A stretch of DNA of 64,000 nucleotides from Arthrobacter agilis (GTDB lineage Bacteria; Actinomycetota; Actinomycetes; Actinomycetales; Micrococcaceae). Below are positions 1 to 64,000 of the stretch, piece after piece. The stretch is from the NCBI RefSeq assembly GCF_006494655.1, contig NZ_VHIM01000002.1:124001-188000 (forward strand). Reading direction: 5' to 3'. Under the pieces are notes generated by a model. It saw only the letters and a program-made list of their open reading frames with translations, ran no database searches and was not told where the DNA came from. Position 1 is the stretch's first letter; every line of letters begins with the position of its first letter. Made by a program: the position numbers and the translations under genes.

Positions 1-65
1 TCATCGAGCGCAAGAAGGCCGGTCTCAAGAAGGCTCGCAAGGCACCTCAGTACTCCAAGCGCTAA
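1..65 (+). CDS. rpsI: 30S ribosomal protein S9, 3' end only
   Basis: The window opens inside this gene; only the last 20 codons and the TAA stop (63-65) are visible. The tail reads IERKKAGLKKARKAPQYSKR, the basic, highly conserved C-terminus of ribosomal protein uS9, whose final KR dipeptide reaches the P-site tRNA in the 30S subunit. In actinobacteria rplM-rpsI normally comes just before glmM, and that is the case here. The 5' part lies outside the window. Confidence 0.93.
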   Translation, partial: IERKKAGLKKARKAPQYSKR

Positions 66-80
66 GCTCGCCCAGCGTTT

Positions 81-113
81 CGATGCCCGTCCGGGCCTTC
101 CGGGCGGGCATCG
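81..113 (+). terminator. Hairpin terminator after rpsI
   Basis: An inverted repeat starts 15 bases after the rpsI stop. The arm CGATGCCCGTCCGG pairs with CCGGGCGGGCATCG with one G-T wobble, followed by a short T-containing tail (TGCTTTA). It separates the ribosomal transcript from glmM. Confidence 0.75.
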
Positions 114-175
114 TGCTTTAACCTGTTGGAGGCCCACCTGAGCGGTCTCGAGTTCTTCACTTAGGATGATCAACG

Positions 176-1534
176 ATGAGCAAGTTATTCGGCACCGATG
201 GCGTGCGCGGTCTGGCCAACGGCCTGATTACCGCGGAACTCTCCCTGCAGCTGGCCCAGGCGGCCGCCGTGGTCCTCGGACACAACGCGGTCGACGGCGG
301 GCGGCGGCCCACAGCGGTCATCGCCCGCGACCCACGGATCAGCGGTGAGTTCATCGCGGCCGCCGTCGAAGCCGGCCTCGCGAGTTCGGGCGTGGACGTC
401 TACGACGCCGGCGTGCTGCCCACTCCCGCGGCCGCGTTCCTCGTCGCGGACCTCGACGCCGACTTCGGTGTGATGATCTCCGCCTCCCACAACCCCGCAC
501 CGGACAACGGCATCAAGTTCCTCGCCCGTGGCGGCAAGAAGCTGAGCGACGCCCTCGAGGATGCGATCGAGGCGGAGATGTCGAGCGACAGCCGCCGGCC
601 CGTCGCCGGTGACGTCGGGCGTATCCAGCGGTTCGCGGACGCCGAGGATCGCTATATCGTGCACCTCCTGCAGACGCTCCCGCACCGCCTCGAGGGCCTG
701 AAGGTGGTCCTCGATTGCGCGCATGGCGCGGCCAGCGGGTGCTCTCCCGAGGTCTTCCGGAACGCCGGCGCGGACATCGTGGTCATCGGGGCCGACCCCG
801 ACGGCGTGAACATCAACGACGGCTACGGCTCCACGCACCTGGAGAAGCTGCAGAGCGCTGTCCTCGAGCACGGCGCCGATCTGGGAATCGCCCATGACGG
901 CGACGCCGACCGCTGCCTCGCCGTCGATCACGAGGGGACGGTCGTGGACGGCGACCAGATCATGGCCGTCATGGCGATGGCGATGAAGGACGCGGGGAAG
1001 CTCCGCGACGACACCCTCGTGGCGACCGTCATGAGCAACCTCGGGCTGAAGCTCGCACTCCGCGACGGCGGCATCACCATCAGGGAGACGGCGGTGGGGG
1101 ACCGCTATGTCCTCGAGGGGATGCGCGACGGCGGCTACACCCTGGGCGGCGAACAGTCCGGCCACGTGATCTTCGCGGAGTACGCGACCACGGGCGACGG
1201 CGTGCTGACCGGGCTCCAGATCGCGGCCCGCATGGCAGGAACGGGCAAGAGCCTCAAGGAACTCGCCGCTGTCATGACGAAGCTCCCGCAGGTCCTCATC
1301 AACGTCAAGGATGTGGATCGTACGGCGGTGACGTCGGACGAGCGGGTCCAGGAGGCCGTCCGCGACGCCGAAGCCGTCCTCGGTGAGACCGGCCGCGTGC
1401 TGCTGCGCCCCTCGGGGACCGAGCCCGTGGTGCGCGTGATGGTCGAGGCCGCGGACATCGGCACGGCCCAGCGGATCGCGGAGGACCTCGCCGCGGTGGT
1501 GCAGGAGCACCTCTCGCTCGCACCCGTCGCGTAG
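176..1534 (+). CDS. glmM: Phosphoglucosamine mutase
   Basis: Converts glucosamine-6-phosphate to glucosamine-1-phosphate, the second step from fructose-6-phosphate to UDP-GlcNAc for peptidoglycan. At 452 aa it has the normal family length. Visible signatures are the N-terminal [12 protein letters not shown], the phosphoserine loop ISASHNP with catalytic Ser104, the metal-binding loop DGDADRC and the C-terminal phosphate-binding RPSGTEP. A -10 like TAGGAT (162-167) lies 8 bases before the ATG and no clear ribosome binding site is present, so the mRNA is probably leaderless. The partner enzyme GlmS is encoded 13.5 kb downstream, beyond the inserted nitrate island. Confidence 0.97.
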
Positions 1535-1564
1535 CCGGCTCCTGCCAGTTCCCGCCCGGGTCGC

Positions 1565-2347
1565 TCAGCCCCGCACACACGTCGACACGAGCGCCCGGCA
1601 GGGCCGCGCGCAGGCGGTCGTCGCGCTGCGCGGCTCCAGGAGGCGCGCCACGGCGTCGTCGTACCGCGCCACCGCGATCTCCGCGATCACCGGAGTCGGC
1701 AGCAGGGGAGGGGCGACGACGTCGGCCCCCGCCTTCGCGAGCTGGTCGTGGAAGTACCCGGGCGCCAGGAGGTAGGACGCGAGCGCCACGCGCGGCCCCC
1801 CGTCCGAGCGGGAGGCGGCGACGGCGTCCGGCACCGACGGTGACGCCTTCGACCCGAACCCTGCCCGCACCTGCCCCGCCCTGAGCCCGGCGAGGACGGA
1901 CAGCACCTCCCCGACGTCCTCCGCGGCGCAGGCGTCCGACGATCCGGCCGCTGCGACGACGACGGCGTCGTCCCCGGCCACCCCCGACGCGGTGAGCCGC
2001 TGCTGCAGGACGTGGGCCAGTCGCGGGTCCGGGCCGAGGGGCAGGGCCGAGACCGTGCCGGGCCTGCCGGCAGCCGCGCGGGCGATGTCCACCTTCACGT
2101 GGTAGCCGACCGAGAGCAGCAGGGGCACGATCACGGCCGGCCGGCCGTCGGGGAGCGCAGCGATCACATCCACCAGATCGGGCTCCTGCACGTCCACGTA
2201 GGCCTCGAGCACATCGAGATCGGGCCGCAGTGCGGCGATGTCCGCCCGGACGCCGTCGATCTCCCGGCGCCCCTGCGCGTTGTCGGTGCCGTGCGAGCAC
2301 GCCACGAGAATCGGCGGGCCGTTCTGATCGAGCGTCATGGGAGCCAT
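1565..2347 (-). CDS. Sirohydrochlorin chelatase (CbiX/SirB-like)
   Basis: A 260-aa member of the CbiX family that inserts iron (siroheme) or cobalt (cobalamin) into sirohydrochlorin. The start LVACSHGT carries the conserved metal-binding histidine, and VIVPLLLSVGYHVKVD contains the second one. The protein is about twice the length of the short CbiX form and appears to hold two related lobes, as in SirB-type enzymes. It lies 19 bases downstream of nirD on the same strand, and the methyltransferase that makes its precursor is in the nitrite reductase operon, so iron insertion for the NirB siroheme is the likely job. ATG at 2347 or 2338 are both possible; no ribosome binding site decides between them. 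Confidence 0.85.
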   Translation of the reverse strand: MAPMTLDQNGPPILVACSHGTDNAQGRREIDGVRADIAALRPDLDVLEAYVDVQEPDLVDVIAALPDGRPAVIVPLLLSVGYHVKVDIARAAAGRPGTVSALPLGPDPRLAHVLQQRLTASGVAGDDAVVVAAAGSSDACAAEDVGEVLSVLAGLRAGQVRAGFGSKASPSVPDAVAASRSDGGPRVALASYLLAPGYFHDQLAKAGADVVAPPLLPTPVIAEIAVARYDDAVARLLEPRSATTACARPCRALVSTCVRG

Positions 2348-2366
2348 TCAAGCATCGGGCCCGGCA

Positions 2367-2729
2367 TCAGGGGGTACCGCCGACCTCGACGATCCCGTCG
2401 GTGCACCGGACCGGGTAGACCCGCAGGCCCTCACCGCCGGAGAGACAGGTACCTGTCCCGAGGTCGTACACCTCCTTGTGGAGGGGCGAGGCGATGGTCG
2501 GCGCGGCGCCACTCGACCCCACGATGCCGCGGGCCATGACCGCGGCCCGCGTGCGCGGATCGATGTTCCCGACCGCGTGCAGCCGGTTCCCGGGCAGCCG
2601 GAACAGGGCGATCTGCTCGCCGCCCACCAGTGCAGCCTCCCCCCAGCACTCCTCGAGATCCTCGAGGAGGCAGACGGGACGCCAGCCGGCCCCGGCGGTG
2701 CCGAAACGCTGCAGGATGAGTTCGGTCAT
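2367..2729 (-). CDS. nirD: Nitrite reductase small subunit
   Basis: A 120-aa Rieske-fold subunit of the cytoplasmic NAD(P)H nitrite reductase, partner of NirB. The start at 2729 is chosen because AGGAG lies 7 bases before it; an in-frame extension to 2786 has no support. The fold is recognisable (GGEQIALFRLPGNRLHAV, IASPLHKEVYDL), but the CxH...CxxH ligands of true Rieske proteins are absent, which is normal for NirD and means it binds no iron-sulfur cluster. It is transcribed away from nirB, whereas the usual arrangement is nirB-nirD in one operon. Confidence 0.9.
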   Translation of the reverse strand: MTELILQRFGTAGAGWRPVCLLEDLEECWGEAALVGGEQIALFRLPGNRLHAVGNIDPRTRAAVMARGIVGSSGAAPTIASPLHKEVYDLGTGTCLSGGEGLRVYPVRCTDGIVEVGGTP

Positions 2730-2852
2730 GGGGTGTCTCCTGTCGTGGCACGGGCCGGGCTGTCGGTCCCACGCTAGGCACCCCACGTGTCGCCCGCGTC
2801 CCGAGGCTGTTGCACCGGGGTAACAAGGGGCTCACCGACGCCGCGGGGTCCC

Positions 2853-2890
2853 GTGAACCCGAAGTTAACGTTGCGACACATCGGCGACAC
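2853..2890 (+). promoter_or_regulatory. Candidate GlnR-type operator between nirD and nirB
   Basis: Four AC-ending pentamers occur at near 11-base spacing: TGAAC (2854-2858), six bases, TTAAC (2865-2869), five bases, GACAC (2875-2879), six bases, GACAC (2886-2890). Actinobacterial GlnR sites alternate GTnAC and GAAAC half-sites at 11-base spacing and control nirB in Streptomyces and Mycobacterium. The fit is partial, one spacer is a base short, and the assignment is an inference. Confidence 0.35.
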
Positions 2891-2959
2891 ACAGGAGAAA
2901 TTGCCCGTTCGTACTGTGGGAGCCATGAACGGGACACCAGGTCCGGACGGAAGGCACCC

Positions 2960-5647
2960 ATGAGCGAGACGCGATCTTCACGGCCGGTAGCGGGCGGGAC
3001 GGCAGGGACTGAGCGCCGCATCGTCGTCGTCGGCGGCGGCCCGGCAGCCCACCGCTTCGTCGAAGCGCTGTGGGGGCGTGGCCTGGACGGCCTGCACATC
3101 ACCGTCCTGACCGAGGAGGCGCACGCCCCGTACGATCGCGTGGCACTCAGCACGGCCCTCACCGGCGACGTCGACCTCGCGCTCGGGGAACCCCTCATGT
3201 GGCGCGAACCGGCGATCCGCCTGGTCACCGGCGAGCAGGCGGTCCGGCTCGACGTCGCGGCACGCCGTGTCGTCGGCGCCTCGGGCGAGACGTACGCGTA
3301 CGACGACGCGGTCCTCGCCACGGGATCCGACGCCGTCCGCCTGCCCCTGGCCAACGGTGAGCAGGCGGCGGTCTACCGCACCCTCGACGACGTGCACTGG
3401 CTGCGGACCGAGACCGCCCGGCTTGCCGCCGACCTCGGGCGCTCGCCACGCGCCGTCGTGATCGGCGGGGGACTCCTCGGCCTCGAGGCCGCAGGCGGGC
3501 TGCAGCACCTCGGCGCCGACGCCACGGTGGTCAACCGCGCCGCCTGGCTCATGAACGCGCAGCTCGACCAGGGAGCAGGCCAGGCCCTCGGGCGGCTCAT
3601 CGCCGCGAAGGGCCTCGGCCTCCACTGCGGCGGCGCGCCCACCGCGATCGACACGGACGACGCCGGCCGTGTCACCGCGGTCCACCTCAGCGACGGCGCC
3701 GAGCTGCCCGCCGACCTCGTGGTCTTTGCCGTCGGCATCAGACCGCGTGACGAGCTGGCCCGCGACGCAGGGCTGGATGTGGCGCCCAGGGGCGGCGTGG
3801 TGATCAGCGCCTCGTGCGCGACGTCGACGGCCGGCATCTGGGCGATCGGCGAAGCGGCCAGCTACGGAGGGGTCAGCATGGGGCTCGTGGCGCCGGCCAA
3901 CGCCATGGCCGAGGTCTGCGCCGACGGCATTCTCGGCGGGGTCTCGAGCTTCCCCGGCTTCGACACGGCGACCAAGCTCAAGCTCTCGGGCGTGGAGGTC
4001 GCGAGCTTCGGGGATGCGCTCGCCGAGTCCGAGGACAGCCTCGAGATCGTCTACGCCGACCCCGCGCGCGGGCTCTACCAGAAGCTCGTGGTCACCGACG
4101 ACGCGAAGACCCTGCTCGGCGGGATCTTCGTCGGCGACGCCGCCCCCTACTCGGCACTCCGGCCGCTGCTGGGGCGCGAGCTCCCGGCCGAACCCGGCGC
4201 CTATCTCTCCTCCGCGGGCGGCGGCGAGGCGCCGCCGTCCGAGCTGCCCGACGACGTCGTGCTCTGCTCCTGCAACAACGTCACGGCAGGTGCCTGCCGC
4301 TCCGCCGTCCACGGGGTCGCCGAGGACGGGTCGGCGGTGGAGCCGGCCCTCGACATGCCGTCGCTCAAGGCCTGCTCCCGTGCAGGCACCCAGTGCGGAT
4401 CCTGCGTCCCCATGCTGAAGAAGCTGCTCGACAGCGAACTCACCAAGGCGGGCCGAACCGTCTCGCGGGGCATCTGCGAACACTTCGGGATGTCGCGACC
4501 GGAACTGTTCGAGGCCATCCAGGCGCTCGACCTCGCTTCGTTCCAGGACATCATCGGGCGCTTCGGCGCCACGGACGAGGCGCGGGCGGGCCACGGCTGC
4601 GACATCTGCAAACCGGCCATCGGATCGATCCTCGCCACGCAGCGCGGGGAGTACGTGCTCGACGGCGGCCGCGGCACCCTGCAGGACACCAACGACCGGG
4701 CGCTCGCGAACATGCAGCGCAACGGCACCTACTCGGTGGTGCCGCGCATCCCCGGCGGGGAGATCACCCCGCAGAAACTCGCGGTCATCGCGCAGGTCGC
4801 CGAGCAGTTCGGGCTGTACGTGAAGCTGACCGGGGCCCTGCGCATCGATCTCTTCGGCGCGCGGCTCGAGCAGCTGCCCGAGATCTGGAAGATTCTCGTG
4901 GAGGCCGGGTTCGAGTCCGGGCAGGCCTACGGCAAGGCCCTGCGCAACGTGAAGTCATGTGTCGGCTCCACGTGGTGCCGGTTCGGGGTGCAGGACTCGG
5001 TAGCCATGGCGATCGACCTCGAGCTGCGGTACCGCGGGCTGCGCGCACCGCACAAGTTCAAGATGGGCGTCTCGGGATGCGCCCGGGAGTGTGCCGAGGC
5101 ACGCAGCAAGGACGTCGGCGTGATCGCCACGGACCAGGGCTGGAATCTCTACGTGGGGGGCAACGGCGGATTCCAGCCCGCCCACGCCCAACTCCTCGCC
5201 CAGGACCTCGACGGCGACACCCTCATCCGGTACATCGACCGCTACCTCATGTACTACATCCGGACCGCCGACCGCATGCAACGGACGGCCCGGTGGATGG
5301 ACGATCTCGACGGCGGTCTCGGGCACGTGCGCGAGGTCGTCATCGAGGACTCGCTCGGTATCGGGGACGAGCTCGAAGCCGCGATGGCCCGGCACGTGGA
5401 GCACTACGAGGACGAGTGGGCCGCGACGCTCAGGGACCCGGACCGCCTCCGCCGTTTCCGGTCCTTCGTCAACGCCCCCGACGCCGCGGACCAGTCGATC
5501 GTGCTCGTCGAGGAGCGGGGCCAGCGGCGCCCGGCCACCGAGGCGGAGATCGAGGCGCAGGCGCGCCGGACAACCCTCGGGGCGGCGATCCCCGTCCGCT
5601 CCGATGCAGGCTCTGCCCCGGGTACCCCCACACCGACGGAAGGCTGA
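2960..5647 (+). CDS. nirB: NAD(P)H-dependent nitrite reductase, large subunit
   Basis: Reduces nitrite to ammonium in the cytoplasm using NAD(P)H, FAD, iron-sulfur clusters and siroheme. The 895-aa protein starts at ATG 2960, which follows GGAAGG. Domains in order are: an FAD/NAD(P) oxidoreductase (VVGGGPAAHRF near the start, VIGGGLLGLEAA around 170), a BFD-like [2Fe-2S] region beginning with CSC at 436-438 and ending GTQCGSC, a further CDICKP, then the nitrite/sulfite reductase ferredoxin-like and catalytic domains. The siroheme/[4Fe-4S] cysteines are present as Cys667, Cys673, Cys707 and Cys711 (CVGSTWC and CARECAEA). The next gene, a uroporphyrinogen methyltransferase, starts 2 bases after the stop, so the siroheme precursor enzyme is made with the enzyme that needs it. 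Confidence 0.95.
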   Translation: MSETRSSRPVAGGTAGTERRIVVVGGGPAAHRFVEALWGRGLDGLHITVLTEEAHAPYDRVALSTALTGDVDLALGEPLMWREPAIRLVTGEQAVRLDVAARRVVGASGETYAYDDAVLATGSDAVRLPLANGEQAAVYRTLDDVHWLRTETARLAADLGRSPRAVVIGGGLLGLEAAGGLQHLGADATVVNRAAWLMNAQLDQGAGQALGRLIAAKGLGLHCGGAPTAIDTDDAGRVTAVHLSDGAELPADLVVFAVGIRPRDELARDAGLDVAPRGGVVISASCATSTAGIWAIGEAASYGGVSMGLVAPANAMAEVCADGILGGVSSFPGFDTATKLKLSGVEVASFGDALAESEDSLEIVYADPARGLYQKLVVTDDAKTLLGGIFVGDAAPYSALRPLLGRELPAEPGAYLSSAGGGEAPPSELPDDVVLCSCNNVTAGACRSAVHGVAEDGSAVEPALDMPSLKACSRAGTQCGSCVPMLKKLLDSELTKAGRTVSRGICEHFGMSRPELFEAIQALDLASFQDIIGRFGATDEARAGHGCDICKPAIGSILATQRGEYVLDGGRGTLQDTNDRALANMQRNGTYSVVPRIPGGEITPQKLAVIAQVAEQFGLYVKLTGALRIDLFGARLEQLPEIWKILVEAGFESGQAYGKALRNVKSCVGSTWCRFGVQDSVAMAIDLELRYRGLRAPHKFKMGVSGCARECAEARSKDVGVIATDQGWNLYVGGNGGFQPAHAQLLAQDLDGDTLIRYIDRYLMYYIRTADRMQRTARWMDDLDGGLGHVREVVIEDSLGIGDELEAAMARHVEHYEDEWAATLRDPDRLRRFRSFVNAPDAADQSIVLVEERGQRRPATEAEIEAQARRTTLGAAIPVRSDAGSAPGTPTPTEG

Positions 5648-5649
5648 CC

Positions 5650-6681
5650 ATGCAGCTCGAGATCGACCTGGCAGGGCAACGCGTCGTGATCGTCGGGGCC
5701 GCACGGGCCTCTCGGAGGGTCGTGGCGCGGTATCGGGCAGCAGGGGCCGATGTCGAATGCGTGGCGGCGGAATCGATCGACGCCGTGGACCTGGCGGCGA
5801 CGCGCCTCGTGGTCCTCGTCGGGGGTGGGCATGACGGTATCGAGGCGGGCGAGACTCTCCAGGAACGCTGCCGGAGCGAGGGCGTCCTGTTCAGCCGCGA
5901 GGCAGGGGCCGTCGGACCGGGCCAGGTGACGCTGGTCGGCGGTGGCCCGGGCGCCCTCGGACTCCTGACGCTCGACGCCGCGGCAGCACTGCAGGACGCC
6001 GACGTCGTGCTGTACGACAGGCTGGCGCCCACCCGGGACCTCGCAGCCCTCGCCCCCGCAGCGGAGCTGGTCGACGTCGGCAAACTGCCGGGACACCATC
6101 GGGTCCCGCAGTCCGGCATCAACGACCTGCTCGTGCAGCACGCGCTCGCGGGACGGCACGTGGTCCGGCTGAAGGGCGGCGACCCCTTCGTGTTCGGGCG
6201 GGGCAGCGAGGAACTCGCCGCCTGCCTCGCGGAGGGGGTTCCCTGCCGGGTGGTCCCCGGGGTGAGTTCCGCGATCTCCGTACCGGCTGCCGCGGGCATC
6301 CCCGTCACGCATCGCGGCGTCAGCCATCTCTTCACGGTGGTCTCCGGGCATGCCCCGCTCACGGACGAGGAACACCTCCACCTCGCGGGGCTCGGCGGGA
6401 CCATCGTGGTCCTCATGGGCGTCTCGACACTCCCGCACCTGGTCGCAGGCCTGGGACGCGCCGGGATGCGGCCGGACATGCCGGTCGCGGTCGTCGAGCG
6501 CGGCTACAGCGCGTCGCAGCGCACGACCGCAGGCACGCTCGCCACGATCGTGACCGCCGCCGGTGCAGCACGCTGCCAGTCGCCGGCGGTCCTGGTGATC
6601 GGCGAGGTGGTGCGCGTGGGCCTCGAGCTCCAGGGCGGCGCCATGCACCTCGCGCGCCTGACCGAATCGCTCGCGTCATGA
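5650..6681 (+). CDS. cobA: Uroporphyrinogen-III C-methyltransferase
   Basis: Methylates uroporphyrinogen III twice with SAM to give precorrin-2, the branch point to siroheme. The 343-aa protein has a short N-terminal segment (about 95 aa) resembling the Rossmann region of the CysG/Met8 dehydrogenase, followed by the methyltransferase. Visible motifs are LVGGGPGALGLLTL, LKGGDPFVFGRG and VVPGVSSAISVPAAAGIP. Because the N-terminal part is incomplete, whether the protein also oxidises precorrin-2 is uncertain. GGAAGG precedes the ATG; the gene follows nirB by 2 bases and overlaps the next gene by ATGA, so it is in the nirB operon. The product name is secure, the symbol (cobA, sumT or cysG) is a matter of convention. 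Confidence 0.93.
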   Translation: MQLEIDLAGQRVVIVGAARASRRVVARYRAAGADVECVAAESIDAVDLAATRLVVLVGGGHDGIEAGETLQERCRSEGVLFSREAGAVGPGQVTLVGGGPGALGLLTLDAAAALQDADVVLYDRLAPTRDLAALAPAAELVDVGKLPGHHRVPQSGINDLLVQHALAGRHVVRLKGGDPFVFGRGSEELAACLAEGVPCRVVPGVSSAISVPAAAGIPVTHRGVSHLFTVVSGHAPLTDEEHLHLAGLGGTIVVLMGVSTLPHLVAGLGRAGMRPDMPVAVVERGYSASQRTTAGTLATIVTAAGAARCQSPAVLVIGEVVRVGLELQGGAMHLARLTESLAS

Positions 6682-7799
6682 CCGAGACCCTCCGCCTGGA
6701 CTCCGCGAACGGCCAGCTCGCCGGCTTCCGGATCGGTGTCACCTCGGACCGGCGCTCCGGCGACCTCATCGACGCGCTGGAGCGCAGGGGAGCCTCGGTG
6801 TTCCACGCGCCCGCGCTGAAGATCGCCCCCATCGCGGAGGACGTGGACCTGCTCTCCGACACCGCTGCGATGGTCGGGGCGCGGCCCGACCTCTTCGTCA
6901 TCACCACGGCCTACGGGATGCGGCGGTGGTTCGAGGCCGCGGATGCCGCCGGCCTCGGGGACGACCTCCTCGAGATCATGGGCAGTGGCCGCATCTACGT
7001 GCGCGGCCCGAAGGCGCGGGGCGCGGTGAGAGCGGCCGGGCTCGACGACGTCGGCATCAGTTCCGACGAGACCACGGCGACGCTCGTGGACCAGCTGCTG
7101 CAGCAGGACCTGGCGGGCCTGACCATCGGCGTTCAGCTGCACGCCTACGCTGACGCCCACCAGCTGGAGCGGTTGCGCGCGGCGGGTGCCACCCTCCTGA
7201 CCGTCACGCCCTACCGGTGGATCAAGCCCGAGGGGGCGGAGCGGCTGCCACGCCTCATCGACGCCGTCTGCGCCGGACAGCTCGACTGCGTGACGTTCAC
7301 GAGCGCGCCCGCCGTCGACGCCCTGTTCAGCACGGCCGCGGAGCAGGGGCTCCAGGACGAACTGGTCCGGCGTTTCCAGCGCAGCGTGCTCGCCGCCGCC
7401 GTCGGCCCCGTGACCGCCCAGCCCCTGATCGATGCAGGGATCCGGCCGATCGTCCCCGACCGCTTCCGCATGGGCGCGCTGATCCGCCTGGTGTGCGATC
7501 ACCTGGCCGAACACCACGTGGAGCAGCTGCGCACGCGTGCCGGGTACGTGGAGGTGCGCGGCCGGTCGGTGCGCGTCGACGAGGTGCAGGTGGACCTCGC
7601 GCCCGCGCAGCTGGTGCTGTTCAAGGCCCTGCTCTCCGCCCGCGGTGCCGTGCTGAGCCGCGACGCCCTGACCTCTCTGCTCGCGCACACGGGGGCGGGC
7701 CATGCCCTCGACATGAACGTGAACCGGTTGCGGAAATCCCTGCCGGATCCGCAGCTCGTCGAGACCGTCGTCAAGCGCGGGTACCGGTTGCACGTCTAG
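6678..7799 (+). CDS. Uroporphyrinogen-III synthase-like domain fused to a winged-helix DNA-binding domain
   Basis: A 373-aa two-domain protein. Residues about 15-260 resemble HemD (GFRIGVTSDRR, the TTAYGMRRWF region, CVTFTSAPAVDALF), the enzyme that closes the tetrapyrrole ring. Residues about 285-373 form an OmpR-type winged helix (VDLAPAQLVLFKALLSARGAVLSRDAL ... LRKSLPDPQLVETVVKRGYRLHV, given here in parts). This fusion is known in actinobacteria, for example beside nitrogen genes in mycobacteria, and is usually annotated as a regulator. It may sense a tetrapyrrole or act on the nitrate/nitrite promoters; that is inference. Translation is coupled to cobA by an ATGA overlap. It ends 33 bases from the convergent NasB-like gene. 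Confidence 0.85.
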   Translation: MTETLRLDSANGQLAGFRIGVTSDRRSGDLIDALERRGASVFHAPALKIAPIAEDVDLLSDTAAMVGARPDLFVITTAYGMRRWFEAADAAGLGDDLLEIMGSGRIYVRGPKARGAVRAAGLDDVGISSDETTATLVDQLLQQDLAGLTIGVQLHAYADAHQLERLRAAGATLLTVTPYRWIKPEGAERLPRLIDAVCAGQLDCVTFTSAPAVDALFSTAAEQGLQDELVRRFQRSVLAAAVGPVTAQPLIDAGIRPIVPDRFRMGALIRLVCDHLAEHHVEQLRTRAGYVEVRGRSVRVDEVQVDLAPAQLVLFKALLSARGAVLSRDALTSLLAHTGAGHALDMNVNRLRKSLPDPQLVETVVKRGYRLHV

Positions 7800-7832
7800 C
7801 CACCGATCCGGCCGGTACGGCGGGCCCTCCGT

Positions 7833-9353
7833 TCACGACGCCGCCGCCACGGCGTAGTGCTGCTCGATCAGCGCGCGGACCTCGTCGTGGCAGCCACCGC
7901 ACCCGGTGCCGGCGCGCGTCGCCGCGGACACCTCCCGCACGCTCGCACACCCCGCATGGACGGCGTCCTCCACCGTCCCCCGGGTGATGCCGGCGCACCG
8001 GCAAAGGGTGGTGTCGGGTCCCGGTGGCACGGCCGGGGCCCCGCCGTCGACGCTGTCGAGGCGGAGGAGACTCGAGCGATCGGCCGGCAGCTCGTCGCCG
8101 CGCTCGAACAGCAGCACCAGTTCCGCGCCGGTCCGCGGCATTCCCACGCAGACCAGGCCGGTGAGGACGCCGTCGCGCGTCACCATCTTCGCGTAGCGCC
8201 CGTGACCCGGATCAGTCCAGACGGCCACAGCGAGACCCGGTTCCACCGACCACGGGTCCGCGTCGGTCTCACCTGCGGTGACGGCATCGACGCCGCGGGC
8301 CTTGAGGAGCAGGAGGGCCTCGCGCCGGTCAGGAGGGCAGGCGGCGGAGACGGGCTCGTTGGTCAGCTCGGCGGCGAAGGCCAGACCGAGCTGGTCCGCC
8401 TGCTGCCATCCCGGGCCGATCAGCCCCTGGGGCGCGGTGTTCCCGGCGCAGGCGTCACAGGAGGGCTCCCAGCAGCGCACCTCGGCGCAGTCGCCGATCG
8501 CCCAGATGTCGAGGGTGTCGAGCGCCCGGAGGTCGTGGTCCACGAGGATCCCCGCGGCGGTGTTCAGGTCGCAGGCGTCGGCGAGTTCGGTGCGCGGACG
8601 CACACCGCAGGCGAGGACCAGCGCTCCGCCCTCGATGGTCGTGCCGCCCTCGAGGGAGAGACCCGAGAAGCGACCCCGCGTCAGGGTGACGCCGGTGGAG
8701 ACGCCTCCGACCACGGTGATGCCGGTGCGGGCGAGTGCGGCTCCGAGTACTCGGGCGCCGTCCCCGAGGATGCGTTCCAGAGGAGCGCGGCCGGTATGGA
8801 CGAGGGTCACCCGCGCGCCCTCCTCGGCGGCGGCGAGGGCGGCCTCGATGCCGAGGATGCCGCCGCCCAGCACCACGATGTGCTGCTCCGCTGCCATCGC
8901 GGCGGAGAGGGCCCGAGCGTCCGCGAGGTCCCGGAGGAACGTGACGCCCGCGGGGAGGGAGCCGGCGCCGAGGCCCGTGAGACGGGGCAGCACGGGGCGC
9001 GATCCGGTGGCGAGGACGAGGCGGTCGTAGTCGACGGCCCGGCCGTCGTCGAGCAGGACGCGCCGGAACGGTCTGTCCACCCGCGCGACACGGGCCCCGA
9101 GCCTGACGTCGATGCCCCGAGCAGCCAGCGCTGCGGCGTCGGCCAGCCGGACGGCGGTGACGGGCGTGCGACCCACGGCGACGTCCGCGACCAGGACGCG
9201 GTTGTACGCCGGCTCGGGTTCCTGGCCAAGCACGGTCACCGCGGCCGAGCCTGCGGTGACGAGCGGTTCCAGATGCTCGAGCAGGCGGGCCGCGACGGGC
9301 CCGAACCCCACGATCACGATGCGCTCCGGCCCGGCGGCGGAAGAATCTCTCAT
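7833..9353 (-). CDS. nasB: FAD/NAD(P)-dependent oxidoreductase with BFD [2Fe-2S] domain, probable nitrate reductase electron-transfer subunit
   Basis: A 506-aa flavoprotein. It has two nucleotide-binding folds (VIVGFGPVAARLLEHLEPL near residue 13 and VVLGGGILGIEAALAAAEEG about residue 160), the FAD motif LDIWAIGDCAE, and a C-terminal BFD-like [2Fe-2S] region (LCRCAGITRG ... GTGCGGCHDEV). It resembles the N-terminal half of NirB without the siroheme part, as does NasB of Bacillus, which passes electrons from NADH to nitrate reductase NasA. The start codon at 9353 overlaps the nasA stop by ATGA, so the two are translationally coupled and very probably form one enzyme. An in-frame extension upstream into nasA is not meaningful. 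Confidence 0.85.
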   Translation of the reverse strand: MRDSSAAGPERIVIVGFGPVAARLLEHLEPLVTAGSAAVTVLGQEPEPAYNRVLVADVAVGRTPVTAVRLADAAALAARGIDVRLGARVARVDRPFRRVLLDDGRAVDYDRLVLATGSRPVLPRLTGLGAGSLPAGVTFLRDLADARALSAAMAAEQHIVVLGGGILGIEAALAAAEEGARVTLVHTGRAPLERILGDGARVLGAALARTGITVVGGVSTGVTLTRGRFSGLSLEGGTTIEGGALVLACGVRPRTELADACDLNTAAGILVDHDLRALDTLDIWAIGDCAEVRCWEPSCDACAGNTAPQGLIGPGWQQADQLGLAFAAELTNEPVSAACPPDRREALLLLKARGVDAVTAGETDADPWSVEPGLAVAVWTDPGHGRYAKMVTRDGVLTGLVCVGMPRTGAELVLLFERGDELPADRSSLLRLDSVDGGAPAVPPGPDTTLCRCAGITRGTVEDAVHAGCASVREVSAATRAGTGCGGCHDEVRALIEQHYAVAAAS

Positions 9354-11557
9354 GCGACGGCCACCCGCTCTTCCCCGACGGGCCGGTGCTCGCGGGCGGC
9401 GCTCGTCGTCACGCGCACCGGGGTGGTCTTGAACTCCGGCATGCCCGACACCGGGTCCGTGGAACCGCCCGTCAGGAGATTCGCGGTGCCCGCACCGGCG
9501 AAGTGGAAGGCGAGGAAGACGGTGTCCGGACGGATGTCGCCGCTGAGGTCCGCCGTGGCGCGCGCCTCTCCATGCGTGCTGGTGATGACGACGGCGTCGT
9601 CCTGGCGGATCCCCAGGGCCTGCGCGGTCGCGGGATGCACCTGCAGGCGGGGCCCCGGTCGGGCGGCGAGCAGTTCCGGCACGCGCCGCGTCTGCGCCCC
9701 CGACTGGTAGTGCTCGAGGAGGCGGCCCGTCGCCAGCAGCAGGGGTGCCGGGGTCCGGGACGCGGCAGCGTCGGCCCGGGGGGAGACCGGCACGAGGACG
9801 GCCCGGCCATCGGCGTGGGCGAAGGCATCGAGGAAGAGGCGCGGCGTGCCGGCGCTGCCGCTCGGGTACGGCCAGTAGGCGGGGGGCCCGCCGTCGAGCA
9901 CCGCGTAATCGAGCCCCGAGTAGTCGGCGAGGCCGCCGGCGCTGGCGCGGGCGAGTTCGTCGAACATCGTCCCGGGGTCGTCGCTGAACAGGGAGGGGGC
10001 CTCGAGCAGGCGTGCGAGTTCCCGCATGACCCACAGCTCACTGCGCGCACCCGGGGGCGGGACGACGGCGGGCCGGCGCCGGAGGACGCGCCCCTCCAGG
10101 TTGGTCACCGTGCCCTCCTCCTCCGCCCACTGCAGGACGGGCAGGACGACGTCGGCGAGGGCCGCGGTCTCGGAGAGGAAGAAGTCGGAGACGACGAGGA
10201 GGTCGAGGGACCTGAGCCCGTCGATGACCGCCGAGGCGTCGGGTGCCGACACGGCGGGATTCGCGCCGTGGACGAAGAGGCAGCGGGTGCCCCCGGCCCT
10301 GCCCAGTGAGGCGAGAAGCTCGACGGCGGGGAGGCCCGGGCCGGGAATGAGGGACTCCGGGACGCCCCGGACCGCTGCGACATGGGCGCGTGCGGCAGGA
10401 TCGGTGATCCTGCGGTAGCCGGGCAGCTGGTCCGCCTTCTGCCCGTGCTCACGGCCCCCCTGCCCGTTGCCCTGGCCCGTGAGGGTGCCGTACCCGCTCG
10501 CCGTCGTGCCGGGCAGGCCGAGGAGCAGGGCCAGATTGATCGCCGCCGTGGTGGTGTCGGTGCCGTCGGCGTGCTGCTCCACTCCGCGGCCGGTGAGGAT
10601 GTACGCACCCGGTCCGCCCTCCGCCGCGCTCCGGGCACCCCGGGCGAGCAGCCGCGCCGTCGCCCGGATCGCCGTGGCCGGTACGCCGGTGATGCCCTGC
10701 ACGCGCTCGGGCCACCAGCGTGCCAGCCCCCGGGCGACGTCGTCGTACCCGCGGGTGCGGGACGCCAGGAACGCCCGGTCCTCGAGGCCCTCGGCGACCA
10801 CCACGTGCGCCAGCCCGAGCAGGAGCGCGAGGTCGGTGCCGGGGGTGGGCTGGAGGTGGATGCCCCTGCCCTGCTCGGTGATGCGGGCGGTCGCCGAACG
10901 CCGGGGGTCGACGACGATCAGCCCACCTGCCGCCTGCGCCGCCCGGAGGTGCTGGACGAACGGTGGCATGGTGTCCGCGGCGTTGGAGCCGAGCAGCAGG
11001 ACCACGGACGCGTTCCCGAGATCGGCCAGCGGGAAGGGGAGGCCACGGTCCATCCCGAAGGCGCGGTTCCCGGCGGCTGCCGCCGACGACATGCAGAACC
11101 GGCCGTTGTAGTCGATGCGTGAGGTGCGCAGGGCCAGGCGCGCGAATTTGCCGAGGGTGTAGGCCTTCTCATTGGTGAGGCCGCCTCCGCCGAAGACCGC
11201 GACGGCGTCCTGACCGTGCTCGGACTGGATGCCCCGGACGCGATCGCTGATCAGTGGGAGTACCGCGCTCCACGTCGACTCGCGGAGGATCCCGTCGGGG
11301 TCGCGCAGCAGCGGCGCGGTCAGCCGGTCCGGGTGGCGGAGGAGTTCGGCGGCCGACCACCCCTTCCGGCAGAGCCCGCCGCGGTTCGTCGGGAAGTCAC
11401 GGCCGGTGACCGTGGCGCCGCCGTCGTGCGGTGCGGTGACCTCGTGGAGCCGGCCCTCACCGTGGCCCTGGTCCTGGCCCGCGAGCGGTGTCACCGTCAT
11501 GGCGCACTGGAGCGCGCAGTACGGGCAGTGCGTCGCGGTTCCCGCCTGCTGCCGCAC
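9350..11557 (-). CDS. nasA: Assimilatory nitrate reductase, molybdopterin catalytic subunit
   Basis: Reduces nitrate to nitrite in the cytoplasm. The 735-aa protein begins at GTG 11557. An N-terminal [4Fe-4S] site is formed by Cys11, Cys14, Cys18 (CPYCALQC) and Cys63 (GGLCRKGWSA). The molybdopterin oxidoreductase body includes NAADTMPPF and the FVHGANPAVSAPD segment. The C-terminal dinucleotide-binding domain includes LLLATGRLLEHYQSG and TDPVSGMPEFKTTPVRV, typical of the NasA/NarB group. There is no twin-arginine signal, as expected for an assimilatory enzyme. It lies between the transporter narK (3 bases upstream) and the NasB-like subunit (4-base overlap). Confidence 0.93.
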   Translation of the reverse strand: MRQQAGTATHCPYCALQCAMTVTPLAGQDQGHGEGRLHEVTAPHDGGATVTGRDFPTNRGGLCRKGWSAAELLRHPDRLTAPLLRDPDGILRESTWSAVLPLISDRVRGIQSEHGQDAVAVFGGGGLTNEKAYTLGKFARLALRTSRIDYNGRFCMSSAAAAGNRAFGMDRGLPFPLADLGNASVVLLLGSNAADTMPPFVQHLRAAQAAGGLIVVDPRRSATARITEQGRGIHLQPTPGTDLALLLGLAHVVVAEGLEDRAFLASRTRGYDDVARGLARWWPERVQGITGVPATAIRATARLLARGARSAAEGGPGAYILTGRGVEQHADGTDTTTAAINLALLLGLPGTTASGYGTLTGQGNGQGGREHGQKADQLPGYRRITDPAARAHVAAVRGVPESLIPGPGLPAVELLASLGRAGGTRCLFVHGANPAVSAPDASAVIDGLRSLDLLVVSDFFLSETAALADVVLPVLQWAEEEGTVTNLEGRVLRRRPAVVPPPGARSELWVMRELARLLEAPSLFSDDPGTMFDELARASAGGLADYSGLDYAVLDGGPPAYWPYPSGSAGTPRLFLDAFAHADGRAVLVPVSPRADAAASRTPAPLLLATGRLLEHYQSGAQTRRVPELLAARPGPRLQVHPATAQALGIRQDDAVVITSTHGEARATADLSGDIRPDTVFLAFHFAGAGTANLLTGGSTDPVSGMPEFKTTPVRVTTSAAREHRPVGEERVAVA

Positions 11558-11560
11558 GGC

Positions 11561-12961
11561 TCAGACCTTGCCGAGCGTCGAGGAGCGGCGGAGGTAGAAG
11601 AACCAGGTGACGGCGAGCATCAGGACATAGCCGGCCACGAAGCCGTAGAAGGCGCCGTCGTAGCTGCCGGACGCGCCCTTCGAGGCATTGAGCACCTGGG
11701 GGATCAGGAAGCCGCCGTAGGCGCCGACGGCGGAGATGAGGCCGAGGGCCGCGGCGGACATGCGGGCGGTGCTCACCGATTCGCGGAGATCGGCGGTCCC
11801 TGCGGCTGCACCCCGCCGGGCGAAGATGACGGGGATCATACGGTAGGTGGCGCCGTTGCCGGCACCGGCCGCCGCGAACAGGATCAGGAAGAGGCCGAGG
11901 AACAGCCAGAAGTTGGACAGCGGGAGCGTCCACACCACCGAGAGGGCGATGGCTGCCATGACCGCGAACGCGATCACGGTGATCATCGCCCCGCCGAAGC
12001 GATCGGCGAGGCGGCCGCCGAAGGGCCGGGCGAGGGAGCCGACGAGCGGGCCGAGGAAGGCGAGGGACAGCGTGGCCGGGCCCATGGCGAAGGTGGAGAA
12101 CGCGGGGAACGAATCGACGATGAGCTTGGGGAACACACCGGCGAAGCCGATGAACGAGCCGAACGTACCGATGTAGAGGAGGGCCATGATCCACAGGTGC
12201 GGCTCGCGGACGGCGGCGAGGGAGCCGGCGAGGTCGCTCTTCGCGTTGGACAGGTTGTCCATGTACTTCCAGGCGCCGAAGGCGGCGACCAGGATCAGCG
12301 GCACCCAGATCCACCCGGCGAGTGGGAGGTTCAGGGTGGCTGCGGCGCCGAGAGCGACGGCGACGGGGACCACGAACTGGGCGACGGCGGCACCGAGGTT
12401 GCCGCCGGCGGCGTTCAGGCCGAGGGCCCACCCCTTCTCGCGGGCCGGGTAGAAGAACGTGATGTTCGCCATCGAACTGGCGAAGTTGCCACCGCCGAAG
12501 CCGGCGAGGGCCGCGACGGCCAGCAGGACGCCGAACGGGGTGTCCGGGTTCGAGACGCAGAGGGCGAGTCCCACGGACGGGATGAGCAGGAGCAGCGCCG
12601 AGATGATGGTCCAGTTGCGGCCGCCCAGCCTCGGCACCATGAAGGTGTAGGGGATGCGGAGTGTCGCGCCCACGAGGGACGGCATGGAGATCAGCCAGAA
12701 GATCTGCGACGTGCTGAACGTGAACCCTGCCGCGGGGAGATACACGACGACGATCGACCAGAGCTGCCAGACCACGAAACCGAGGAACTCGCAGGCGATG
12801 GACCACTGCAGGTTGCGCTTGGCGATGGTCCTGCCGACGCTCGTCCACTGCGTGGTGTCCTCGGCGTCCCAGTTGTCGATCCAGCGGCCGGGGCGGTGGA
12901 CGAGGGGTCCGGCGCTCGCCGGCGGGGCGAGGGTGGGGGATGCTGCTTCGTCGATGCTCAC
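11561..12961 (-). CDS. narK: Nitrate/nitrite transporter, MFS NarK family
   Basis: A 466-aa major facilitator with about 12 membrane segments that imports nitrate and/or exports nitrite. Family marks are FTFSTSQIFWLISMPSLVG, the first nitrate signature GFGGGNFASSMANITFFYP and a second glycine-rich signature AAGGNLGAAVAQFVVPV. It begins at GTG 12961 after GGAGG with 6-base spacing and is the first gene of the narK-nasA-nasB operon. A GlnR-like site lies just upstream. Confidence 0.93.
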   Translation of the reverse strand: MSIDEAASPTLAPPASAGPLVHRPGRWIDNWDAEDTTQWTSVGRTIAKRNLQWSIACEFLGFVVWQLWSIVVVYLPAAGFTFSTSQIFWLISMPSLVGATLRIPYTFMVPRLGGRNWTIISALLLLIPSVGLALCVSNPDTPFGVLLAVAALAGFGGGNFASSMANITFFYPAREKGWALGLNAAGGNLGAAVAQFVVPVAVALGAAATLNLPLAGWIWVPLILVAAFGAWKYMDNLSNAKSDLAGSLAAVREPHLWIMALLYIGTFGSFIGFAGVFPKLIVDSFPAFSTFAMGPATLSLAFLGPLVGSLARPFGGRLADRFGGAMITVIAFAVMAAIALSVVWTLPLSNFWLFLGLFLILFAAAGAGNGATYRMIPVIFARRGAAAGTADLRESVSTARMSAAALGLISAVGAYGGFLIPQVLNASKGASGSYDGAFYGFVAGYVLMLAVTWFFYLRRSSTLGKV

Positions 12962-12988
12962 GGAGTCCTCCAGGGATGGTGTTCCAGC

Positions 12989-13004
12989 GTTTCCCTGAGG
13001 TTAG
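12989..13004 (-). promoter_or_regulatory. Candidate GlnR half-site pair upstream of narK
   Basis: On the minus strand the sequence is CTAAC, six bases, GAAAC, which differs from the actinobacterial GlnR pair GTnAC-N6-GAAAC only at the first base. It lies 28-43 bases before the narK start. GlnR control of nitrate assimilation is established in actinobacteria; the site itself is an inference from one match. Confidence 0.4.
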
Positions 13005-13118
13005 TGAGGCCGCGTTTCCGGTCCTGGCGCGTTGCGTAAACGCTCGGTGACGTTCACCTATCAGGCGGGGACCCGCACCGTGAGAACTTTCGGCCCGTGC
13101 GTGGCGTGTTGCGCAGGG

Positions 13119-14003
13119 TCAGTAGGACGACGCAGGCGGGAGGCCGAAGTGCTCCTCGAGGGTGGCGGTGCCTGCGGCGTCCATGGCCAGCGAGACCTCC
13201 CGGCCCACGAAGCGGAAGTGCCAGGGCTCGGCGGAGAACCCCGTGACACCGTTGGCGCCCAGGGGGTACCGCAGGATGATCCCGTACTCCGCCGCGTGCT
13301 CGGCCGCCCACCGGGCCGCGGCGGTCTCGGCGAAGCAGGACACGAGGGTGCAGGCGCCGTCGGCCTGCCCGATGTCGAATGCCAGGCCTGTCTGGTGCTC
13401 CGAATAGCCCGGCCTCGCGGAGACGGTGTCTGCTCCCGCGGCGTCCCCGTACTGGTTCACCCAGTAGGCGTAGGTGGACTCCTGGTTCGAGAAGGACCGG
13501 TAGCCGCTCACGAGGACCAGCTGGACGCCGTCCTGTGCCGCGGCCGCGAACATGGCTTCCACGGCAGCCGCCGTGTCCTGGCGGAGCAGGGCGTTGTCGG
13601 TCGCGATGGCGACATCGGGCAGGCGCAGCCCTGCAGGAGCGAAATCCAGGGGCGCGAGCGGCCGCTGCTTGTTCACGACGACGTCGACGGCGCCCGGATC
13701 GCGGTGCCGGCCCGCAGAATTCGCGTCGGGAGGTGCGGGTGACGGACCTGCCGCAGCGCCGGCCGACGATGCCGTCGGGGGTGCCGTGGGGGAGGGCTCC
13801 CGCTGCTGGGGTGCGGGCAGCACTCCGGCAGGGGCCGGAAGATCAGCGGCCGGGGGTGCCGCCGACGGCGCGGGTGATGCCGGCGCCGTGTCCCCCGCCG
13901 GGGTCGCGCCGGCCGGGGTGTCGGGAGAGGAGCACGCTGCGAGCGAGGTCACCGTGAGGGACGCCAGCAGGAGAGCGGGAAGGAGCGACGGCGGGACGCG
14001 CAC
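13119..14003 (-). CDS. D-alanyl-D-alanine carboxypeptidase lipoprotein, VanY family
   Basis: A 294-aa exported enzyme that probably trims the terminal D-Ala of peptidoglycan stems. A lipoprotein signal ends in SLAAC with Cys24 as the lipid-anchored residue, followed by a long Pro/Ala-rich linker (about 25-100). The catalytic VanY domain occupies roughly 105-290. The zinc motifs are SEHQTGLAFD with His203 and Asp210 and EPWHFRF with Glu259 and His262. Start is GTG 14003. It begins 1 base after the coaA stop on the same strand, so it is probably transcribed with coaA. Confidence 0.9.
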   Translation of the reverse strand: MRVPPSLLPALLLASLTVTSLAACSSPDTPAGATPAGDTAPASPAPSAAPPAADLPAPAGVLPAPQQREPSPTAPPTASSAGAAAGPSPAPPDANSAGRHRDPGAVDVVVNKQRPLAPLDFAPAGLRLPDVAIATDNALLRQDTAAAVEAMFAAAAQDGVQLVLVSGYRSFSNQESTYAYWVNQYGDAAGADTVSARPGYSEHQTGLAFDIGQADGACTLVSCFAETAAARWAAEHAAEYGIILRYPLGANGVTGFSAEPWHFRFVGREVSLAMDAAGTATLEEHFGLPPASSY

Positions 14004-14004
14004 C

Positions 14005-14982
14005 TCAGGTCTTCCGGAGCAGCATGCGTCGGACGGAGTGGTCGGCGTCCTTGGTCAGGACCAGTTGCGCGCGGCCCCGGGTGGGCAGCACGTTGGCCAG
14101 CAGGTTCGGCTCGTTGATGCGCTCCCAGATCCCGGACGCCGTCTCCCGTGCCTCCTCGTCGCTGAGGTTCGCATAGCGGTGGAAATAGGATTCGGGATCC
14201 GCGAACGCGCTCGAGCGCAGGGACTGGAAACGGTGGATGTACCACTGCCTGATGTTCGCGGTCTTCGCGTCCACGTAGATGGAGAAGTCGAAGAAGTCGC
14301 TCAGCGCGAGTCCGGTGATGCCGTCGGGACGCGGCCGCGCCGGGGCGAGGACGTTCAGGCCCTCGACGATCAGCACGTCCGGCCGGCGCACGACGATCTC
14401 CCGCTCCGGGACGATGTCGTACGTGAGATGCGAGTACCAGGGTGCCGTCACCTCGGCGGCACCGCTCTTGACCTCGCTGACGAAGCGCAGCAGCCGGCGC
14501 CGGTCGTAGGACTCCGGGAAGCCCTTGCGCTGCATGAGGCCGCGCCGTTCCAGTTCGGCATTGGGGTAGAGGAAGCCGTCCGTGGTGATGAGCTCCACGT
14601 TGGGGGTGTCCGGCCAGCGCCGCAGGAGTTCCCGGAGCACCCTCGCCGTCGTGGACTTGCCCACCGCCACCGACCCGGCGACGCCGATCACGAAGGGGGT
14701 CCGTGTGGTGGTCTCGCCGAGGAACGTGTTGGTGGCCGTGTGCAGCCGGCCGGCCGCGGCGGTGTACAGGTTCAGCAGGCGGGAGAGCGGCAGGTAGACC
14801 TCCCGCACCTCGTCGAGGTTGAGCGCGTCGCCGAGCCCGCGCAGACGCTGCACGTCCTCCACGTTCAGGGGGCTCTCGATCTCGTGCGAGAGCCGCGACC
14901 ACATCTGGCGGTCCAGCTCGACGAAGGGGGTGAAGGATTCGGCACTCGTGGCCTGCTGCGTGCCCGTGCTTCTCTCACTCAC
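14005..14982 (-). CDS. coaA: Type I pantothenate kinase
   Basis: Phosphorylates pantothenate in the first step of coenzyme A synthesis. The 325-aa product has the P-loop [12 protein letters not shown] at 100-111 and the family blocks [16 protein letters not shown] and [16 protein letters not shown]. The GTG at 14982 is preferred: the frame stays open to 15045, but that would overlap the divergent glmS start, and a -10 like CAGAAT (14989-14994, minus strand) lies exactly 6 bases before GTG 14982. The mRNA is therefore probably leaderless. Confidence 0.95.
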
Positions 14983-14988
14983 CCGACG

Positions 14989-15036
14989 ATTCTGCCCGGT
15001 GGCCTGCGCATTAACCAACACGGCCCCCGGTAGGCT
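14989..15036. promoter_or_regulatory. Back-to-back promoters of coaA and glmS
   Basis: The minus-strand -10 CAGAAT (14989-14994) is 6 bases from the coaA GTG, with TTGGTT as a possible -35 at 18-base spacing. The plus-strand -10 TAGGCT (15031-15036) is 7 bases from the glmS ATG. Both starts lack a clear ribosome binding site, and the two promoters share about 36 bases. Confidence 0.6.
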
Positions 15037-15043
15037 TGGGGGC

Positions 15044-16984
15044 ATGTGTGGAATTGTGGGATATGTGGGCCGGGACCACGGCCAGGGAACGACGACGCTC
15101 GATGCGGTAGCCCCGGCGTTCGGTCAGGAACCAGTCGACGCGCAGCACGGCGCCCTCGACGTCGTCATGGAGGGGCTCCGGCGCCTCGAGTACCGCGGCT
15201 ACGATTCCGCGGGTGTCGCGGTCATCACGCCGGCCGGGATCGAGTCCCGGAAGAAGGCCGGGAAGCTCACCAACCTGGTCGAGGAGCTGGCATCGGACCC
15301 CCTGCCGCGCTCGCTGACGGGGATCGGGCACACGCGCTGGGCGACCCACGGCGGACCGACCGACCAGAATGCGCACCCGCACCTGGCCGACGACGGCCGG
15401 CTGGCGCTCATCCACAACGGCATCATCGAGAACTACGCCGAGCTGAAGGCGGAACTCACGCGTGGGGGCTTGACCTTCCTCTCCGACACGGACACCGAGG
15501 TGGCCGCCGGGCTCGTCGGCTCCATCTACCGCGGTCTCGTCGAGAGCGGCGTCGACGGCGACCGCCTGACCATCGCGCTCCAGCAGGCCTGCCAGCGTCT
15601 CGAGGGCGCCTTCACGCTCCTTGCCATCCACGAGGACCAGCCCGGCGTCGTCGTGGCCGGCCGCCGCAACTCGCCCCTCGTCGTGGGACTGGGCGACGGC
15701 GAGAACTTCCTGGGCTCCGACGTCTCGGGGTTCATCGACTTCACCCGGCGTGCCGTCGAACTCGGACAGGACCAGATCGTCACGATCACGCCCGAGGACG
15801 TCACCATCACCGACTTCTTCGGAGCGCCCGCCGAGGGCACCGAGTTCCACGTCAGCTGGGACGCTGCTGCCGCGGAGAAGGGCGGATTCGCGTCCTTCAT
15901 GGAGAAGGAGATCCACGACCAGCCGGACGCCGTGGGGCAGACCCTCCTGGGCCGCTCCGACGTCTCGGGCAACCTGGTCCTCGATGAGCTGCGCATCGAC
16001 GAGTCGATCCTGCGCTCCGTCGACAAGATCGTGGTGCTCGCCTGCGGCACGTCCGCCTATGCAGGACAGGTGGCCAAGTACGCCATCGAGCACTGGTGCC
16101 GCATCCCGACCGAAGTGGAGCTCTCCCACGAGTTCCGGTACCGCGACCCGATCGTGAACGAGAAGACCCTCGTGGTCGCCATCTCGCAGTCCGGGGAGAC
16201 CATGGACACGCTCATGGCCGTCCGGTACGCCCGCGAGCAGGGCGCCAAGGTCGTGGCCATCTGCAACACCAACGGCTCCACCATCCCGCGTGAATCCGAC
16301 GCCGTCCTCTACACGCACGCCGGTCCGGAGATCGCCGTCGCGTCCACCAAGGCGTTCCTCGCGCAGATCACCGCCGCGTACCTGCTGGGCCTGTACCTGG
16401 CGCAGCTGCGCGGCAACAAGTACCGCGACGAGATCGCCGACGTCATGAAGGACCTCTCCGAGATCCCCGCGAAGATCCAGGCGATCCTCGACGACGCCGA
16501 CAAGATCAAGCAGCTCGGCGCGGACATGGCGAACGCGAAGTCCGTGCTGTTCCTCGGCCGCCACGTCGGCTTCCCGGTCGCCATGGAGGGCGCGCTCAAG
16601 CTCAAGGAGCTCGCCTACATCCATGCCGAGGGCTTCGCCGCCGGGGAGCTCAAGCACGGTCCGATCGCGCTGATCGAACAGGGCCAGCCCGTCGTCGTCG
16701 TGATGCCCTCCTCGAGCGCGCGGGATTCCCTGCACGCCAAGGTGGTCTCGAACGTCCAGGAGATCAGGGCACGCGGAGCCGTGACGATCGTCATCGCGGA
16801 AGAGGGGGACACCTCGGTGGAGGCCTACTCGGAGCACGTCTTCTACGTCCCCGCCTCCCCGACGCTGCTGGCGCCGCTGCTCACCACCGTCCCGCTGCAG
16901 ATCTTCGCCCTGGCCCTCGCCAGTGCCAAGGGCTACGACGTGGACCAGCCCCGCAACCTGGCGAAGTCGGTCACGGTTGAGTAG
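15044..16984 (+). CDS. glmS: Glutamine--fructose-6-phosphate aminotransferase
   Basis: Makes glucosamine-6-phosphate from fructose-6-phosphate and glutamine, the committed step to UDP-GlcNAc. The 646-aa protein starts MCGIVGYVG with Cys2 as the glutaminase nucleophile. An upstream in-frame extension is not credible. The glutaminase domain (about 1-260, including [13 protein letters not shown] and [11 protein letters not shown]) has an insertion after residue 9 that is common in actinobacteria. Two SIS sugar-isomerase domains follow ([37 protein letters not shown]), and the C-terminus ends [13 protein letters not shown] -10 TAGGCT 7 bases before the ATG implies a leaderless mRNA. Confidence 0.97.
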
Positions 16985-16995
16985 AGCCACCCGGC

Positions 16996-17021
16996 TGCCG
17001 CCACGGATGACCGTGGCGGCA
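16996..17021 (+). terminator. Hairpin between glmS and acpS
   Basis: A perfect 11-bp stem (TGCCGCCACGG with CCGTGGCGGCA) closes an ATGA loop 11 bases after the glmS stop. No T-run follows, so it may only attenuate transcription or stabilise the glmS 3' end, because acpS begins 17 bases further on. Confidence 0.6.
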
Positions 17022-17038
17022 GATCGCGGAGCGCCCTG

Positions 17039-17410
17039 ATGATCGTCGGTATCGGCGTGGACGTGGTGGACATCGAGCGCTTCCGGAAGCAGCTCGAGCG
17101 CACCCCCGCCCTCGTGGAGCGGCTCTTCGTGCCGTCGGAACGCGGGCTCAACACGCGGTCGCTCGCTGCACGCTTCGCCGCCAAGGAGGCCATCGCCAAG
17201 GCGCTCGGCGCGCCGGTCGGCATGAACTGGCAGCACTGCACCATCGACGTCGACGCCGCCGGAGCGCCCTCCGTGGTGGTCGACGGCACCGTGGCCGAGG
17301 CCGCGCGCGCCCGCGGCGTCGAGACCTGGCACCTGTCGATCAGCCACGACGGGGGCCTTGCCACGGCAATGGTCGTCGCGGAAGGCCGGACCTCGTCCGC
17401 AACCGATTAG
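17039..17410 (+). CDS. acpS: Holo-[acyl-carrier-protein] synthase
   Basis: Transfers 4'-phosphopantetheine from CoA to the fatty-acid acyl carrier protein. At 123 aa it has the usual length. It begins with the AcpS signature [15 protein letters not shown], holds the [12 protein letters not shown] helix with the catalytic Glu, and ends in the [13 protein letters not shown] strand. GGAG lies about 6 bases before the ATG. It sits between glmS and nnrDE as in other actinobacteria. Confidence 0.95.
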
Positions 17411-17454
17411 TAACCGTACTGATTACCGCCCGGCTTACCGCTAAGCTCGACCAT

Positions 17455-19017
17455 ATGCTTGTTGCTTTCTCCGGGGGAGACGTCCGCGCCGCGGAGGCTC
17501 CCCTCATCGAATCCGGGCAGGGTGACGCCCTGCTGCAGCGGGCGGCCCACGGGCTGTTCGGCGTCGTCCTCGGCCTGCTGCGGGAGGCAGGACTCACCGC
17601 CTACGGCGCCACCGTCGTCGTACTCGCCGGCAGCGGCAACAACGGTGCTGATGCGCTCTACGCCGGCGAGCGGCTCCTCCGCCGTGGTGCCGGAGCGACG
17701 GCCGTCCTCCTGTCCGACCACGTCCACGCCGCGTCGCTCGAGGCGTTCCGCCGGGCGGGCGGTACGAGTGTGACCCTCGCCGACGGCACCGACCCGGGCG
17801 AGCTCGCCCTCCACGCAGGCCACGCCGACGTCGTGATCGACGGGATCGTCGGCACGGGGGCCCAGGGAGGCCTCCGCGGCACCGCCCGCGCCTTCGTCGA
17901 CGCCTTCAACACTGCCGCCGGAGCCCGCGCCACGCGGTCAGCCCTCGTGGTCGCCTGCGATCTCCCGAGCGGGATCGACGTCGAGACCGGACAGGTCGAC
18001 GGGCCCGTCCTCGCGGCGGACGCCACCGTCACCTTCGGATCCGCGAAGCCCGGGCTCCTCCTCGGTGCGGGTGCACTGGCCTCCGGCGAGGTGAACGTCG
18101 TCGACATCGGCCTCGACCTGACTGCCTCCACGCCCGCCGTGCGGACACTTCTCCACGCCGACGTCGCCGCCCTGGTGCGGGCTCCCACAGCCCAGGACCA
18201 GAAGTACTCCCGCGGGGTGCTCGGGATCGCCGCCGGTTCCTCCCGGTACCCCGGAGCGGCGGCGCTGGCCGTCGGTGCCGCGCTCGCCACGGGACTCGGC
18301 ATGGTGCGCTATCTCGGCCCCGACACCGTCGCGTCCCTCGTCCACCAGCGCAATCCCGAGGCCGTGGCGTCCAACGGCTCCGTCGCCGATGCGCGCTCGC
18401 AGGCGTGGGTGGTGGGGCCGGGGGCGGTGGACGACGACGACCAGCGCGGACGTGCCTCGGACGCCATCGGCTCAGGGCTCCCCGTCGTCGTCGATGCCGG
18501 TGCACTCCCCGAGGTGCCCGACCGCGTGGGGCCACAGGTGATCCTGACGCCGCACGCCGGCGAGCTGAGCCAGTTCCTCACAGCGCGCGGTGTCGACGTC
18601 GACCGGTCCGCCATCGAGGCCGAGCCCGCGCACTTCGCGCTCCGGGCCGCCGAGATGACCGGTGCCACCGTGCTGCTCAAGGGCTTCACCACCGTCGTCG
18701 CGGCACCCTCGGGCACGCTCTTCGCGCAGACCGACGCGAGCCCCTGGTTGTCCACCGCCGGGTCCGGCGACACGCTCTCGGGCATCCTCGGAGCACTCGC
18801 CGCGAGCCTGGCGGAGGACACCGGGGCGGCGCGCAGGATCGGTGTGGCCGACGAGGATATCTGGGCCGCCATCGCGGCAGCGGGCGCCGCCATCCACGGA
18901 CGGGCAGGACGGCGCGCCGCACTCCGCGGGCCGATCCTGATCTCGGACCTGCCGACCGATATTCGTGCCGTCATGGCCGACCTCTACGAGGAGCGTCGCC
19001 TAGCCGCCGCGATGTAG
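17455..19017 (+). CDS. nnr: Bifunctional NAD(P)H-hydrate epimerase / dehydratase
   Basis: Repairs NADH and NADPH damaged by hydration. The N-terminal YjeF_N epimerase (about 1-215) has VVVLAGSGNNGADALYAG, and the C-terminal ADP/ATP-dependent dehydratase (about 235-510) has LTPHAGELSQF, VLLKGFTTVVA and the STAGSGDTLSGILGAL active-site loop. Total length is 520 aa, normal for the fused form. A -10 like TAAGCT (17442-17447) is 7 bases before the ATG and there is no ribosome binding site, so it probably has its own leaderless transcript. Confidence 0.94.
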   Translation: MLVAFSGGDVRAAEAPLIESGQGDALLQRAAHGLFGVVLGLLREAGLTAYGATVVVLAGSGNNGADALYAGERLLRRGAGATAVLLSDHVHAASLEAFRRAGGTSVTLADGTDPGELALHAGHADVVIDGIVGTGAQGGLRGTARAFVDAFNTAAGARATRSALVVACDLPSGIDVETGQVDGPVLAADATVTFGSAKPGLLLGAGALASGEVNVVDIGLDLTASTPAVRTLLHADVAALVRAPTAQDQKYSRGVLGIAAGSSRYPGAAALAVGAALATGLGMVRYLGPDTVASLVHQRNPEAVASNGSVADARSQAWVVGPGAVDDDDQRGRASDAIGSGLPVVVDAGALPEVPDRVGPQVILTPHAGELSQFLTARGVDVDRSAIEAEPAHFALRAAEMTGATVLLKGFTTVVAAPSGTLFAQTDASPWLSTAGSGDTLSGILGALAASLAEDTGAARRIGVADEDIWAAIAAAGAAIHGRAGRRAALRGPILISDLPTDIRAVMADLYEERRLAAAM

Positions 19018-19024
19018 GAGATGC

Positions 19025-19046
19025 TCGACGCCGTTAACCGCGTCGA
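19025..19046. promoter_or_regulatory. 22-base palindrome upstream of treX
   Basis: TCGACGC, C, GTTAAC, C, GCGTCGA forms a near-perfect palindrome with a single central mismatch pair, 7 bases after the nnr stop and 115 bases before treX. No T-run follows, so it reads more like a protein binding site than a terminator. Function is unknown. Confidence 0.4.
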
Positions 19047-19112
19047 CAGATGAATGCGCTATGTATGGAGCACAGGGCCGGGGCACCAGGACCCCGCAGC
19101 CTGTGAGCAACA

Positions 19113-19138
19113 CCGGGACGGCCCGAGGGGCGTCCCGG
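19113..19138 (+). other. Hairpin in the presumed treX leader
   Basis: CCGGGACG pairs perfectly with CGTCCCGG across a 10-base loop, 12 bases before the AGGAG of treX. It could stabilise the leader or modulate initiation; nothing more can be said. Confidence 0.4.
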
Positions 19139-19160
19139 AACAGAACACCAAGGAGAACTG

Positions 19161-21347
19161 ATGGAATTATGGCCCGGCGATGCGTATCCCCTGGGAGCGA
19201 CCTACGACGGCACGGGGACGAACTTCGCGCTCTACAGCGAGGTCGCGGACCTCGTGGTGCTCTGCCTCTTCGATGAGGACGGCACGGAGACCTGTGTCGA
19301 GCTGAAGGAGGTCGACGGCTACGTGTGGCACGGCTACCTGCCGAACGTGACCCCCGGACAGAAGTACGGGTACCGGGTACACGGTCCCCACAACCCGGCC
19401 GAGGGGCAGCGCTGCAACCCCAACAAGCTCCTGCTGGACCCCTACGCGAAAGCCATCTCCGGCGACCTCGACTGGGACCAGGCGCTGTTCGGCTACAACT
19501 TCGGCGACCCGGACTCGGTCAACAACGAGGACTCCGCGGCGCACATGATGCTCGGCGTCGTCGTCAACCCGTTCTTCAACTGGGACGGGGACCGCATGCC
19601 GCGGACCCCCTACCACCAGTCGGTCATCTACGAGGCGCACGTCAAGGGCCTCACGCAGCTGCACCCGGACGTTCCTGAGGAGCAGCGCGGCACCTACGCC
19701 GGTATCGCCCACCCGTCCGTCATCGCGCACCTGCAGAAGCTCGGCGTGACGGCGATCGAGCTCATGCCCGTGCACCAGTTCGTCAACGACAGCACGCTGC
19801 AGGAGAAGGGCCTCTCCAACTACTGGGGCTACAACACGATCGGCTTCTTCGCGCCGCACAACAAGTACAACTCCTCGGGCGACCAGGGCGAGCAGGTCCA
19901 GGAGTTCAAGGCCATGGTGCGCGAACTGCACCTCGCCGGCATCGAGGTGATCCTCGACGTGGTGTACAACCACACGGCCGAGGGCAACCACATGGGCCCC
20001 ACCATCTCGATGCGCGGAATCGACAATGCGTCCTACTACCGCCTGGTGGAGGACGACAAGCAGTACTACATGGACACCACGGGAACGGGTAACTCCCTCA
20101 ACGTCGGTAACCCGCACTCCCTGCAGCTGCTCATGGACTCGCTGCGCTACTGGGTCACCGAGATGCATGTCGACGGTTTCCGCTTCGACCTCGCCTCGGC
20201 CCTGGCCCGCGAGTTCTACGAGGTCGATCGCCTCTCGGCGTTCTTCGAACTCGTGCAGCAGGATCCGATCGTCTCGCAGGTGAAGCTGATAGCCGAGCCG
20301 TGGGATGTGGGACCCGGCGGCTACCAGGTGGGCAACTTCCCGCCGCAGTGGACGGAGTGGAACGGCAAGTACCGGGACACGGTCCGGGACTTCTGGCGTG
20401 GGGAGCACTCCAGCATCGGCGAATTCGCCTCGCGCCTCACCGGTTCGGCGGATCTCTACGAGCACTCGATGCGCCGGCCCGTGGCGTCCATCAACTTCGT
20501 CACCGCGCACGATGGCTTCACCCTGCGGGACCTCGTCTCCTACAACGAGAAGCACAACGAGGCCAACGGCGAGGACAACAACGACGGCGAATCGCACAAC
20601 CGCTCCTGGAACGGCGGGGCCGAGGGCCCCACGGATGATCCTGAGGTGCTGGCGATCCGCGTCCGGCAGCAGCGCAACTTCATCGCGACGCTCCTGCTCT
20701 CGCAGGGCGTCCCGATGCTGCTGCACGGCGACGAGCTCGGCCGCACGCAGGACGGCAACAACAACACCTACTGCCAGGACTCCGAACTGAGCTGGGTGCA
20801 CTGGGACAAGATGGACCAGCCGCTCCTCGAATTCACCGCAGCGGTCAACCGACTCCGCTCGGAGCACCCCACCTTCCGGCGTCGCCGGTTCTTCGACGGA
20901 CGTCCCGTACGTCGGGGCGAGGGCGAGGTCCTGCCGGACATCGTCTGGCTCGACACCGCCGGTGAGCTCATGGCTCCGGAGGACTGGAACAGCGGGTTCG
21001 GCCGGTCCATCGGGGTGTTCCTCAACGGCCAGGGCATCCAGGGACGCGACGCCCGCGGCCAGCGGATCGTCGACGCCAACTTCCTGCTGTACTTCAACGC
21101 GCACGACGAGGCCGTGGACTTCACCATCCCGTCCGACGAGTACGGCACGTCGTGGGACGAGGTGATCGACACCGCCGGCAAGTACGCCGACAGTGAGGCG
21201 ATCCCCGCGGGCAAGACCATCTCGGTGGAGGGCAAGTCCATGGTCGTGCTCCGCGCACACACCGAGGTCGAGGACCTCGACCACTCGGTCGCGGCGTCGC
21301 TGGCCATCCTGGCCAACGAGGTCACTGCGAAGACCGGCACTCCCTAG
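19161..21347 (+). CDS. treX: Glycogen debranching enzyme (isoamylase type, TreX/GlgX)
   Basis: Cleaves alpha-1,6 branches of glycogen to release linear maltodextrins for TreY. The 728-aa protein has an N-terminal carbohydrate-binding domain ([20 protein letters not shown]) and a GH13 barrel. Catalytic residues are in [10 protein letters not shown] (nucleophile Asp), [13 protein letters not shown] (acid Glu) and [13 protein letters not shown] (Asp), and the [20 protein letters not shown] block is typical of this subfamily. AGGAG lies 6 bases before the ATG. It heads the treX-treY-treZ operon, so its role is trehalose synthesis rather than glycogen breakdown alone. Confidence 0.95.
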
Positions 21348-21370
21348 CAGCACCTGCACCACCAGCACCA

Positions 21371-21408
21371 CCGGGTGCACCCGGGCGATATCCAGCCGGG
21401 TGCACCCG
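21371..21408 (+). other. Hairpin between treX and treY
   Basis: The self-complementary 12-mer CGGGTGCACCCG occurs twice (21372-21383 and 21397-21408) and, with a flanking C on each side, can form a 13-bp stem around an 11-base loop. It lies 24 bases after the treX stop and before the treY ribosome binding site. It probably protects or attenuates the polycistronic mRNA; as DNA it could also bind a dimeric protein at two copies. Confidence 0.5.
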
Positions 21409-21456
21409 CCCCGCTCGTTCCAAGCGCTCCACCGCCCGTCCAGGAGGACCCCCACC

Positions 21457-23769
21457 GTGCTGACACCGACATCGACCTACCGGCTGCAGATCCGGAGCGA
21501 GTTCGACCTGCAGCGGGCAGCGGCCCTGGTGCCCTACCTGCACGACCTGGGGGTGGACTGGGTCTACCTGTCGCCCATCCTGACGGCGGAGAAGGGATCG
21601 GGCCACGGCTACGACGTGACCGACCCCACCGCCGTCGATCCGGATCGCGGCGGGCCCGCCGGCCTCGCAGCCCTCAGCGAGGCCGCGCGGGCGGCAGGTA
21701 TGGGTGTCCTCGTCGACATCGTGCCCAACCACATGGGGATCGAGACCCCCACCGACAACGCCTGGTGGTGGCAGCTCCTGAAGGAGGGCCGCACCTCGCG
21801 CATGGCGGAGGCGTTCGACGTCGACTGGGAGGCCAACGACGGCCGCATCCGCGTGCCGGTCCTCGGCGACGGCGCCGGCGAGCTCGACCAGCTCAGCGTC
21901 GTGGACGGCGAGCTGCACTACTACGACAACCGCTATCCGATCGCCGACGGCACCGCCCACCCGGGCGATACCGGCGCGGAGGTGCACGAGCGCCAGCACT
22001 ACGAGCTCGTGAACTGGCGCCGGGCGGACAGCGAACTGAACTACCGGCGCTTCTTCGGCGTCAACAGCCTTGCGGGCCTCCGTGTGGAGGTGCCGTGGGT
22101 CTTCCAGGAGAGCCACAGCGAGGTGAAGCGATGGTTCGACGAGGGACTCGTGGACGGACTGCGCATCGACCACCCGGACGGCCTCGCCGACCCGAAGGGG
22201 TACCTCGACGACCTCCGGTCCCTGACCGGTGGCGCGTACGTCCTCGTGGAGAAGATCCTCGAACCGGGCGAGAAGCTGCCGACCGACTGGGCCACCGAGG
22301 GAACCACCGGGTACGACGCCCTGGCGGACATCGACCGGCTCTTCACGGACCCGGCCGGCGAGTACGCCCTCACGGCCACCGTGCCCGTGGACCCCTTCCA
22401 CGAGATGATCCACGGCACCAAGCGCGGTATCGCCGATGGGATCCTCCGATCCGAGGTCCTGCGGCTCGCGCGGCTCGTCCCGACCGAGGCAGGGCTCGAC
22501 GCCGGAGCGGCCGCCGACGCGATCGCCGAACTGCTCACCTGCTTCCCGGTCTACCGCAGCTACCTGCCCGGTGGTGCCGAGTACCTCGCCGACGCCGTCC
22601 GCGACGCCCAGGTCCGGCGGCCGGATCTCGAGGACACCATCGCCGCCCTGCACCCGCTGCTCAACCCGTTCCTCGAGGGCGACGGCGAGTGGACCGAACT
22701 CGCCCAGCGCTTCCAGCAGACCTCGGGCATGGTCATGGCGAAGGGCGTGGAGGACACCGCGTTCTACCGCTATTCGCGTCTGGTGTCGCTCAACGAGGTC
22801 GGGGCGGACCCCTCGATCTTCGCGATCGATCCGCTCGAACTGCACCGCCGGCTGCTCGAGCGCCAGACGGACGCCCCGCTCGCCATGACGACCCTCAGCA
22901 CGCACGACACCAAGCGCAGCGAGGACACCCGGACGCGCATCTCGGTCATCTCCGAGGTCGCGGAGGAATGGGCCGGCGTCCTCGCCCAGCTCGAGGACCT
23001 GGCACCGATCAAGGACCCCACCTTCGCCCCGCTGCTCTGGCAGTCCCTCATCGGAGCGTGGCCGCTGACCCGAGAACGGGCACACGCCTACGCAGAGAAG
23101 GCCTCCCGCGAAGCGGATCTCAGCACACACTGGACAGCGCCCGACGAGGAGTTCGAACGTGGTCTGCATGCCGCCGTCGACGCCGCGTTCGACGACGCAT
23201 CCGTCTCCGCCCTCCTGACTGCCTTCGTGGAACGGATCCGGCAGGCCGGCTGGTCCAACTCGATCGGGCTGAAGCTGCTCCAGCTGACCATGCCGGGCGT
23301 GCCGGACGTGTACCAGGGCACAGAGTTCTGGGACACCTCACTCGTGGACCCGGACAACCGTCGCGAGGTCGACTACGACGCGCGGCGGCAGGTGCTGACC
23401 GACCTCAACTTCGGTGCGCTGCCGCAGCTCGGGGAGGACGCCCACGCCAAGCTGCTCGTCGTCTCCCGTGCGCTCAAGCTGCGCAGGGACCGCCCCGAGC
23501 TGTACACGGGCTACACCGCCGTCGTGCCCTCGGGCGAGGCCGCCGACCACGTGTTCGGGTTCGACAGGGGCGGGGCGATCACCATCATCACGCGACTGCC
23601 CCACGGACTGTCCCAGCGTGGGGGATGGGGCGAGACCACGGTGGAGCTTCCGGCCGGGCGCTTCACCTGCGCGCTCACCGGGGCATCGGTCTCCGGCGGG
23701 ACCGTGCGCGCGGCAGACCTCTTCTCCACCTTCCCCGCAGCCCTACTGGTCCAGGAGGACGCAGCATGA
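21457..23769 (+). CDS. treY: Maltooligosyl trehalose synthase
   Basis: Converts the reducing-end alpha-1,4 bond of a maltodextrin into the alpha-1,1 bond of trehalose. The start is GTG 21457, because AGGAGG lies 9 bases before it; the open frame continues upstream without support. The 770-aa product has [20 protein letters not shown] at the N-terminus, the GH13 barrel with [13 protein letters not shown] (nucleophile), [13 protein letters not shown] (acid Glu) and [12 protein letters not shown], and the family-specific [14 protein letters not shown]. The stop overlaps the treZ start by ATGA. Confidence 0.95.
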
Positions 23770-25517
23770 ACACCTTCGACGTCTGGGCGCCGCGCGCCAC
23801 GACCCTCACCCTCGTCGTCGAGGGTGAGCAGTTTCCCATGACACAGGGCGACGGCGGCTGGTGGCAGCCCGCCGGGACGCCGGCGTCGGCCGACGACGTC
23901 TCCTACGGTTACCTCGTAGACGACTCCGAGACGCCCGTCCCGGATCCCCGCTCCCGGAGGCAGCCCGAGGGTGTGCACGAGCTCTCGCGCACCTTCGACC
24001 CGACGGCGCACGCGTGGCAGGATTCGGCCTGGCAGTCGCCCGGGATGAACGGCGGTGTCATCTACGAGATGCACCTCGGGACGTTCACGCCCGAGGGAAC
24101 GCTCGACGCCGCCATCGGGAAGCTGGACCACCTCGTGGACCTCGGCGTCCAGTACGTGGAACTGTTACCGGTCAACGCCTTCAACGGGACCCACAACTGG
24201 GGCTATGACGGCGTGCTCTGGTATGCCGTCCAGGAGACCTACGGGGGGCCGGCGGCCTACCAGCGTTTCGTGGACGCCGCGCACCAGCGCGGCCTCGGCG
24301 TCATCCAGGACGTGGTGTACAACCACCTCGGGCCCAGCGGCAACTACCTCGGACTCTTCGGCCCCTACCTGACCGAGGGGATGTCCAACACCTGGGGCGA
24401 TTCGCTGAACCTCGACGGGCCGCAGTCGGACGAGGTGCGGGACTACGTGGTGGAGAACCTCCTGATGTGGTTCACGGACTACCACGTGGACGGCCTGCGG
24501 CTCGATGCCGTGCACGCCCTGCACGACGAGCGGGCCGTGCACATCCTCGAGGAATTCGGCCGCCGCACGGATGCGTGCGCCGAGGAGCTCGGCAAGCCGC
24601 TGTTCCTCATCGCCGAATCCGACCTCAACAACCCGCGCCTCATCCAGCCTCGCGAGGTCGGAGGCTACGGGCTCGCCGGTCAGTGGAGCGACGACTTCCA
24701 CCACGCGGTCCACGTCAACCTCACCCGCGAGACCGAGGGGTACTACCTCGACTTCGACTCCGTGGGAGCACTGGCCAAGGTCCTGGAGAAGGGGTTCTAC
24801 CACAACGGGTCCTACTCGTCCTTCCGCGAGCGGCACCACGGTCGCGAGATCGATCCGGCACTCGTCTCGCCCCTGCAACTCGTGGTCTGCACACAGAACC
24901 ATGATCAGATCGGCAACCGCGCGGCGGGGGACCGGCTCAGCGCCACACTGAACCCGGCGCAACTCGCCCAGGCGGCCGTCCTGAACATCCTCGGCCCGTT
25001 CACGCCCATGCTGTTCATGGGCGAGGAGTACGGAGCGTCGACGCCCTGGCCGTTCTTCACCTCCCACCCGGAGCCGGAGTTGGGCAAAGCCACGGCGGAG
25101 GGGCGGCTCAAGGAGTTCGAGCGCATGGGGTGGCGTCCGGAGGACGTGCCGAACCCGCAGGACCCCGCCACCTTCGCCTCCGCGAAGCTGGACTGGGAGG
25201 AGGCGCAGCAGGGCCATCACGCGGAACTGCTGACCACCTACCGCGATCTCATCCGTCTCCGGCGGGACCGGCCGGAGCTGCGCGACGCCGACTTCGCCGG
25301 TATCTCCGTGGACTTCGACGAGGACGGCCGCTGGATCGTGCTGCACCGTGGCAGGACAGCGGTACTTCTGAATCTCGGTGAGCGGCAGGTCACCGTCCCC
25401 GTGCGCGGCGCGGACGCGGAGGTCCTCCTGTCCACGGTCGACGGCGTGGGGCTGCTCGCGGAGTCCGTCCAGCTGCCCGCGCACGCGTCGCTCGTCCTGG
25501 GTCTGGCGCCCCGCTAG
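23766..25517 (+). CDS. treZ: Malto-oligosyltrehalose trehalohydrolase
   Basis: Releases free trehalose from the product of TreY. The 583-aa protein has an N-terminal beta domain ([19 protein letters not shown]) and a GH13 barrel: [26 protein letters not shown] (nucleophile Asp), [10 protein letters not shown] (acid Glu) and [11 protein letters not shown]. It is translationally coupled to treY by a 4-base overlap, and a strong hairpin follows 37 bases after its stop. Together treXYZ convert glycogen to trehalose, an osmotic and desiccation protectant typical of soil actinobacteria. Confidence 0.95.
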
Positions 25518-25554
25518 TTCAAGACTTCCGAAGGGTTCGGGCAGGACTCCTCAA

Positions 25555-25583
25555 GCGGGACCCGGACGGCGTCCGGGTCCCGC
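25555..25583 (+). terminator. Terminator of the treXYZ operon
   Basis: A perfect 13-bp stem (GCGGGACCCGGAC with GTCCGGGTCCCGC) closes a GGC loop. No T-run follows, as is common for actinobacterial hairpin terminators. Confidence 0.75.
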
Positions 25584-25677
25584 ATACTGGGCGGGAGAAC
25601 GCCTCCCCGGACGGGAGGCCGGTGACCACTGCGCCACGGTGCGCTGGGCGCCTCCGGATCGAGGCGGGAGACACGCA

Positions 25678-26886
25678 GTGGGCCTGGACATCACGACGCT
25701 CCGAGTAACCTTCGGAGCCGTCGCCGTCACACTCTTCGTCCTGTTCTACCTCGTGTCCTACCGCCAGACACGATCCGCCTACAGCGGGTGGTGGTGTGCG
25801 GCCATCGCCTTCATCTTCGTCGGGACGATCGGCTACCTGCTGGACGGGACCCCCCAGCAGGTCTGGGCGAACCCGCTCGCCAACGCCGTCCTCGTCGCCG
25901 GTACGGTGAGTGTCTGGGCGGGTGCCCGGACGTTGAGGACCACCAGACCCGCGGTGGTCCAGCTCGCCGCGGCACCCCTGCTCACCCTGCTGGCCTCCGC
26001 GGTGGACGATCCAGCCACCAACACCTGGTCGGGTGGGCCGGTCTTCCTCGGGATGATGGCCCTCACGATCGGCCTGGCCTCCTGGGAGCTGTGGCACCTG
26101 CCTGCGAGCTACCGGCGGGTGCAGGCGCCCCTCGCCGTCGCATCCGGGTTGCTGGCGCTCCTCTATCTCGCCCGCTGCATCGTCTTCCTGGCGGTCGGCC
26201 AGGACGGCTACGTCTTCACCACCTACTTCGGCTCCGCCACCAGCACCCTCGTGACCATGCTGCTGCTGGTGGTGGTCGCGTTCAGCGCCGCGGCACTCAG
26301 CGCCGAACAGGTCGCCTCGGCCCTTCGGATCCGCGCCGATCGCGACGCCCTCACGGGCCTGCTCAACCGGTCCGGTTTCCTCGACGTCGCGCGGCTGCAG
26401 ACGGACCGGCTCGCGCGGGCGGAGCATCCGGGAACGCTGATCCTCGCCGACCTCGACTTCTTCAAGGCCGTGAACGACACCTACGGCCACGCGGCGGGCG
26501 ACGCCGTCCTCCAGGCCTTCGCGGAGTCGGCGACCACGACCGTGCGCTCCACGGACATCGTGGGCCGCTACGGCGGCGAGGAGTTCATCTTCCTCCTGCC
26601 CGGCGCAACCGTGTCCCGTAGCGAGGACGTCGCACGGAGTATCAGCATGGCCCTCCGCACCTACGGGGCCGCACCAGGCCTCGAGATGCCCACCGTCAGT
26701 TACGGGATCACGGCGATCGAGGCCTCGGACTACGATCTGATGGCGGCGATTGCCTCCGCCGACCGCGCGCTCTACGCCGCGAAGGCCGGGGGGCGCGACC
26801 GCGCCGTGCCGGCTCCGCGCATCGACCGCAGCACGGAAGCCGTCGCTGCGGAAGCACGGGAAGCCGGTCGGCTCGGCAGCCAGTAG
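25678..26886 (+). CDS. Membrane diguanylate cyclase (GGDEF)
   Basis: Probably makes c-di-GMP from two GTP. GTG 25678 follows GGGAG. The 402-aa protein has about six hydrophobic segments in residues 1-215 with no recognised sensor fold, and a GGDEF domain in the C-terminal half beginning at DALTGLLNRSGF. The active site is GGEEF (in GRYGGEEFIFLLPG), an accepted functional variant. An intact RSTD inhibitory I-site lies five residues before it, so product feedback is likely. The FFKAVNDTYGHAAGD substrate loop is complete. The signal sensed is unknown; it follows the trehalose operon but has its own leader after a terminator. Confidence 0.9.
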   Translation: MGLDITTLRVTFGAVAVTLFVLFYLVSYRQTRSAYSGWWCAAIAFIFVGTIGYLLDGTPQQVWANPLANAVLVAGTVSVWAGARTLRTTRPAVVQLAAAPLLTLLASAVDDPATNTWSGGPVFLGMMALTIGLASWELWHLPASYRRVQAPLAVASGLLALLYLARCIVFLAVGQDGYVFTTYFGSATSTLVTMLLLVVVAFSAAALSAEQVASALRIRADRDALTGLLNRSGFLDVARLQTDRLARAEHPGTLILADLDFFKAVNDTYGHAAGDAVLQAFAESATTTVRSTDIVGRYGGEEFIFLLPGATVSRSEDVARSISMALRTYGAAPGLEMPTVSYGITAIEASDYDLMAAIASADRALYAAKAGGRDRAVPAPRIDRSTEAVAAEAREAGRLGSQ

Positions 26887-26936
26887 GGCGCACACCCGGG
26901 GCACTGGTGCGCCGCGCTGCTGACTAGGATGACACC

Positions 26937-27983
26937 ATGACCTTCCACCCTGCAGAAGACCGTTATGACTCGATGCCTTATCGCCGGGTGGGCAGGAGTG
27001 GTTTGCTGTTGCCTGCTGTGTCGCTGGGTCTGTGGCACAACTTCGGGGATGATAAATCCTTCGGTGTGCAGCGGGAGATCCTGCGTCGTGCGTTCGATCT
27101 CGGTGTCACGCACTTTGATCTGGCGAATAATTACGGTCCGCCGTACGGGAGTGCGGAGACGAATTTCGGTCGGCATCTGCGGGATGATTTCCGGCCGTTC
27201 CGTGACGAGCTCGTGATTTCCAGCAAGGCCGGGTACGACATGTGGCCGGGTCCGTACGGGAATTTCGGGTCCCGCAAGTATCTGCTGGCGAGTCTTGATC
27301 AGTCGCTGGAGCGGATGGGCCTGGATTATGTGGACATCTTCTACAGTCACCGGCCGGATCCTGGGACGCCGCTGGAGGAGACGATGGGTGCGCTCGATAC
27401 CGCGGTCCGTTCCGGGCGGGCCCTGTATGCGGGAATCAGCTCGTACTCGCCGCAGCGCACGGTGGAAGCTGCGGCGATCCTGGCGGATCTCGGCACGCCG
27501 CTGCTCATCCATCAGCCCTCCTACTCGATGCTCAACCGCTGGGTGGAGAACGGGACGCCGAACCTCCCCGAGGCGCTCGAGCAGACGGGCGCGGGTTCCA
27601 TCGCGTTCTCCCCCCTCGCACAGGGCCTGCTCACCGACCGCTACCTGCACGGCGTGCCCGAGGACTCCCGGGCTGCGGCGCACACGTCGCTGTCCGAGGA
27701 TTCCCTGTCGGAGGAGAACCTGCGCCGCATCAGGGGCCTCAACGGTATCGCCGAGGGTCGCGGGCAGAGCCTCGCGCAGATGGCGATCGCCTGGCTCCTC
27801 CGTCCGCAGACCAGGGGGACGCCGGTCACCTCGGCGCTCATCGGCGCCTCGAGTGTCCGGCAGCTCGAGGACAGCCTCGCGGCTGTGCAGAACCTCGCCT
27901 TCACGGCCGAGGAGCTGCACGCGATCGACGAATTCGCAGCCACCTCCGACATCTCCACCTGGACCGAGGGGCAGCAGGGCTGA
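26937..27983 (+). CDS. Aldo/keto reductase (YghZ/L-glyceraldehyde-3-phosphate reductase type)
   Basis: An NADPH-dependent oxidoreductase of 348 aa with the AKR barrel. Active-site marks are HFDLANNYGPPYGSAE (Asp and Tyr), VISSKAGYDMWPGPYG (Lys) and VDIFYSHRPDP (His). The YghZ/Gpr subgroup, which detoxifies methylglyoxal and L-glyceraldehyde-3-phosphate, shares these. TAGGAT (26925-26930) lies 6 bases before the ATG, implying a leaderless mRNA. The first ~540 bases use T- and G-ending codons far more than the rest of the window (GATGATAAATCC, AATAATTACGGT), while the last ~500 bases return to the C-ending style of the neighbours, pointing to a mosaic gene. Confidence 0.9.
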   Translation: MTFHPAEDRYDSMPYRRVGRSGLLLPAVSLGLWHNFGDDKSFGVQREILRRAFDLGVTHFDLANNYGPPYGSAETNFGRHLRDDFRPFRDELVISSKAGYDMWPGPYGNFGSRKYLLASLDQSLERMGLDYVDIFYSHRPDPGTPLEETMGALDTAVRSGRALYAGISSYSPQRTVEAAAILADLGTPLLIHQPSYSMLNRWVENGTPNLPEALEQTGAGSIAFSPLAQGLLTDRYLHGVPEDSRAAAHTSLSEDSLSEENLRRIRGLNGIAEGRGQSLAQMAIAWLLRPQTRGTPVTSALIGASSVRQLEDSLAAVQNLAFTAEELHAIDEFAATSDISTWTEGQQG

Positions 27984-28504
27984 TGCTGTCCTTCCGCACT
28001 GCGGGACCGGACGACTGGACGGCCATCTGGTCGATCATGGAGCCCGTGGTGCGGGGCGGCGAGACCTACTGCTGGGACACGGGCATGGACGAGCCATCCG
28101 CGCGTGCGGAGTGGCTGCCCGGTGCCACAGGCGCCGACCCCACCCTCGTGGTCTTCGTGGCCGCCGATCCCTCGACGGGCGCCATCCTCGGCACGGCTCA
28201 GCTGCACGCCAATCGCGGCGGCAACGGCGCGCATGTGGCCAATGCCTCCTTCCTCGTGGCGGACGAGGCAGCGGGCAGGGGTGTGGGCCGTGCACTGGCC
28301 GGCCATGTACTCGGGGAGGCCGTTCGCTCCGGCTACACCGCGATGCAGTTCAACGCCGTGGTCGAGACGAACACCAGGGCCGTTGCACTGTGGTCCTCGC
28401 TGGGGTTCGCGATCGTCGGCACCGTGCCGGGCGCCTTCCGCCACCCCGCACTGGGTGCCACGGGACTTCACATCATGCACCGCTTCCTCGACCCGGTCTC
28501 CTGA
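27983..28504 (+). CDS. GNAT family N-acetyltransferase
   Basis: A 173-aa acetyl-CoA-dependent acetyltransferase of unknown substrate. The acetyl-CoA loop is GRGVGRALAGHVL after the VADEAAG strand, and NTRAVALWSSLGFAIVGTVPGAF is the typical C-terminal motif. It overlaps the aldo/keto reductase by one base (TGATG), so the two are co-translated. Confidence 0.85.
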   Translation: MLSFRTAGPDDWTAIWSIMEPVVRGGETYCWDTGMDEPSARAEWLPGATGADPTLVVFVAADPSTGAILGTAQLHANRGGNGAHVANASFLVADEAAGRGVGRALAGHVLGEAVRSGYTAMQFNAVVETNTRAVALWSSLGFAIVGTVPGAFRHPALGATGLHIMHRFLDPVS

Positions 28505-28548
28505 TCCTCCCGGCGACTGCGGGGGCGCCTCCGGGCAACAATGGAGTC

Positions 28549-29340
28549 ATGACTGACGACGCGACCATCCACGACCCGCTGCTCGGTGTCTGGGCCACGC
28601 TCGGGGAGCCACGCCTCACGCGCGAACTCGGGACGTCGGGCCCGGGATGGGTGGGGCTGGACGCGCAGCACGGGCATTTCGACGACCGCGCGTTGCGCGA
28701 TGCCCTCGCTCACCGCCCCACCGGCTCGGCGCCGATGCTCGTGCGGGTCGCGGGGAAGGACGCCACGCTGATCGGACGCGCGCTCGACGCCGGGGCGGAC
28801 GGCGTCGTCGTGCCGCTGGTGGACACCGTGGCCGATGCCGAGGCGGCGGTCGCGGCCAGCCACTACCCGCCCCTCGGAGCGCGGAGCTGGGGGCCGCTGC
28901 ACGGCAGCCGCCCCGCACACGCGCCCGGCACCGATGCCGGAGCCCATCCCATACCGCTCTGCGCGGTGATGATCGAGACCGCTGCCGGGCTGGAGGCCGT
29001 GGAGGCGATCGCCGCTGTGCCGGGAGTCGACATGATCTTCGTCGGGCCCTTCGACCTCTCGCTGGCGCTGGGTGTGCAGGTGGAGGAGTTGCTGGCGTCC
29101 GAGGACGATGACGCCCCACTGCGAAGGATCACCAGGGCCTGCAGCGCGGCAGGAATCCGGTCCGGTGCCTACGCAGGCACGCCCGAGCGCGCAGCAGTCC
29201 TCGCCCGCGCCGGATTCCACTGGATCGCCTCCACCACCGACACCGCACTGCTGCCGCTCGGCATCGGGGCCCTGCGGGGCCTGCTCCGGCAGGGTCAGCG
29301 GGACCAGGTCGAGCCGAGCGAGGGGAACACCGCCTCGTAG
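28549..29340 (+). CDS. HpcH/HpaI family aldolase
   Basis: A 263-aa class II pyruvate-type aldolase/lyase. Family motifs are VGLDAQHGHFDD (catalytic His), MLVRVAGKD, ADGVVVPLVDTVADAEAAV, and the metal-binding CAVMIETAAGLEAV with IFVGPFDLSLALG. The substrate is not predictable; relatives split 4-hydroxy-2-oxo acids from aromatic or sugar-acid catabolism. ATG 28549 is preferred; an AACAAT -10 like sequence is 6 bases before it. Its 3' end overlaps the convergent GH4 gene by 46 bases. Confidence 0.83.
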   Translation: MTDDATIHDPLLGVWATLGEPRLTRELGTSGPGWVGLDAQHGHFDDRALRDALAHRPTGSAPMLVRVAGKDATLIGRALDAGADGVVVPLVDTVADAEAAVAASHYPPLGARSWGPLHGSRPAHAPGTDAGAHPIPLCAVMIETAAGLEAVEAIAAVPGVDMIFVGPFDLSLALGVQVEELLASEDDDAPLRRITRACSAAGIRSGAYAGTPERAAVLARAGFHWIASTTDTALLPLGIGALRGLLRQGQRDQVEPSEGNTAS

Positions 29341-30692
29341 CCCTTCAGGACGGCCGAGGCCGCGTGGAACGAGTCGATCAGGGGATGCCCGGCGAAGGCC
29401 CGGAGGGCTGCATCGCGGTCCCGGTGGACGGCCGCGCGGATGGTGTCCTGCTCCACGGCCTTCACAGCAGCCATGAGGCCCAGCTGGTGTTCGGCCAGCG
29501 GCCGGGCAGGCAGGGGAACCGCGCCCTGCTGATCGACGCCGGCCGGGACCTCGACCACAGCGTCCTCCGGCAGGCCGGGGAGGGTTGTGCCATTACGGAC
29601 GTTCAGGATGAGCTCGGCCCGCACCCCGGTGAGGAGCGCCCGCATCACGCGGAGCGCCACCTGCTCGTACCCACCCCCCGCGAGGTCCGCTTCATCGCGC
29701 TCCTCGTCGGCGGCACGGGCCTCCGCCAGGTATCCCGATTCCCGTTCGCGCCGCGCATCCTCCCACACGGCCAGCGGATCCGCCGCTGCGGTGAGCCGCG
29801 GGTACAGGTCTCCCTGCTGGTCGCGGAGGATCTCGCCGCGCGTCCGGTCCGCCGTCCGGATGGAGCGCAGCGCCTCGCGGTGGAAGTAGTAGTAGAAGAG
29901 GTATTCGTTCGGCAGGGCGCCGAGCGTGCGCAGGAGATCCGGACCGAAGAGCCGCCCTTCCTCGAAGGCGCCGAGTCGCTGCGGGTCGGAGAGCAGGGCG
30001 GGGAGGTGGTCGGGGCCGCCACCCGGCTCCTGGAGTCCACGGAGCCAGCCCAGGTGGTTCAGGCCCACGTAGTCCACGCCCTCGAGGGATGCCCCGAGGT
30101 GGAGCCCTGCGGCGCGTGCCGCCCGGGTCACGAGCCCCGAGGCGGAGTCGCAGATGCCGATCACGCGCTGCCCCAGGACGGCCGAGACGGCCTCGGTGAC
30201 CATGCCCGCCGGGTTGGTGAAGTTGATGAGCCACGCCTCCGGGGCCAGGGCCCGCATCCCCTCGGCCACGCGCATCATGTCCGGGATGGATCGGAGCGCG
30301 TAGGAGATACCGCCGGCGCCGACGGTCTCCTGGCCCAGGAGCCCGGCTGCGAGCGCCACCCGTTCGTCGAGCACACGCCCGTCGGCACCACCGCTGCGGA
30401 CCGCCGCGAAGACGATGTGGGCGCCGGGAAGCGCATCCTCCAGCCGGGACTCCACCCGCAGGGACGGCTTCGCTGTTCCCGGCATGGCCGCCAGGACACG
30501 CGCCATCGCATGCGCCCGCGCAGGCAGCGCGTCGAGCAGGACGACGTCGGACACCAGCCCCGCGAAGGGACCCGCGGCGAGGGCGCGATAGACCAGGGGT
30601 ACGCGGAACCCGCCGCCGCCCACGATCACCAGGGTGGCGCCGTTTCCCGTCGATGGCACAGCAGGCTCGCTTCCGTCGTCGGTGCCGATCAT
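29295..30692 (-). CDS. Glycoside hydrolase family 4, probable 6-phospho-beta-glucosidase
   Basis: GH4 enzymes use NAD+ and a metal to cleave phosphorylated or free glycosides by oxidation and elimination. The 465-aa protein has the NAD fold LVIVGGGGFRVPLVYRAL, NFTNPAGMVTEAVSAVLG, the metal Cys in GICDSASG and the metal His in YVGLNHLGW, as in the 6-phospho-beta-glucosidase branch. The start at 30692 fits a divergent promoter shared with the PfkB kinase; an in-frame extension through that promoter to 30968 is not credible. Exact substrate is uncertain. Confidence 0.87.
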   Translation of the reverse strand: MIGTDDGSEPAVPSTGNGATLVIVGGGGFRVPLVYRALAAGPFAGLVSDVVLLDALPARAHAMARVLAAMPGTAKPSLRVESRLEDALPGAHIVFAAVRSGGADGRVLDERVALAAGLLGQETVGAGGISYALRSIPDMMRVAEGMRALAPEAWLINFTNPAGMVTEAVSAVLGQRVIGICDSASGLVTRAARAAGLHLGASLEGVDYVGLNHLGWLRGLQEPGGGPDHLPALLSDPQRLGAFEEGRLFGPDLLRTLGALPNEYLFYYYFHREALRSIRTADRTRGEILRDQQGDLYPRLTAAADPLAVWEDARRERESGYLAEARAADEERDEADLAGGGYEQVALRVMRALLTGVRAELILNVRNGTTLPGLPEDAVVEVPAGVDQQGAVPLPARPLAEHQLGLMAAVKAVEQDTIRAAVHRDRDAALRAFAGHPLIDSFHAASAVLKGYEAVFPSLGSTWSR

Positions 30693-30712
30693 GATCGGCA
30701 CAGTCCCTCGGG

Positions 30713-30727
30713 CACCCGGTCCGGGTG
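30713..30727. promoter_or_regulatory. Palindrome in the GH4/kinase divergent promoter
   Basis: CACCCGG-T-CCGGGTG is a perfect 15-base dyad midway between the two starts (30692 and 30745). It lies next to both presumed -10 boxes: TATTGT at 30732-30737 on the plus strand and GACTGT at 30700-30705 on the minus strand. It is well placed to be a shared operator. Confidence 0.45.
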
Positions 30728-30744
30728 TTGCTATTGTGCCGTAC

Positions 30745-31884
30745 ATGTCTGCAGAGCACCGCTTCGATCCGCTGTCGGCCGCGCGGGGTCCGGGTGGGCC
30801 GGAATTCGATCTCCTGCTCACCGGGCAGGTGTTCTTCGACATCATCTTCACGGGCCTGGAGCAGTTGCCCACCCCGGGCACGGAGGTGTGGACCGATGGC
30901 ATGGGGTCCGGGCCCGGCGGTATCGCGAACCAGGCCATCGCGGCCAGCAGGCTGGGCCTCCGCACCACCCTCGCGGCCGCCTTCGGCGATGATGGCTACG
31001 GCCAGTTCAACTGGGACGTGCTGCAGGACCAGGAACACGTGGACCTCTCCCGCTCACGCGTGTTCGGCGAGTGGCACTCGCCCGTGACCGTCTCCCTGTC
31101 CGTCCACCAGGACCGCTCGATGGTCACGCACGGCCATCCGTCGCCACTGCGTGCCTCCGAACTGATCGGCACGCCGCCCACCTGCCGCGCCGCCGTCGTC
31201 GGGGTGGAGCAGACGGTCGAACCCTGGGCGCAGGCTGCCGCGGCAGGCGGTACCAAGCTCTTCGGCGACGTGGGATGGGACCCGGCGGGGGAGTGGGCTC
31301 CGGAGACGCTCGCAACGCTCGAGCACTTCTACGCGTTCATGCCCAACGCCGTCGAGGCCATGGCCTACACGCGGACGGAGGATCCCTGGTCGGCCCTGTA
31401 CGCCCTCGCGGACCGCGTGCCGGTTGCCGTCGTCACCGTGGGTCAGCAGGGCGCCATGGCCATCGATTCACTCACGGGCGAGGAGGAATGGATTCCGGCA
31501 CTCCCTGTCTCGGCCTATGATCCGACGGGCGCGGGGGACTGCTTCGGAGCGGCCTTCGTCATGGGTGACCTCGCGGGATTCCCGCTCGCGGACCGGCTCA
31601 GCTTCGCCAATCTCTGCGCATCCCTCTCGGTCCAGCACGTCGGGGGATCGCTCGCCGCACCGGGGTGGGGGGACATCGCCGACTGGTGGCACCGGGTCAA
31701 CGCCGGGCGTGACGGCGTGCGGAAGCAGTGGCTGCGGCGCTACGCCTTCCTCGAGGATCTCGTGTCGGATGTCCCCACGGAAGCGGTACGCCGGGCGACG
31801 GCGACCATCGCGCGACACTCGGACGCCTCGCCGTCGTCGTGGGATTCCGAGGTGAAGCGGAGCGGGCTGGGGGACCTCGGCTGA
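30745..31884 (+). CDS. PfkB family carbohydrate kinase
   Basis: A 379-aa ribokinase-like sugar or nucleoside kinase. The first PfkB signature is GSGPGGIANQAIAASRLGL and the second is YDPTGAGDCFGAAFVMGD with the catalytic Asp. The protein is longer than ribokinase (about 310 aa) because of a C-terminal extension after residue 310. A TATTGT -10 is 7 bases before the ATG, so it is probably leaderless. Divergence from GH4 suggests phosphorylation of a sugar released by, or feeding, that enzyme; the substrate is not known. Confidence 0.88.
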   Translation: MSAEHRFDPLSAARGPGGPEFDLLLTGQVFFDIIFTGLEQLPTPGTEVWTDGMGSGPGGIANQAIAASRLGLRTTLAAAFGDDGYGQFNWDVLQDQEHVDLSRSRVFGEWHSPVTVSLSVHQDRSMVTHGHPSPLRASELIGTPPTCRAAVVGVEQTVEPWAQAAAAGGTKLFGDVGWDPAGEWAPETLATLEHFYAFMPNAVEAMAYTRTEDPWSALYALADRVPVAVVTVGQQGAMAIDSLTGEEEWIPALPVSAYDPTGAGDCFGAAFVMGDLAGFPLADRLSFANLCASLSVQHVGGSLAAPGWGDIADWWHRVNAGRDGVRKQWLRRYAFLEDLVSDVPTEAVRRATATIARHSDASPSSWDSEVKRSGLGDLG

Positions 31885-31906
31885 CGGCTGCGGGACCCCG
31901 ACGTCC

Positions 31907-31937
31907 CGGACCCCGCCATGCAGCATGGCGGAGTCCG
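31907..31937. terminator. Bidirectional hairpin between the PfkB kinase and the MetE-like gene
   Basis: A 14-bp stem with one internal mismatch (CGGACCCCGCCATG and CATGGCGGAGTCCG) around a CAG loop lies between two convergent stop codons. Confidence 0.7.
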
Positions 31938-31942
31938 AGGAG

Positions 31943-33181
31943 TCAGATCAGCGTGGCCGATCGGGCGAACAGCCTGTCCGAGGCGAGCTGCGCGCCGCGT
32001 GCGAGGGCGTCGAGTTTCGCACCGGCGATCTGGGGGTGCAGGCGGCCGCCCAGCCCGCAGTCGGTCGACGCGACGACGTTCTCCCGTCCCACCAACGCAG
32101 CGAAGCGCTCGATACGCTGTGCCACCAGCTCGGGGTGCTCGACGACGTTCGTCGCGTGGGACACCACACCCGGGACCAGGACCTTGCCGTCCGGGAGCCG
32201 CGTGTCCTGCCACAGCGCCCACTCGTGCTCGTGGCGTGCGTTGGCGGCCTCGAACGAGTACGAGCCCGCATTGATGCCCAGCACGAGCTCCACGATGTGC
32301 CGGAACTCGATGTCGGTGGTGTGCGGTCCGTGCCAGGATCCCCAGCACACGTGCACCCTGACCTGCTCCTCCGGCAATCCACGCAACGCGTAGTTCAGGG
32401 CATCGACACGGATCCGGGTGAAGGCCTGGTAGTCCTCGATGCTCGGTTCAGGATTGATCTGGTCCCAGTTCTCCGCGATCGAGGGATCGTCGATCTGCAC
32501 GATCAACCCGGCGTCGACGATCGCCGTGTACTCCTCCCGGAGGACGTCGGCCCACGCGTAGATGAACTCCTCTTCACTGCCGTAGTAGTCGTTCCCGATA
32601 CGGCTGGCCGACCCGGGGGAAAGGGCCGTGATGAAGCCGCTCGGCACGTCCGCGGCACCGAGGCCTGCCTTCAGGTTGGCGATGTCGGAGGCGAGAGCCG
32701 TGTGACCCGTGTAGGACATCGGGCCCGTCGCTGACGGGAACCCGGTCGCGTTCCTGCCCAGCTGGATCCCACCCTCGGGGTCCTGGTAAGCGGTGGCGAA
32801 ACGGGTCCAGTCCCGCCGATCCGCGAACGAGGTGAGCCTCACCCGCCCGGGCTCGCTGCGCACCGGTTCGGCGAGGATGGGATTGTACTCCGTGAGCTCG
32901 AGCCCCGAGGTGCGCTGGAAGCTGTAGGTCCACCACGCTCCGTAGTCCACGGCGTTGGACATGGCCTTCCCGTACTCCCCATCCCCGGGGATCGTGATCC
33001 CGAGGGTTTTCTGCCGTTGTACGAGGTCCACCACCGCATCGGTGAGGAGACCCTCGAACTCCGGTGTGCGCTCCAGCGTGAAGCCGTCCGGAGCGAATGT
33101 CCTCGCCGCATTGGCAGCGATCAGCTCCGGGGTGCGAGGCAGCGACCCGGCGTGGGTGGTGTGGATACGATCACTGGTCAT
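31943..33181 (-). CDS. MetE-like cobalamin-independent methyltransferase (core MetE/YxjG type)
   Basis: A 412-aa protein equivalent to the C-terminal catalytic barrel of MetE without the N-terminal half. The zinc ligands align as His277 and Cys279 (VHVCWGSW), Glu311 (SYSFEAANARHEHEW) and Cys375 (ASTDCGLGGR). Such proteins include Bacillus YxjG/YxjH, which are S-box regulated, and short methionine synthases that take methyl groups from unusual donors. An S-box riboswitch in front (33197-33287) ties this copy to methionine or SAM supply. AAGGAA lies before the ATG, next to the 3' strand of the riboswitch P1 helix. The methyl donor cannot be read from sequence. Confidence 0.88.
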   Translation of the reverse strand: MTSDRIHTTHAGSLPRTPELIAANAARTFAPDGFTLERTPEFEGLLTDAVVDLVQRQKTLGITIPGDGEYGKAMSNAVDYGAWWTYSFQRTSGLELTEYNPILAEPVRSEPGRVRLTSFADRRDWTRFATAYQDPEGGIQLGRNATGFPSATGPMSYTGHTALASDIANLKAGLGAADVPSGFITALSPGSASRIGNDYYGSEEEFIYAWADVLREEYTAIVDAGLIVQIDDPSIAENWDQINPEPSIEDYQAFTRIRVDALNYALRGLPEEQVRVHVCWGSWHGPHTTDIEFRHIVELVLGINAGSYSFEAANARHEHEWALWQDTRLPDGKVLVPGVVSHATNVVEHPELVAQRIERFAALVGRENVVASTDCGLGGRLHPQIAGAKLDALARGAQLASDRLFARSATLI

Positions 33182-33196
33182 GATGCTGGTTCCTTT

Positions 33197-33287
33197 CCAT
33201 CGTTCCTGCCATTAGCACCCTTCCGGACAAGGAATCCGGGGGAAGCTGCAGCGTCACGGAGGCAGGTCTCTCAGCTGCTCTGGATGG
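33197..33287 (-). ncRNA. SAM-I (S-box) type riboswitch
   Basis: Read on the minus strand, the MetE-like leader follows the S-box order. P1 5' strand CCATC (33287-33283) is followed by CAGAG, then AGCTGAGAGAC (compare GGTGGAGGGAC) and CCGTGACGC (compare GATGAAGCC). A P3-like hairpin CCGGA-TTCCTTG-TCCGG comes next, then the diagnostic AAGGGTGCTAAT (consensus AAGGTGCTAAT) and the P1 3' strand GATGG (33201-33197). P1 is short (5 bp). The RBS-like AAAGGAA immediately follows, so binding of SAM could hide the ribosome site (translational control); this mechanism is inferred. Confidence 0.75.
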
Positions 33288-33379
33288 TGTGGCTCAGGGG
33301 TCCGAAACCACCGGCGACGTCAGGCACGCCCTCTCCACGACCACGAGGTCGAGCACCGACAGGAAAGGCTGCCACCATC

Positions 33380-33424
33380 ATGACCGATAGCACCTCGGAG
33401 CCTGAAACTCCCGCGTCATGGTGA
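33380..33424 (+). other. 14-codon open frame, possible remnant of a methionine gene
   Basis: ATG 33380 preceded by AGGAAAGG (33361-33368) encodes MTDSTSEPETPASW and stops at TGA 33422. The start looks functional but the frame is tiny. The peptide resembles, from memory, the first residues of actinobacterial O-acetylhomoserine sulfhydrylases, so it may be the stub of a deleted gene or a leader peptide. Support is weak. Confidence 0.2.
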
Positions 33425-33461
33425 CGACCCGAACGCTGCAGGGAGCGGATCGCCCTGCTGC

Positions 33462-34031
33462 TCACCCACGCAGCGCCGCTGCCTCACCGAGCCACCGCGC
33501 GTAGAGGGACCACGGGTCGACGACGCCGGCGGACAGCCCGCGCACGTGCGCCTCGAGCTCGTCCGCCGCCGTGAACCACTCGGACCGGCCCCGCCGCAGA
33601 TCCGCGAACTGCTCGTGCCGGCGGTGTTCGATGAGACGGTCACCGCGTTCGAACGCCAGGAGTTCGTCATGCCGGATCCTGCCGAGGCGCTGGCGAGGGT
33701 TCGCCGTCGTACCGATCTTGATGCGGTCGCGGAAGCGGAGGTAGTAGACGACGTCGACCCGCGGCGGCGGAAGACCGTCATCGAGGACGTCGCCCACGCG
33801 CCACTCGCACGCCGCGCAGATCCAGCCGGACGGATACCGCACCCCGAGCCGGGAGCCGCAGGCGCGGCATGCCTCCGGTAGCAGGTCCTGGCTGCCCCAC
33901 TCGGTACTCGACCATTCGGCAACCAGGGCCACGTGTGCCGGGCACAGGGGGAAGGGTGCGTCGCCCACGGCAGCACCGCAGGGGTGGGCATCGTCGACGG
34001 GTAGCACGCAGCAGGAGGGTGATTCGAACAC
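33462..34031 (-). CDS. Zinc-ribbon protein with a T5orf172 (GIY-YIG related) domain
   Basis: A 189-aa protein starting at GTG 34031 (GGAAGG 8 bases upstream). The N-terminal third holds two cysteine-rich clusters: CC...C...CPAH, then CRACG...CAACEW, the second a clear C-x2-C/C-x2-C zinc ribbon. Residues about 105-165 match the T5orf172 domain (VVYYLRFRDRIKIGTTANPRQRL ... EHRRHEQFADLRRGRSEWF, quoted in parts), a branch of the GIY-YIG nuclease superfamily common in phages and bacteria. Whether it cuts DNA is unknown: it retains the YYLR...KIG core and the Arg/His/Glu-rich helix. No phage genes are nearby. Confidence 0.75.
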   Translation of the reverse strand: MFESPSCCVLPVDDAHPCGAAVGDAPFPLCPAHVALVAEWSSTEWGSQDLLPEACRACGSRLGVRYPSGWICAACEWRVGDVLDDGLPPPRVDVVYYLRFRDRIKIGTTANPRQRLGRIRHDELLAFERGDRLIEHRRHEQFADLRRGRSEWFTAADELEAHVRGLSAGVVDPWSLYARWLGEAAALRG

Positions 34032-34188
34032 ACCTTCGATCCTTCCGGCTCGCCTCCCGCCACGCAACCCCGGAGCCGGGGGGTGGGAAGGGATGAGGCA
34101 GACGCGGCGAACGGCAAGCCGCGCGCTCGGCACACCAGTGCCGGAGATCATCGGCGGAGCAGGTCCGCAAGCTGGCAGAATAGGGCGC

Positions 34189-35346
34189 GTGACTTTCCCC
34201 GAGCGTGCCGCAGAGATCGATCTCGACGCACTGCGGCACAACGTACGGCAGGTGCGCGACGTCGCGCATCCCGCCCGCATCATGGCCGTCGTCAAGGCGG
34301 ACGCCTACGGCCACGGTGCCCTTCCCGTCGCGCGGGCGGCCCTCGAAGCCGGCGCCGCCTGGCTCGGCGTCGCCCACGTCAGCGAGGGCGTGGCGTTGAG
34401 GAAGGCCGGCATCGAAGCGCCGATTCTCGCGTGGCTCCACACCGCCGGCACGGATTTCACGGCGGGCGTGGAACACGGCCTGGATCTCGGCATCTCGGGC
34501 TGGGAGCTCGACCACGTGGTGGCCTCCGCACGTGAGCTGGAACGCCCGGCCATCGTGCACCTCAAGATCGATACAGGCCTGGGGCGGAACGGCTGCCCAC
34601 CGGACAAGTGGGAGGCCCTGCTGAGCCGCGCCGTCGAGTACCAGGAAGAGGGCCTCATCCGTGTCGTCGGGATCTTCTCGCACCTCGCGGTGGCCGACGA
34701 GCCGGCGCGGCCCGAAACGGACGCACAGGTGCAGGCGTTCCGCGAGGCGGTGGCAGCGGCCGAGAACGCGGGGATCGACGTCGAGGTGCGGCACCTCGCC
34801 AATACCCCCGCCACCTTCTCCCGGCCGGACTGCCACTTCGACCTGGTGCGGGTGGGGCTCGGCATCTACGGGCTGTCGCCGTTCTCCGACCAGGGCTCGG
34901 CCGATCTCGGGCTGAAGCCCGTCATGACTCTCAGCACGATCGTCTCCTCCTGCAAGGAGGTGCCCGCCGGGCACGGCGTCTCCTACGGCTACACCCACCG
35001 CACAGCCAAGCCGACGACGCTCGGGCTGATCCCGGTGGGCTACGGAGACGGCGTGCCCCGCATCGCCACCGGCGCGCCCGTCCTCGTCAACGGCCGGATG
35101 TACCCCGTGATCGGGCGGATCGCGATGGATCAGCTCGTTATCGACTTCGGCACCACGGGCCTCGCTGATTCTCCGGACAGCCCGCTCGGCGCACGTGCCG
35201 TGCTGTTCGGGGGAGTGGGCGCGCCCGCCGTCGAGGACTGGGCGGCGGCGGCGCAGACCATCAACTACGAGGTCGTCACGCGCATCAGCGACCGCGTGGA
35301 ACGCGTCTACCTGAACGTGGTGCAGGAGAACCATGGCGGAGCCTGA
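34189..35346 (+). CDS. alr: Alanine racemase
   Basis: Makes D-alanine for peptidoglycan using PLP. The 385-aa enzyme starts at GTG 34189; a CAGAAT -10 is exactly 7 bases upstream, so it is probably leaderless, and the open frame upstream to 34093 is not conserved in character. Catalytic Lys36 lies in MAVVKADAYGHG and Tyr266 in GVSYGYTHRT. It overlaps tsaE by 14 bases. Confidence 0.96.
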   Translation: MTFPERAAEIDLDALRHNVRQVRDVAHPARIMAVVKADAYGHGALPVARAALEAGAAWLGVAHVSEGVALRKAGIEAPILAWLHTAGTDFTAGVEHGLDLGISGWELDHVVASARELERPAIVHLKIDTGLGRNGCPPDKWEALLSRAVEYQEEGLIRVVGIFSHLAVADEPARPETDAQVQAFREAVAAAENAGIDVEVRHLANTPATFSRPDCHFDLVRVGLGIYGLSPFSDQGSADLGLKPVMTLSTIVSSCKEVPAGHGVSYGYTHRTAKPTTLGLIPVGYGDGVPRIATGAPVLVNGRMYPVIGRIAMDQLVIDFGTTGLADSPDSPLGARAVLFGGVGAPAVEDWAAAAQTINYEVVTRISDRVERVYLNVVQENHGGA

Positions 35347-35899
35347 CTGGCAGCTGGCGTTCGACGTCGGCTCGGCGGGCGAGCTGCAGGGCCTGGCCGA
35401 GCGGCTTGCCGAGCACCTGGCGCCCGGAGATCTGCTGGTCCTGTCCGGGGAGCTGGGTGCCGGGAAGACCACCTTCACCCAGGGCCTGGGGCGCGGGCTC
35501 GCGGTCGAGGACCGCATCATCTCGCCCACCTTCGTGCTCGTGCGTGAGCACGGCTCGACGACGGCCGGACCCGGCCTGATCCACGTCGACGCCTACCGCC
35601 TCGAGAGCGCTGCCGCCATCGACGACCTCGACCTCGAGGCCACTCTCGCCCGCAACGTCACGGTGATCGAGTGGGGAGCGGGCCGCGTGGAGCATCTCAG
35701 CGACAGCCGGCTGCACATCGACATCATCCGCCCGCGTGGAGGCGGGGAACCGGGCGGTGATCCCGGTGCTCCCGGTGGCCCGCCGGCCGCCCCGGCCACC
35801 AGGTTCGACGACGACGCCGAGGACGAGGTGCGCAGCATCACCCTTGCGGGCTTCGGTCCACGGTGGCGGGCAGGGCCGCCCGCGCTGACGCTCGACTAG
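35333..35899 (+). CDS. tsaE: tRNA threonylcarbamoyladenosine biosynthesis ATPase
   Basis: ATPase partner of TsaB-TsaD in making t6A37 of ANN-decoding tRNAs. The 188-aa protein has the Walker A motif SGELGAGKTTFTQGLGRGL, then SPTFVLVREH, HVDAYRLES and VTVIEWGAGRVE. It is longer than usual (about 155 aa) because of a Gly/Pro/Ala-rich, acidic insertion at about 137-165 before the last strand. Confidence 0.95.
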   Translation: MAEPDWQLAFDVGSAGELQGLAERLAEHLAPGDLLVLSGELGAGKTTFTQGLGRGLAVEDRIISPTFVLVREHGSTTAGPGLIHVDAYRLESAAAIDDLDLEATLARNVTVIEWGAGRVEHLSDSRLHIDIIRPRGGGEPGGDPGAPGGPPAAPATRFDDDAEDEVRSITLAGFGPRWRAGPPALTLD

Positions 35900-35908
35900 G
35901 CTGGTCGG

Positions 35909-36580
35909 GTGCTTCTCCTCGCCCTCGATACCTCCGCCGCGGCGACCGTCGCTCTCCTCCTCGACGACGACGTCGTCGGCCGGTTCGGCAGCGGCGACAC
36001 GCGCTCCCATGCCGAGGTGCTCGCACCTGCCGTGCAACGGGTGCTCGCCGACGCCGACGTGTCCGGATCGGACCTCGACGCCGTCATCGCCGGGGTGGGA
36101 CCGGGGCCGTTCACCGGTCTGCGGGCCGGACTGGTCACGGCGCGCACGCTGAGCTTCGTGTGGGGCGTGCCGCTGCACGGTGTCATGAGTCTCGACGCGC
36201 TGGCCTTCGAGGCCGTCGCCGCCGGGGCGGTCGGCGGGACGGATTTCCTCGTCGGCACGGACGCCCGCCGGGGCGAGGTGTACTGGGCCTCCTACCGGTC
36301 ATCGGGGGCTGCCGTTCCGGAGCTGCTGGAGGGGCCGCACGTCGGCGCGGCCGGCACCCTTCCGCGGGGGCTGCCCCTCGTCGGGCGTGCCGCGAGTCTC
36401 TATCCGGCCGACGTCGTCGCCGTCCCGGCCTTCGCCACGGCGGACCCCGATGCTGTCTCGCTCGGCCGCGCCGCCCACGCCCGCCTCGTCGCACGTCAGC
36501 CGCTGCTGGACACCACGCCGCTCTACCTGCGCGAGTCCGACGCCAGGGTGCCGGGACCCCGGAAGCGGGCGACGGCGTGA
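35909..36580 (+). CDS. tsaB: tRNA threonylcarbamoyladenosine biosynthesis protein TsaB
   Basis: Scaffold paralogue of TsaD required for t6A synthesis; no catalytic metal site of its own. The 223-aa product starts LLLALDTSAAATVALL and has GVGPGPFTGLRAGLVTARTL. The start is GTG 35909; TAGGCT (35897-35902) lies 6 bases before it, so a second leaderless start inside the operon is possible. Its stop overlaps rimI (GTGA). Confidence 0.94.
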   Translation: MLLLALDTSAAATVALLLDDDVVGRFGSGDTRSHAEVLAPAVQRVLADADVSGSDLDAVIAGVGPGPFTGLRAGLVTARTLSFVWGVPLHGVMSLDALAFEAVAAGAVGGTDFLVGTDARRGEVYWASYRSSGAAVPELLEGPHVGAAGTLPRGLPLVGRAASLYPADVVAVPAFATADPDAVSLGRAAHARLVARQPLLDTTPLYLRESDARVPGPRKRATA

Positions 36581-37044
36581 ACTTCACCCTGCGCGACCTC
36601 GCCTTCGAGGACATCGAGGCCATCGGCCGGCTGGAGAACGAGCTGTTCCCCACCGACGCCTGGCCGCTCGAGATGTTCTACACGGAATTCTTCCAGCCGG
36701 ACACGCGGCGCTACATCGTGGCGGAGGCGGACGGCGTTCCCGTGGGCTACGCCGGGGTCATGGTCATCGACACGACGGCGGACATCCAGACCATCGGCGT
36801 GCTGCCCCGCGTTGAAGGTCAGGGGATAGGCAGGGCCATGCTCACCGAACTGCTCGGCGAGGCCCGCCGACGTGGCGCCGACACGGTGATGCTCGAGGTC
36901 CGCGCGGACAATCCCCGCGCCCAGCACCTCTACACGCGCTTCGGGTTCGCGCGGATCCACACGCGGAAGAAGTACTACAGGGACGGCGTGGACGCCTGGG
37001 TCATGCAGCTCGTCCTGCCTGCCACGGAAGGGACCACCCCGTGA
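36577..37044 (+). CDS. rimI: Ribosomal protein S18-alanine N-acetyltransferase
   Basis: A 155-aa GNAT that acetylates the N-terminus of ribosomal protein S18. Acetyl-CoA loop: [13 protein letters not shown]; further motifs are [20 protein letters not shown] and [16 protein letters not shown], the latter characteristic of RimI. GTG 36577 overlaps the tsaB stop, and its own stop overlaps the tsaD GTG, so translation is coupled through the operon. Confidence 0.93.
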
Positions 37045-38123
37045 TCACGCAACCACTCGTCCTCGGCATCGAGTCCTCCTGCGACGAGACCGGCGTCGGG
37101 ATCGTCCGGGGCACCGAATTGCTGACCAACACGGTGTCCTCCTCCATGGACGAGCACGTGCGCTTCGGCGGCGTCATCCCGGAGATCGCCTCGCGGGCGC
37201 ACCTCGAGGCCTTCGTGCCCACGTTGCAGGCCGCGCTCGACGACGCCGGCGTGACCCTCGCGGACCTCGACGCCATCGCGGTCACGGCCGGGCCCGGTCT
37301 CTCCGGCGCCCTCATGGTCGGCGTGTCCGCCGCGAAGGCGCTCGCCGTCGCCACGGGCACGCCGCTGTACGCGATCAACCATCTCGTCGCGCACGTCGGT
37401 GTGGGCATCCTCGGCGGGACGTTCCCCGACGGCCTGCCATCGAATCTCGGCGCCCTCCTCGTCTCCGGCGGGCACACGGAGATCCTGCGTGTCGGAGACC
37501 TCGCGCACGACGTCGAACTGCTCGGGTCCACGATCGACGACGCCGCCGGCGAGGCGTACGACAAGACGGCGCGCATCCTCGGGCTCGGCTATCCGGGTGG
37601 TCCCGCGATCGACCGGCTGGCGCGCGACGGCGACCCCACGGCCATCCGGTTTCCGCGCGGACTGTCGCAACCCAAGTACATGGGAACTGCCGAGGCGCCA
37701 GGCCCGCACCGCTACGACTGGTCCTTCAGCGGACTCAAGACCGCCGTCGCCCGGAGCGTGGAGCAGTACGAGACCGCCGGGCTCGAGCTTCCCGTCGCCG
37801 ACATCGCCGCGTCCTTCCAGGAGGCCGTGGTGGACATCATCACCTCGAAAGCGGTCCTCGCCTGCCGCGAGCACGGCATCACGAATCTCCTGCTCGGGGG
37901 AGGGGTCGCGGCCAACCGGCGGTTGCGCGAGCTGACGGCCGAGCGGTGTGCTGCGGCCGGCATCACCCTGACCGTCCCCGCGCCGGCATTGTGCACTGAC
38001 AACGGAGCCATGGTCGCCGCCCTCGGTGCGCAGATCGTTATGCGCGGTGCGCAGCCCAGTGGCATCGCCTTCGGCACCGATCCGTCGCTTCCCGTCACGA
38101 CCATCGCACTGCCCCGCTCCTGA
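37041..38123 (+). CDS. tsaD: tRNA N6-adenosine threonylcarbamoyltransferase
   Basis: Transfers threonylcarbamoyl to A37 of tRNA with TsaB and TsaE. The 360-aa protein has [15 protein letters not shown], the metal-binding histidines of the HLEAF ([13 protein letters not shown]) and [11 protein letters not shown] (HxxxH) motifs, [10 protein letters not shown] and the C-terminal [14 protein letters not shown]. The GTG start overlaps the rimI stop by GTGA. Last gene of the alr-tsaE-tsaB-rimI-tsaD group. Confidence 0.97.
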
Positions 38124-38156
38124 TGCGGCGCGAGAGGCCGACGGACCGTCAGCCGG

Positions 38157-38203
38157 CATAAAGCTAGGCAAACTAGCTGTACAGAAACCGAAGTAACAGC
38201 TAG
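38157..38203. promoter_or_regulatory. Clustered CTAGC inverted repeats before the 38257 acetyltransferase
   Basis: GCTAG (38163-38167) and CTAGC (38173-38177) form one dyad, and CTAGCTGT (38173-38180) with ACAGCTAG (38196-38203) forms a second 15 bases apart. The segment is A/T-rich relative to its surroundings. A related CATAAGCTAAGCATGCT occurs before the SRPBCC gene (39791-39807, minus strand). It looks like an operator or promoter region. Confidence 0.45.
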
Positions 38204-38256
38204 GTTGGGAACCAGGTCAAGAAGACGGCCTGCCCCCTTTTACCCCTGGTGACGTC

Positions 38257-38871
38257 ATGACCGTAACTGTCCCTTTCTCCGCCCCTGCCCGCTCCACCGC
38301 GGACGCCGAGCTCCCCTCGACCCTCACGTACGGCGACGACGCCGCCCGGGGCTTGCCCGGCCTGACATCGTTCGGCGAGCTGGAGGTCGTGCCGTCGGAC
38401 GACGAGCCGGCGGCCCTGCCCTGGTCCCTCGCCGATGCCACCAACCGGCAGCTTCGGCGGTGGAGCAACCAGCTCTATCGTGCGCTCGACACCGAGGCGC
38501 CTCCCTACGGCGCGGCGGACGACTTCGAGCGCGTGATAGACGAGCTGGAGCGGCGTGAGGGGGAGGCGCGCGAATCTGGGGGCGCGGCACCCCGCGGGAC
38601 GTTCCGCGACAATCCGATGAACCACCGGTTCGAGCTGTTCCGGGACGGCGTGCTCGCCGGCTACGTCTCCTACTCGATGCGCGCGGGCACGGTCAGGCTG
38701 CACCGCACGGTGATCGCAGCGGCCTTCGAGGGGGCCGGCCTGGAGCAGGTGCTGATCCGCAGCGTCCTGCTGAACGCCCACAAGCGGCGCCTGTCCGCCC
38801 TTCCGTACTGCAGCGAGGTGCAGGCCTTCCTCGCCGGGAACCCGCAGTACCGCGTACTCCTCGGCGGGTGA
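38257..38871 (+). CDS. GNAT-like (YjdJ-type) N-acetyltransferase domain protein
   Basis: A 204-aa protein. Residues about 110-204 match the small GNAT_YjdJ fold: NPMNHRFELFRDGVLAGYVSYSMRAGTV, VIAAAFEGAGLEQVLIRSVL and ALPYCSEVQAFLAGNPQY (quoted in parts). The first ~110 residues are charged and low in complexity with no recognised fold, an unusual extension for this family. Substrate is unknown. A strong bidirectional terminator follows. Confidence 0.75.
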   Translation: MTVTVPFSAPARSTADAELPSTLTYGDDAARGLPGLTSFGELEVVPSDDEPAALPWSLADATNRQLRRWSNQLYRALDTEAPPYGAADDFERVIDELERREGEARESGGAAPRGTFRDNPMNHRFELFRDGVLAGYVSYSMRAGTVRLHRTVIAAAFEGAGLEQVLIRSVLLNAHKRRLSALPYCSEVQAFLAGNPQYRVLLGG

Positions 38872-38872
38872 C

Positions 38873-38917
38873 GACGAGAGCGGACCGGATCCCCGAGGGT
38901 TCCGGTCCGCTCTCGTC
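38873..38917. terminator. Bidirectional terminator between the acetyltransferase and SRPBCC genes
   Basis: A perfect 17-bp stem (arms 38873-38889 and 38901-38917) encloses an 11-base loop between two convergent genes, directly after the first stop codon. Confidence 0.85.
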
Positions 38918-38929
38918 GCAAGAGGGTTC

Positions 38930-39748
38930 CTAGAGCGTGCCCCTGCGGTCCGTCGTGTCACCCGCGAGGAACGCCTCGTCCCGGGAGCCCACGGCTTCCG
39001 AGGGAACCCCGGTGCCCGGCACGCCGTCCACGGCGGGCACGGGCTCGGCGTCGAGGACGTCGTCGTCCGCGACCACCGGAGTGGTCTCGGGCGCCGTGGG
39101 TGTCGAGTCCGTCGCAGGTACGGCTTCCACCACGACGTCGTCCTCGTCCTCCTTCTTGCCCGCGGCCGCTGCGGCGGCCCCGGCCACGGCAGCAGCAGCC
39201 GCGATGCCCACTCCGGCGGCGACCTTCCCGGACACGCCGGCCTTGCCGCTGTCGCCCTGGGTGCCCGCGGCGTCCTCGACGGTCGGGGTTCCTCCGACGC
39301 CGGGCACGGACCCGCGCCATGCGCCGGTGGCGTAGGTCTCCGATTCGATGAACTCCTTGAAGTTCTCGAGATCCTTCTTCGCCTGGTTCTCGACGACGTT
39401 CAGCTTGTCGCCCACCTTCTCCACGAGGCCCTCGGGCTCGTACTCGAGGACGAGGTTGACGCGCGTGGTCCCGCCGAGGTCGTCGAAGGACACGGACCCC
39501 GCGTTGGTGGCGCCTTCCGTCGCAGCCCAGGAGACCTTCCGGTCAGGCACCTGTTCGACGATGCGGGCCTCCCACTGGCGCCGGACCCCACCGATCTCGG
39601 CAACCCACTCCATGCGGTCGTCGCCGAGCTGCGTGATCTGCTTGACGCCGCCCATGAAGTGCGGGAACTCCTCGAACTGGGTCCACTGGTTGTACACGGT
39701 TGTCACCGGAAGATTCACTACAACAGTTTCTTCGACCTTCGTGCTCAT
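38930..39748 (-). CDS. SRPBCC family protein (polyketide cyclase/dehydrase fold) with low-complexity tail
   Basis: A 272-aa cytoplasmic protein. Residues 1-140 form a START/SRPBCC pocket (ETVVVNLPVTTVYNQWTQFE, EFPHFMGGVKQI, VNLVLEYEPEGLVEKVGD). The rest is a long Ala/Gly stretch and an acidic Asp/Glu/Pro/Val tail. Proteins with this N-terminal domain are often stress-induced in actinobacteria; ligand unknown. The ATG at 39748 is best spaced from GGGAGG; ATG 39751 is adjacent. Confidence 0.8.
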   Translation of the reverse strand: MSTKVEETVVVNLPVTTVYNQWTQFEEFPHFMGGVKQITQLGDDRMEWVAEIGGVRRQWEARIVEQVPDRKVSWAATEGATNAGSVSFDDLGGTTRVNLVLEYEPEGLVEKVGDKLNVVENQAKKDLENFKEFIESETYATGAWRGSVPGVGGTPTVEDAAGTQGDSGKAGVSGKVAAGVGIAAAAAVAGAAAAAAGKKEDEDDVVVEAVPATDSTPTAPETTPVVADDDVLDAEPVPAVDGVPGTGVPSEAVGSRDEAFLAGDTTDRRGTL

Positions 39749-39837
39749 CATGCCTCCCTGGCTCTGCATACGGTCGCTGACCAATTCATCAGCATGCTTA
39801 GCTTATGGGATGGTGCTCTGTACGTGCCAGCACCTGT

Positions 39838-40227
39838 TCACGGCGCGAGATCCCCGACGGACGCGTACTTGAGGCGCCAGTCACGGCCCTCCTCCCCGCC
39901 GTACCTGGTCCAGTACTCGCGGCCGGAGGTGATGACGCCCCCGGCGACGGTCCAGAAGGAGACCACGCGGAAGATGCCGACGTCCTCCTGGGGTACCTGG
40001 ACCTCCGAGACCACGACATCACCTGCGTCGTACACATTGAGCACGTCGATGCTCCAGCCGTTCGGGTGCTCCCGGTTCACGGCGACCATGTTCTCGCGGC
40101 CGCGGATGATCTCCCGCGTCACGGGCCAGAAGACCTCCACGTCCTCCGCCAGGGTCAGGCCCACCGCGTGCCAGTCCCTGCTCCAGACGGACGACCAGTA
40201 CTGCCGGACAACCTCGGTAGATTCCAT
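39838..40227 (-). CDS. SnoaL/NTF2-like protein
   Basis: A 129-aa single-domain protein with the cone-shaped NTF2 fold (VVRQYWSSVWSRDWHAVGLTL, VTREIIRGRENMVAVNREHP, FWTVAGGVITSGREYW quoted in parts). Members are small-molecule isomerases/hydrolases or simply binders; no specific function can be given. TAGCAT lies 6 bases before the ATG, indicating a leaderless mRNA. Confidence 0.75.
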   Translation of the reverse strand: MESTEVVRQYWSSVWSRDWHAVGLTLAEDVEVFWPVTREIIRGRENMVAVNREHPNGWSIDVLNVYDAGDVVVSEVQVPQEDVGIFRVVSFWTVAGGVITSGREYWTRYGGEEGRDWRLKYASVGDLAP

Positions 40228-40236
40228 AGGCCGATG

Positions 40237-41130
40237 CTACCGGCGCGCACCCGCGTATCGCGCGGCCAGGTGGGGGGCGACGGCCGACTGGAACCCGTCG
40301 ATCGTCCGCGCGACGGCAGTGGCAGGGGCGGTGTCCCAGATCTCCTGGTTGAAGATCTCCACTTCGACGTCGCCGCGGTAGCCCACGCGCTCCACCGCGG
40401 TGGTGATCGAGGCGAAATCGACGATGCCGGCGCCGGGATAGTGGCGGGAGAGCAACACATCCGCCTCCAGGGGCGTCCGCCAGTCGCAGACCTGATAGCT
40501 CGCGATGCGGTCCTCACGCCCCGCCCTCGCGATCTGCGCATCGAGGTCCGGGTCCCACCACACGTGGAAGGTGTCCACGACGACGCCCACCACGGCCGGG
40601 TCGAACGGTGCCGCGAGGTCGAGTGCCTGGCCCAGGGTCGAGATGACGGCGCGATCCGCCGCGTACATGGGGTGCAGCGGCTCGAGCGCCAGTCGCACGC
40701 CGGCGGCCGCGGCGACCGGCGCGAGCTCGGCGAGGGCATCCTCGACCATCGATCGCGCGCCGGCGATGTCCCGGGAACCCTGCGGCAGGCCTCCCGCGAC
40801 CATGACGAGGACGGCGGCCGAACCCGGGGCTCCCGCGTCGGCAAGCCGGGCTGTCTCCTCGATGGCCCTGCGGTTGTCCTCCATCGCCGACCGCCTGGCC
40901 GGACCCTCCGGCACCGTGAAGAAGCCCCCACGGCAGAGGCTCGAGAACCGGAGCCCCGAGCGGGTGAGCAGCCGGGCGGCCTCCGGCAGCGAGACGGCCT
41001 GGACGGAGTCCCGCCAGAGCCCGATACTGCCGATCCCGGCGTCCGCGGTCACCGCCAGCGCCTCGGCGAGCGGCGCGTACTTGATGGTGGCCTGGTTGAT
41101 GGACAGCCGGTCGTGGGGTGCGGTGCTCAT
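40237..41130 (-). CDS. Sugar phosphate isomerase/epimerase (TIM barrel)
   Basis: A 297-aa AP_endonuc_2-type barrel. Metal ligands are suggested by LALEPLHPMYAADRA (Glu), VVVDTFHVWWDPDLD (Asp, His), and VEVEIFNQEIW (Glu), the usual arrangement in xylose-isomerase-like sugar enzymes. Its ATG overlaps the stop of the DUF993 gene (ATGA). In related clusters such barrels act on 3-keto or inositol-type sugars made by Gfo/Idh dehydrogenases; here this is an inference from context. Confidence 0.83.
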   Translation of the reverse strand: MSTAPHDRLSINQATIKYAPLAEALAVTADAGIGSIGLWRDSVQAVSLPEAARLLTRSGLRFSSLCRGGFFTVPEGPARRSAMEDNRRAIEETARLADAGAPGSAAVLVMVAGGLPQGSRDIAGARSMVEDALAELAPVAAAAGVRLALEPLHPMYAADRAVISTLGQALDLAAPFDPAVVGVVVDTFHVWWDPDLDAQIARAGREDRIASYQVCDWRTPLEADVLLSRHYPGAGIVDFASITTAVERVGYRGDVEVEIFNQEIWDTAPATAVARTIDGFQSAVAPHLAARYAGARR

Positions 41131-42281
41131 GCCGGAACCCCGCTGACGGCCAGGAGGGCGTGCCAGCGCTCACGCGCGAGCTCCGGCTGCTCGAGTGCAC
41201 CGCAGTCGTTCGCGAGCCGGACGATCTCCGAGAGGTGCGGGAGGCTGCGGGCGGCATGCAGCCCGCCCACCATTCCCACGCCGGGCTGGTGCCCGTTGAG
41301 CCAGCTGAGGAACGCCACGCCCGTCTTGTAGTAGAAGGTCGGAGCCGCGAAGATCTGGCGGGACAGCGCCTCGGTGGGGCCGAGGATGCTCTGGTAGGCG
41401 GCGGTGTCGCCGGCGTCGAGCGCCTGCACGGCTGCCGACGCGTGCGGGCCGAGCGCCGCGAACGCACCGAGGAGGGCGTCGGAGTACCCCGAGGAGTCCC
41501 CGCCCATCAGGGAGACGTAGTTGAAGTCGTCACCGGTGAACATGCGCGCGGGCTCGTTCAGCTGGGCCCTGACCGCCCGCTCGGCGGCGGCGTCCAACAG
41601 GCTCATCTTCACGCCCGCCACCCTGTCCGGCGTATTCGCGATGATCTTGAGCAGGGTCGACGACGCCGCGTCCGTCGCGGACGAGCCGAAGTAGGAACCG
41701 AGTTCGGGGTCGAAGGCGCTGCCGAGCCAGTGCAGGATCACGGGTGCGCCCGCGGCGGCCAGCACCTCGGAGTACACGCGCTCGTAGTCCTCCGCCGACT
41801 GCGCAGCCCGCGCGAGGTGACGGCTCGCCATCAGCACCACGGAAGCGCCGGCGTCCTCGGTGAGATGCAGCTGGTGCTTGTACGCGTCGATCACCGCCTC
41901 GAGGGAGATGACCCTGTCCTCGATGTGATCGGTGTTCACCCCGACGACCAGTGCGCCGCCGACCGAGCGTGCCTCCGCGGCGCTGCGTGTGATGAGCTCC
42001 CGCGTGGCGGCAGCATCGAGCCCCATGTTCCGCTGCGCGGTGTCCATGGCATCCGCGACACCCAGCCCCCAGGACCACAGGTGATGGCGGAAGGCGAGGG
42101 TCGCGTCCCAGTCGAGATCCGCGGGAGCACCCGGCACGTTGTCCGCCGTCGTCCGTGGCACCACGTGCGCGGCCGCATACACCGTGCGGCTGGTGAGTGG
42201 TGCCGTCGGCTTCGAGAAGGAGGGGGAGGGGTTCAGCTCGGTGACGGAAGTGGCTCCCGTCGCGTCGACGAGGGTGATCAT
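41127..42281 (-). CDS. DUF993 family protein (dihydrodipicolinate synthase-like barrel)
   Basis: A 384-aa protein starting at ATG 42281 (MITLVDATGATSVTEL). It belongs to DUF993, a TIM-barrel family related to the class I aldolases of the DapA superfamily. It keeps PVILHWLGSAFDPELGSYFG, a possible Schiff-base lysine in DRVAGVKMSLLD and the FNYVSLMGGDSSGYSDALLGAF segment. No member has an assigned reaction that I know of. The start overlaps the Gfo/Idh stop and its stop overlaps the isomerase start, so three enzymes are translationally coupled: oxidation, then probably C-C cleavage or dehydration, and isomerisation. Confidence 0.85.
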   Translation of the reverse strand: MITLVDATGATSVTELNPSPSFSKPTAPLTSRTVYAAAHVVPRTTADNVPGAPADLDWDATLAFRHHLWSWGLGVADAMDTAQRNMGLDAAATRELITRSAAEARSVGGALVVGVNTDHIEDRVISLEAVIDAYKHQLHLTEDAGASVVLMASRHLARAAQSAEDYERVYSEVLAAAGAPVILHWLGSAFDPELGSYFGSSATDAASSTLLKIIANTPDRVAGVKMSLLDAAAERAVRAQLNEPARMFTGDDFNYVSLMGGDSSGYSDALLGAFAALGPHASAAVQALDAGDTAAYQSILGPTEALSRQIFAAPTFYYKTGVAFLSWLNGHQPGVGMVGGLHAARSLPHLSEIVRLANDCGALEQPELARERWHALLAVSGVPA

Positions 42282-43465
42282 GCCGACGCGACCGCGTCTT
42301 CGCGGGGGAGCGATGTGGTGCGCACGTCCTCCATGTCGAGGCGGCGCCCCGACCGCGAACTCTCGAGGCCCTGCTCCGCGAGGTACATCCCGCGTGCTCC
42401 GGCGAGGAAGTCGTAGGGATGCGGCGCATCCTCGAGGACGTGACGGAGGAAGTCCTCCCACTGCGTCTTGAAGCCGTTCTCGAAGACCTCGTTGGTGGGC
42501 ACACCCATCCAGTCGGCGTCGTAGTCGTGACTGTCCTCAAGATCCGGGTTCCACACGGGCTTCGGGCTGGCGTTGCGTGGCTGGATCTTGCAGCCGAAGA
42601 GCCCGACGACGGCGGAGCCGTGGGTGCCGTCCACCTGGAACTGCACCAGCTCGTCGCGGTCCACCCGAACGGCCCAGCTCGAGTTGAGCTGGGCGATGAT
42701 GCCACCCTCGAGCTCGAACACCGCGTATGCGGCGTCGTCGGCCGTGGCCGGGTAGGGATGGCCCTGCTCGTCGACGCGCTCGCCGATGTGCGTCACGGCG
42801 CGGGCGTAGACGGACTCCACCTTGCCGAAGAGGTTCTCCAGGACGTAGCTCCAGTGCGGGAACATGTCGACCACGATCCCGCCGCCGTCCTCGGCGCGGT
42901 AGTTCCAGCTGGGCCGCTGGGCGTCCTGCCAGTCGCCCTCGAACACCCAGTAGCCGAACTCCCCGCGCACGGAGAGGATGCGGCCGAAGAAACCGGAGTC
43001 GATCAGGCGCTTCAGTTTCTGCATGCCGGGCAGGTACAGCTTGTCGTGCACGACGCCGTTCTTGATCCCGGCGGCTTCGGCGAGGTTGGCGAGTTCGAGG
43101 GCATCCTCGGCCGTCTCCGCCGTCGGCTTCTCCGTGTAGATGGCCTTGCCGGCGGCGATGGCCTTGCGGATGGCCGCGGAGCGCGCCTTGGTGACGAGGA
43201 AGTCGGCGTAGATCTCCCAGGTGGGGTCTGCCAGGACACTGTCGAGATCCGTGGAGTAGTGCTCGATGCCGTGCTTCGCCGCCAGCTCGGCGAGCTTCGC
43301 TTCATTGCGGCCCACGAGGATCGGCTCCACCTGCACGCGCGTGCCGTCCGACAGCAGGACTCCGCCCTGGTCGCGGATCGCGAGGATGGAGCGCACCAGA
43401 TGCTGGCGGTACCCCATGCGTCCGGAGACGCCGTTCATGATGATCCCGATTGTCCTCGTTGACAT
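42278..43465 (-). CDS. Gfo/Idh/MocA family oxidoreductase
   Basis: A 395-aa NAD(P)-dependent sugar dehydrogenase. The N-terminal Rossmann part reads RTIGIIMNGVSGRMGYRQHL, an unusual nucleotide loop for the family. The catalytic EKP is present in IYTEKPTAETAEDALEL, followed by the C-terminal sheet domain (GGGIVVDMFPHWSYVLENLFG with catalytic Asp/His positions). AAGGAG precedes the ATG. First gene of the operon with DUF993 and the isomerase, under a LacI-type operator (43510-43523). Confidence 0.88.
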   Translation of the reverse strand: MSTRTIGIIMNGVSGRMGYRQHLVRSILAIRDQGGVLLSDGTRVQVEPILVGRNEAKLAELAAKHGIEHYSTDLDSVLADPTWEIYADFLVTKARSAAIRKAIAAGKAIYTEKPTAETAEDALELANLAEAAGIKNGVVHDKLYLPGMQKLKRLIDSGFFGRILSVRGEFGYWVFEGDWQDAQRPSWNYRAEDGGGIVVDMFPHWSYVLENLFGKVESVYARAVTHIGERVDEQGHPYPATADDAAYAVFELEGGIIAQLNSSWAVRVDRDELVQFQVDGTHGSAVVGLFGCKIQPRNASPKPVWNPDLEDSHDYDADWMGVPTNEVFENGFKTQWEDFLRHVLEDAPHPYDFLAGARGMYLAEQGLESSRSGRRLDMEDVRTTSLPREDAVASA

Positions 43466-43509
43466 TGTTGCTCCTTGTTCCCGGCCGTGGCGTGCGATTC
43501 TGGCGCTTC

Positions 43510-43523
43510 GGAAAACGCTTACC
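43510..43523 (-). promoter_or_regulatory. LacI-type operator upstream of the Gfo/Idh-DUF993 operon
   Basis: GGTAAGCGTTTTCC on the minus strand, centred on CG and resembling LacI/CcpA-class operators. It lies 7 bases upstream of a CAGAAT -10 (43497-43502, minus), i.e. between -35 and -10, where a repressor would block RNA polymerase. Closely similar sites occur at 47067, 57952 and 62331. Confidence 0.65.
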
Positions 43524-43572
43524 GCGAGTGTAAGGGAAGAAGAAGTCGGGGGCAATATCGTGAGGTGCCCGC

Positions 43573-43872
43573 CTACTGTTCCGCGTCGGACCGCTGCGGG
43601 ATCCGGCGGCGCGTGCACTGATCGGGCCGGACCCACGCCTCCCGTGCGATCGAGAATTCGACCCATTGGGCCAGGACCGCGGACGGCGTCCAGGCCATCG
43701 CGAAGCCGCGGACGGTCTGGACCGATCCGTTCGGGTACTCGAGGTCCACCCACAGGGCAGGTGCGGGGGAGACGGACTCCGTGATGCCCTCGGTCGGAGC
43801 GTCGAGCTGGACGGGCGGCAGGTACTGATGCGTCGTCGGGGGCAGCCCGTGCCACCCTGCAGCGTCAGGCAT
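43573..43872 (-). CDS. Small protein of unknown function, tandem paralogue A
   Basis: A 99-aa protein starting at ATG 43872; the long upstream open frame is not used. It shares WHGLPP, YLPPVQLDAP, LWVDLEYPNGS, TVRGFAMAW, AVLAQWVEFS and AREAWV with the next gene upstream (95 aa), so the two arose by duplication. No signal peptide, membrane segment or recognised fold. Rich in Trp; ends with a basic tail. Confidence 0.7.
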   Translation of the reverse strand: MPDAAGWHGLPPTTHQYLPPVQLDAPTEGITESVSPAPALWVDLEYPNGSVQTVRGFAMAWTPSAVLAQWVEFSIAREAWVRPDQCTRRRIPQRSDAEQ

Positions 43873-44003
43873 GATGTACGCGCTCCGCCGCACCGCACCC
43901 GGCGCGCGCCGGCACGGGAAACGGCGGGGGCGCGGTGCTCGACGTCGTCCTGTCCATGCCACCACTCTACGAGGGGGCGGGGGAGGCCGGAGGGGTAGAT
44001 GGC

Positions 44004-44291
44004 TCAGCCGGACCGCGGGACCCTCGACCGCCGACGGCAGCGGGCCGCCTCGACCCACGCCTCCCGCGCGCGCGAGAACTCGATCCACTGGGCGAGGACG
44101 GCGGTCCCGGTCCACGCCATGGCGAAGCCGCGCACCGTGCGCGCGGAGCCGTCCGCGTAGTCAAGGTCGATCCACAGGGCCGGGGACTTCTCCGGCGCGG
44201 TGATGGCTTCCCTCGGAGCGTCGAGCTGGAGCGGAGGAATGTATCTGTCAGCACTGGGTGGGATGCCGTGCCATCCCGGTCGTTCAGCCAT
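44004..44291 (-). CDS. Small protein of unknown function, tandem paralogue B
   Basis: A 95-aa paralogue of the 43573 gene: WHGIPP, YIPPLQLDAP, LWIDLDYADGS, TVRGFAMAW, AVLAQWIEFS and AREAWV are conserved in order, while the N-terminal and C-terminal ends differ. It ends in Arg-rich sequence. I recognise no family. Start at ATG 44291; no clear ribosome binding site. Confidence 0.7.
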   Translation of the reverse strand: MAERPGWHGIPPSADRYIPPLQLDAPREAITAPEKSPALWIDLDYADGSARTVRGFAMAWTGTAVLAQWIEFSRAREAWVEAARCRRRSRVPRSG

Positions 44292-44382
44292 GCGACGAGG
44301 GTACGACGCGCGACCGACAGCGTACGCGTCGTCATCACCTGCAGTAGTGACGCGTAGTAACCCGGAGCCCGATGCGGCGGAG

Positions 44383-44679
44383 CTACTGCTGCGTCGTGTC
44401 CCCGGATCCGGCGCGTGCCCGGGCGAGGTCGTCGCTGAAGGGAGCACGCTTTCTCGGTGGAAGGTCGTCGATGAGCTCGTTCACGGCGAGTGCGAGCAGA
44501 TCACACTCGAGCGGGGGCAGCGGCATGATGCCGGTGAGGTAGGCCTCGACCTCGTACTCGTCGACGTCACCGCTGAGGGAGAAGTAGCGCAGCCACACGT
44601 CGCCGACGGACAGGCCGGACTCGACGACTGCCGCATCGATCAGTGACCGCTGCTCCTCCGCATAGGGAAAAGGCGTCAC
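44383..44679 (-). CDS. Hypothetical protein coupled to the ANTAR regulator
   Basis: A 98-aa acidic, mostly helical protein (GLSVGDVWLRYFSLSGDVD, LPPLECDLLALAVNELIDDL). Its ATG overlaps the stop of the GAF-ANTAR gene (ATGA), so the two are made together and may interact. No recognised domain. Confidence 0.72.
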   Translation of the reverse strand: MTPFPYAEEQRSLIDAAVVESGLSVGDVWLRYFSLSGDVDEYEVEAYLTGIMPLPPLECDLLALAVNELIDDLPPRKRAPFSDDLARARAGSGDTTQQ

Positions 44680-45404
44680 CGCGTCTCCTTCTCCTCCGAG
44701 GCACCGAAGCCGTTGACGATGTCCGCGGTGAGCTGCCGGAACGGGACGCCGCTGCTGCGCGCCCTGGCGGTCAGGTCGGCCAGCGCCTCGGCCTCGGTCA
44801 GGCCCTCGCGCTGCATCAGGATCCCCTTAGCCATGCCGACGAGATCGCGGGAGCGCAGGGACGCGCGGAGTTCGCTGCTGATGCGTGTCGAGGTGGCGCT
44901 CGTCTGCACATGGCCGAGGAGCGCGGAGGCTGCCACCGAAAGGCTGCGGAGCCGGGTCTTGTCGGCTTCGTCGAAGGCGGCAGGAACAGCAGAGTAGACC
45001 TTCATGGCACCGATCGCGTCGCGTCCCCGCAGGAGGGGCACGCTGAAACAGGATCTGACGCCCTCCGCGGACGCGGCGCTGCTCCATGCGGGAAAGCGCT
45101 GGTCGGAGGATGTGTCCTCGAGCATGACGGCCTCGCGGGTGGACCAGGCGGCAAGGCACGGTCCTTCACCCAGCGTGTACTGGAGGTCGTCGGCACTGCG
45201 GACGAGGTCGTCGGTGGCACCGACACTCACCCGGTGGCCCCCGTGGATGAGCGAGACGCCGGCGCCGGAGGCGTTGGGCGTGGTGTCCTGCGCCACCTGG
45301 GCCAGGAGGTCCACGGCGTGCTGGGCGGTCTCCTGAGTGAGCACCAGCCCGCGGATGCGGCCGAGGGTCGTGCCCAGTTCGCTGGAGAGGGGGGAAGGAT
45401 CCAT
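44676..45404 (-). CDS. GAF and ANTAR domain transcription antitermination regulator
   Basis: A 242-aa cytoplasmic regulator. A GAF sensor (about 25-165: GAGVSLIHGGHRVSVGATDD, GEGPCLAAWSTREAVML, CFSVPLLRGRDAIGAMKVYS) is followed by a C-terminal ANTAR RNA-binding three-helix domain (SSELRASLRSRDLVGMAKGI, LMQREGLTEAEALADLTARA). ANTAR proteins bind paired hexanucleotide-loop hairpins in nascent RNA and prevent termination. The ligand and RNA target are unknown; no obvious dual hairpin is seen next to it. Confidence 0.88.
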   Translation of the reverse strand: MDPSPLSSELGTTLGRIRGLVLTQETAQHAVDLLAQVAQDTTPNASGAGVSLIHGGHRVSVGATDDLVRSADDLQYTLGEGPCLAAWSTREAVMLEDTSSDQRFPAWSSAASAEGVRSCFSVPLLRGRDAIGAMKVYSAVPAAFDEADKTRLRSLSVAASALLGHVQTSATSTRISSELRASLRSRDLVGMAKGILMQREGLTEAEALADLTARARSSGVPFRQLTADIVNGFGASEEKETR

Positions 45405-45496
45405 CAGTTGCCTCGAACGTCATGCCAGGCTTGATCCTGGCGCCACGGGCCCTCTGCTGGACCACGATCGCACGTTGCCGGCGACCCGCTGGACTC

Positions 45497-45572
45497 ATCC
45501 TAACCGGGCGTGTCACGCTCCCGGGCTCCCCCGGAAAATACTCACCACGAGTCGGGTTCCTCTGGTTAGGAT
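45497..45572. promoter_or_regulatory. Divergent promoters with identical 9-base -10 regions
   Basis: GGTTAGGAT occurs once on each strand in inverted orientation: 45564-45572 (plus, towards the 74-aa gene) and 45497-45505 (minus, towards the ANTAR gene), 58 bases apart. TAGGAT fits the local -10 consensus. The extended identity suggests either two matched promoters or a two-site operator. Confidence 0.5.
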
Positions 45573-45674
45573 TATCGCGACGATGTCACCGCCACTGCAG
45601 CCATGGTCCTCGACCGGTCCAGCGGGCGCGCCACCGTCACGCCGTCGACCCCGAACGTGAGGTACCCCAGCGCC

Positions 45675-45899
45675 ATGTCGAAGAATGACCTGCAGAAGAT
45701 CCGCGTTGCCGCTGCCGACAAGGAGGACGTCGAGTTCGAACTCGACCGCGCCGAACTGGTGCTGCAGGAGGCCGTGGCCGAGGCGCTCATCCACGGCGAG
45801 GACATCACCGTGGTGGCAGAGGTGGCGGAACTTCCCATTGAGGATGTGGCGAAGCTCGCCGCGCAGGAAGCGCGGCCGGATTCCGTCCTGCCGTTCTGA
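45675..45899 (+). CDS. Small acidic protein of unknown function
   Basis: A 74-aa, strongly acidic, helical protein (MSKNDLQKIRVAAADKEDVE ...). The C-terminal half (EDITVVAEVAELPIEDVAKLA) has the spacing of a helix-turn-helix, so a small regulator is possible. An upstream in-frame ATG at 45603 would add 24 residues of different character; the shorter form is preferred. Its stop codon is inside the palindrome at 45896. Confidence 0.6.
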   Translation: MSKNDLQKIRVAAADKEDVEFELDRAELVLQEAVAEALIHGEDITVVAEVAELPIEDVAKLAAQEARPDSVLPF

Positions 45900-45917
45900 T
45901 ACCGGCGCCGGTATCAG
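45896..45917. terminator. Perfect 22-base palindrome joining two stop codons
   Basis: CTGATACCGGC is followed directly by GCCGGTATCAG. The TGA stop of the 74-aa gene (45897-45899) and the TGA stop of the LacI gene (minus strand, 45916-45914) are the symmetric ends of the palindrome, so one structure can serve both convergent transcripts. Confidence 0.65.
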
Positions 45918-46966
45918 CCGGCCGTGGCGTCACGCGGAGGCGTGCTGCCACGGATGATCGTCTCCGTCGAAACGGCCTGCTGCACGGCAGCGGCGTCGGT
46001 CGCGGTGCCCGTCGCGAGTCGGAGGGCGTGACGGCCCACGTCCTCCAGGGGAATCCGCACGGTGGAGAGGGCCGGGGTGATGTCGCGCACCGTTGGGATG
46101 TCGTCGAAGCCCGCGACGCCGATGTCCTGTCCGGGTACCACCCCGGCATCGCGCAGCGCCGAGACCACCCCGACGGCCATCACGTCGTTGACAGCGAAGA
46201 TCAGATCCACCGGGGCACCGGACGCCAGGAGTTCCTGCGTGCCGCGATAGCCCCCCTCCCGGGTGAAGTCGGCGTGAATGATCTGCTCGGGCAGCAGGGG
46301 GATGCCGTGTTCCGCGAGTCCGGTCCTGAATCCGTCGAGTCGCTCTTCCGCCGTCCTGATCTCGGCGGGTCCCGTGATCACGGCTACTCGTCGGTACCCC
46401 AGGCCGGCCAAAGCGATGGCCAGGTCCCGGGCGCCCCCACGGTTGTCGAGGAGCACTGTCGCGAACGGTGCGGCGTCCTGGCTGATGAAGGCCACCTTGC
46501 CGCCCGTGTCCTCGAAGGACGACAGCTCCGCGCGCAGGTGCTCCTCGTAGGGCGATCCCGTGGTCCGCGACCCGGCGAGGATCATCACCTTCGGGCGCTG
46601 GCCGCGTAGGGCACGCACGGTATCGAGCTCGCGTTCCGAACTGCGGCCGGTCACCGCGATGGTCACCACGAGATTCTCGTTGCCGGCGGCGTCGATCACG
46701 CCGGCCGCGATGCTGGAGAAGTAGGGGTCGGCGATATCGGCGACAATGAGGGCCACCGTGGTGGTGCTGCCCTTGGCCACGGCCTGGGCGAACAGATTGG
46801 TGGTGTAGCCGAGTCGCTGGGCTGCCTCCACCACACGCAGCCGGTAGGACTCGTTCACCTTGCGGGCGCTGCCGTTGAGCGACCTGGACGCCGTGGCGAG
46901 CGACACCCCGGCCTCGCGAGCGACGTCGTGCAGCGTCGCTGGACTCTTGCTGACCGGTGCCGACAT
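45914..46966 (-). CDS. LacI family transcriptional regulator
   Basis: A 350-aa repressor. The helix-turn-helix is at about 11-30 (TLHDVAREAGVSLATASRSL) and the hinge with LGYTTNLFAQAVAKGSTTTVA is followed by a periplasmic-binding-protein-like sugar domain (IADPYFSSIAAGVID, FAVNDVMAVGVVSALRDAGV, IGVAGFDDIPTVRDITP). AGGAGA precedes the ATG. It is divergent from a Gfo/Idh-DUF6807 operon whose promoter contains a LacI-type operator, and is the obvious candidate to bind it and perhaps the three similar sites in the window. Confidence 0.92.
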   Translation of the reverse strand: MSAPVSKSPATLHDVAREAGVSLATASRSLNGSARKVNESYRLRVVEAAQRLGYTTNLFAQAVAKGSTTTVALIVADIADPYFSSIAAGVIDAAGNENLVVTIAVTGRSSERELDTVRALRGQRPKVMILAGSRTTGSPYEEHLRAELSSFEDTGGKVAFISQDAAPFATVLLDNRGGARDLAIALAGLGYRRVAVITGPAEIRTAEERLDGFRTGLAEHGIPLLPEQIIHADFTREGGYRGTQELLASGAPVDLIFAVNDVMAVGVVSALRDAGVVPGQDIGVAGFDDIPTVRDITPALSTVRIPLEDVGRHALRLATGTATDAAAVQQAVSTETIIRGSTPPRDATAG

Positions 46967-46989
46967 CGCTCGTTCTCCTGGGGGTGGAG

Positions 46990-47021
46990 ATGCGGAACGT
47001 CCGACCGCACCTGTTCCGCAT
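46990..47021. promoter_or_regulatory. 9-bp inverted repeat in the lacI leader
   Basis: ATGCGGAAC and GTTCCGCAT are perfect complements separated by 14 bases, 24-55 bases upstream of the LacI start. It could be an RNA hairpin in the leader or a second operator; its sequence is unrelated to the CG-centred sites. Confidence 0.4.
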
Positions 47022-47066
47022 CAAAAAGCCATTGTTGCACGTCGCCATGCGGGGGCCGGAGGCGTC

Positions 47067-47080
47067 GGTAAGCGCTTTCT
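47067..47080 (+). promoter_or_regulatory. LacI-type operator upstream of the Gfo/Idh-DUF6807 operon
   Basis: GGTAAGCGCTTTCT with the self-complementary core AAGCGCTT, 4 bases upstream of a TAGTGT -10 (47085-47090). It lies between the divergent lacI and Gfo/Idh genes, so it could regulate both. Confidence 0.68.
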
Positions 47081-47132
47081 CTGCTAGTGTTCCCGAGATC
47101 GTATTCCTGCCCGACGATGAGGAGCCGTCCCC

Positions 47133-48317
47133 ATGACGCGCCCGACCGGATTTTCCGCCCGCGCCGACGACGACGCCGCGGTCACTCCCCGCCCCCTGCG
47201 CGCCGCCATCCTCGGAACAGGAGGGGTGGCACACCTCCATGCGGCAGCCCTCGCGACTCTCGAGGGGGTGGACCTCGTCGCTGCGGCGGACCCCTCCAAG
47301 CAGCAGCTGACCGGTTTCGCCGACCTCTACGGTGTTCCCTCGCGGCACGCGTCGCTGGCCGCGATGCTCGCGGGCGCGGATATCGACGTCCTGCACATCT
47401 GCACGCCGCCGGGCGGGCACGCCGAGCAGGCCGCCGCTGCCTTCGCCGCCGGCGCGCATGTCGTCGTCGAGAAGCCGGCGGCACTCAGCCTCGATCAGCT
47501 CGACGGCATGATCGGTGCCGGCCGGGCCGCGGACAGGGGACTCGCCGTCGTGTTCCAGCAGCGTTCGGGCTCCGCGGCTGCGACGGTGAAGGAGTTGCTG
47601 GATTCCGGTGCCCTGGGCAGACCGCTCGCGGCGCTGTGCCAGACGCACTGGTACCGCACGCCCGAATATTTCGACGTGCCGTGGCGGGGAACGTGGGCCA
47701 CGGAGGGAGGCGGGACCACCCTCAGCCACGGCAGCCATCAGATCGACCTGCTGGCGTACCTCCTGGGCGAGTGGGAGTCCGTCCATGCCACGCTCTGGCG
47801 GCAGCAGCACGATGTCGAGACGGAGGATCTCTCCCACGCGTCCCTCGTCTTCGCCTCGGGCGCCGTGGCCTCCGTGGTCACCACCGTCCTGGCCCCCCGG
47901 CAGTCGAGCCTGCTCCGGATCGACACCGAGCACGCGACCATCGAGCTCGAGCATCTGTACGGTCACTCCCACGCGGACTGGACGATCACGGCGGCGGAGC
48001 ACGTCGATGAGCAGACAGCGGCGTCCTGGCGCCTTCCCGAGCGCGAGGTACCCAGCGGGCACGACGCCCTGCTCACCGACATCTACGCGTCGCTGCAGGC
48101 CGGGCAGGGGATGCCCGCTGTGGTGGCGTACCCCAGCCGAGCCCTCGAGATCGTCACGGGCATCTACGCCTCTGCCCGTGAGGGCCGCTGGATCCGACGC
48201 GGCGATCTCGTCGATCCGGCATTGCGCGGTCCGCTGGCGGCTCCGGTGGAGGAGGGGAGGCCCGCCGTCCGTCGTCCGGCTGACGAGGCGCCCGTCACGC
48301 GGGGGTCGACGGCGTGA
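47133..48317 (+). CDS. Gfo/Idh/MocA family oxidoreductase
   Basis: A 394-aa NAD(P)-dependent sugar or cyclitol dehydrogenase. Rossmann loop RAAILGTGGVAHLHAAAL, the catalytic EKP in HVVVEKPAALSLDQLD, and a C-terminal domain with GGGTTLSHGSHQIDLLAYLLG (catalytic His/Asp). AGGAG lies 8 bases before the ATG. It differs from the 42278 enzyme in its canonical nucleotide loop. Its stop overlaps the DUF6807 GTG. Confidence 0.9.
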   Translation: MTRPTGFSARADDDAAVTPRPLRAAILGTGGVAHLHAAALATLEGVDLVAAADPSKQQLTGFADLYGVPSRHASLAAMLAGADIDVLHICTPPGGHAEQAAAAFAAGAHVVVEKPAALSLDQLDGMIGAGRAADRGLAVVFQQRSGSAAATVKELLDSGALGRPLAALCQTHWYRTPEYFDVPWRGTWATEGGGTTLSHGSHQIDLLAYLLGEWESVHATLWRQQHDVETEDLSHASLVFASGAVASVVTTVLAPRQSSLLRIDTEHATIELEHLYGHSHADWTITAAEHVDEQTAASWRLPEREVPSGHDALLTDIYASLQAGQGMPAVVAYPSRALEIVTGIYASAREGRWIRRGDLVDPALRGPLAAPVEEGRPAVRRPADEAPVTRGSTA

Positions 48318-49252
48318 CCGGGTCCGTCCCCCTGATGCAGGGCAGCCGTCCGTTCGGCCTCCTGCACGACGGCGCGGATCTCCCCGCCGACCATTCCCCG
48401 CGCCCATTCGTCCATCCGGTCCTGACGCCCGACGGGAGCGTGATCTCCGACGATCGGCCGTCCGACCACGCCTGGCACCACGGCCTCGGCATCGCGGTCT
48501 CCACGATCGCCGTCGCGGGACGGCCGCACCCGGTGAACCTGTGGGGCGGCCCTACCTACTGCCACGGCGAGGGGTACGTCCAGCTGGACAACAACGGAGT
48601 GCAGTCCGTCGGGTCGGTCCGTGCGGGGGGCGGCCGGGTGGCCCAGCAGCTGGCCTGGAGTGCACCGGACGGCGCCGCGATCCTGACCGAGGAACGGTCC
48701 TGGTCCATGGACTCCGTCCAGGCGGGCGGCGTTGCCTGGAACCGCACCACGGTCCGCAGTCGCTGGCGGAACAGCAGCGGAGCCGAGCTCGCCTTCGGGA
48801 GCCCCACGACGGCGGGACGGCCCGACGCCGGCTACGGCGGCTTCTTCCTGCGGCTGGCGCCGGACTTCGATGGGGCTGACGTGATCACGGCGGTGGACCA
48901 TCCGGAGACGGGGGCTGCCCGGACCCCCGGCGCCGTCGAGGTCGGCGAAGCGGACGCGCGCGGAACCCGGGGAGACTGGCTCGGTGTGAGATCAGCCGAC
49001 GCCTCCGTCCTCATGGTCTCCGCGCCGGCCAACCCTGGCGGTACGACTCCCTGGTTCGTGAGGGTCTCGGACACACCGATGCTGTGCGCGGCGCCTTTCT
49101 TCCACCGGGAACTCCGGCTCGGCCCCGATGGCCAGTGGGATTGGACGTGGTCGCTGCTCACTGCTGATGGCGCCGTTCAGCCAGTTGCCTTCGCAGGTGC
49201 GGCTGCCGTCCCCCTTCCGGCGTCTCCGGACGCCGAAGAACCCGGTCTGTAA
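48314..49252 (+). CDS. DUF6807 (PmoA-like) family protein
   Basis: A 312-aa protein of the family formerly called PmoA, now DUF6807; despite the old name it is soluble and unrelated to membrane methane monooxygenase. Marks are PYxHPVLTPDG-like RPFVHPVLTPDGSVIS, DHAWHHGLGIAVS, NLWGGPTYCH and DAGYGGFFLRLAPDF. It is regularly found next to Gfo/Idh genes in sugar-catabolism loci and may act on the oxidised sugar. Reaction unknown. Coupled to the dehydrogenase by a GTGA overlap. Confidence 0.82.
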   Translation: MTGSVPLMQGSRPFGLLHDGADLPADHSPRPFVHPVLTPDGSVISDDRPSDHAWHHGLGIAVSTIAVAGRPHPVNLWGGPTYCHGEGYVQLDNNGVQSVGSVRAGGGRVAQQLAWSAPDGAAILTEERSWSMDSVQAGGVAWNRTTVRSRWRNSSGAELAFGSPTTAGRPDAGYGGFFLRLAPDFDGADVITAVDHPETGAARTPGAVEVGEADARGTRGDWLGVRSADASVLMVSAPANPGGTTPWFVRVSDTPMLCAAPFFHRELRLGPDGQWDWTWSLLTADGAVQPVAFAGAAAVPLPASPDAEEPGL

Positions 49253-49333
49253 GGCTTGGTGATTCGTCACCTTCCAGGTCTCTGTCGTGCCGGTACCACC
49301 TTGCTCGAGTGTTCACCGGACCCGACGGGCCGG

Positions 49334-49756
49334 TCAGAGCCGCGACGCCACGAAGATGCAGAACGGATGACCGGCCGGGTCGGCGTAGACGTACAGCGGT
49401 TCGTCCGGGTCGTCCGTACGGTCGAAGAGCAGCTCTGCCCCTAGCGAGAGCGCCCTGGAATGGTGATGCCCGAGTGTGTCCCGGTCAGGAACGGTCAGAT
49501 CGAGATGCAGCTGCATCGGCACATCGGGCGAGGGCCAGGTCGTCCGTTCCTGACGATCGACGTGCTGGAATGCGAGTTTGCGGTTGCCCTGCCCATCGGT
49601 CAGAACGAGCCAGTCGGCCTCGTCGGCCACGCCGTCACCTGGGTGTTCATCGCCTGGCCGGTACTGGAGTCCGAGCAAGTGACGGTAGAACTCCGCCAGT
49701 CCTCGTACGTCAGTAGCGTCGAGAACCGTGTGGAGTATCCGAGGAAATCCGGTCAT
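49334..49756 (-). CDS. VOC family protein (glyoxalase-like)
   Basis: A 140-aa protein with two beta-alpha-beta-beta-beta repeats (ILHTVLDATDVRGLAEFYRH, QLHLDLTVPDRDTLGHHHSR, YVYADPAGHPFCIF). The second repeat keeps the DPAGHPFC motif of metal-binding VOC enzymes. Substrate unknown. TAGTCT lies 6 bases before the ATG, a leaderless arrangement. Confidence 0.82.
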   Translation of the reverse strand: MTGFPRILHTVLDATDVRGLAEFYRHLLGLQYRPGDEHPGDGVADEADWLVLTDGQGNRKLAFQHVDRQERTTWPSPDVPMQLHLDLTVPDRDTLGHHHSRALSLGAELLFDRTDDPDEPLYVYADPAGHPFCIFVASRL

Positions 49757-49809
49757 GGGCCGAGACTAACGATCATCGTGGTTCTCCGGCCAGCGTCTCC
49801 CGCAGCCAG

Positions 49810-49838
49810 GGCCCCTCACGCAGGGTGCGCGAGGGGCC
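49810..49838 (-). terminator. Hairpin between the two VOC genes
   Basis: GGCCCCTC pairs perfectly with GAGGGGCC across a 13-base loop, just beyond the stop of the 49854 gene on the minus strand. Confidence 0.55.
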
Positions 49839-49853
49839 GGCGCAGGGTGGTGC

Positions 49854-50321
49854 TCAGGCGCCGTACGAGGCCTGGACGTCGATGACCCAGGTCACGCCGA
49901 AGCGGTCGGTGAGCATGCCGAATCCAGGACTCCAGGCCGACGCGGCCAACGGCTCGATGATCTCCGCGCCGTCGGCGAGTCCGTCCCAGAGAGTGGCGAC
50001 CTCGTCGAGGGTCTGGCCGCGGAGGGACTGGAAGAAGGCGCGGTCCGTGATTGTTGCCCCGTTCTCGCGATAGGTGGTGCCCTGCGTGACTCCGGACTCG
50101 GTCGCGCCCGAACCCGGGACGTCGTAGGCCATGATCCTGAACCCGTCTTCGGACTCGACCTGCCCGAACACGAGCCGGTCCGCGCCGGGGACGTCCTTCG
50201 GCATGCCGAAGTCGCCGTAGGTGGCGGAGTCGAGGCGCCCACCGAAGACGGACTGGTAGAACTCCAGCGCCTGTCGGGCGGTGCCTCGGAAATTGAGGTG
50301 GGTGGTGGTAGCGATGCTCAT
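49854..50321 (-). CDS. VOC family protein (PhnB-like)
   Basis: A 155-aa protein of the PhnB/YqcK-like branch of the VOC superfamily (THLNFRGTARQALEFYQSVF, GMLTDRFGVTWVIDVQ). Function unknown; members are often small resistance or binding proteins. It is divergent from a WYL-domain regulator 103 bases away, a pairing seen in many actinobacteria, so that regulator probably controls it. Confidence 0.83.
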   Translation of the reverse strand: MSIATTTHLNFRGTARQALEFYQSVFGGRLDSATYGDFGMPKDVPGADRLVFGQVESEDGFRIMAYDVPGSGATESGVTQGTTYRENGATITDRAFFQSLRGQTLDEVATLWDGLADGAEIIEPLAASAWSPGFGMLTDRFGVTWVIDVQASYGA

Positions 50322-50424
50322 GAGTCGATCCTTCGATGCTCCGATGATTGCGGCTATTGCCGCAGGAACAGAATGCTCCTGGTAGAGGACAGGGAAGGTC
50401 CGCTACTTGGCGGATACTCGAGTT

Positions 50425-51369
50425 ATGTCCGGAACGTCTTCCCGTATGCTCACGCTGCTGTCCCTGTTGCAATCCCGCCGCGACTGGCCCGGGCAGGTGC
50501 TTGCTGATCGGCTCATGGTCACATCGCGTACCGTGCGGCGTGACGTCGATCGTCTTCGCGAGCTCGGGTACGCCATCACCGCCATGAAAGGGCCGGATGG
50601 AGGATATCGACTCGCCGCCGGCTCGGAGCTACCGCCTCTGCTGTTCGACGACGAGCAAGCCGTCGCCATCGCGGTGGCGCTGCACAGCATGCCGTCCAGC
50701 GGTGTGGACCTCGATGATGCCGGCACTCGGGCGCTGATGACCGTGCGGCAGGTGATGCCCCCGCGCCTGCGGCACCGGATCGACGGCATCCGCTTCATCG
50801 CTGCGGGCTCGGCCATTCGCATCGATCCAACCGTTCTCGAGCGGGTCATCGACGCGACCCGCGAGCACAGAACTCTACGTTTCCACTACGACGGCGACGG
50901 CCGACCACCCGGCGTCGCTGAACCGCATGCTGTGATCGCCAGGAACGGTCGCTGGTATCTCATCGCCTGGGATCTCCTCGGCGGTGACTGGCGCATCTAC
51001 CGGCTGGACAAACTGACGCCGAAGGTTCCAGCGGGAGCGCAGTTCACCCGACGGCCGATCCCGACAGGTGATGCTCGTACCTACCTCGCTGCACGCCTGA
51101 AGGGTTCCGACAGCGCTGACGTATGGCCGTGCTATGGCGATTTCCTGATCGAACGTCGGTCGGTCGACATCGCCCCGTGGCTCGGTGACGGAGAACTGGA
51201 ACAGGTGTCCGACACCACCTGCCGCGTGCGGGTGGGCTCCTGGTCGTGGGCAGGATTGATGTCGTGGATCCTGCGTTTCGATGCCCCGTTCACGGTTCTC
51301 GGACCCGATGCGTTCGTCGACTCGATTCCTGGCTTCGCCGGCCGGATGTCCGCGTCCGTAGGGAGGTAG
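50425..51369 (+). CDS. Transcriptional regulator with HTH and WYL domain
   Basis: A 314-aa regulator. The winged helix (about 3-60: RMLTLLSLLQSRRDWPGQVL, VTSRTVRRDVDRLRELGYAI) is followed by a WYL ligand-sensing domain (about 135-215: TLRFHYDGDGRPPGVAEPHA, RWYLIAWDLLGGDWRIYRLD). The start is set at ATG 50425; a TTG at 50407 is also open. It probably represses or activates the adjacent PhnB-like gene. Confidence 0.88.
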   Translation: MSGTSSRMLTLLSLLQSRRDWPGQVLADRLMVTSRTVRRDVDRLRELGYAITAMKGPDGGYRLAAGSELPPLLFDDEQAVAIAVALHSMPSSGVDLDDAGTRALMTVRQVMPPRLRHRIDGIRFIAAGSAIRIDPTVLERVIDATREHRTLRFHYDGDGRPPGVAEPHAVIARNGRWYLIAWDLLGGDWRIYRLDKLTPKVPAGAQFTRRPIPTGDARTYLAARLKGSDSADVWPCYGDFLIERRSVDIAPWLGDGELEQVSDTTCRVRVGSWSWAGLMSWILRFDAPFTVLGPDAFVDSIPGFAGRMSASVGR

Positions 51370-51380
51370 GGACTGCCTCC
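51362..51380. terminator. Short hairpin at the convergent WYL/TfoX gene ends
   Basis: GGAGGTAG pairs with CTGCCTCC (one wobble) around a 3-base loop and includes the TAG stop of the WYL gene. Confidence 0.45.
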
Positions 51381-51387
51381 TCGGTGT

Positions 51388-51750
51388 TCAACCACCCGGG
51401 CTGACGTCGTCGTGGGCGTCCCCTCGGGTGTTGACGTCGAGCGCAGCGTCGATCCAGTGCTGCAGATCAGGGTCGAACTCGACGGCACGCTCATCGATCG
51501 CGATCCAGCCCTCGCCCATCGACCGGCCCTTCCCCATCTCGCCCCGTCGCGCCCCCGGCCGCGACACCAGATCGGAATCCTTCTCAGGCGCGACTCGAAC
51601 CAGCAGAGCACCGCCACCGGCGGGAACGCATACTGCCATGCGGCCGTCCACCATAAAGGCGAGGCCGCCGAACATCTTCACTTCGCGCACGCGCCGAGGG
51701 TCAGGTAGCGCGCGGCGGACCCGGTCGGCGAGATGCATGTCGTACGGCAC
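51388..51750 (-). CDS. TfoX N-terminal domain protein
   Basis: A 120-aa protein made of the TfoX_N fold only (ALPDPRRVREVKMFGGLAFM, GGGALLVRVAPE, GKGRSMGEGWIAID). In proteobacteria full-length TfoX regulates competence; stand-alone TfoX_N proteins are common in actinobacteria with no known role. GAAAGG lies upstream of the ATG. Confidence 0.85.
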   Translation of the reverse strand: MPYDMHLADRVRRALPDPRRVREVKMFGGLAFMVDGRMAVCVPAGGGALLVRVAPEKDSDLVSRPGARRGEMGKGRSMGEGWIAIDERAVEFDPDLQHWIDAALDVNTRGDAHDDVSPGG

Positions 51751-51818
51751 GAGACGACCTTTCGGTAGGTGACGCTGCTCGAGGCGGCGTGGTGGGTCAG
51801 GGAGACACCGGAATGCAC

Positions 51819-51992
51819 CTATGGCGTCGACTCACCTGGAGCGCCGTCGAACGGGCCAGGACGCCGTGCGGCCTCGGCGTAGTACGAGCGCATCCCGTGC
51901 TTCACACCGAATCGGATGATCACGTACAGGACCAAGGCCATCAGTGCCCAGATCACAGGGACGATCAGGATTCCGAGTCCACCCATGTTCAT
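51819..51992 (-). CDS. 57-aa single-pass membrane protein
   Basis: A short gene with AGGGG 6 bases before ATG 51992; an ATG at 51998 overlaps that site and is less likely. The protein begins MNMGGLGILIVPVIWALMAL, continues VLYVIIRFGVKHGMRSYYAEA, and has one hydrophobic segment (about 6-27) followed by a basic cytoplasmic tail ending PGESTP. Function unknown. Confidence 0.65.
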   Translation of the reverse strand: MNMGGLGILIVPVIWALMALVLYVIIRFGVKHGMRSYYAEAARRPGPFDGAPGESTP

Positions 51993-52098
51993 TTGCATCC
52001 CCTATGTCTGGAACGAACAATCGCTGCAGTGAGCGTACCGGCAGGGGCGGCGTCAGCGGGCCCTGCGCAGCGCGTGGCCCCCGACCCGCCCGTGGCTC

Positions 52099-53784
52099 CT
52101 ACAGGCCGAGCGATTCCAGCGCGGGCAGCTCGGCGCGCGCGCGGGCCTTGGCCTCCGCGGCCGTCGGCGCCGCGACCGCGATGCCGGCGATCCGCTGGGC
52201 CTCCTCGAGCGTCACGCTGTTGAGGACGGCTCCGACGCCTGCGAGGGCACGGGGTGTCATGGACAGCGTGGAGACGCCGAGACCCACCAGGACGACGGCG
52301 AGAGCGGGATCGGCGGCAGCCTCCCCGCACACTCCCACGGGCTTGGCGTGGCCTTCGGCGGCCGAGCCCTCCACCGTCAGCCTGACCATCCGGAGCACGG
52401 CCGGCTGCCAGGAGTTGTTGAGTGCGGCAAGGGAGCCGAGCTGACGGTCGGCCGCCATGGTGTACTGCGTCAGGTCATTGGTGCCGAGGCTCGCGAACGC
52501 GACCTCGCCGAGGATCGCCTCCGCCATCAGCGCGGCGGAGGGGACCTCGACCATGACGCCCGGGGTCTGGAGCCCGGCGCTACTGCACAGCTTGGCGAAG
52601 TCGGCGGCCTCTTCGGCGGTCGAGATCATGGGAGCCATGACCCAGACGTCCGCCGAGGAGCGGGATGCGGCGTCGGCGATGGCGGCGAGCTGGCGCTCGA
52701 GGACACCCGGAGAGGTCAGGTCGGTGCGGTAGCCCCGCACCCCGAGGGCCGGATTGGGTTCGGACGTGTCCGTGAGGAAGGGCAGCGGCTTGTCGGCGCC
52801 GGCGTCGAGCGTGCGCACCACCACCTTCTTGCCCGGGAAGGCGTCGAAGACGCCCTGGTACGCCTCGACCTGCTCCTCAGCGGTCGGTTCGGTATCCCGT
52901 CCGAGGAAGCAGAACTCGGTGCGGAGCAGCCCCACGCCCTGGGCCTTCGCCTCGGCCGCCTTGACGGCGTCCTTGGCCCCGCCCACGTTCGCGAGCAGCG
53001 GGACCTCGTGGCCGTCCGAGGTGACGCCGGTGCCGTCGAAGACCGAGAGCGCCTCCGCGGCAACCTTGTAGGCCTCCGCCGCGGCTTCCTCCTCCGCCCC
53101 GGGATTCAGGACGATCGTGCCTGCTGCACCGTCGACGAAGACGATCGTGTCCTTCTCGATGTCGTCGACACCGGCCGCGGCGACGACCGCCGGGAGGCCC
53201 ATGGAGCGCGCGATGATGGCCGTGTGCGATTGCGGTCCGCCACCCGAGGTCACGAGTGCGAGGACCACGGTGGGGTCCAGCGTGGCCGTATCGGCGGGGG
53301 CGAGGTCCTCGGCGACGAGGATGAAGGGGGTGTCCGAGGTCGGGACCCCGGGAGCAGGCAGCCCCCGCAGTTCGGCCACGATCCGCGCCCGGACGTCGAG
53401 GACGTCGGCGGTCCGTTCCGCCATGTACCCGCCGAGGTTGTGGAGCATCTCGGCGACGGAGGCTCCGGCCTCCCAGACTGCACGCGCGGGGGAGGAGCCG
53501 TTGTTGATGAGCTTGGTGGCAGCCTTCAGGAGCATAGGATCGGCCGCCATCAGGGACGTGGCCTGCAGGACGGCCTTCGCGTCACCCTGGGCGATGCCCG
53601 CCCGGCGCTTCAACTCCTCCTGCACGGCCTTCGACGCCGCCTTCAGGGTCGCGACGGCCTCTTCGGGGGCGTCGGGCGTCTCGTTCCGTTCACCGGCGGG
53701 GGGTTCGCTCACGGGTGTCGGCATATGGCGAACAGGTCCGATGACGCGTCCGGGATTGACTCCGACCCCTGCGAAATTCTCCAT
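52099..53784 (-). CDS. ptsI: Phosphoenolpyruvate--protein phosphotransferase (PTS enzyme I)
   Basis: Takes phosphate from PEP and passes it to HPr at the head of the sugar phosphotransferase system. The 561-aa protein starts at ATG 53784 (MENFAGVGVNPGRVIG). His187 in GGGPQSHTAIIARSMGLP is the phosphorylated residue, the PEP-binding barrel has GLLRTEFCFLGRD and VMVEVPSAAL, and the PEP-site Cys lies in PVGVCGEAAADP. No HPr gene is adjacent; it must be elsewhere. Divergent from the mannitol operon regulator. Confidence 0.96.
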   Translation of the reverse strand: MENFAGVGVNPGRVIGPVRHMPTPVSEPPAGERNETPDAPEEAVATLKAASKAVQEELKRRAGIAQGDAKAVLQATSLMAADPMLLKAATKLINNGSSPARAVWEAGASVAEMLHNLGGYMAERTADVLDVRARIVAELRGLPAPGVPTSDTPFILVAEDLAPADTATLDPTVVLALVTSGGGPQSHTAIIARSMGLPAVVAAAGVDDIEKDTIVFVDGAAGTIVLNPGAEEEAAAEAYKVAAEALSVFDGTGVTSDGHEVPLLANVGGAKDAVKAAEAKAQGVGLLRTEFCFLGRDTEPTAEEQVEAYQGVFDAFPGKKVVVRTLDAGADKPLPFLTDTSEPNPALGVRGYRTDLTSPGVLERQLAAIADAASRSSADVWVMAPMISTAEEAADFAKLCSSAGLQTPGVMVEVPSAALMAEAILGEVAFASLGTNDLTQYTMAADRQLGSLAALNNSWQPAVLRMVRLTVEGSAAEGHAKPVGVCGEAAADPALAVVLVGLGVSTLSMTPRALAGVGAVLNSVTLEEAQRIAGIAVAAPTAAEAKARARAELPALESLGL

Positions 53785-53903
53785 TGAATGTCCTCGTCTC
53801 ATTGCCGGTCGTGGTCTCGGTCTAGCACCATTGTGCCGCGCTAAGCAAAAAGCAGATGTGAGCCACTTCATATAACGCCGCTATAGGTGCTACGGTAGCA
53901 GGC

Positions 53904-54632
53904 ATGAAAAAAGTAGGCGAACCCGCGCCTAAGACACGGCTGCTGAGGGCTGCTGCGGCTTTGCTCGCGGAATCCAACGGCGAGCCTGTCTCCACCCGAC
54001 AGGTCACGGAAGCCGCCCGGGTGTCGGCGCCGACGCTCTACCACCACTTCGGTGACAAGGAAGGCCTGTTCGACGCCGTCGTCGCGGAAGGCTTCTCCGA
54101 GTATCTCGGCGCTGAACGAAGCCTCCCCACCTCGGGGCAACCCATCGAGGACCTCCGGATGCACTGGGACAACCACGTGCAGTTCGGGCTCGACCATCCG
54201 CACCTCTACCTGGTCATGTTCGGGAACATCCGGCCCGAACGCCGCCCCTCGATGGTCGCCAGCGCGGAGGCCTTCCTCGAGGAGGTCCTGGCGCGCGCCG
54301 CCGAGGCGTCGCGCCTCGTGGTCACTCCGCACGAAGCGGCACGGAGCATGCTCGCCGCCAACATCGGCGTGACCCTCATGTTGATCGCCGAACCGGCGGC
54401 GAAACGGAACCTCGAGCTGTCCGCCATGACGCGGGAGGCCGTGATCTCCGCCGTCGCCACCACATCGGAGTCGGACCCGGTGACCGAGACCGAGGGCACC
54501 CCGTCCGTCGTCGTGGCTGCGATCGCCTTGAACGCAGCGCTGCAGTCCTCACATCCGGACCAGCTCTCCAGTTCGGAACTCAAGCTCTTCCTCGAATGGC
54601 TCCAGCGGATCTCCAGCAGATCCGGGAGCTGA
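53904..54632 (+). CDS. TetR family regulator, probably of mannitol uptake
   Basis: A 242-aa regulator with an N-terminal helix-turn-helix (VSTRQVTEAARVSAPTLYHH, FGDKEGLFDAVVAEGF) and an unassigned ligand domain. TACGGT (53891-53896) is exactly 7 bases before the ATG, so it is leaderless. It lies 62 bases upstream of mtlA on the same strand and divergent from ptsI, and may control either or both. The link to mannitol is by position only. Confidence 0.85.
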   Translation: MKKVGEPAPKTRLLRAAAALLAESNGEPVSTRQVTEAARVSAPTLYHHFGDKEGLFDAVVAEGFSEYLGAERSLPTSGQPIEDLRMHWDNHVQFGLDHPHLYLVMFGNIRPERRPSMVASAEAFLEEVLARAAEASRLVVTPHEAARSMLAANIGVTLMLIAEPAAKRNLELSAMTREAVISAVATTSESDPVTETEGTPSVVVAAIALNAALQSSHPDQLSSSELKLFLEWLQRISSRSGS

Positions 54633-54694
54633 CGCGCTTCACCCACCACCCATCCATCCCGGCAGAGTTGCGGGGACAACGGTTAGGAAAGAAT

Positions 54695-56686
54695 GTGGCA
54701 ACACAAGTAGAGGCACGATCCGGCACCAGTGCCCGGGTCCGCGTACAGAAGTTCGGGACGTTCCTGTCCGGGATGATCATGCCCAACATTGGCGCGTTCA
54801 TCGCCTGGGGGCTCATCACGGCCCTGTTCATCGAGGCCGGGTACTTCCCCGTGCCCGTGCTCGGTGGATTCGGAGAGAACGCGGCGGGAGATCCGAACAT
54901 CGGGCTGGTCGGCCCCATGATCACCTACCTGTTGCCGCTCCTCATCGGCTACACCGGCGGCAAGATGGTCTACGAGACCCGCGGCGGCGTGGTCGGTGCG
55001 GCGGCCACCATGGGCGTGATCGTCGGGACGAGCATCCCGATGTTCATCGGCGCCATGATCATGGGTCCGCTCACCGCGTACCTCATGAAAAAGATCGACT
55101 CCATCTGGGACGGCAAGATCCGCCCCGGGTTCGAGATGCTCGTCAACAACTTCTCCGCCGGGATCTTCGCGGCGATCATGGCCGTCTTCGGCCTGCTCGC
55201 CGTCGGCCCCGTCGTGACCCTGTTCAGTGACGCCGCCGGCCGGGGCGTGGACTTCCTCGTCAGCAACGGGCTCCTGCCGTTCACCAGCATCCTGATCGAG
55301 CCCGCGAAGATCCTCTTCCTCAACAACGCCATCAACTACGGCGTCCTCACCCCGCTCGCCACCCAGGAAGCCACCGAGAACGGCAAGTCCCTCCTGTTCC
55401 TGCTCGAGGCCAACCCCGGTCCGGGTCTCGGACTCCTCCTCGCCTACGCAATCTTCGGCCGCGGCATGGCCAAGGCCTCGGCGCCCGGTGCCATCATCAT
55501 CCAGTTCCTCGGCGGCATCCACGAGATCTACTTCCCGTACGTCCTGATGAAGCCCCTCATGGTCCTCGCCGTGATCGGCGGCGGCATGGCCGGCATCTTC
55601 ACGCTGGTCCTCACGGGAGCCGGCCTCCGCTCTCCCGCGGCACCCGGCAGCATCATCGCGGTGTACGCCGCGACGGCGTCGGACAGCTTCGTCGGCGTCA
55701 CGCTGTCCGTCCTGATGGCCGCAGCGGTCTCCTTCCTCATCGGCTCCGTCATCCTCAAGACCTCCAAGTCCACCGACGACGACATCGCAGGTGCCGCAGC
55801 CAAGATGGAGGGTCTGAAGGGCAAGAAGAGCTCCGTCTCCGGCAGCTTCAGCTCCTCCGCGGCGACCGACGGACCCATCCGTAACATCGTCTTCGCCTGC
55901 GACGCCGGCATGGGCTCCTCCGCGATGGGCGCCTCGGTGCTCCGCAACAAGATCAAGGCGGCCGGCTTCCCGGACGTCAAGGTCACCAACCTGGCCATCG
56001 CCAATCTGAAGGACGACTACGACGTCGTCGTGACGCACCAGGATCTCGCCGCCCGCGCCGAGCCCCTGACGCAGGGTGCCACGCACGTCGCCGTCGACAA
56101 CTTCATGAACAGCCCGCGCTACGACGAGATCGTGGAGCTGGTCCGCGCCAGTGCGGCGGCCGAGAGCGGCGTCGACCCGAAGACCCCGATGCCTGCGGCA
56201 GCTGCGTCCGAGGCCGACGACGTCAGCAATGACGACTCCCACGACGAGGGTGGCAGCGATGTCCTCGCCCATGAGAGTGTCGTCCTGAACGGTCGGGCGA
56301 CCACGCAGCAGGACGCCATCGACGAGGCGGGCCGACTGCTGGTCGACCGCGGCGCCGTGGACGGCACCTACGTCGCCGCGATGCACGAGCGCGAGAAATC
56401 CGTGCCCACCTACATGGGCAACTTCCTCGCCATCCCGCACGGTACCAACGCTGCGAAGGACCTCATCAAGCGGTCCGCCGTGTCGATCGTCCGGTACCCG
56501 GAGGGCATCGACTGGAACGGCAAGCAGGTCAAGTTCGTGGTCGGTGTCGCCGGCGTCAACAACGAGCACCTGTCCATCCTGTCCGCGATCGCCCGGGTCT
56601 TCTCGGACAAGGACCAGGTCGCGAAGCTGGACCAGGCGACGTCCGTGGACGAGGTCCTCGCTCTCTTCGGAAAGGTGAACGCTTAG
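54695..56686 (+). CDS. mtlA: PTS mannitol transporter subunit IICBA
   Basis: Imports mannitol and phosphorylates it to mannitol-1-phosphate. GTG 54695 follows AGGAAAG; the frame is open upstream but overlaps the regulator. In the 663-aa protein the membrane IIC domain (about 20-375) has FGTFLSGMIMPNIGAFIAWG and GIHEIYFPYVLMKP. IIB has the phosphocysteine Cys402 in VFACDAGMGSSAMG. After an acidic Ala/Asp/Ser linker, IIA has the phosphohistidine His582 in FLAIPHGTN. All three units are complete. The stop overlaps the mtlD GTG by one base. Confidence 0.96.
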   Translation: MATQVEARSGTSARVRVQKFGTFLSGMIMPNIGAFIAWGLITALFIEAGYFPVPVLGGFGENAAGDPNIGLVGPMITYLLPLLIGYTGGKMVYETRGGVVGAAATMGVIVGTSIPMFIGAMIMGPLTAYLMKKIDSIWDGKIRPGFEMLVNNFSAGIFAAIMAVFGLLAVGPVVTLFSDAAGRGVDFLVSNGLLPFTSILIEPAKILFLNNAINYGVLTPLATQEATENGKSLLFLLEANPGPGLGLLLAYAIFGRGMAKASAPGAIIIQFLGGIHEIYFPYVLMKPLMVLAVIGGGMAGIFTLVLTGAGLRSPAAPGSIIAVYAATASDSFVGVTLSVLMAAAVSFLIGSVILKTSKSTDDDIAGAAAKMEGLKGKKSSVSGSFSSSAATDGPIRNIVFACDAGMGSSAMGASVLRNKIKAAGFPDVKVTNLAIANLKDDYDVVVTHQDLAARAEPLTQGATHVAVDNFMNSPRYDEIVELVRASAAAESGVDPKTPMPAAAASEADDVSNDDSHDEGGSDVLAHESVVLNGRATTQQDAIDEAGRLLVDRGAVDGTYVAAMHEREKSVPTYMGNFLAIPHGTNAAKDLIKRSAVSIVRYPEGIDWNGKQVKFVVGVAGVNNEHLSILSAIARVFSDKDQVAKLDQATSVDEVLALFGKVNA

Positions 56687-57837
56687 TGAAGGCAGTACAT
56701 TTCGGTGCCGGCAACATCGGACGCGGTTTCGTGGGGCTCCTGCTCCACGAGGCCGGGTACGAGGTGGTCTTCGCCGACGTCGCGGACGCCCTGATCGACC
56801 AGCTGGCTTCAACCCCCAGCTACGACGTCCACGAGGTCGGTGAGGAGCCGGCGGTCCGGACCGTCGACAACTACCGTGCGCTGAATTCGCGGTCACAGGA
56901 GGACGACGTGGTCGCGGAGATCGGAAGCGCTGACATCGTCACCACGGCCGTGGGACCGAACGTCCTGAAGTTCCTCGCTCCGGTGATCGCGCGGGGGATC
57001 GCCGGCCGCGCCGACGGCCAGGCACCCTTGCAGGTGATGGCCTGCGAGAACGCCATCAACGCGACGGACCTCCTGCGCAGTGAGGTGGAGCAGGCGTACG
57101 AGGGTGCGGACCTCGCTGACCGTGCGGTGTTCGCGAACACCGCGGTGGACCGGATCGTGCCGAACCAGGCTGCGGGACAGGGCCTCGACGTGACGGTGGA
57201 GACCTTCTTCGAGTGGGTCATCGATCGCACGCCGTTCGCAGGGAACGTGCCGGAGATTCCCGGCGCCACCTACGTGGACGACCTTGCCCCGTATATCGAG
57301 CGCAAGCTGTTCACGGTGAACACCGGTCACGCCTCGGCGGCCTACTTCGGGTACGCGGCCGGCGTGGAGAAGATCGCCGATGCCATGGCGGACCACGCCA
57401 TCGCGGACAGGGTGCGCGCCGTCCTGGCGGAGACCAAGCAGTTGCTGGTGTCCAAGCACGGATTCGACGAGGCGGAGCAGGAAGCGTACGTGCAGAAGAT
57501 CCTGCGCCGCTTCACCAACCACCACCTGCCGGACACGGTGGTGCGCGTGGGGCGGGCTCCCCTGCGGAAGCTGAGCCGGCACGAGCGCTTCGTCGGCCCG
57601 GCCGCCGAGCTGGCTGAACAGGGTGTGCACCCCGCTGCCCTGCTCGAGGCCATGCGGGCCGCGTTGTCCTTCAGGGCTCCGGAGGATCCGGAGGTTGGTG
57701 CCCTGGCGGAGATCCTGGCGGTGCAGGAGCCCGGCGAGGCGACGACGTCGATCACGGGCCTGGCGGCGGACCATCCGCTGTACGCGTCGGTCCGGGAGCT
57801 CATCGAGCAGCATGTGCAGGGCCACCCCGCCGCGTAG
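56686..57837 (+). CDS. mtlD: Mannitol-1-phosphate 5-dehydrogenase
   Basis: Oxidises mannitol-1-phosphate to fructose-6-phosphate with NAD+. The 383-aa protein has AVHFGAGNIGRGFVGLLLHE at the N-terminus, the AVFANTAVDRIVP-type block (RAVFANTAVDRIVPNQ), and the catalytic region ERKLFTVNTGHASAAYFGY with the conserved Lys. GTG 56686 shares a base with the mtlA TAG. A strong terminator follows. Confidence 0.95.
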   Translation: MKAVHFGAGNIGRGFVGLLLHEAGYEVVFADVADALIDQLASTPSYDVHEVGEEPAVRTVDNYRALNSRSQEDDVVAEIGSADIVTTAVGPNVLKFLAPVIARGIAGRADGQAPLQVMACENAINATDLLRSEVEQAYEGADLADRAVFANTAVDRIVPNQAAGQGLDVTVETFFEWVIDRTPFAGNVPEIPGATYVDDLAPYIERKLFTVNTGHASAAYFGYAAGVEKIADAMADHAIADRVRAVLAETKQLLVSKHGFDEAEQEAYVQKILRRFTNHHLPDTVVRVGRAPLRKLSRHERFVGPAAELAEQGVHPAALLEAMRAALSFRAPEDPEVGALAEILAVQEPGEATTSITGLAADHPLYASVRELIEQHVQGHPAA

Positions 57838-57854
57838 ACCGGAGCGGCAGGGAG

Positions 57855-57904
57855 CAGGAACGGAGAAAGGGAGCGGCCGAGGCTGCTCCCTTTCCCCGTT
57901 CCTG
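57855..57904 (+). terminator. Terminator of the mannitol operon
   Basis: A 20-bp stem with a single mismatch (arms 57855-57874 and 57885-57904) encloses a 10-base loop, 17 bases after the mtlD stop. Confidence 0.85.
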
Positions 57905-57917
57905 CGGACGCCTGCTC

Positions 57918-57946
57918 TTGACGAACAGCTGACCGAATCCTAGGTT
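57918..57946 (+). promoter_or_regulatory. Promoter of the rhamnogalacturonan lyase gene
   Basis: TTGACG (57918-57923), 17 bases, TAGGTT (57941-57946): a good vegetative promoter by actinobacterial standards. The operator at 57952 sits just downstream of the -10, over the expected transcription start. Confidence 0.7.
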
Positions 57947-57951
57947 GTTAA

Positions 57952-57965
57952 GGAAAGCGTTTTCC
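57952..57965 (+). promoter_or_regulatory. LacI-type operator of the rhamnogalacturonan lyase gene
   Basis: GGAAAGCGTTTTCC, symmetric at 6 of 7 paired positions around CG. It lies 5 bases after the -10 and 14 bases before the ATG region, an ideal place for a roadblock repressor. Confidence 0.7.
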
Positions 57966-57979
57966 AACCAAGGGATTCA

Positions 57980-60541
57980 ATGATGAGTTCAGCACAGAAA
58001 ACAGCAACCTCGGCCTGCGTGGCGCTCGCCACCGGCGCACTCCTCACACTCTCAGGGCTGTCCGTCCCGGCGATGGCCCAGGGCCCGTCCAACGCGGCGC
58101 CGATCGAAGGCGTACAGCTCGAGTACCTCGATCGTGGCGTCGTCGCCGCCACCACCCCGGACGGTGTCTTCCTCAGCTGGCGCTTCCTCGCCACCGACAC
58201 CACCGGTGCGACGGCAGCGGGGCTCACCGGTGCCGACTTCACGGTGTATCGCGACGGGGAACGCATCGCCACCGTCACGGACAGCACCAACTACCTCGAC
58301 ACCTCCAGTGCCGGCGACGTGTCGACCGCCGTGTACAGCATCGGCACCGTCGTCGACGGCGTGGAGGTGGAACGCAGCGCGGAGACCTCGCCGTGGGCCC
58401 AGGCCTCCATCGATCTTCCCCTGGTCAAACCGGCCGACGGCGTCACGCCGGCGGGGGAGCCCTACACCTACTCGGCCAACGACATGAGTGTCGGTGACGT
58501 GACCGGCGATGGCGCCTACGAGTTCATCGTCCAGTGGGATCCTTCGAACTCGAAGGACGTCTCGCAGGTCGGCTACACGGGAAACACCTTCATCGACACG
58601 TACACGCTCGACGGTCGCCTGCTCAATCGCGTGGACCTGGGCGTCAACATCCGATCGGGCGCGCACTATACGCAGTTCATGGTCTCGGACTTCGACGGCG
58701 ACGGCCGTTCCGAGATGATGATGAAGACGGCCCCCGGCACGAAGACCACCACCTACGGCCCCGACGGAGAGGTGATCGCCGAGGAGTACGTGACCCTGCC
58801 GGAGTCCGACGTCGCCGCGGGGGTGCAGCACTCCGACGACTACCGCATGAGTGCCGACGGCTACTTCGAGCACGTCGTCGACATGTTCCAGGGGTGGCGG
58901 GATCATCCGGAAGTCGTCGCGGGGAACTGGCCCGCCACCCTCGAGGAGGCGTTCGGGATCGAGCAGCGGTACGACTATCCGCTCTCCGAGGCCGATGCGC
59001 GGTCCATGGCCGACTACTTCGTGGACGTCTACGCACCGTCGCGGAGCACCCGCAACAACCTCAGGGCCTTCGAGGGCTTCGTGGTGGACGGGTCCGAGTA
59101 CCTCAGCGTGTTCGACGGCGAGACGGGACGCGAACTCGAGACCATCCCGTACGAGCCGGGACGCGGGGACGACGGCCTGCTGTGGGGAGATTACGCGATG
59201 TCGCGTATCGAGCCCGGGAACAGGGTGGACCGCTTCCTCGCGGGAGTGGCCTATCTCGACGGCGAGAACCCCTCGGCAGTCTTCGCCCGCGGCTACTACA
59301 CGCGGGCAACGATCGTGGCCTACAGCTGGGACGGCAGCCGGCTGACGCAGGACTGGACCGTGGACTCGGGGCACGTGCCCATGTCCAACCCCTTCAACGA
59401 CGGCCCGCACGGCGGGACGGGCTCCAGCGAGGAGTTCGGCACGCTCGCAGGGCAGGGCTTCCACTCGCTGAGCGCAGCCGATGTCGACGGCGACGGCAAG
59501 CACGAGATCGTGTACGGGAGCGCGACGATCGACGACGACGGGTCGCTGCTCTACAGCTCCTTCGATACTCTTCCGGCAGGCAGTGCCGCGCCCGGAACCG
59601 AGGCGAAGCTCGGGCACGGTGACGCCATGCACGTGGCCGACATCGATCCTGACAGGCCGGGCCTCGAGATCTTCTCGGTCCACGAGGGTGCAGCGTATGC
59701 GCCGTACGGATGGGTGATGCGCGACGCCGCCGACGGGGAGGTCCTCTTCGGCGGCTACACCGGCAAGGACACCGGTCGCGGCATGATCGGCGACATCGAT
59801 CCGACGGTCCGGGGGCTGGAGAACTGGGCCGTGGGGCTCCGCTCCGCGAGCGGCGACCCCCTGCCCGGTAACGGCCCGGGTACGAACATGAGTATCCGGT
59901 GGGCGGCGGACGGCACCACGCAGATCGTCAACGGTGCCGGAAACCAGGACGCCGGGATCGACGACGCGCAGCGCGGGCGCCTCCTGACCGCAGCCGGCAC
60001 CCGGACGAACAACGGGACCAAGGGCACGCCGTCGCTCGTCGCGGACGTGTTCGGAGACTGGCGGGAGGAGCTGCTCGTGCGCACCACGGACAGCTCGGCC
60101 ATCCGGATTCTCACGAGCACCGAGGTGACGGACCGGAAGCTGTACACGCTCATGCACGATCCCCAGTACCGGGCGGAGATCGCCCGGCAGAACACCTCCT
60201 ACAACCAGCCCGCCTACACCGGCTTCTACCTGGCCTCGGACACCGACGTCACGCAGGTTCCCGTTCCCGATGCCTTCCTGCCCGGAGCGCTGCCTGCCGC
60301 GCAGCGCCAGTTCGAAGGATTCGTCGTGTCGGGTGACATCACAGGTCCCGCCGTGCAGCAGCTGCGCGCCTCACTCGATCAGGCCGAACGGGCTATCGAA
60401 CGGGACCAGGCCGGCAACGCCGCTCGGGAGCTGGAGAAGTTCCTCGGACGGCTGGCGAAGGACAGGCCCGGGTCGGTCACGCCGGAGGCACGTGCCGCGC
60501 TCGACCACGCGGTGGCATCGATACTCCCGGCCCTGCGCTGA
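57980..60541 (+). CDS. Secreted rhamnogalacturonan lyase, polysaccharide lyase family 11
   Basis: Cleaves the rhamnose-galacturonate backbone of pectin (rhamnogalacturonan I) by beta-elimination outside the cell. The 853-aa protein has a Sec signal peptide cleaved after about Ala33 (VPAMA-QG). A beta-propeller catalytic domain follows with repeated calcium-binding loops (VGDVTGDGAYEFIVQWDPSN, VSDFDGDGRSEMMMKTAPGT, SAADVDGDGKHEIVYGSATI) and the PL11 block ARGYYTRATIVAYSWDG. The last ~65 residues (TGPAVQQLRASLDQAERAIE ...) form a helical FIMAH-like module. AAGGGA precedes the paired ATGs at 57980/57983. Confidence 0.93.
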   Translation: MMSSAQKTATSACVALATGALLTLSGLSVPAMAQGPSNAAPIEGVQLEYLDRGVVAATTPDGVFLSWRFLATDTTGATAAGLTGADFTVYRDGERIATVTDSTNYLDTSSAGDVSTAVYSIGTVVDGVEVERSAETSPWAQASIDLPLVKPADGVTPAGEPYTYSANDMSVGDVTGDGAYEFIVQWDPSNSKDVSQVGYTGNTFIDTYTLDGRLLNRVDLGVNIRSGAHYTQFMVSDFDGDGRSEMMMKTAPGTKTTTYGPDGEVIAEEYVTLPESDVAAGVQHSDDYRMSADGYFEHVVDMFQGWRDHPEVVAGNWPATLEEAFGIEQRYDYPLSEADARSMADYFVDVYAPSRSTRNNLRAFEGFVVDGSEYLSVFDGETGRELETIPYEPGRGDDGLLWGDYAMSRIEPGNRVDRFLAGVAYLDGENPSAVFARGYYTRATIVAYSWDGSRLTQDWTVDSGHVPMSNPFNDGPHGGTGSSEEFGTLAGQGFHSLSAADVDGDGKHEIVYGSATIDDDGSLLYSSFDTLPAGSAAPGTEAKLGHGDAMHVADIDPDRPGLEIFSVHEGAAYAPYGWVMRDAADGEVLFGGYTGKDTGRGMIGDIDPTVRGLENWAVGLRSASGDPLPGNGPGTNMSIRWAADGTTQIVNGAGNQDAGIDDAQRGRLLTAAGTRTNNGTKGTPSLVADVFGDWREELLVRTTDSSAIRILTSTEVTDRKLYTLMHDPQYRAEIARQNTSYNQPAYTGFYLASDTDVTQVPVPDAFLPGALPAAQRQFEGFVVSGDITGPAVQQLRASLDQAERAIERDQAGNAARELEKFLGRLAKDRPGSVTPEARAALDHAVASILPALR

Positions 60542-60560
60542 CGGGGGCGGACGAGGGGCT

Positions 60561-60600
60561 CCGGTAGGGCCGCGTGCGGACGGGCACGCGGCCCTACCGG
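60561..60600 (+). terminator. Terminator after the rhamnogalacturonan lyase
   Basis: A perfect 17-bp stem (arms 60561-60577 and 60584-60600) with the 6-base loop GGACGG, 19 bases after the stop codon. Confidence 0.88.
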
Positions 60601-60655
60601 GTCAGGCCCCGGATCGGCTCGTCGGCCACCCCGATTCTTCGGTAGATTGGCACGT

Positions 60656-61105
60656 GTGACCCATACCTCGCGCAACCTGCTGTCGATCGTCTATTCCAGC
60701 AGCGCCGCTCACCCCTACGACGACGCGGACCTCGGGGCGCTCCTGGCGCTGAGCAGGGACAACAATGCGCGGCACGACCTGACGGGCATGCTCCTGTATC
60801 GCAACGGACGCTTCCTCCAGGTGCTGGAGGGTCCCGAGGACGCCCTGCGGCGCCGCATGTCCATCATCGCCGCCGACCCCGAGCACACGGATGTGCGGGT
60901 CCTGCTGCAGGAGACCATCGACGAGCGGCAGTTCCCGGACTGGACGATGGGCTACGAGCCCATGTCCGAGAGCCTTGCGGACGAGGTGCCGGGCTACCGC
61001 AGCACATTCTCCGACCTCGAGGGTGAGCAGGACCCGACCCGCTCGCTCGAGGCGTTGAAGGAACTCATCCGCTGGTTCCAGGATCGCGCCATCCAGCTGC
61101 GCTGA
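60656..61105 (+). CDS. BLUF-domain blue-light photoreceptor
   Basis: A 149-aa protein consisting of a BLUF flavin-binding domain and a short helical tail. Photocycle residues are visible: Tyr in LLSIVYSSSA, Asn in SRDNNARHDLTG, Gln in GRFLQVLEG, and the Met/Trp pair in PDWTMGYEP. No output domain is attached, so it must signal through a partner. TAGATT (60643-60648) is exactly 7 bases before GTG 60656 and there is no ribosome binding site, so it is leaderless. Confidence 0.88.
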   Translation: MTHTSRNLLSIVYSSSAAHPYDDADLGALLALSRDNNARHDLTGMLLYRNGRFLQVLEGPEDALRRRMSIIAADPEHTDVRVLLQETIDERQFPDWTMGYEPMSESLADEVPGYRSTFSDLEGEQDPTRSLEALKELIRWFQDRAIQLR

Positions 61106-61140
61106 CGGATCTGCCGGAAGCCGCAGCAACCCCGCGAATC

Positions 61141-61163
61141 GTCGGCGGCGGGCTGCCGCCGAC
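61141..61163. terminator. Hairpin in the BLUF/esterase intergenic region
   Basis: GTCGGCGGC and GCCGCCGAC form a perfect 9-bp stem with a 5-base loop between convergent genes. A 13-base direct repeat (GAGCAGCCCGAGC-like, with one change) follows within 61168-61212. Confidence 0.5.
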
Positions 61164-61249
61164 GCCGGAAGCAGCCCGAGCCTGCCGCCGGCACCGGGAG
61201 CAGCCCGAGCGCCGTGGGACGCGGCGGCCGACAGGAGGGTGGCCGGGGA

Positions 61250-62233
61250 TCAGCCGCCCACGAGCCCACGGATGAACCGCAGGTGCTCGACGTCCTGGAA
61301 GGCGCCGCCCTGTTCGTGGCCGTTGTAGGGGTACACCTTCATGCTGGCTGGCCCGGCGTAATGATTGTGGGCGGCGAACACGCACGACGGCGGGCACACG
61401 TCGTCGAGCAGACCGACGGAGAACATGGCCGGCATCGTGCTGCGGGCTGCGAAGTTGACGCCGTCGAAGTAGCTGAGTGTCCGGAAGACCGCGTCGACGT
61501 CGTTCCGCCTGGTCCGGAGGTAGCTCACGAGCTCCGAATAGGGAGCCGTGTCCACGATCTCGGTGGCATGCCGCATGTGCGCGAGGAAGGGGACGTCGAC
61601 GATCGCGCCGATCGGCGGCGTGTCGTTCACCCGCTGGACCAGGGCGGCCACCGCGAGGGTGATGCCGCCGCCCTGGCTGCCCCCCGAGATGATGGTCCGG
61701 GAGGCATCCACCGCGGGGTGGGCCTGGGCAGCTTCGACGGCATGGACCGCATCCACGAACAGCCGCCGGTAGTAGTAGGTGTCCGGCGTGCCGATCCCGA
61801 GGGTCATGAAGCCGCCGTGATGCGGGCCGGTCAGGGCGCCGTCCGCCGTGTCACCCGTCCGGTGTCCGCTTCCCTGGCCCCGGAGGTCCATGACGAAGTG
61901 GGCGTAGCCCGCACTGGGCAGTCCCGTCCACTCGCCGGGCAGTCCGCGGCCGCCCCCGTAGCCGATGTAGGTGACAACGGTCGGCAGAGGGCCATCGACG
62001 TGCCGCGGCCGGAGCAGCCAGGCCTTGACGGGTTGCCCGTCGAAGCCTGCGAAGGTCACATCCTCGGTGACGAGCTGCGAGTAGCCGGCGTCGATCTCCT
62101 CGAACACGGGAGCGAGCGCGTGGGCGCGCTGCTCGGCGAGCGTGCGGTCCCAGAAGGCGTCGTAGTCCGCAGGCTCGTCGCGTTCCGGCCGATAGCCCTG
62201 CAGTTTCGGAAGAGGAAGGTCGAAGTGAGGCAT
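61250..62233 (-). CDS. Acetylxylan esterase / cephalosporin-C deacetylase family (CE7)
   Basis: A 327-aa intracellular alpha/beta-hydrolase that removes acetyl groups from oligosaccharides. CE7 marks are the oxyanion and RGQ motif FVMDLRGQGSG, nucleophile Ser in IISGGSQGGGITLA, and the catalytic His in PYNGHEQGG; DDVCPPS holds the Asp. ATG 62233 gives good spacing to AAGG; ATG 62242 overlaps it. It is divergent from the ABC transporter and probably deacetylates imported pectin or xylan fragments. Confidence 0.9.
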   Translation of the reverse strand: MPHFDLPLPKLQGYRPERDEPADYDAFWDRTLAEQRAHALAPVFEEIDAGYSQLVTEDVTFAGFDGQPVKAWLLRPRHVDGPLPTVVTYIGYGGGRGLPGEWTGLPSAGYAHFVMDLRGQGSGHRTGDTADGALTGPHHGGFMTLGIGTPDTYYYRRLFVDAVHAVEAAQAHPAVDASRTIISGGSQGGGITLAVAALVQRVNDTPPIGAIVDVPFLAHMRHATEIVDTAPYSELVSYLRTRRNDVDAVFRTLSYFDGVNFAARSTMPAMFSVGLLDDVCPPSCVFAAHNHYAGPASMKVYPYNGHEQGGAFQDVEHLRFIRGLVGG

Positions 62234-62301
62234 GGGATGCATCCTTTCATGCTGATCATGCGCGAAGATAGGTGGCGGCTGCGCAGGATCCGGGCGTGCT
62301 G

Positions 62302-62330
62302 TTGACCATTGATACGATTCAACTTACTCT
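62302..62330 (+). promoter_or_regulatory. Promoter of the sugar ABC transporter operon
   Basis: TTGACC (62302-62307), 17 bases, TACTCT (62325-62330). The operator begins at the next base. Confidence 0.7.
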
Positions 62331-62350
62331 GTGGGATAACGCTTTCCCAC
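62331..62350 (+). promoter_or_regulatory. LacI-type operator of the sugar ABC transporter operon
   Basis: GTGGGATAACGCTTTCCCAC is a 20-base dyad with 8 of 10 pairs matched around CG. Its core resembles the sites at 43510, 47067 and 57952. It covers the expected transcription start and lies between the CE7 esterase and the transporter, so it may control both. Confidence 0.72.
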
Positions 62351-62396
62351 GGGCGTTCCACGATGGCTGACAATGAAGTTTCCCAGGAGGACAAAG

Positions 62397-63689
62397 ATGT
62401 TCCGCACACTCTCACGGCGCACCCTGACGGGGGTCGCGGCCCTGGCCGCCACCGGATTGGTCCTGACCGGTTGCGGTGGCGGCGGGAATGAGCCGGCCGC
62501 CCTCGACACCGAAGAGCAGATCACCCTCAACTACACGTTCTGGGGCAACGACGATCGTGCATCCCGCTATGACGAGGCGATCGCCGCGTTCGAGGAGCAG
62601 TACCCCAACATCACGATCAACGACACCTTCACCGACTACCCCTCCTACTGGGAGAAGCGGCAGACCGAGGCTGCAGGCGGGGGACTGCCGGATGTCATGC
62701 AGTTCGACTACACCTACCTCCGCCAGTACGGGGACAACGGACTGCTCCTGAACCTCGAGGACTACTTCGGCGGCGCCATCACCACGGAGGCGATCGACGA
62801 GAACCTCCTGGCCACCGGCAAGCTGGAGGACGGCACCTTCGCCATTCCCACCGGCTACAGCGCCTGGTCGGTGTTCCAGAACCCGGGTCTGCTCGCGGAG
62901 GTCGGAGTGGAACCCTACGAGGGTGGCACGAGCTGGGAGGACTACAACTCCTACATGGCCTCCGTCACGGAGGCCGGCGACGGCACGGTCTACGGCGGCT
63001 CGGACACCACCCAGCGGATCCAGGATCTCGAGCTGAAGCTGCGCCAGGAGGGCCGCGAGCTCTTCACGGACGAGGGCGAGCTCAACTTCACGCAGGAAGA
63101 ACTGGCGGAGCACTGGAAGTCCGGCCAGGAGAACCGCGAGGACGTGACCGTACCCCAGAGCAAGCTCGAGGAGATCAACCCGGTATCCGGCTTCGGCGGA
63201 AACCTGACCACCAGCGAGATGAGCTGGAGCAACTTCCTCGGCGGGTACCTCGGTGATTCGGGTGCCGAGGAGCTGACCATCGTCGCTCCTCCGACCAGCA
63301 ACCCGGACGAGAAGGATCTGTACCGCAAGGTCGGCCTCATGCAGGCCGCGTCGGCGTCCACGGAGCACCCGGAAGCCGCTGCGACCTTCATCGACTTCCT
63401 CATCAACAGCCCGGAGGTCGGCGAGATCTTCGGCGCCACGCTCGGCATCCCCGCCTCCGAGACACAGCTCGAGGGCGCGAATCTCGAAGGACCCGACAAG
63501 GCCGTCAAGGACTACCTCGACTCCATCGAGGATCGTATCGGTGAATCCCCGGCAGCACCGGTGAACGGCTTCGGGGCCATCGAGCAGACCTTCTGGGACC
63601 TGGGCAAGTCGATCGGCCTGGGCGCCGTCACGCCGGAGGACGCCGCCAAGCAGTTCTTCGACGAAGCAGCCGTCACGCTCGGAAACTAG
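62397..63689 (+). CDS. Sugar ABC transporter substrate-binding lipoprotein
   Basis: A 430-aa lipoprotein of the family 1 (MalE-like) solute-binding proteins. CAGGAGG lies 6 bases before ATG 62397; an ATG at 62373 is unsupported. The lipobox LVLTGC places the lipid on Cys26. The mature part has YTFWGNDDRASRYDEAIAAF and GGLPDVMQFDYTYLRQYGDN. Context (PL11 lyase, CE7 esterase, shared operator type) suggests rhamnogalacturonan or other pectin oligosaccharides as cargo. Confidence 0.92.
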   Translation: MFRTLSRRTLTGVAALAATGLVLTGCGGGGNEPAALDTEEQITLNYTFWGNDDRASRYDEAIAAFEEQYPNITINDTFTDYPSYWEKRQTEAAGGGLPDVMQFDYTYLRQYGDNGLLLNLEDYFGGAITTEAIDENLLATGKLEDGTFAIPTGYSAWSVFQNPGLLAEVGVEPYEGGTSWEDYNSYMASVTEAGDGTVYGGSDTTQRIQDLELKLRQEGRELFTDEGELNFTQEELAEHWKSGQENREDVTVPQSKLEEINPVSGFGGNLTTSEMSWSNFLGGYLGDSGAEELTIVAPPTSNPDEKDLYRKVGLMQAASASTEHPEAAATFIDFLINSPEVGEIFGATLGIPASETQLEGANLEGPDKAVKDYLDSIEDRIGESPAAPVNGFGAIEQTFWDLGKSIGLGAVTPEDAAKQFFDEAAVTLGN

Positions 63690-63709
63690 CAGTTCAAGGG
63701 AGTCAGCCC

Positions 63710-64000
63710 GTGACCACGGATTCGGCGCACGCGCCAACAACACATCGCACCGCCGCTTCCGGTACCCGTCCGGCGGACCTCCGCCGGACGGGCACGCCCC
63801 GGCGGCGCCGTCCGCGCCGGGACTCGGTCGCGGGCTACGTCTTCCTCTCGCCCTGGCTGCTCGGCTTCGTCGGGCTCACCCTCGGTCCCATGCTGGCCTC
63901 CCTGTATCTGGCCTTCACGGACTACAACCTCTTCACCGCCCCGGAGTGGACGGGCCTGGACAACCTCACCCGGATGGCCAATGACGACCGCTTCTGGGGC
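63710..64000 (+). CDS. Sugar ABC transporter permease, MalF type, 5' part
   Basis: GTG 63710 follows AAGGGAG, 20 bases after the binding-protein stop. The 97 codons visible encode an Arg/Thr-rich cytoplasmic N-terminus, then VAGYVFLSPWLLGFVGLTLG and PMLASLYLAFTDYNLF, the classic first membrane segment of MalF-type permeases. The rest, and presumably the MalG-type partner, lies beyond the window. Confidence 0.9.
   Translation, partial: MTTDSAHAPTTHRTAASGTRPADLRRTGTPRRRRPRRDSVAGYVFLSPWLLGFVGLTLGPMLASLYLAFTDYNLFTAPEWTGLDNLTRMANDDRFWG

Follow-up and report, generated by a model that had tools for sequence, protein, structure and literature searches.

The leader of a short MetE-like gene in the window (the whole stretch of 64,000 nucleotides of Arthrobacter agilis DNA that we analysed) is, on sequence grounds, a genuine variant of the SAM-clan riboswitches. 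It is a compact S-box that lacks the P4 hairpin and carries UU where the SAM pocket of SAM-I has AA, at positions 45 and 46. On balance, this element probably belongs to the SAM-I clan as a cis-acting OFF switch that controls translation of the MetE-like gene. Its parts, and the features around it, are collected in Table 1.

Identification of the leader element

A covariance-model search (Infernal, Rfam) matched positions 33290-33194 of the minus strand to the SAM-I family RF00162 over the full model (1-108), at 43.6 bits and with an E-value of 1.6e-8. This was the sole Rfam match in 32900-33700, in an output that gives E-values and that displays other families of the SAM clan only when they outscore RF00162. 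The score misses the family's gathering threshold of 44.4 bits, and annotation at the Rfam cut-off would therefore overlook the element, as indeed a search of the whole 64-kb window at curated thresholds gave no matches, although the match lies far beyond chance. In a whole-genome search the same element had an E-value of 1.5e-8, and our own covariance model, R1, scores it at 98.0 bits, the element (L167) being a training row of that model. Other Arthrobacter genomes have the same leader ahead of their orthologue of the gene. Chance resemblance is ruled out by the two covariance-model E-values together with the covariation described below.

The initial annotation had described an S-box with a CCATC/GATGG P1, the sequence CAGAG and a CCGGA/TCCGG P3. 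These and the other elements that it listed are all found on the minus strand where it had read them, and the SAM-I-type fold it proposed is borne out by the covariance match and by covariation in P2 and the pseudoknot. The description needs correcting in that P4 is missing and that U45-U46 stands for A45-A46. Three features go beyond that annotation, namely this pocket change, a complementarity between the P3 loop (L3) and the Shine-Dalgarno sequence, and three hairpins further upstream.

Table 1. Features of the leader and the gene it precedes (positions in the window)
Feature	Position	Strand	Basis
SAM-I-type (S-box) aptamer variant, P4-less	33194..33290	-	RF00162, 43.6 bits, E 1.6e-8
Three hairpins just upstream of P1	33289..33368	-	double changes at 7 of the 20 predicted pairs, 19 sequences
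H1; H2; H3	about 33368-33329; about 33329-33317; 33311-33289	-	predicted pairs
P1 5' strand, CCAUC	33283..33287	-	paired in 36/36, but set by the selection pattern for most rows
P2 arm: P2a GCAGC/GCUGC, kink-turn bases, P2b GAG/CUC, loop L2 ACCUGC	33248..33278	-	both-sided changes in 4 of 8 pairs
Pseudoknot PK1 5' strand, CCUGC, within L2	33262..33266	-	both-sided changes in 3 of 5 PK1 pairs
P3 hairpin; G43-C59 and C44-G58 retained, UU facing U57	33215..33246	-	P3 part of the 126-nt fold
U45-U46 replacing A45-A46 of the SAM pocket	33243..33244	-	counts over S-box sets and family genomes
P3 loop L3 segment, UUCCUU, candidate anti-Shine-Dalgarno	33229..33234	-	complementary to AAGGAA; own exceeds permuted in 20 UU sequences
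Pseudoknot PK1 3' strand, GCAGG, in the P3-P1 joiner	33205..33209	-	36-row alignment
P1 3' strand, GAUGG, continuing into the Shine-Dalgarno	33197..33201	-	sequence, 36-row alignment
Shine-Dalgarno core, AAGGAA, proposed L3 partner	33190..33195	-	sequence and complementarity test
412-aa core MetE-like protein, probable methionine synthase	31943..33181	-	PF01717, conserved residues, fold match

Architecture and covariation of the aptamer

We aligned 36 S-boxes, comprising the window element, its two paralogues, 10 orthologous leaders, L036, L084 and 21 others of the order. Over 22 pairs including the pseudoknot (P1, P2a, P2b, the base of P3, and L2 with the P3-P1 joiner), 99.4% of positions were paired, and sliding the partners by 1-3 columns lowered pairing to 28-52%. 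Changes on both sides were found in seven pairs, four of them in P2 and three in the pseudoknot, where 11 of the 36 sequences have C-G and 25 have G-C as the final pair. None of 500 shuffles matched the covariation score, while 45 of 500 matched the number of further pair types. Most of the rows, however, had been selected with a pattern in which P1 and the base of P3 are set in advance. Therefore P2 and the pseudoknot alone count as evidence.

Both the L2-J3/4 pseudoknot and the P2 kink-turn of SAM-I are present in the window, and J1/2 reads CAGAG. The GAG is near-universal among 122 covariance-model matches, with 119 GAG and 3 GAC (49 of 49 GAG in one set; 70 of 73 GAG, and the 3 GAC, in the other). 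Folding energy of the 97-nt strand lies at z -0.77 relative to shuffles and that of the isolated 126-nt strand at z -0.23, an ordinary stability for such sequences. For the 126-nt strand the minimum-energy fold as a whole differs from the aptamer, the pseudoknot being outside the fold model, while the P3 portion of that predicted fold keeps UU in an internal loop opposite U57.

P4 is missing, PK1 being followed by 3 nt and then by P1. A P4-less pattern fits 27 of the 30 best-scoring SAM-I loci of the order, and L085, L086 and L090, also of the order, have P4 as judged by eye. The SAM-I search of 396 order genomes gave matches in 161, under stricter filters through which weak members may be missed. 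The five-base-pair P1, which had been taken as atypical, is not so in this setting, as CCAUC/GAUGG recurs among the P4-less S-boxes of the host's order. In search listings of the open-licence literature we found no paper on P4 loss in SAM-I and none on an S-box riboswitch in Arthrobacter.

A substitution in the ligand pocket

The core that reads GCAACC in SAM-I reads GCUUCC in the window, with all other listed pocket bases retained. The adenine of SAM is held by A45 and U57 in SAM-I. According to PMC6890682, residues 6-8, 11-12, 44-47, 57-59 and 87 of SAM-I lie within 5 Å of SAM, and the window departs from this set in having UU at 45 and 46; PMC3764141 gives A45 as highly conserved in SAM-I and A46 as not.

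We counted these two positions in two sets of sequences, which overlap and include near-copies. Among 118 distinct S-boxes, gathered with a pattern that left 45-46 free and fixed other core bases (J1/2 thus being GAG by construction), AA occurs in 98 and UU in 20. The 122 covariance-model matches have AA in 111, UU in 10 and AG in one, L085, and are made up of 49 matches (39 AA, 10 UU) and 73 matches (72 AA, 1 AG). The AG of L085 means that A46 can vary within the set; A45 deviates solely in the UU group. L085 (1502-1624), which bears P4, also has the top RF00162 score of the order search, at 76.6 bits.

With UU fixed, a whole-genome search found such S-boxes in 19 of 395 family genomes and in 2 of 32 genera, and a reversed control gave none. 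A MetE-like gene follows all 20 hits, full or nearly full in 19 cases and represented by residues 1-65 only at L163. One genome, G711, has two UU S-boxes (L163 and L166), of which one stands ahead of a full gene and the other ahead of the match to the first 65 codons. Across the 20 aligned UU sequences the junction, the kink-turn, GGUGCUAA and PK1 are nearly invariant, and the P3 loop varies freely; the P3 insert is 20-25 nt long, against 9-90 nt in AA sequences, where 90 is the limit of the pattern. Since the changed bases are pocket bases, SAM is uncertain as the ligand, though the gene remains in methionine metabolism; the UU may abolish SAM binding. We found no account of a GCUUCC S-box variant in search listings of the open-licence literature.

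The Shine-Dalgarno sequence and the P3 loop

The Shine-Dalgarno match, GGAAAGGA, starts on the final bases of P1 (GAUGG). The gap from P1 to the AUG is 15 nt, which leaves no room for a terminator, and control is thus probably translational, in keeping with what had been proposed for this leader. The earlier reading that the element ends 1-2 bases before the ribosome binding site holds for the AAGGA core, which lies one base past P1, but not for the full match, which starts on the last two bases of P1.

The loop of P3 contains a segment complementary to the Shine-Dalgarno in the window (UUCCUU/AAGGAA) and in the other UU sequences, among them L157 (CUUCCUU/AAGGAAG), L151 (AUUCCU/AGGAAU), L011 (UAUUCC/GGAAUA), L030 (CCCUU/AAGGG) and L008 (CCCU/AGGG). 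Over the 20 UU sequences the mean longest run was 5.15 bp for a sequence's own loop and Shine-Dalgarno and 4.76 bp for permuted partners (p 0.008), and with loops defined more narrowly it was 4.6 against 4.32 (p 0.02; loop shuffles 0/500), although the excess is modest and the kinship of the sequences makes both p-values over-favourable. Runs of 4-7 bp were present in all 20 of these related sequences with wide loops, and of 3-6 bp with narrow ones. The 98 AA sequences gave 2.50 for both own and permuted partners, and 2.40 for shuffled loops, of which 17 of 500 were as high.

Upstream of P1, the three predicted hairpins H1-H3 show double changes in the proportion given in Table 1, a raw count, and several of their pairs are broken in some of the 19 rows. 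Rfam gave no match over this region at E-values up to 5. The hairpins occur in the UU clade and are unrecognisable in L151, which retains the S-box. An alternative pairing of the 5' strand of H3 with the 5' strand of P1 appears broken in L012.

The 412-aa MetE-like protein

The short MetE-like gene named in the initial annotation is real. Its product matches PF01717, the MetE catalytic domain, at 36.1 bits, Pfam showing that domain alone, with no MetE N-terminal domain. It reaches none of the NCBIfam cut-offs, lying far below those of all six models matched, and these scores also make up the family-level comparison with MesA-MesD. The likeness to Bacillus yxjG/yxjH that had been drawn is not upheld by the scores for the families to which we take YxjG and YxjH to belong, at 40.4 bits for PRK06233 (cut-off 576) and 41.5 bits for PRK06520 (cut-off 313).

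Residues H277, C279, E311 and C375 (zinc) and S13, E69 and D231 (homocysteine) are invariant in 26 of 26 aligned sequences, the relatives having been taken without their last residues; the roles of the zinc H-C-E-C and the homocysteine S/E/D residues are those given in PMC7857596. The assignment of E311 as the zinc glutamate follows from the motif and an alignment with 1ypx, while alignments with 3rpd and MetE put the glutamate elsewhere. A predicted structure (mean pLDDT 77.8) has as its best match 3rpd, a MesD protein, followed by MetE. Like MesA-MesD (Price et al. 2021, PMC7857596), the protein has the MetE catalytic domain alone, with the zinc and homocysteine residues, but at 412 aa it is longer than those families, which reach at most 386 aa there. 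From these features the protein is probably a methionine synthase, and it points to an apparently uncharacterised family of core methionine synthases whose genes, in Actinobacteria, lie behind several kinds of SAM-clan riboswitch.

Searches of its own genome gave no other PF01717 protein, no MetH activation domain, no PF02574 and no MetE N-terminal domain protein; MetF is present. This is suggestive of the 412-aa protein being the only methionine synthase candidate of that genome among the searched families (PF01717, MetH, PF02574 and MetE). Of 38 genomes of the genus, none gave a MetH activation domain and 22 gave a MetE N-terminal domain; 13 of the 38 have neither the latter nor the 412-aa protein, four of these 13 being less than 90% complete. 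The idea that the protein is the only methionine synthase and therefore essential is weakened by these 13 genomes, as relatives seem able to manage without either.

Among named organisms, the protein has its closest relatives in Arthrobacter, save for one record (L005) titled Vibrio cholerae strain 35D, in which the protein is 92% identical and the leader is the same. That record is probably an Arthrobacter contaminant contig.

Other leaders of the gene and their history

At E-values up to 1, RF00162 has three matches in the genome, which are the window element, L001 (50.6 bits) and L003 (33.7 bits, below the cut-off). The latter two have AA; L001 lies ahead of the gene for a luciferase-like monooxygenase, which is followed by a PLP gene of Cys/Met metabolism, and L003 precedes an ABC transporter ATPase gene. 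Near the S-box in L001 (1848-2030) there is also a match to the c-di-AMP riboswitch (RF00379), and an open reading frame that overlaps it and runs on beyond it has, by eye, a LysM-like stretch.

Of 395 family genomes, 166 contain a match to the protein. We examined 80 further leaders of its orthologues, of which 39 match our own S-box model, all 39 with AA; SAM-IV was found in 12 (40 leaders being run through Rfam), and neither in 29, among them L208, which was not run. SAM-IV also stands ahead of the same gene in Geodermatophilus (L079) and Arthrobacter (L074). Since some orthologues carry an AA S-box and others SAM-IV, control by the SAM clan is a repeated theme for this gene, with the RNA differing from case to case.

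In a quick protein tree of 111 rows, with leader labels taken from a rough pattern, the UU-bearing genes group with Microbacteriaceae-type genes and apart from the AA-bearing Micrococcaceae ones (supports 90 and 93). Over 11 rows UU requires two changes on this tree, which we read as one gain and one loss, the loss being in G346. There (L197) a close orthologue, 86% identical, is without a UU S-box and has no S-box match to our own model; a Cys/Met-metabolism gene lies about 65 nt upstream of it. A change from AA to UU inside one inherited leader is not supported, given that the UU genes cluster with the Microbacteriaceae-type genes. From this placement, it is more probable that the S-box became joined to a transferred gene.

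Two further observations were made on these leaders. The motif GCGARGCCUCGC is invariant in 16 of 16 aligned leaders, chiefly Microbacteriaceae ones, that precede the same gene (L015-L018, L025, L027, L028, L037, L038, L046, L055, L057, L065-L067 and L081), and is perhaps another leader RNA; in several of these leaders a CGAGGC close to the start codon is the complement of the GCCUCG in the motif, and the six scanned with Rfam gave no riboswitch match. Apparent natural deletions of the S-box were seen by eye in L243 and in L231, L236, L246 and L270, with short S-box-like ends alone left before the ribosome binding site, e.g. CCATCCCGAGCGGCCGATGGAAAGGA in L243.

Comparison with known SAM-clan classes

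Canonical SAM-I, plain SAM-IV and the SAM-I/IV variant were each considered as the class of the window element, and each was rejected on its features. With SAM-I (RF00162) the element shares P1, the kink-turned P2, P3, the L2-J3/4 pseudoknot, the GAG of J1/2, the GGUGC core and the position ahead of methionine genes. It differs from SAM-I in the absence of the P4 hairpin that closes the four-way junction, in U45-U46, in its sub-gathering score, and in a Shine-Dalgarno that lies beside P1 and is complementary to the P3 loop. SAM-I is told apart by P4, the kink-turn and the lack of a second pseudoknot in PMC7270179.

In SAM-IV, as described in PMC6890682, the P3 loop forms a pseudoknot with the 3' tail and P4 is absent. 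The window element resembles SAM-IV (RF00634) in the absence of P4, in PK1 and in a P3 loop whose complementarity to the 3' tail could allow a PK-2-like pairing, and SAM-IV is itself found ahead of orthologues of the MetE-like gene elsewhere in the Actinobacteria. It departs from SAM-IV in having the bases of a SAM-I-type kink-turn in P2 and no P5 hairpin after P1, the Shine-Dalgarno following P1 directly and being itself the partner in the tail. Its sequence thus has a kink-turn as in SAM-I, while it resembles SAM-IV in lacking P4 and in possibly forming a second pseudoknot. The SAM-I/IV class (RF01725), which shares the clan core, has P4 and is missing the P2 internal loop and PK-1 in PMC2864571 and PMC6890682; the window element is the reverse, with the P2 internal loop and PK-1 present and P4 missing.

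Another group of rare SAM-I relatives with pocket changes in the P3 internal loop has been reported to sense spermidine, these variants being changed in J1/2 as well (Salvail et al. 2023, PMC10853860). Compared with them, the window element has an unchanged J1/2 (CAGAG), a MetE-like methionine synthase gene rather than a polyamine gene, no P4, and a translational rather than a terminator arrangement.

A model of control and its alternatives

In the model that we favour, the switch would relay the state of the methionine cycle back onto the short MetE-like methionine synthase. A ligand filling the groove between P1 and P3 would close the five-base-pair P1. Closed P1 runs into the Shine-Dalgarno, and the P3 loop, lying alongside, could then pair with it (UUCCUU/AAGGAA), so that the 30S subunit would be excluded; without ligand, P1 would open and the gene would be translated. 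The ligand would most likely be SAM, held differently or more weakly, or else a close relative that retains the methionine part.

The pocket change may instead mark a riboswitch for a new ligand, in which the adenine side of the pocket has been rebuilt and SAM is rejected in favour of, e.g., methionine, S-methylmethionine or S-adenosylhomocysteine. On the methionine side the contacts G11 and C44-G58 are intact, only 45 and 46 are altered among the listed pocket bases, UU is fixed in 20 distinct sequences, and AA S-boxes are still present in the genome for ordinary SAM sensing. The spermidine-binding variants, altered in J1/2 and in the internal loop of P3, offer a precedent (PMC10853860), but they stand mostly ahead of polyamine genes, whereas the gene here is still one of the methionine cycle, and no ligand is evident from the sequence. 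We regard a new ligand as a serious if somewhat unlikely alternative. The more specific proposal, that GCUUCC S-boxes form a new SAM-I-derived class which senses a methionine-like compound and represses the synthase through a SAM-IV-like pseudoknot of the P3 loop with the Shine-Dalgarno, is speculative and on the doubtful side; here the methionine-side contacts would be kept and the adenine side rebuilt, with adenine absent or differently held, as for methionine or S-methylmethionine.

It is also conceivable, if improbable, that the leader is degenerate and free of ligand, having lost SAM binding and kept a fold that masks the Shine-Dalgarno, as a constitutive damper or a temperature-sensitive mask. 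UU does strike a contact base, a mask formed by L3 and the Shine-Dalgarno could work without ligand, and loss of the S-box seems to occur nearby (the deletions seen by eye in L243 and others, and L197 of G346). Decay, however, should not spare the junction, the kink-turn, GGUGCUAA and PK1, which are nearly invariant in the 20 UU sequences. Least probable of all, in our estimate, is selection of UU as a second anti-Shine-Dalgarno (CUUCC with GGAAG or GGAA) rather than for ligand recognition. UUCC is indeed complementary to the GGAA spanning the end of P1 and the Shine-Dalgarno in the UU set, but both are invariant there, which makes covariation uninformative, and the P3 part of the window's fold leaves UU in the internal loop.

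Rare SAM-I relatives with an altered pocket have already given one new ligand class. The UU set is well suited to a ligand test, comprising 20 distinct sequences and one gene, with AA S-boxes in the same cell to serve as controls. With the kink-turn kept, P4 lost and the P3 loop complementary to the tail, the UU S-boxes show a possible bridge between SAM-I and SAM-IV.
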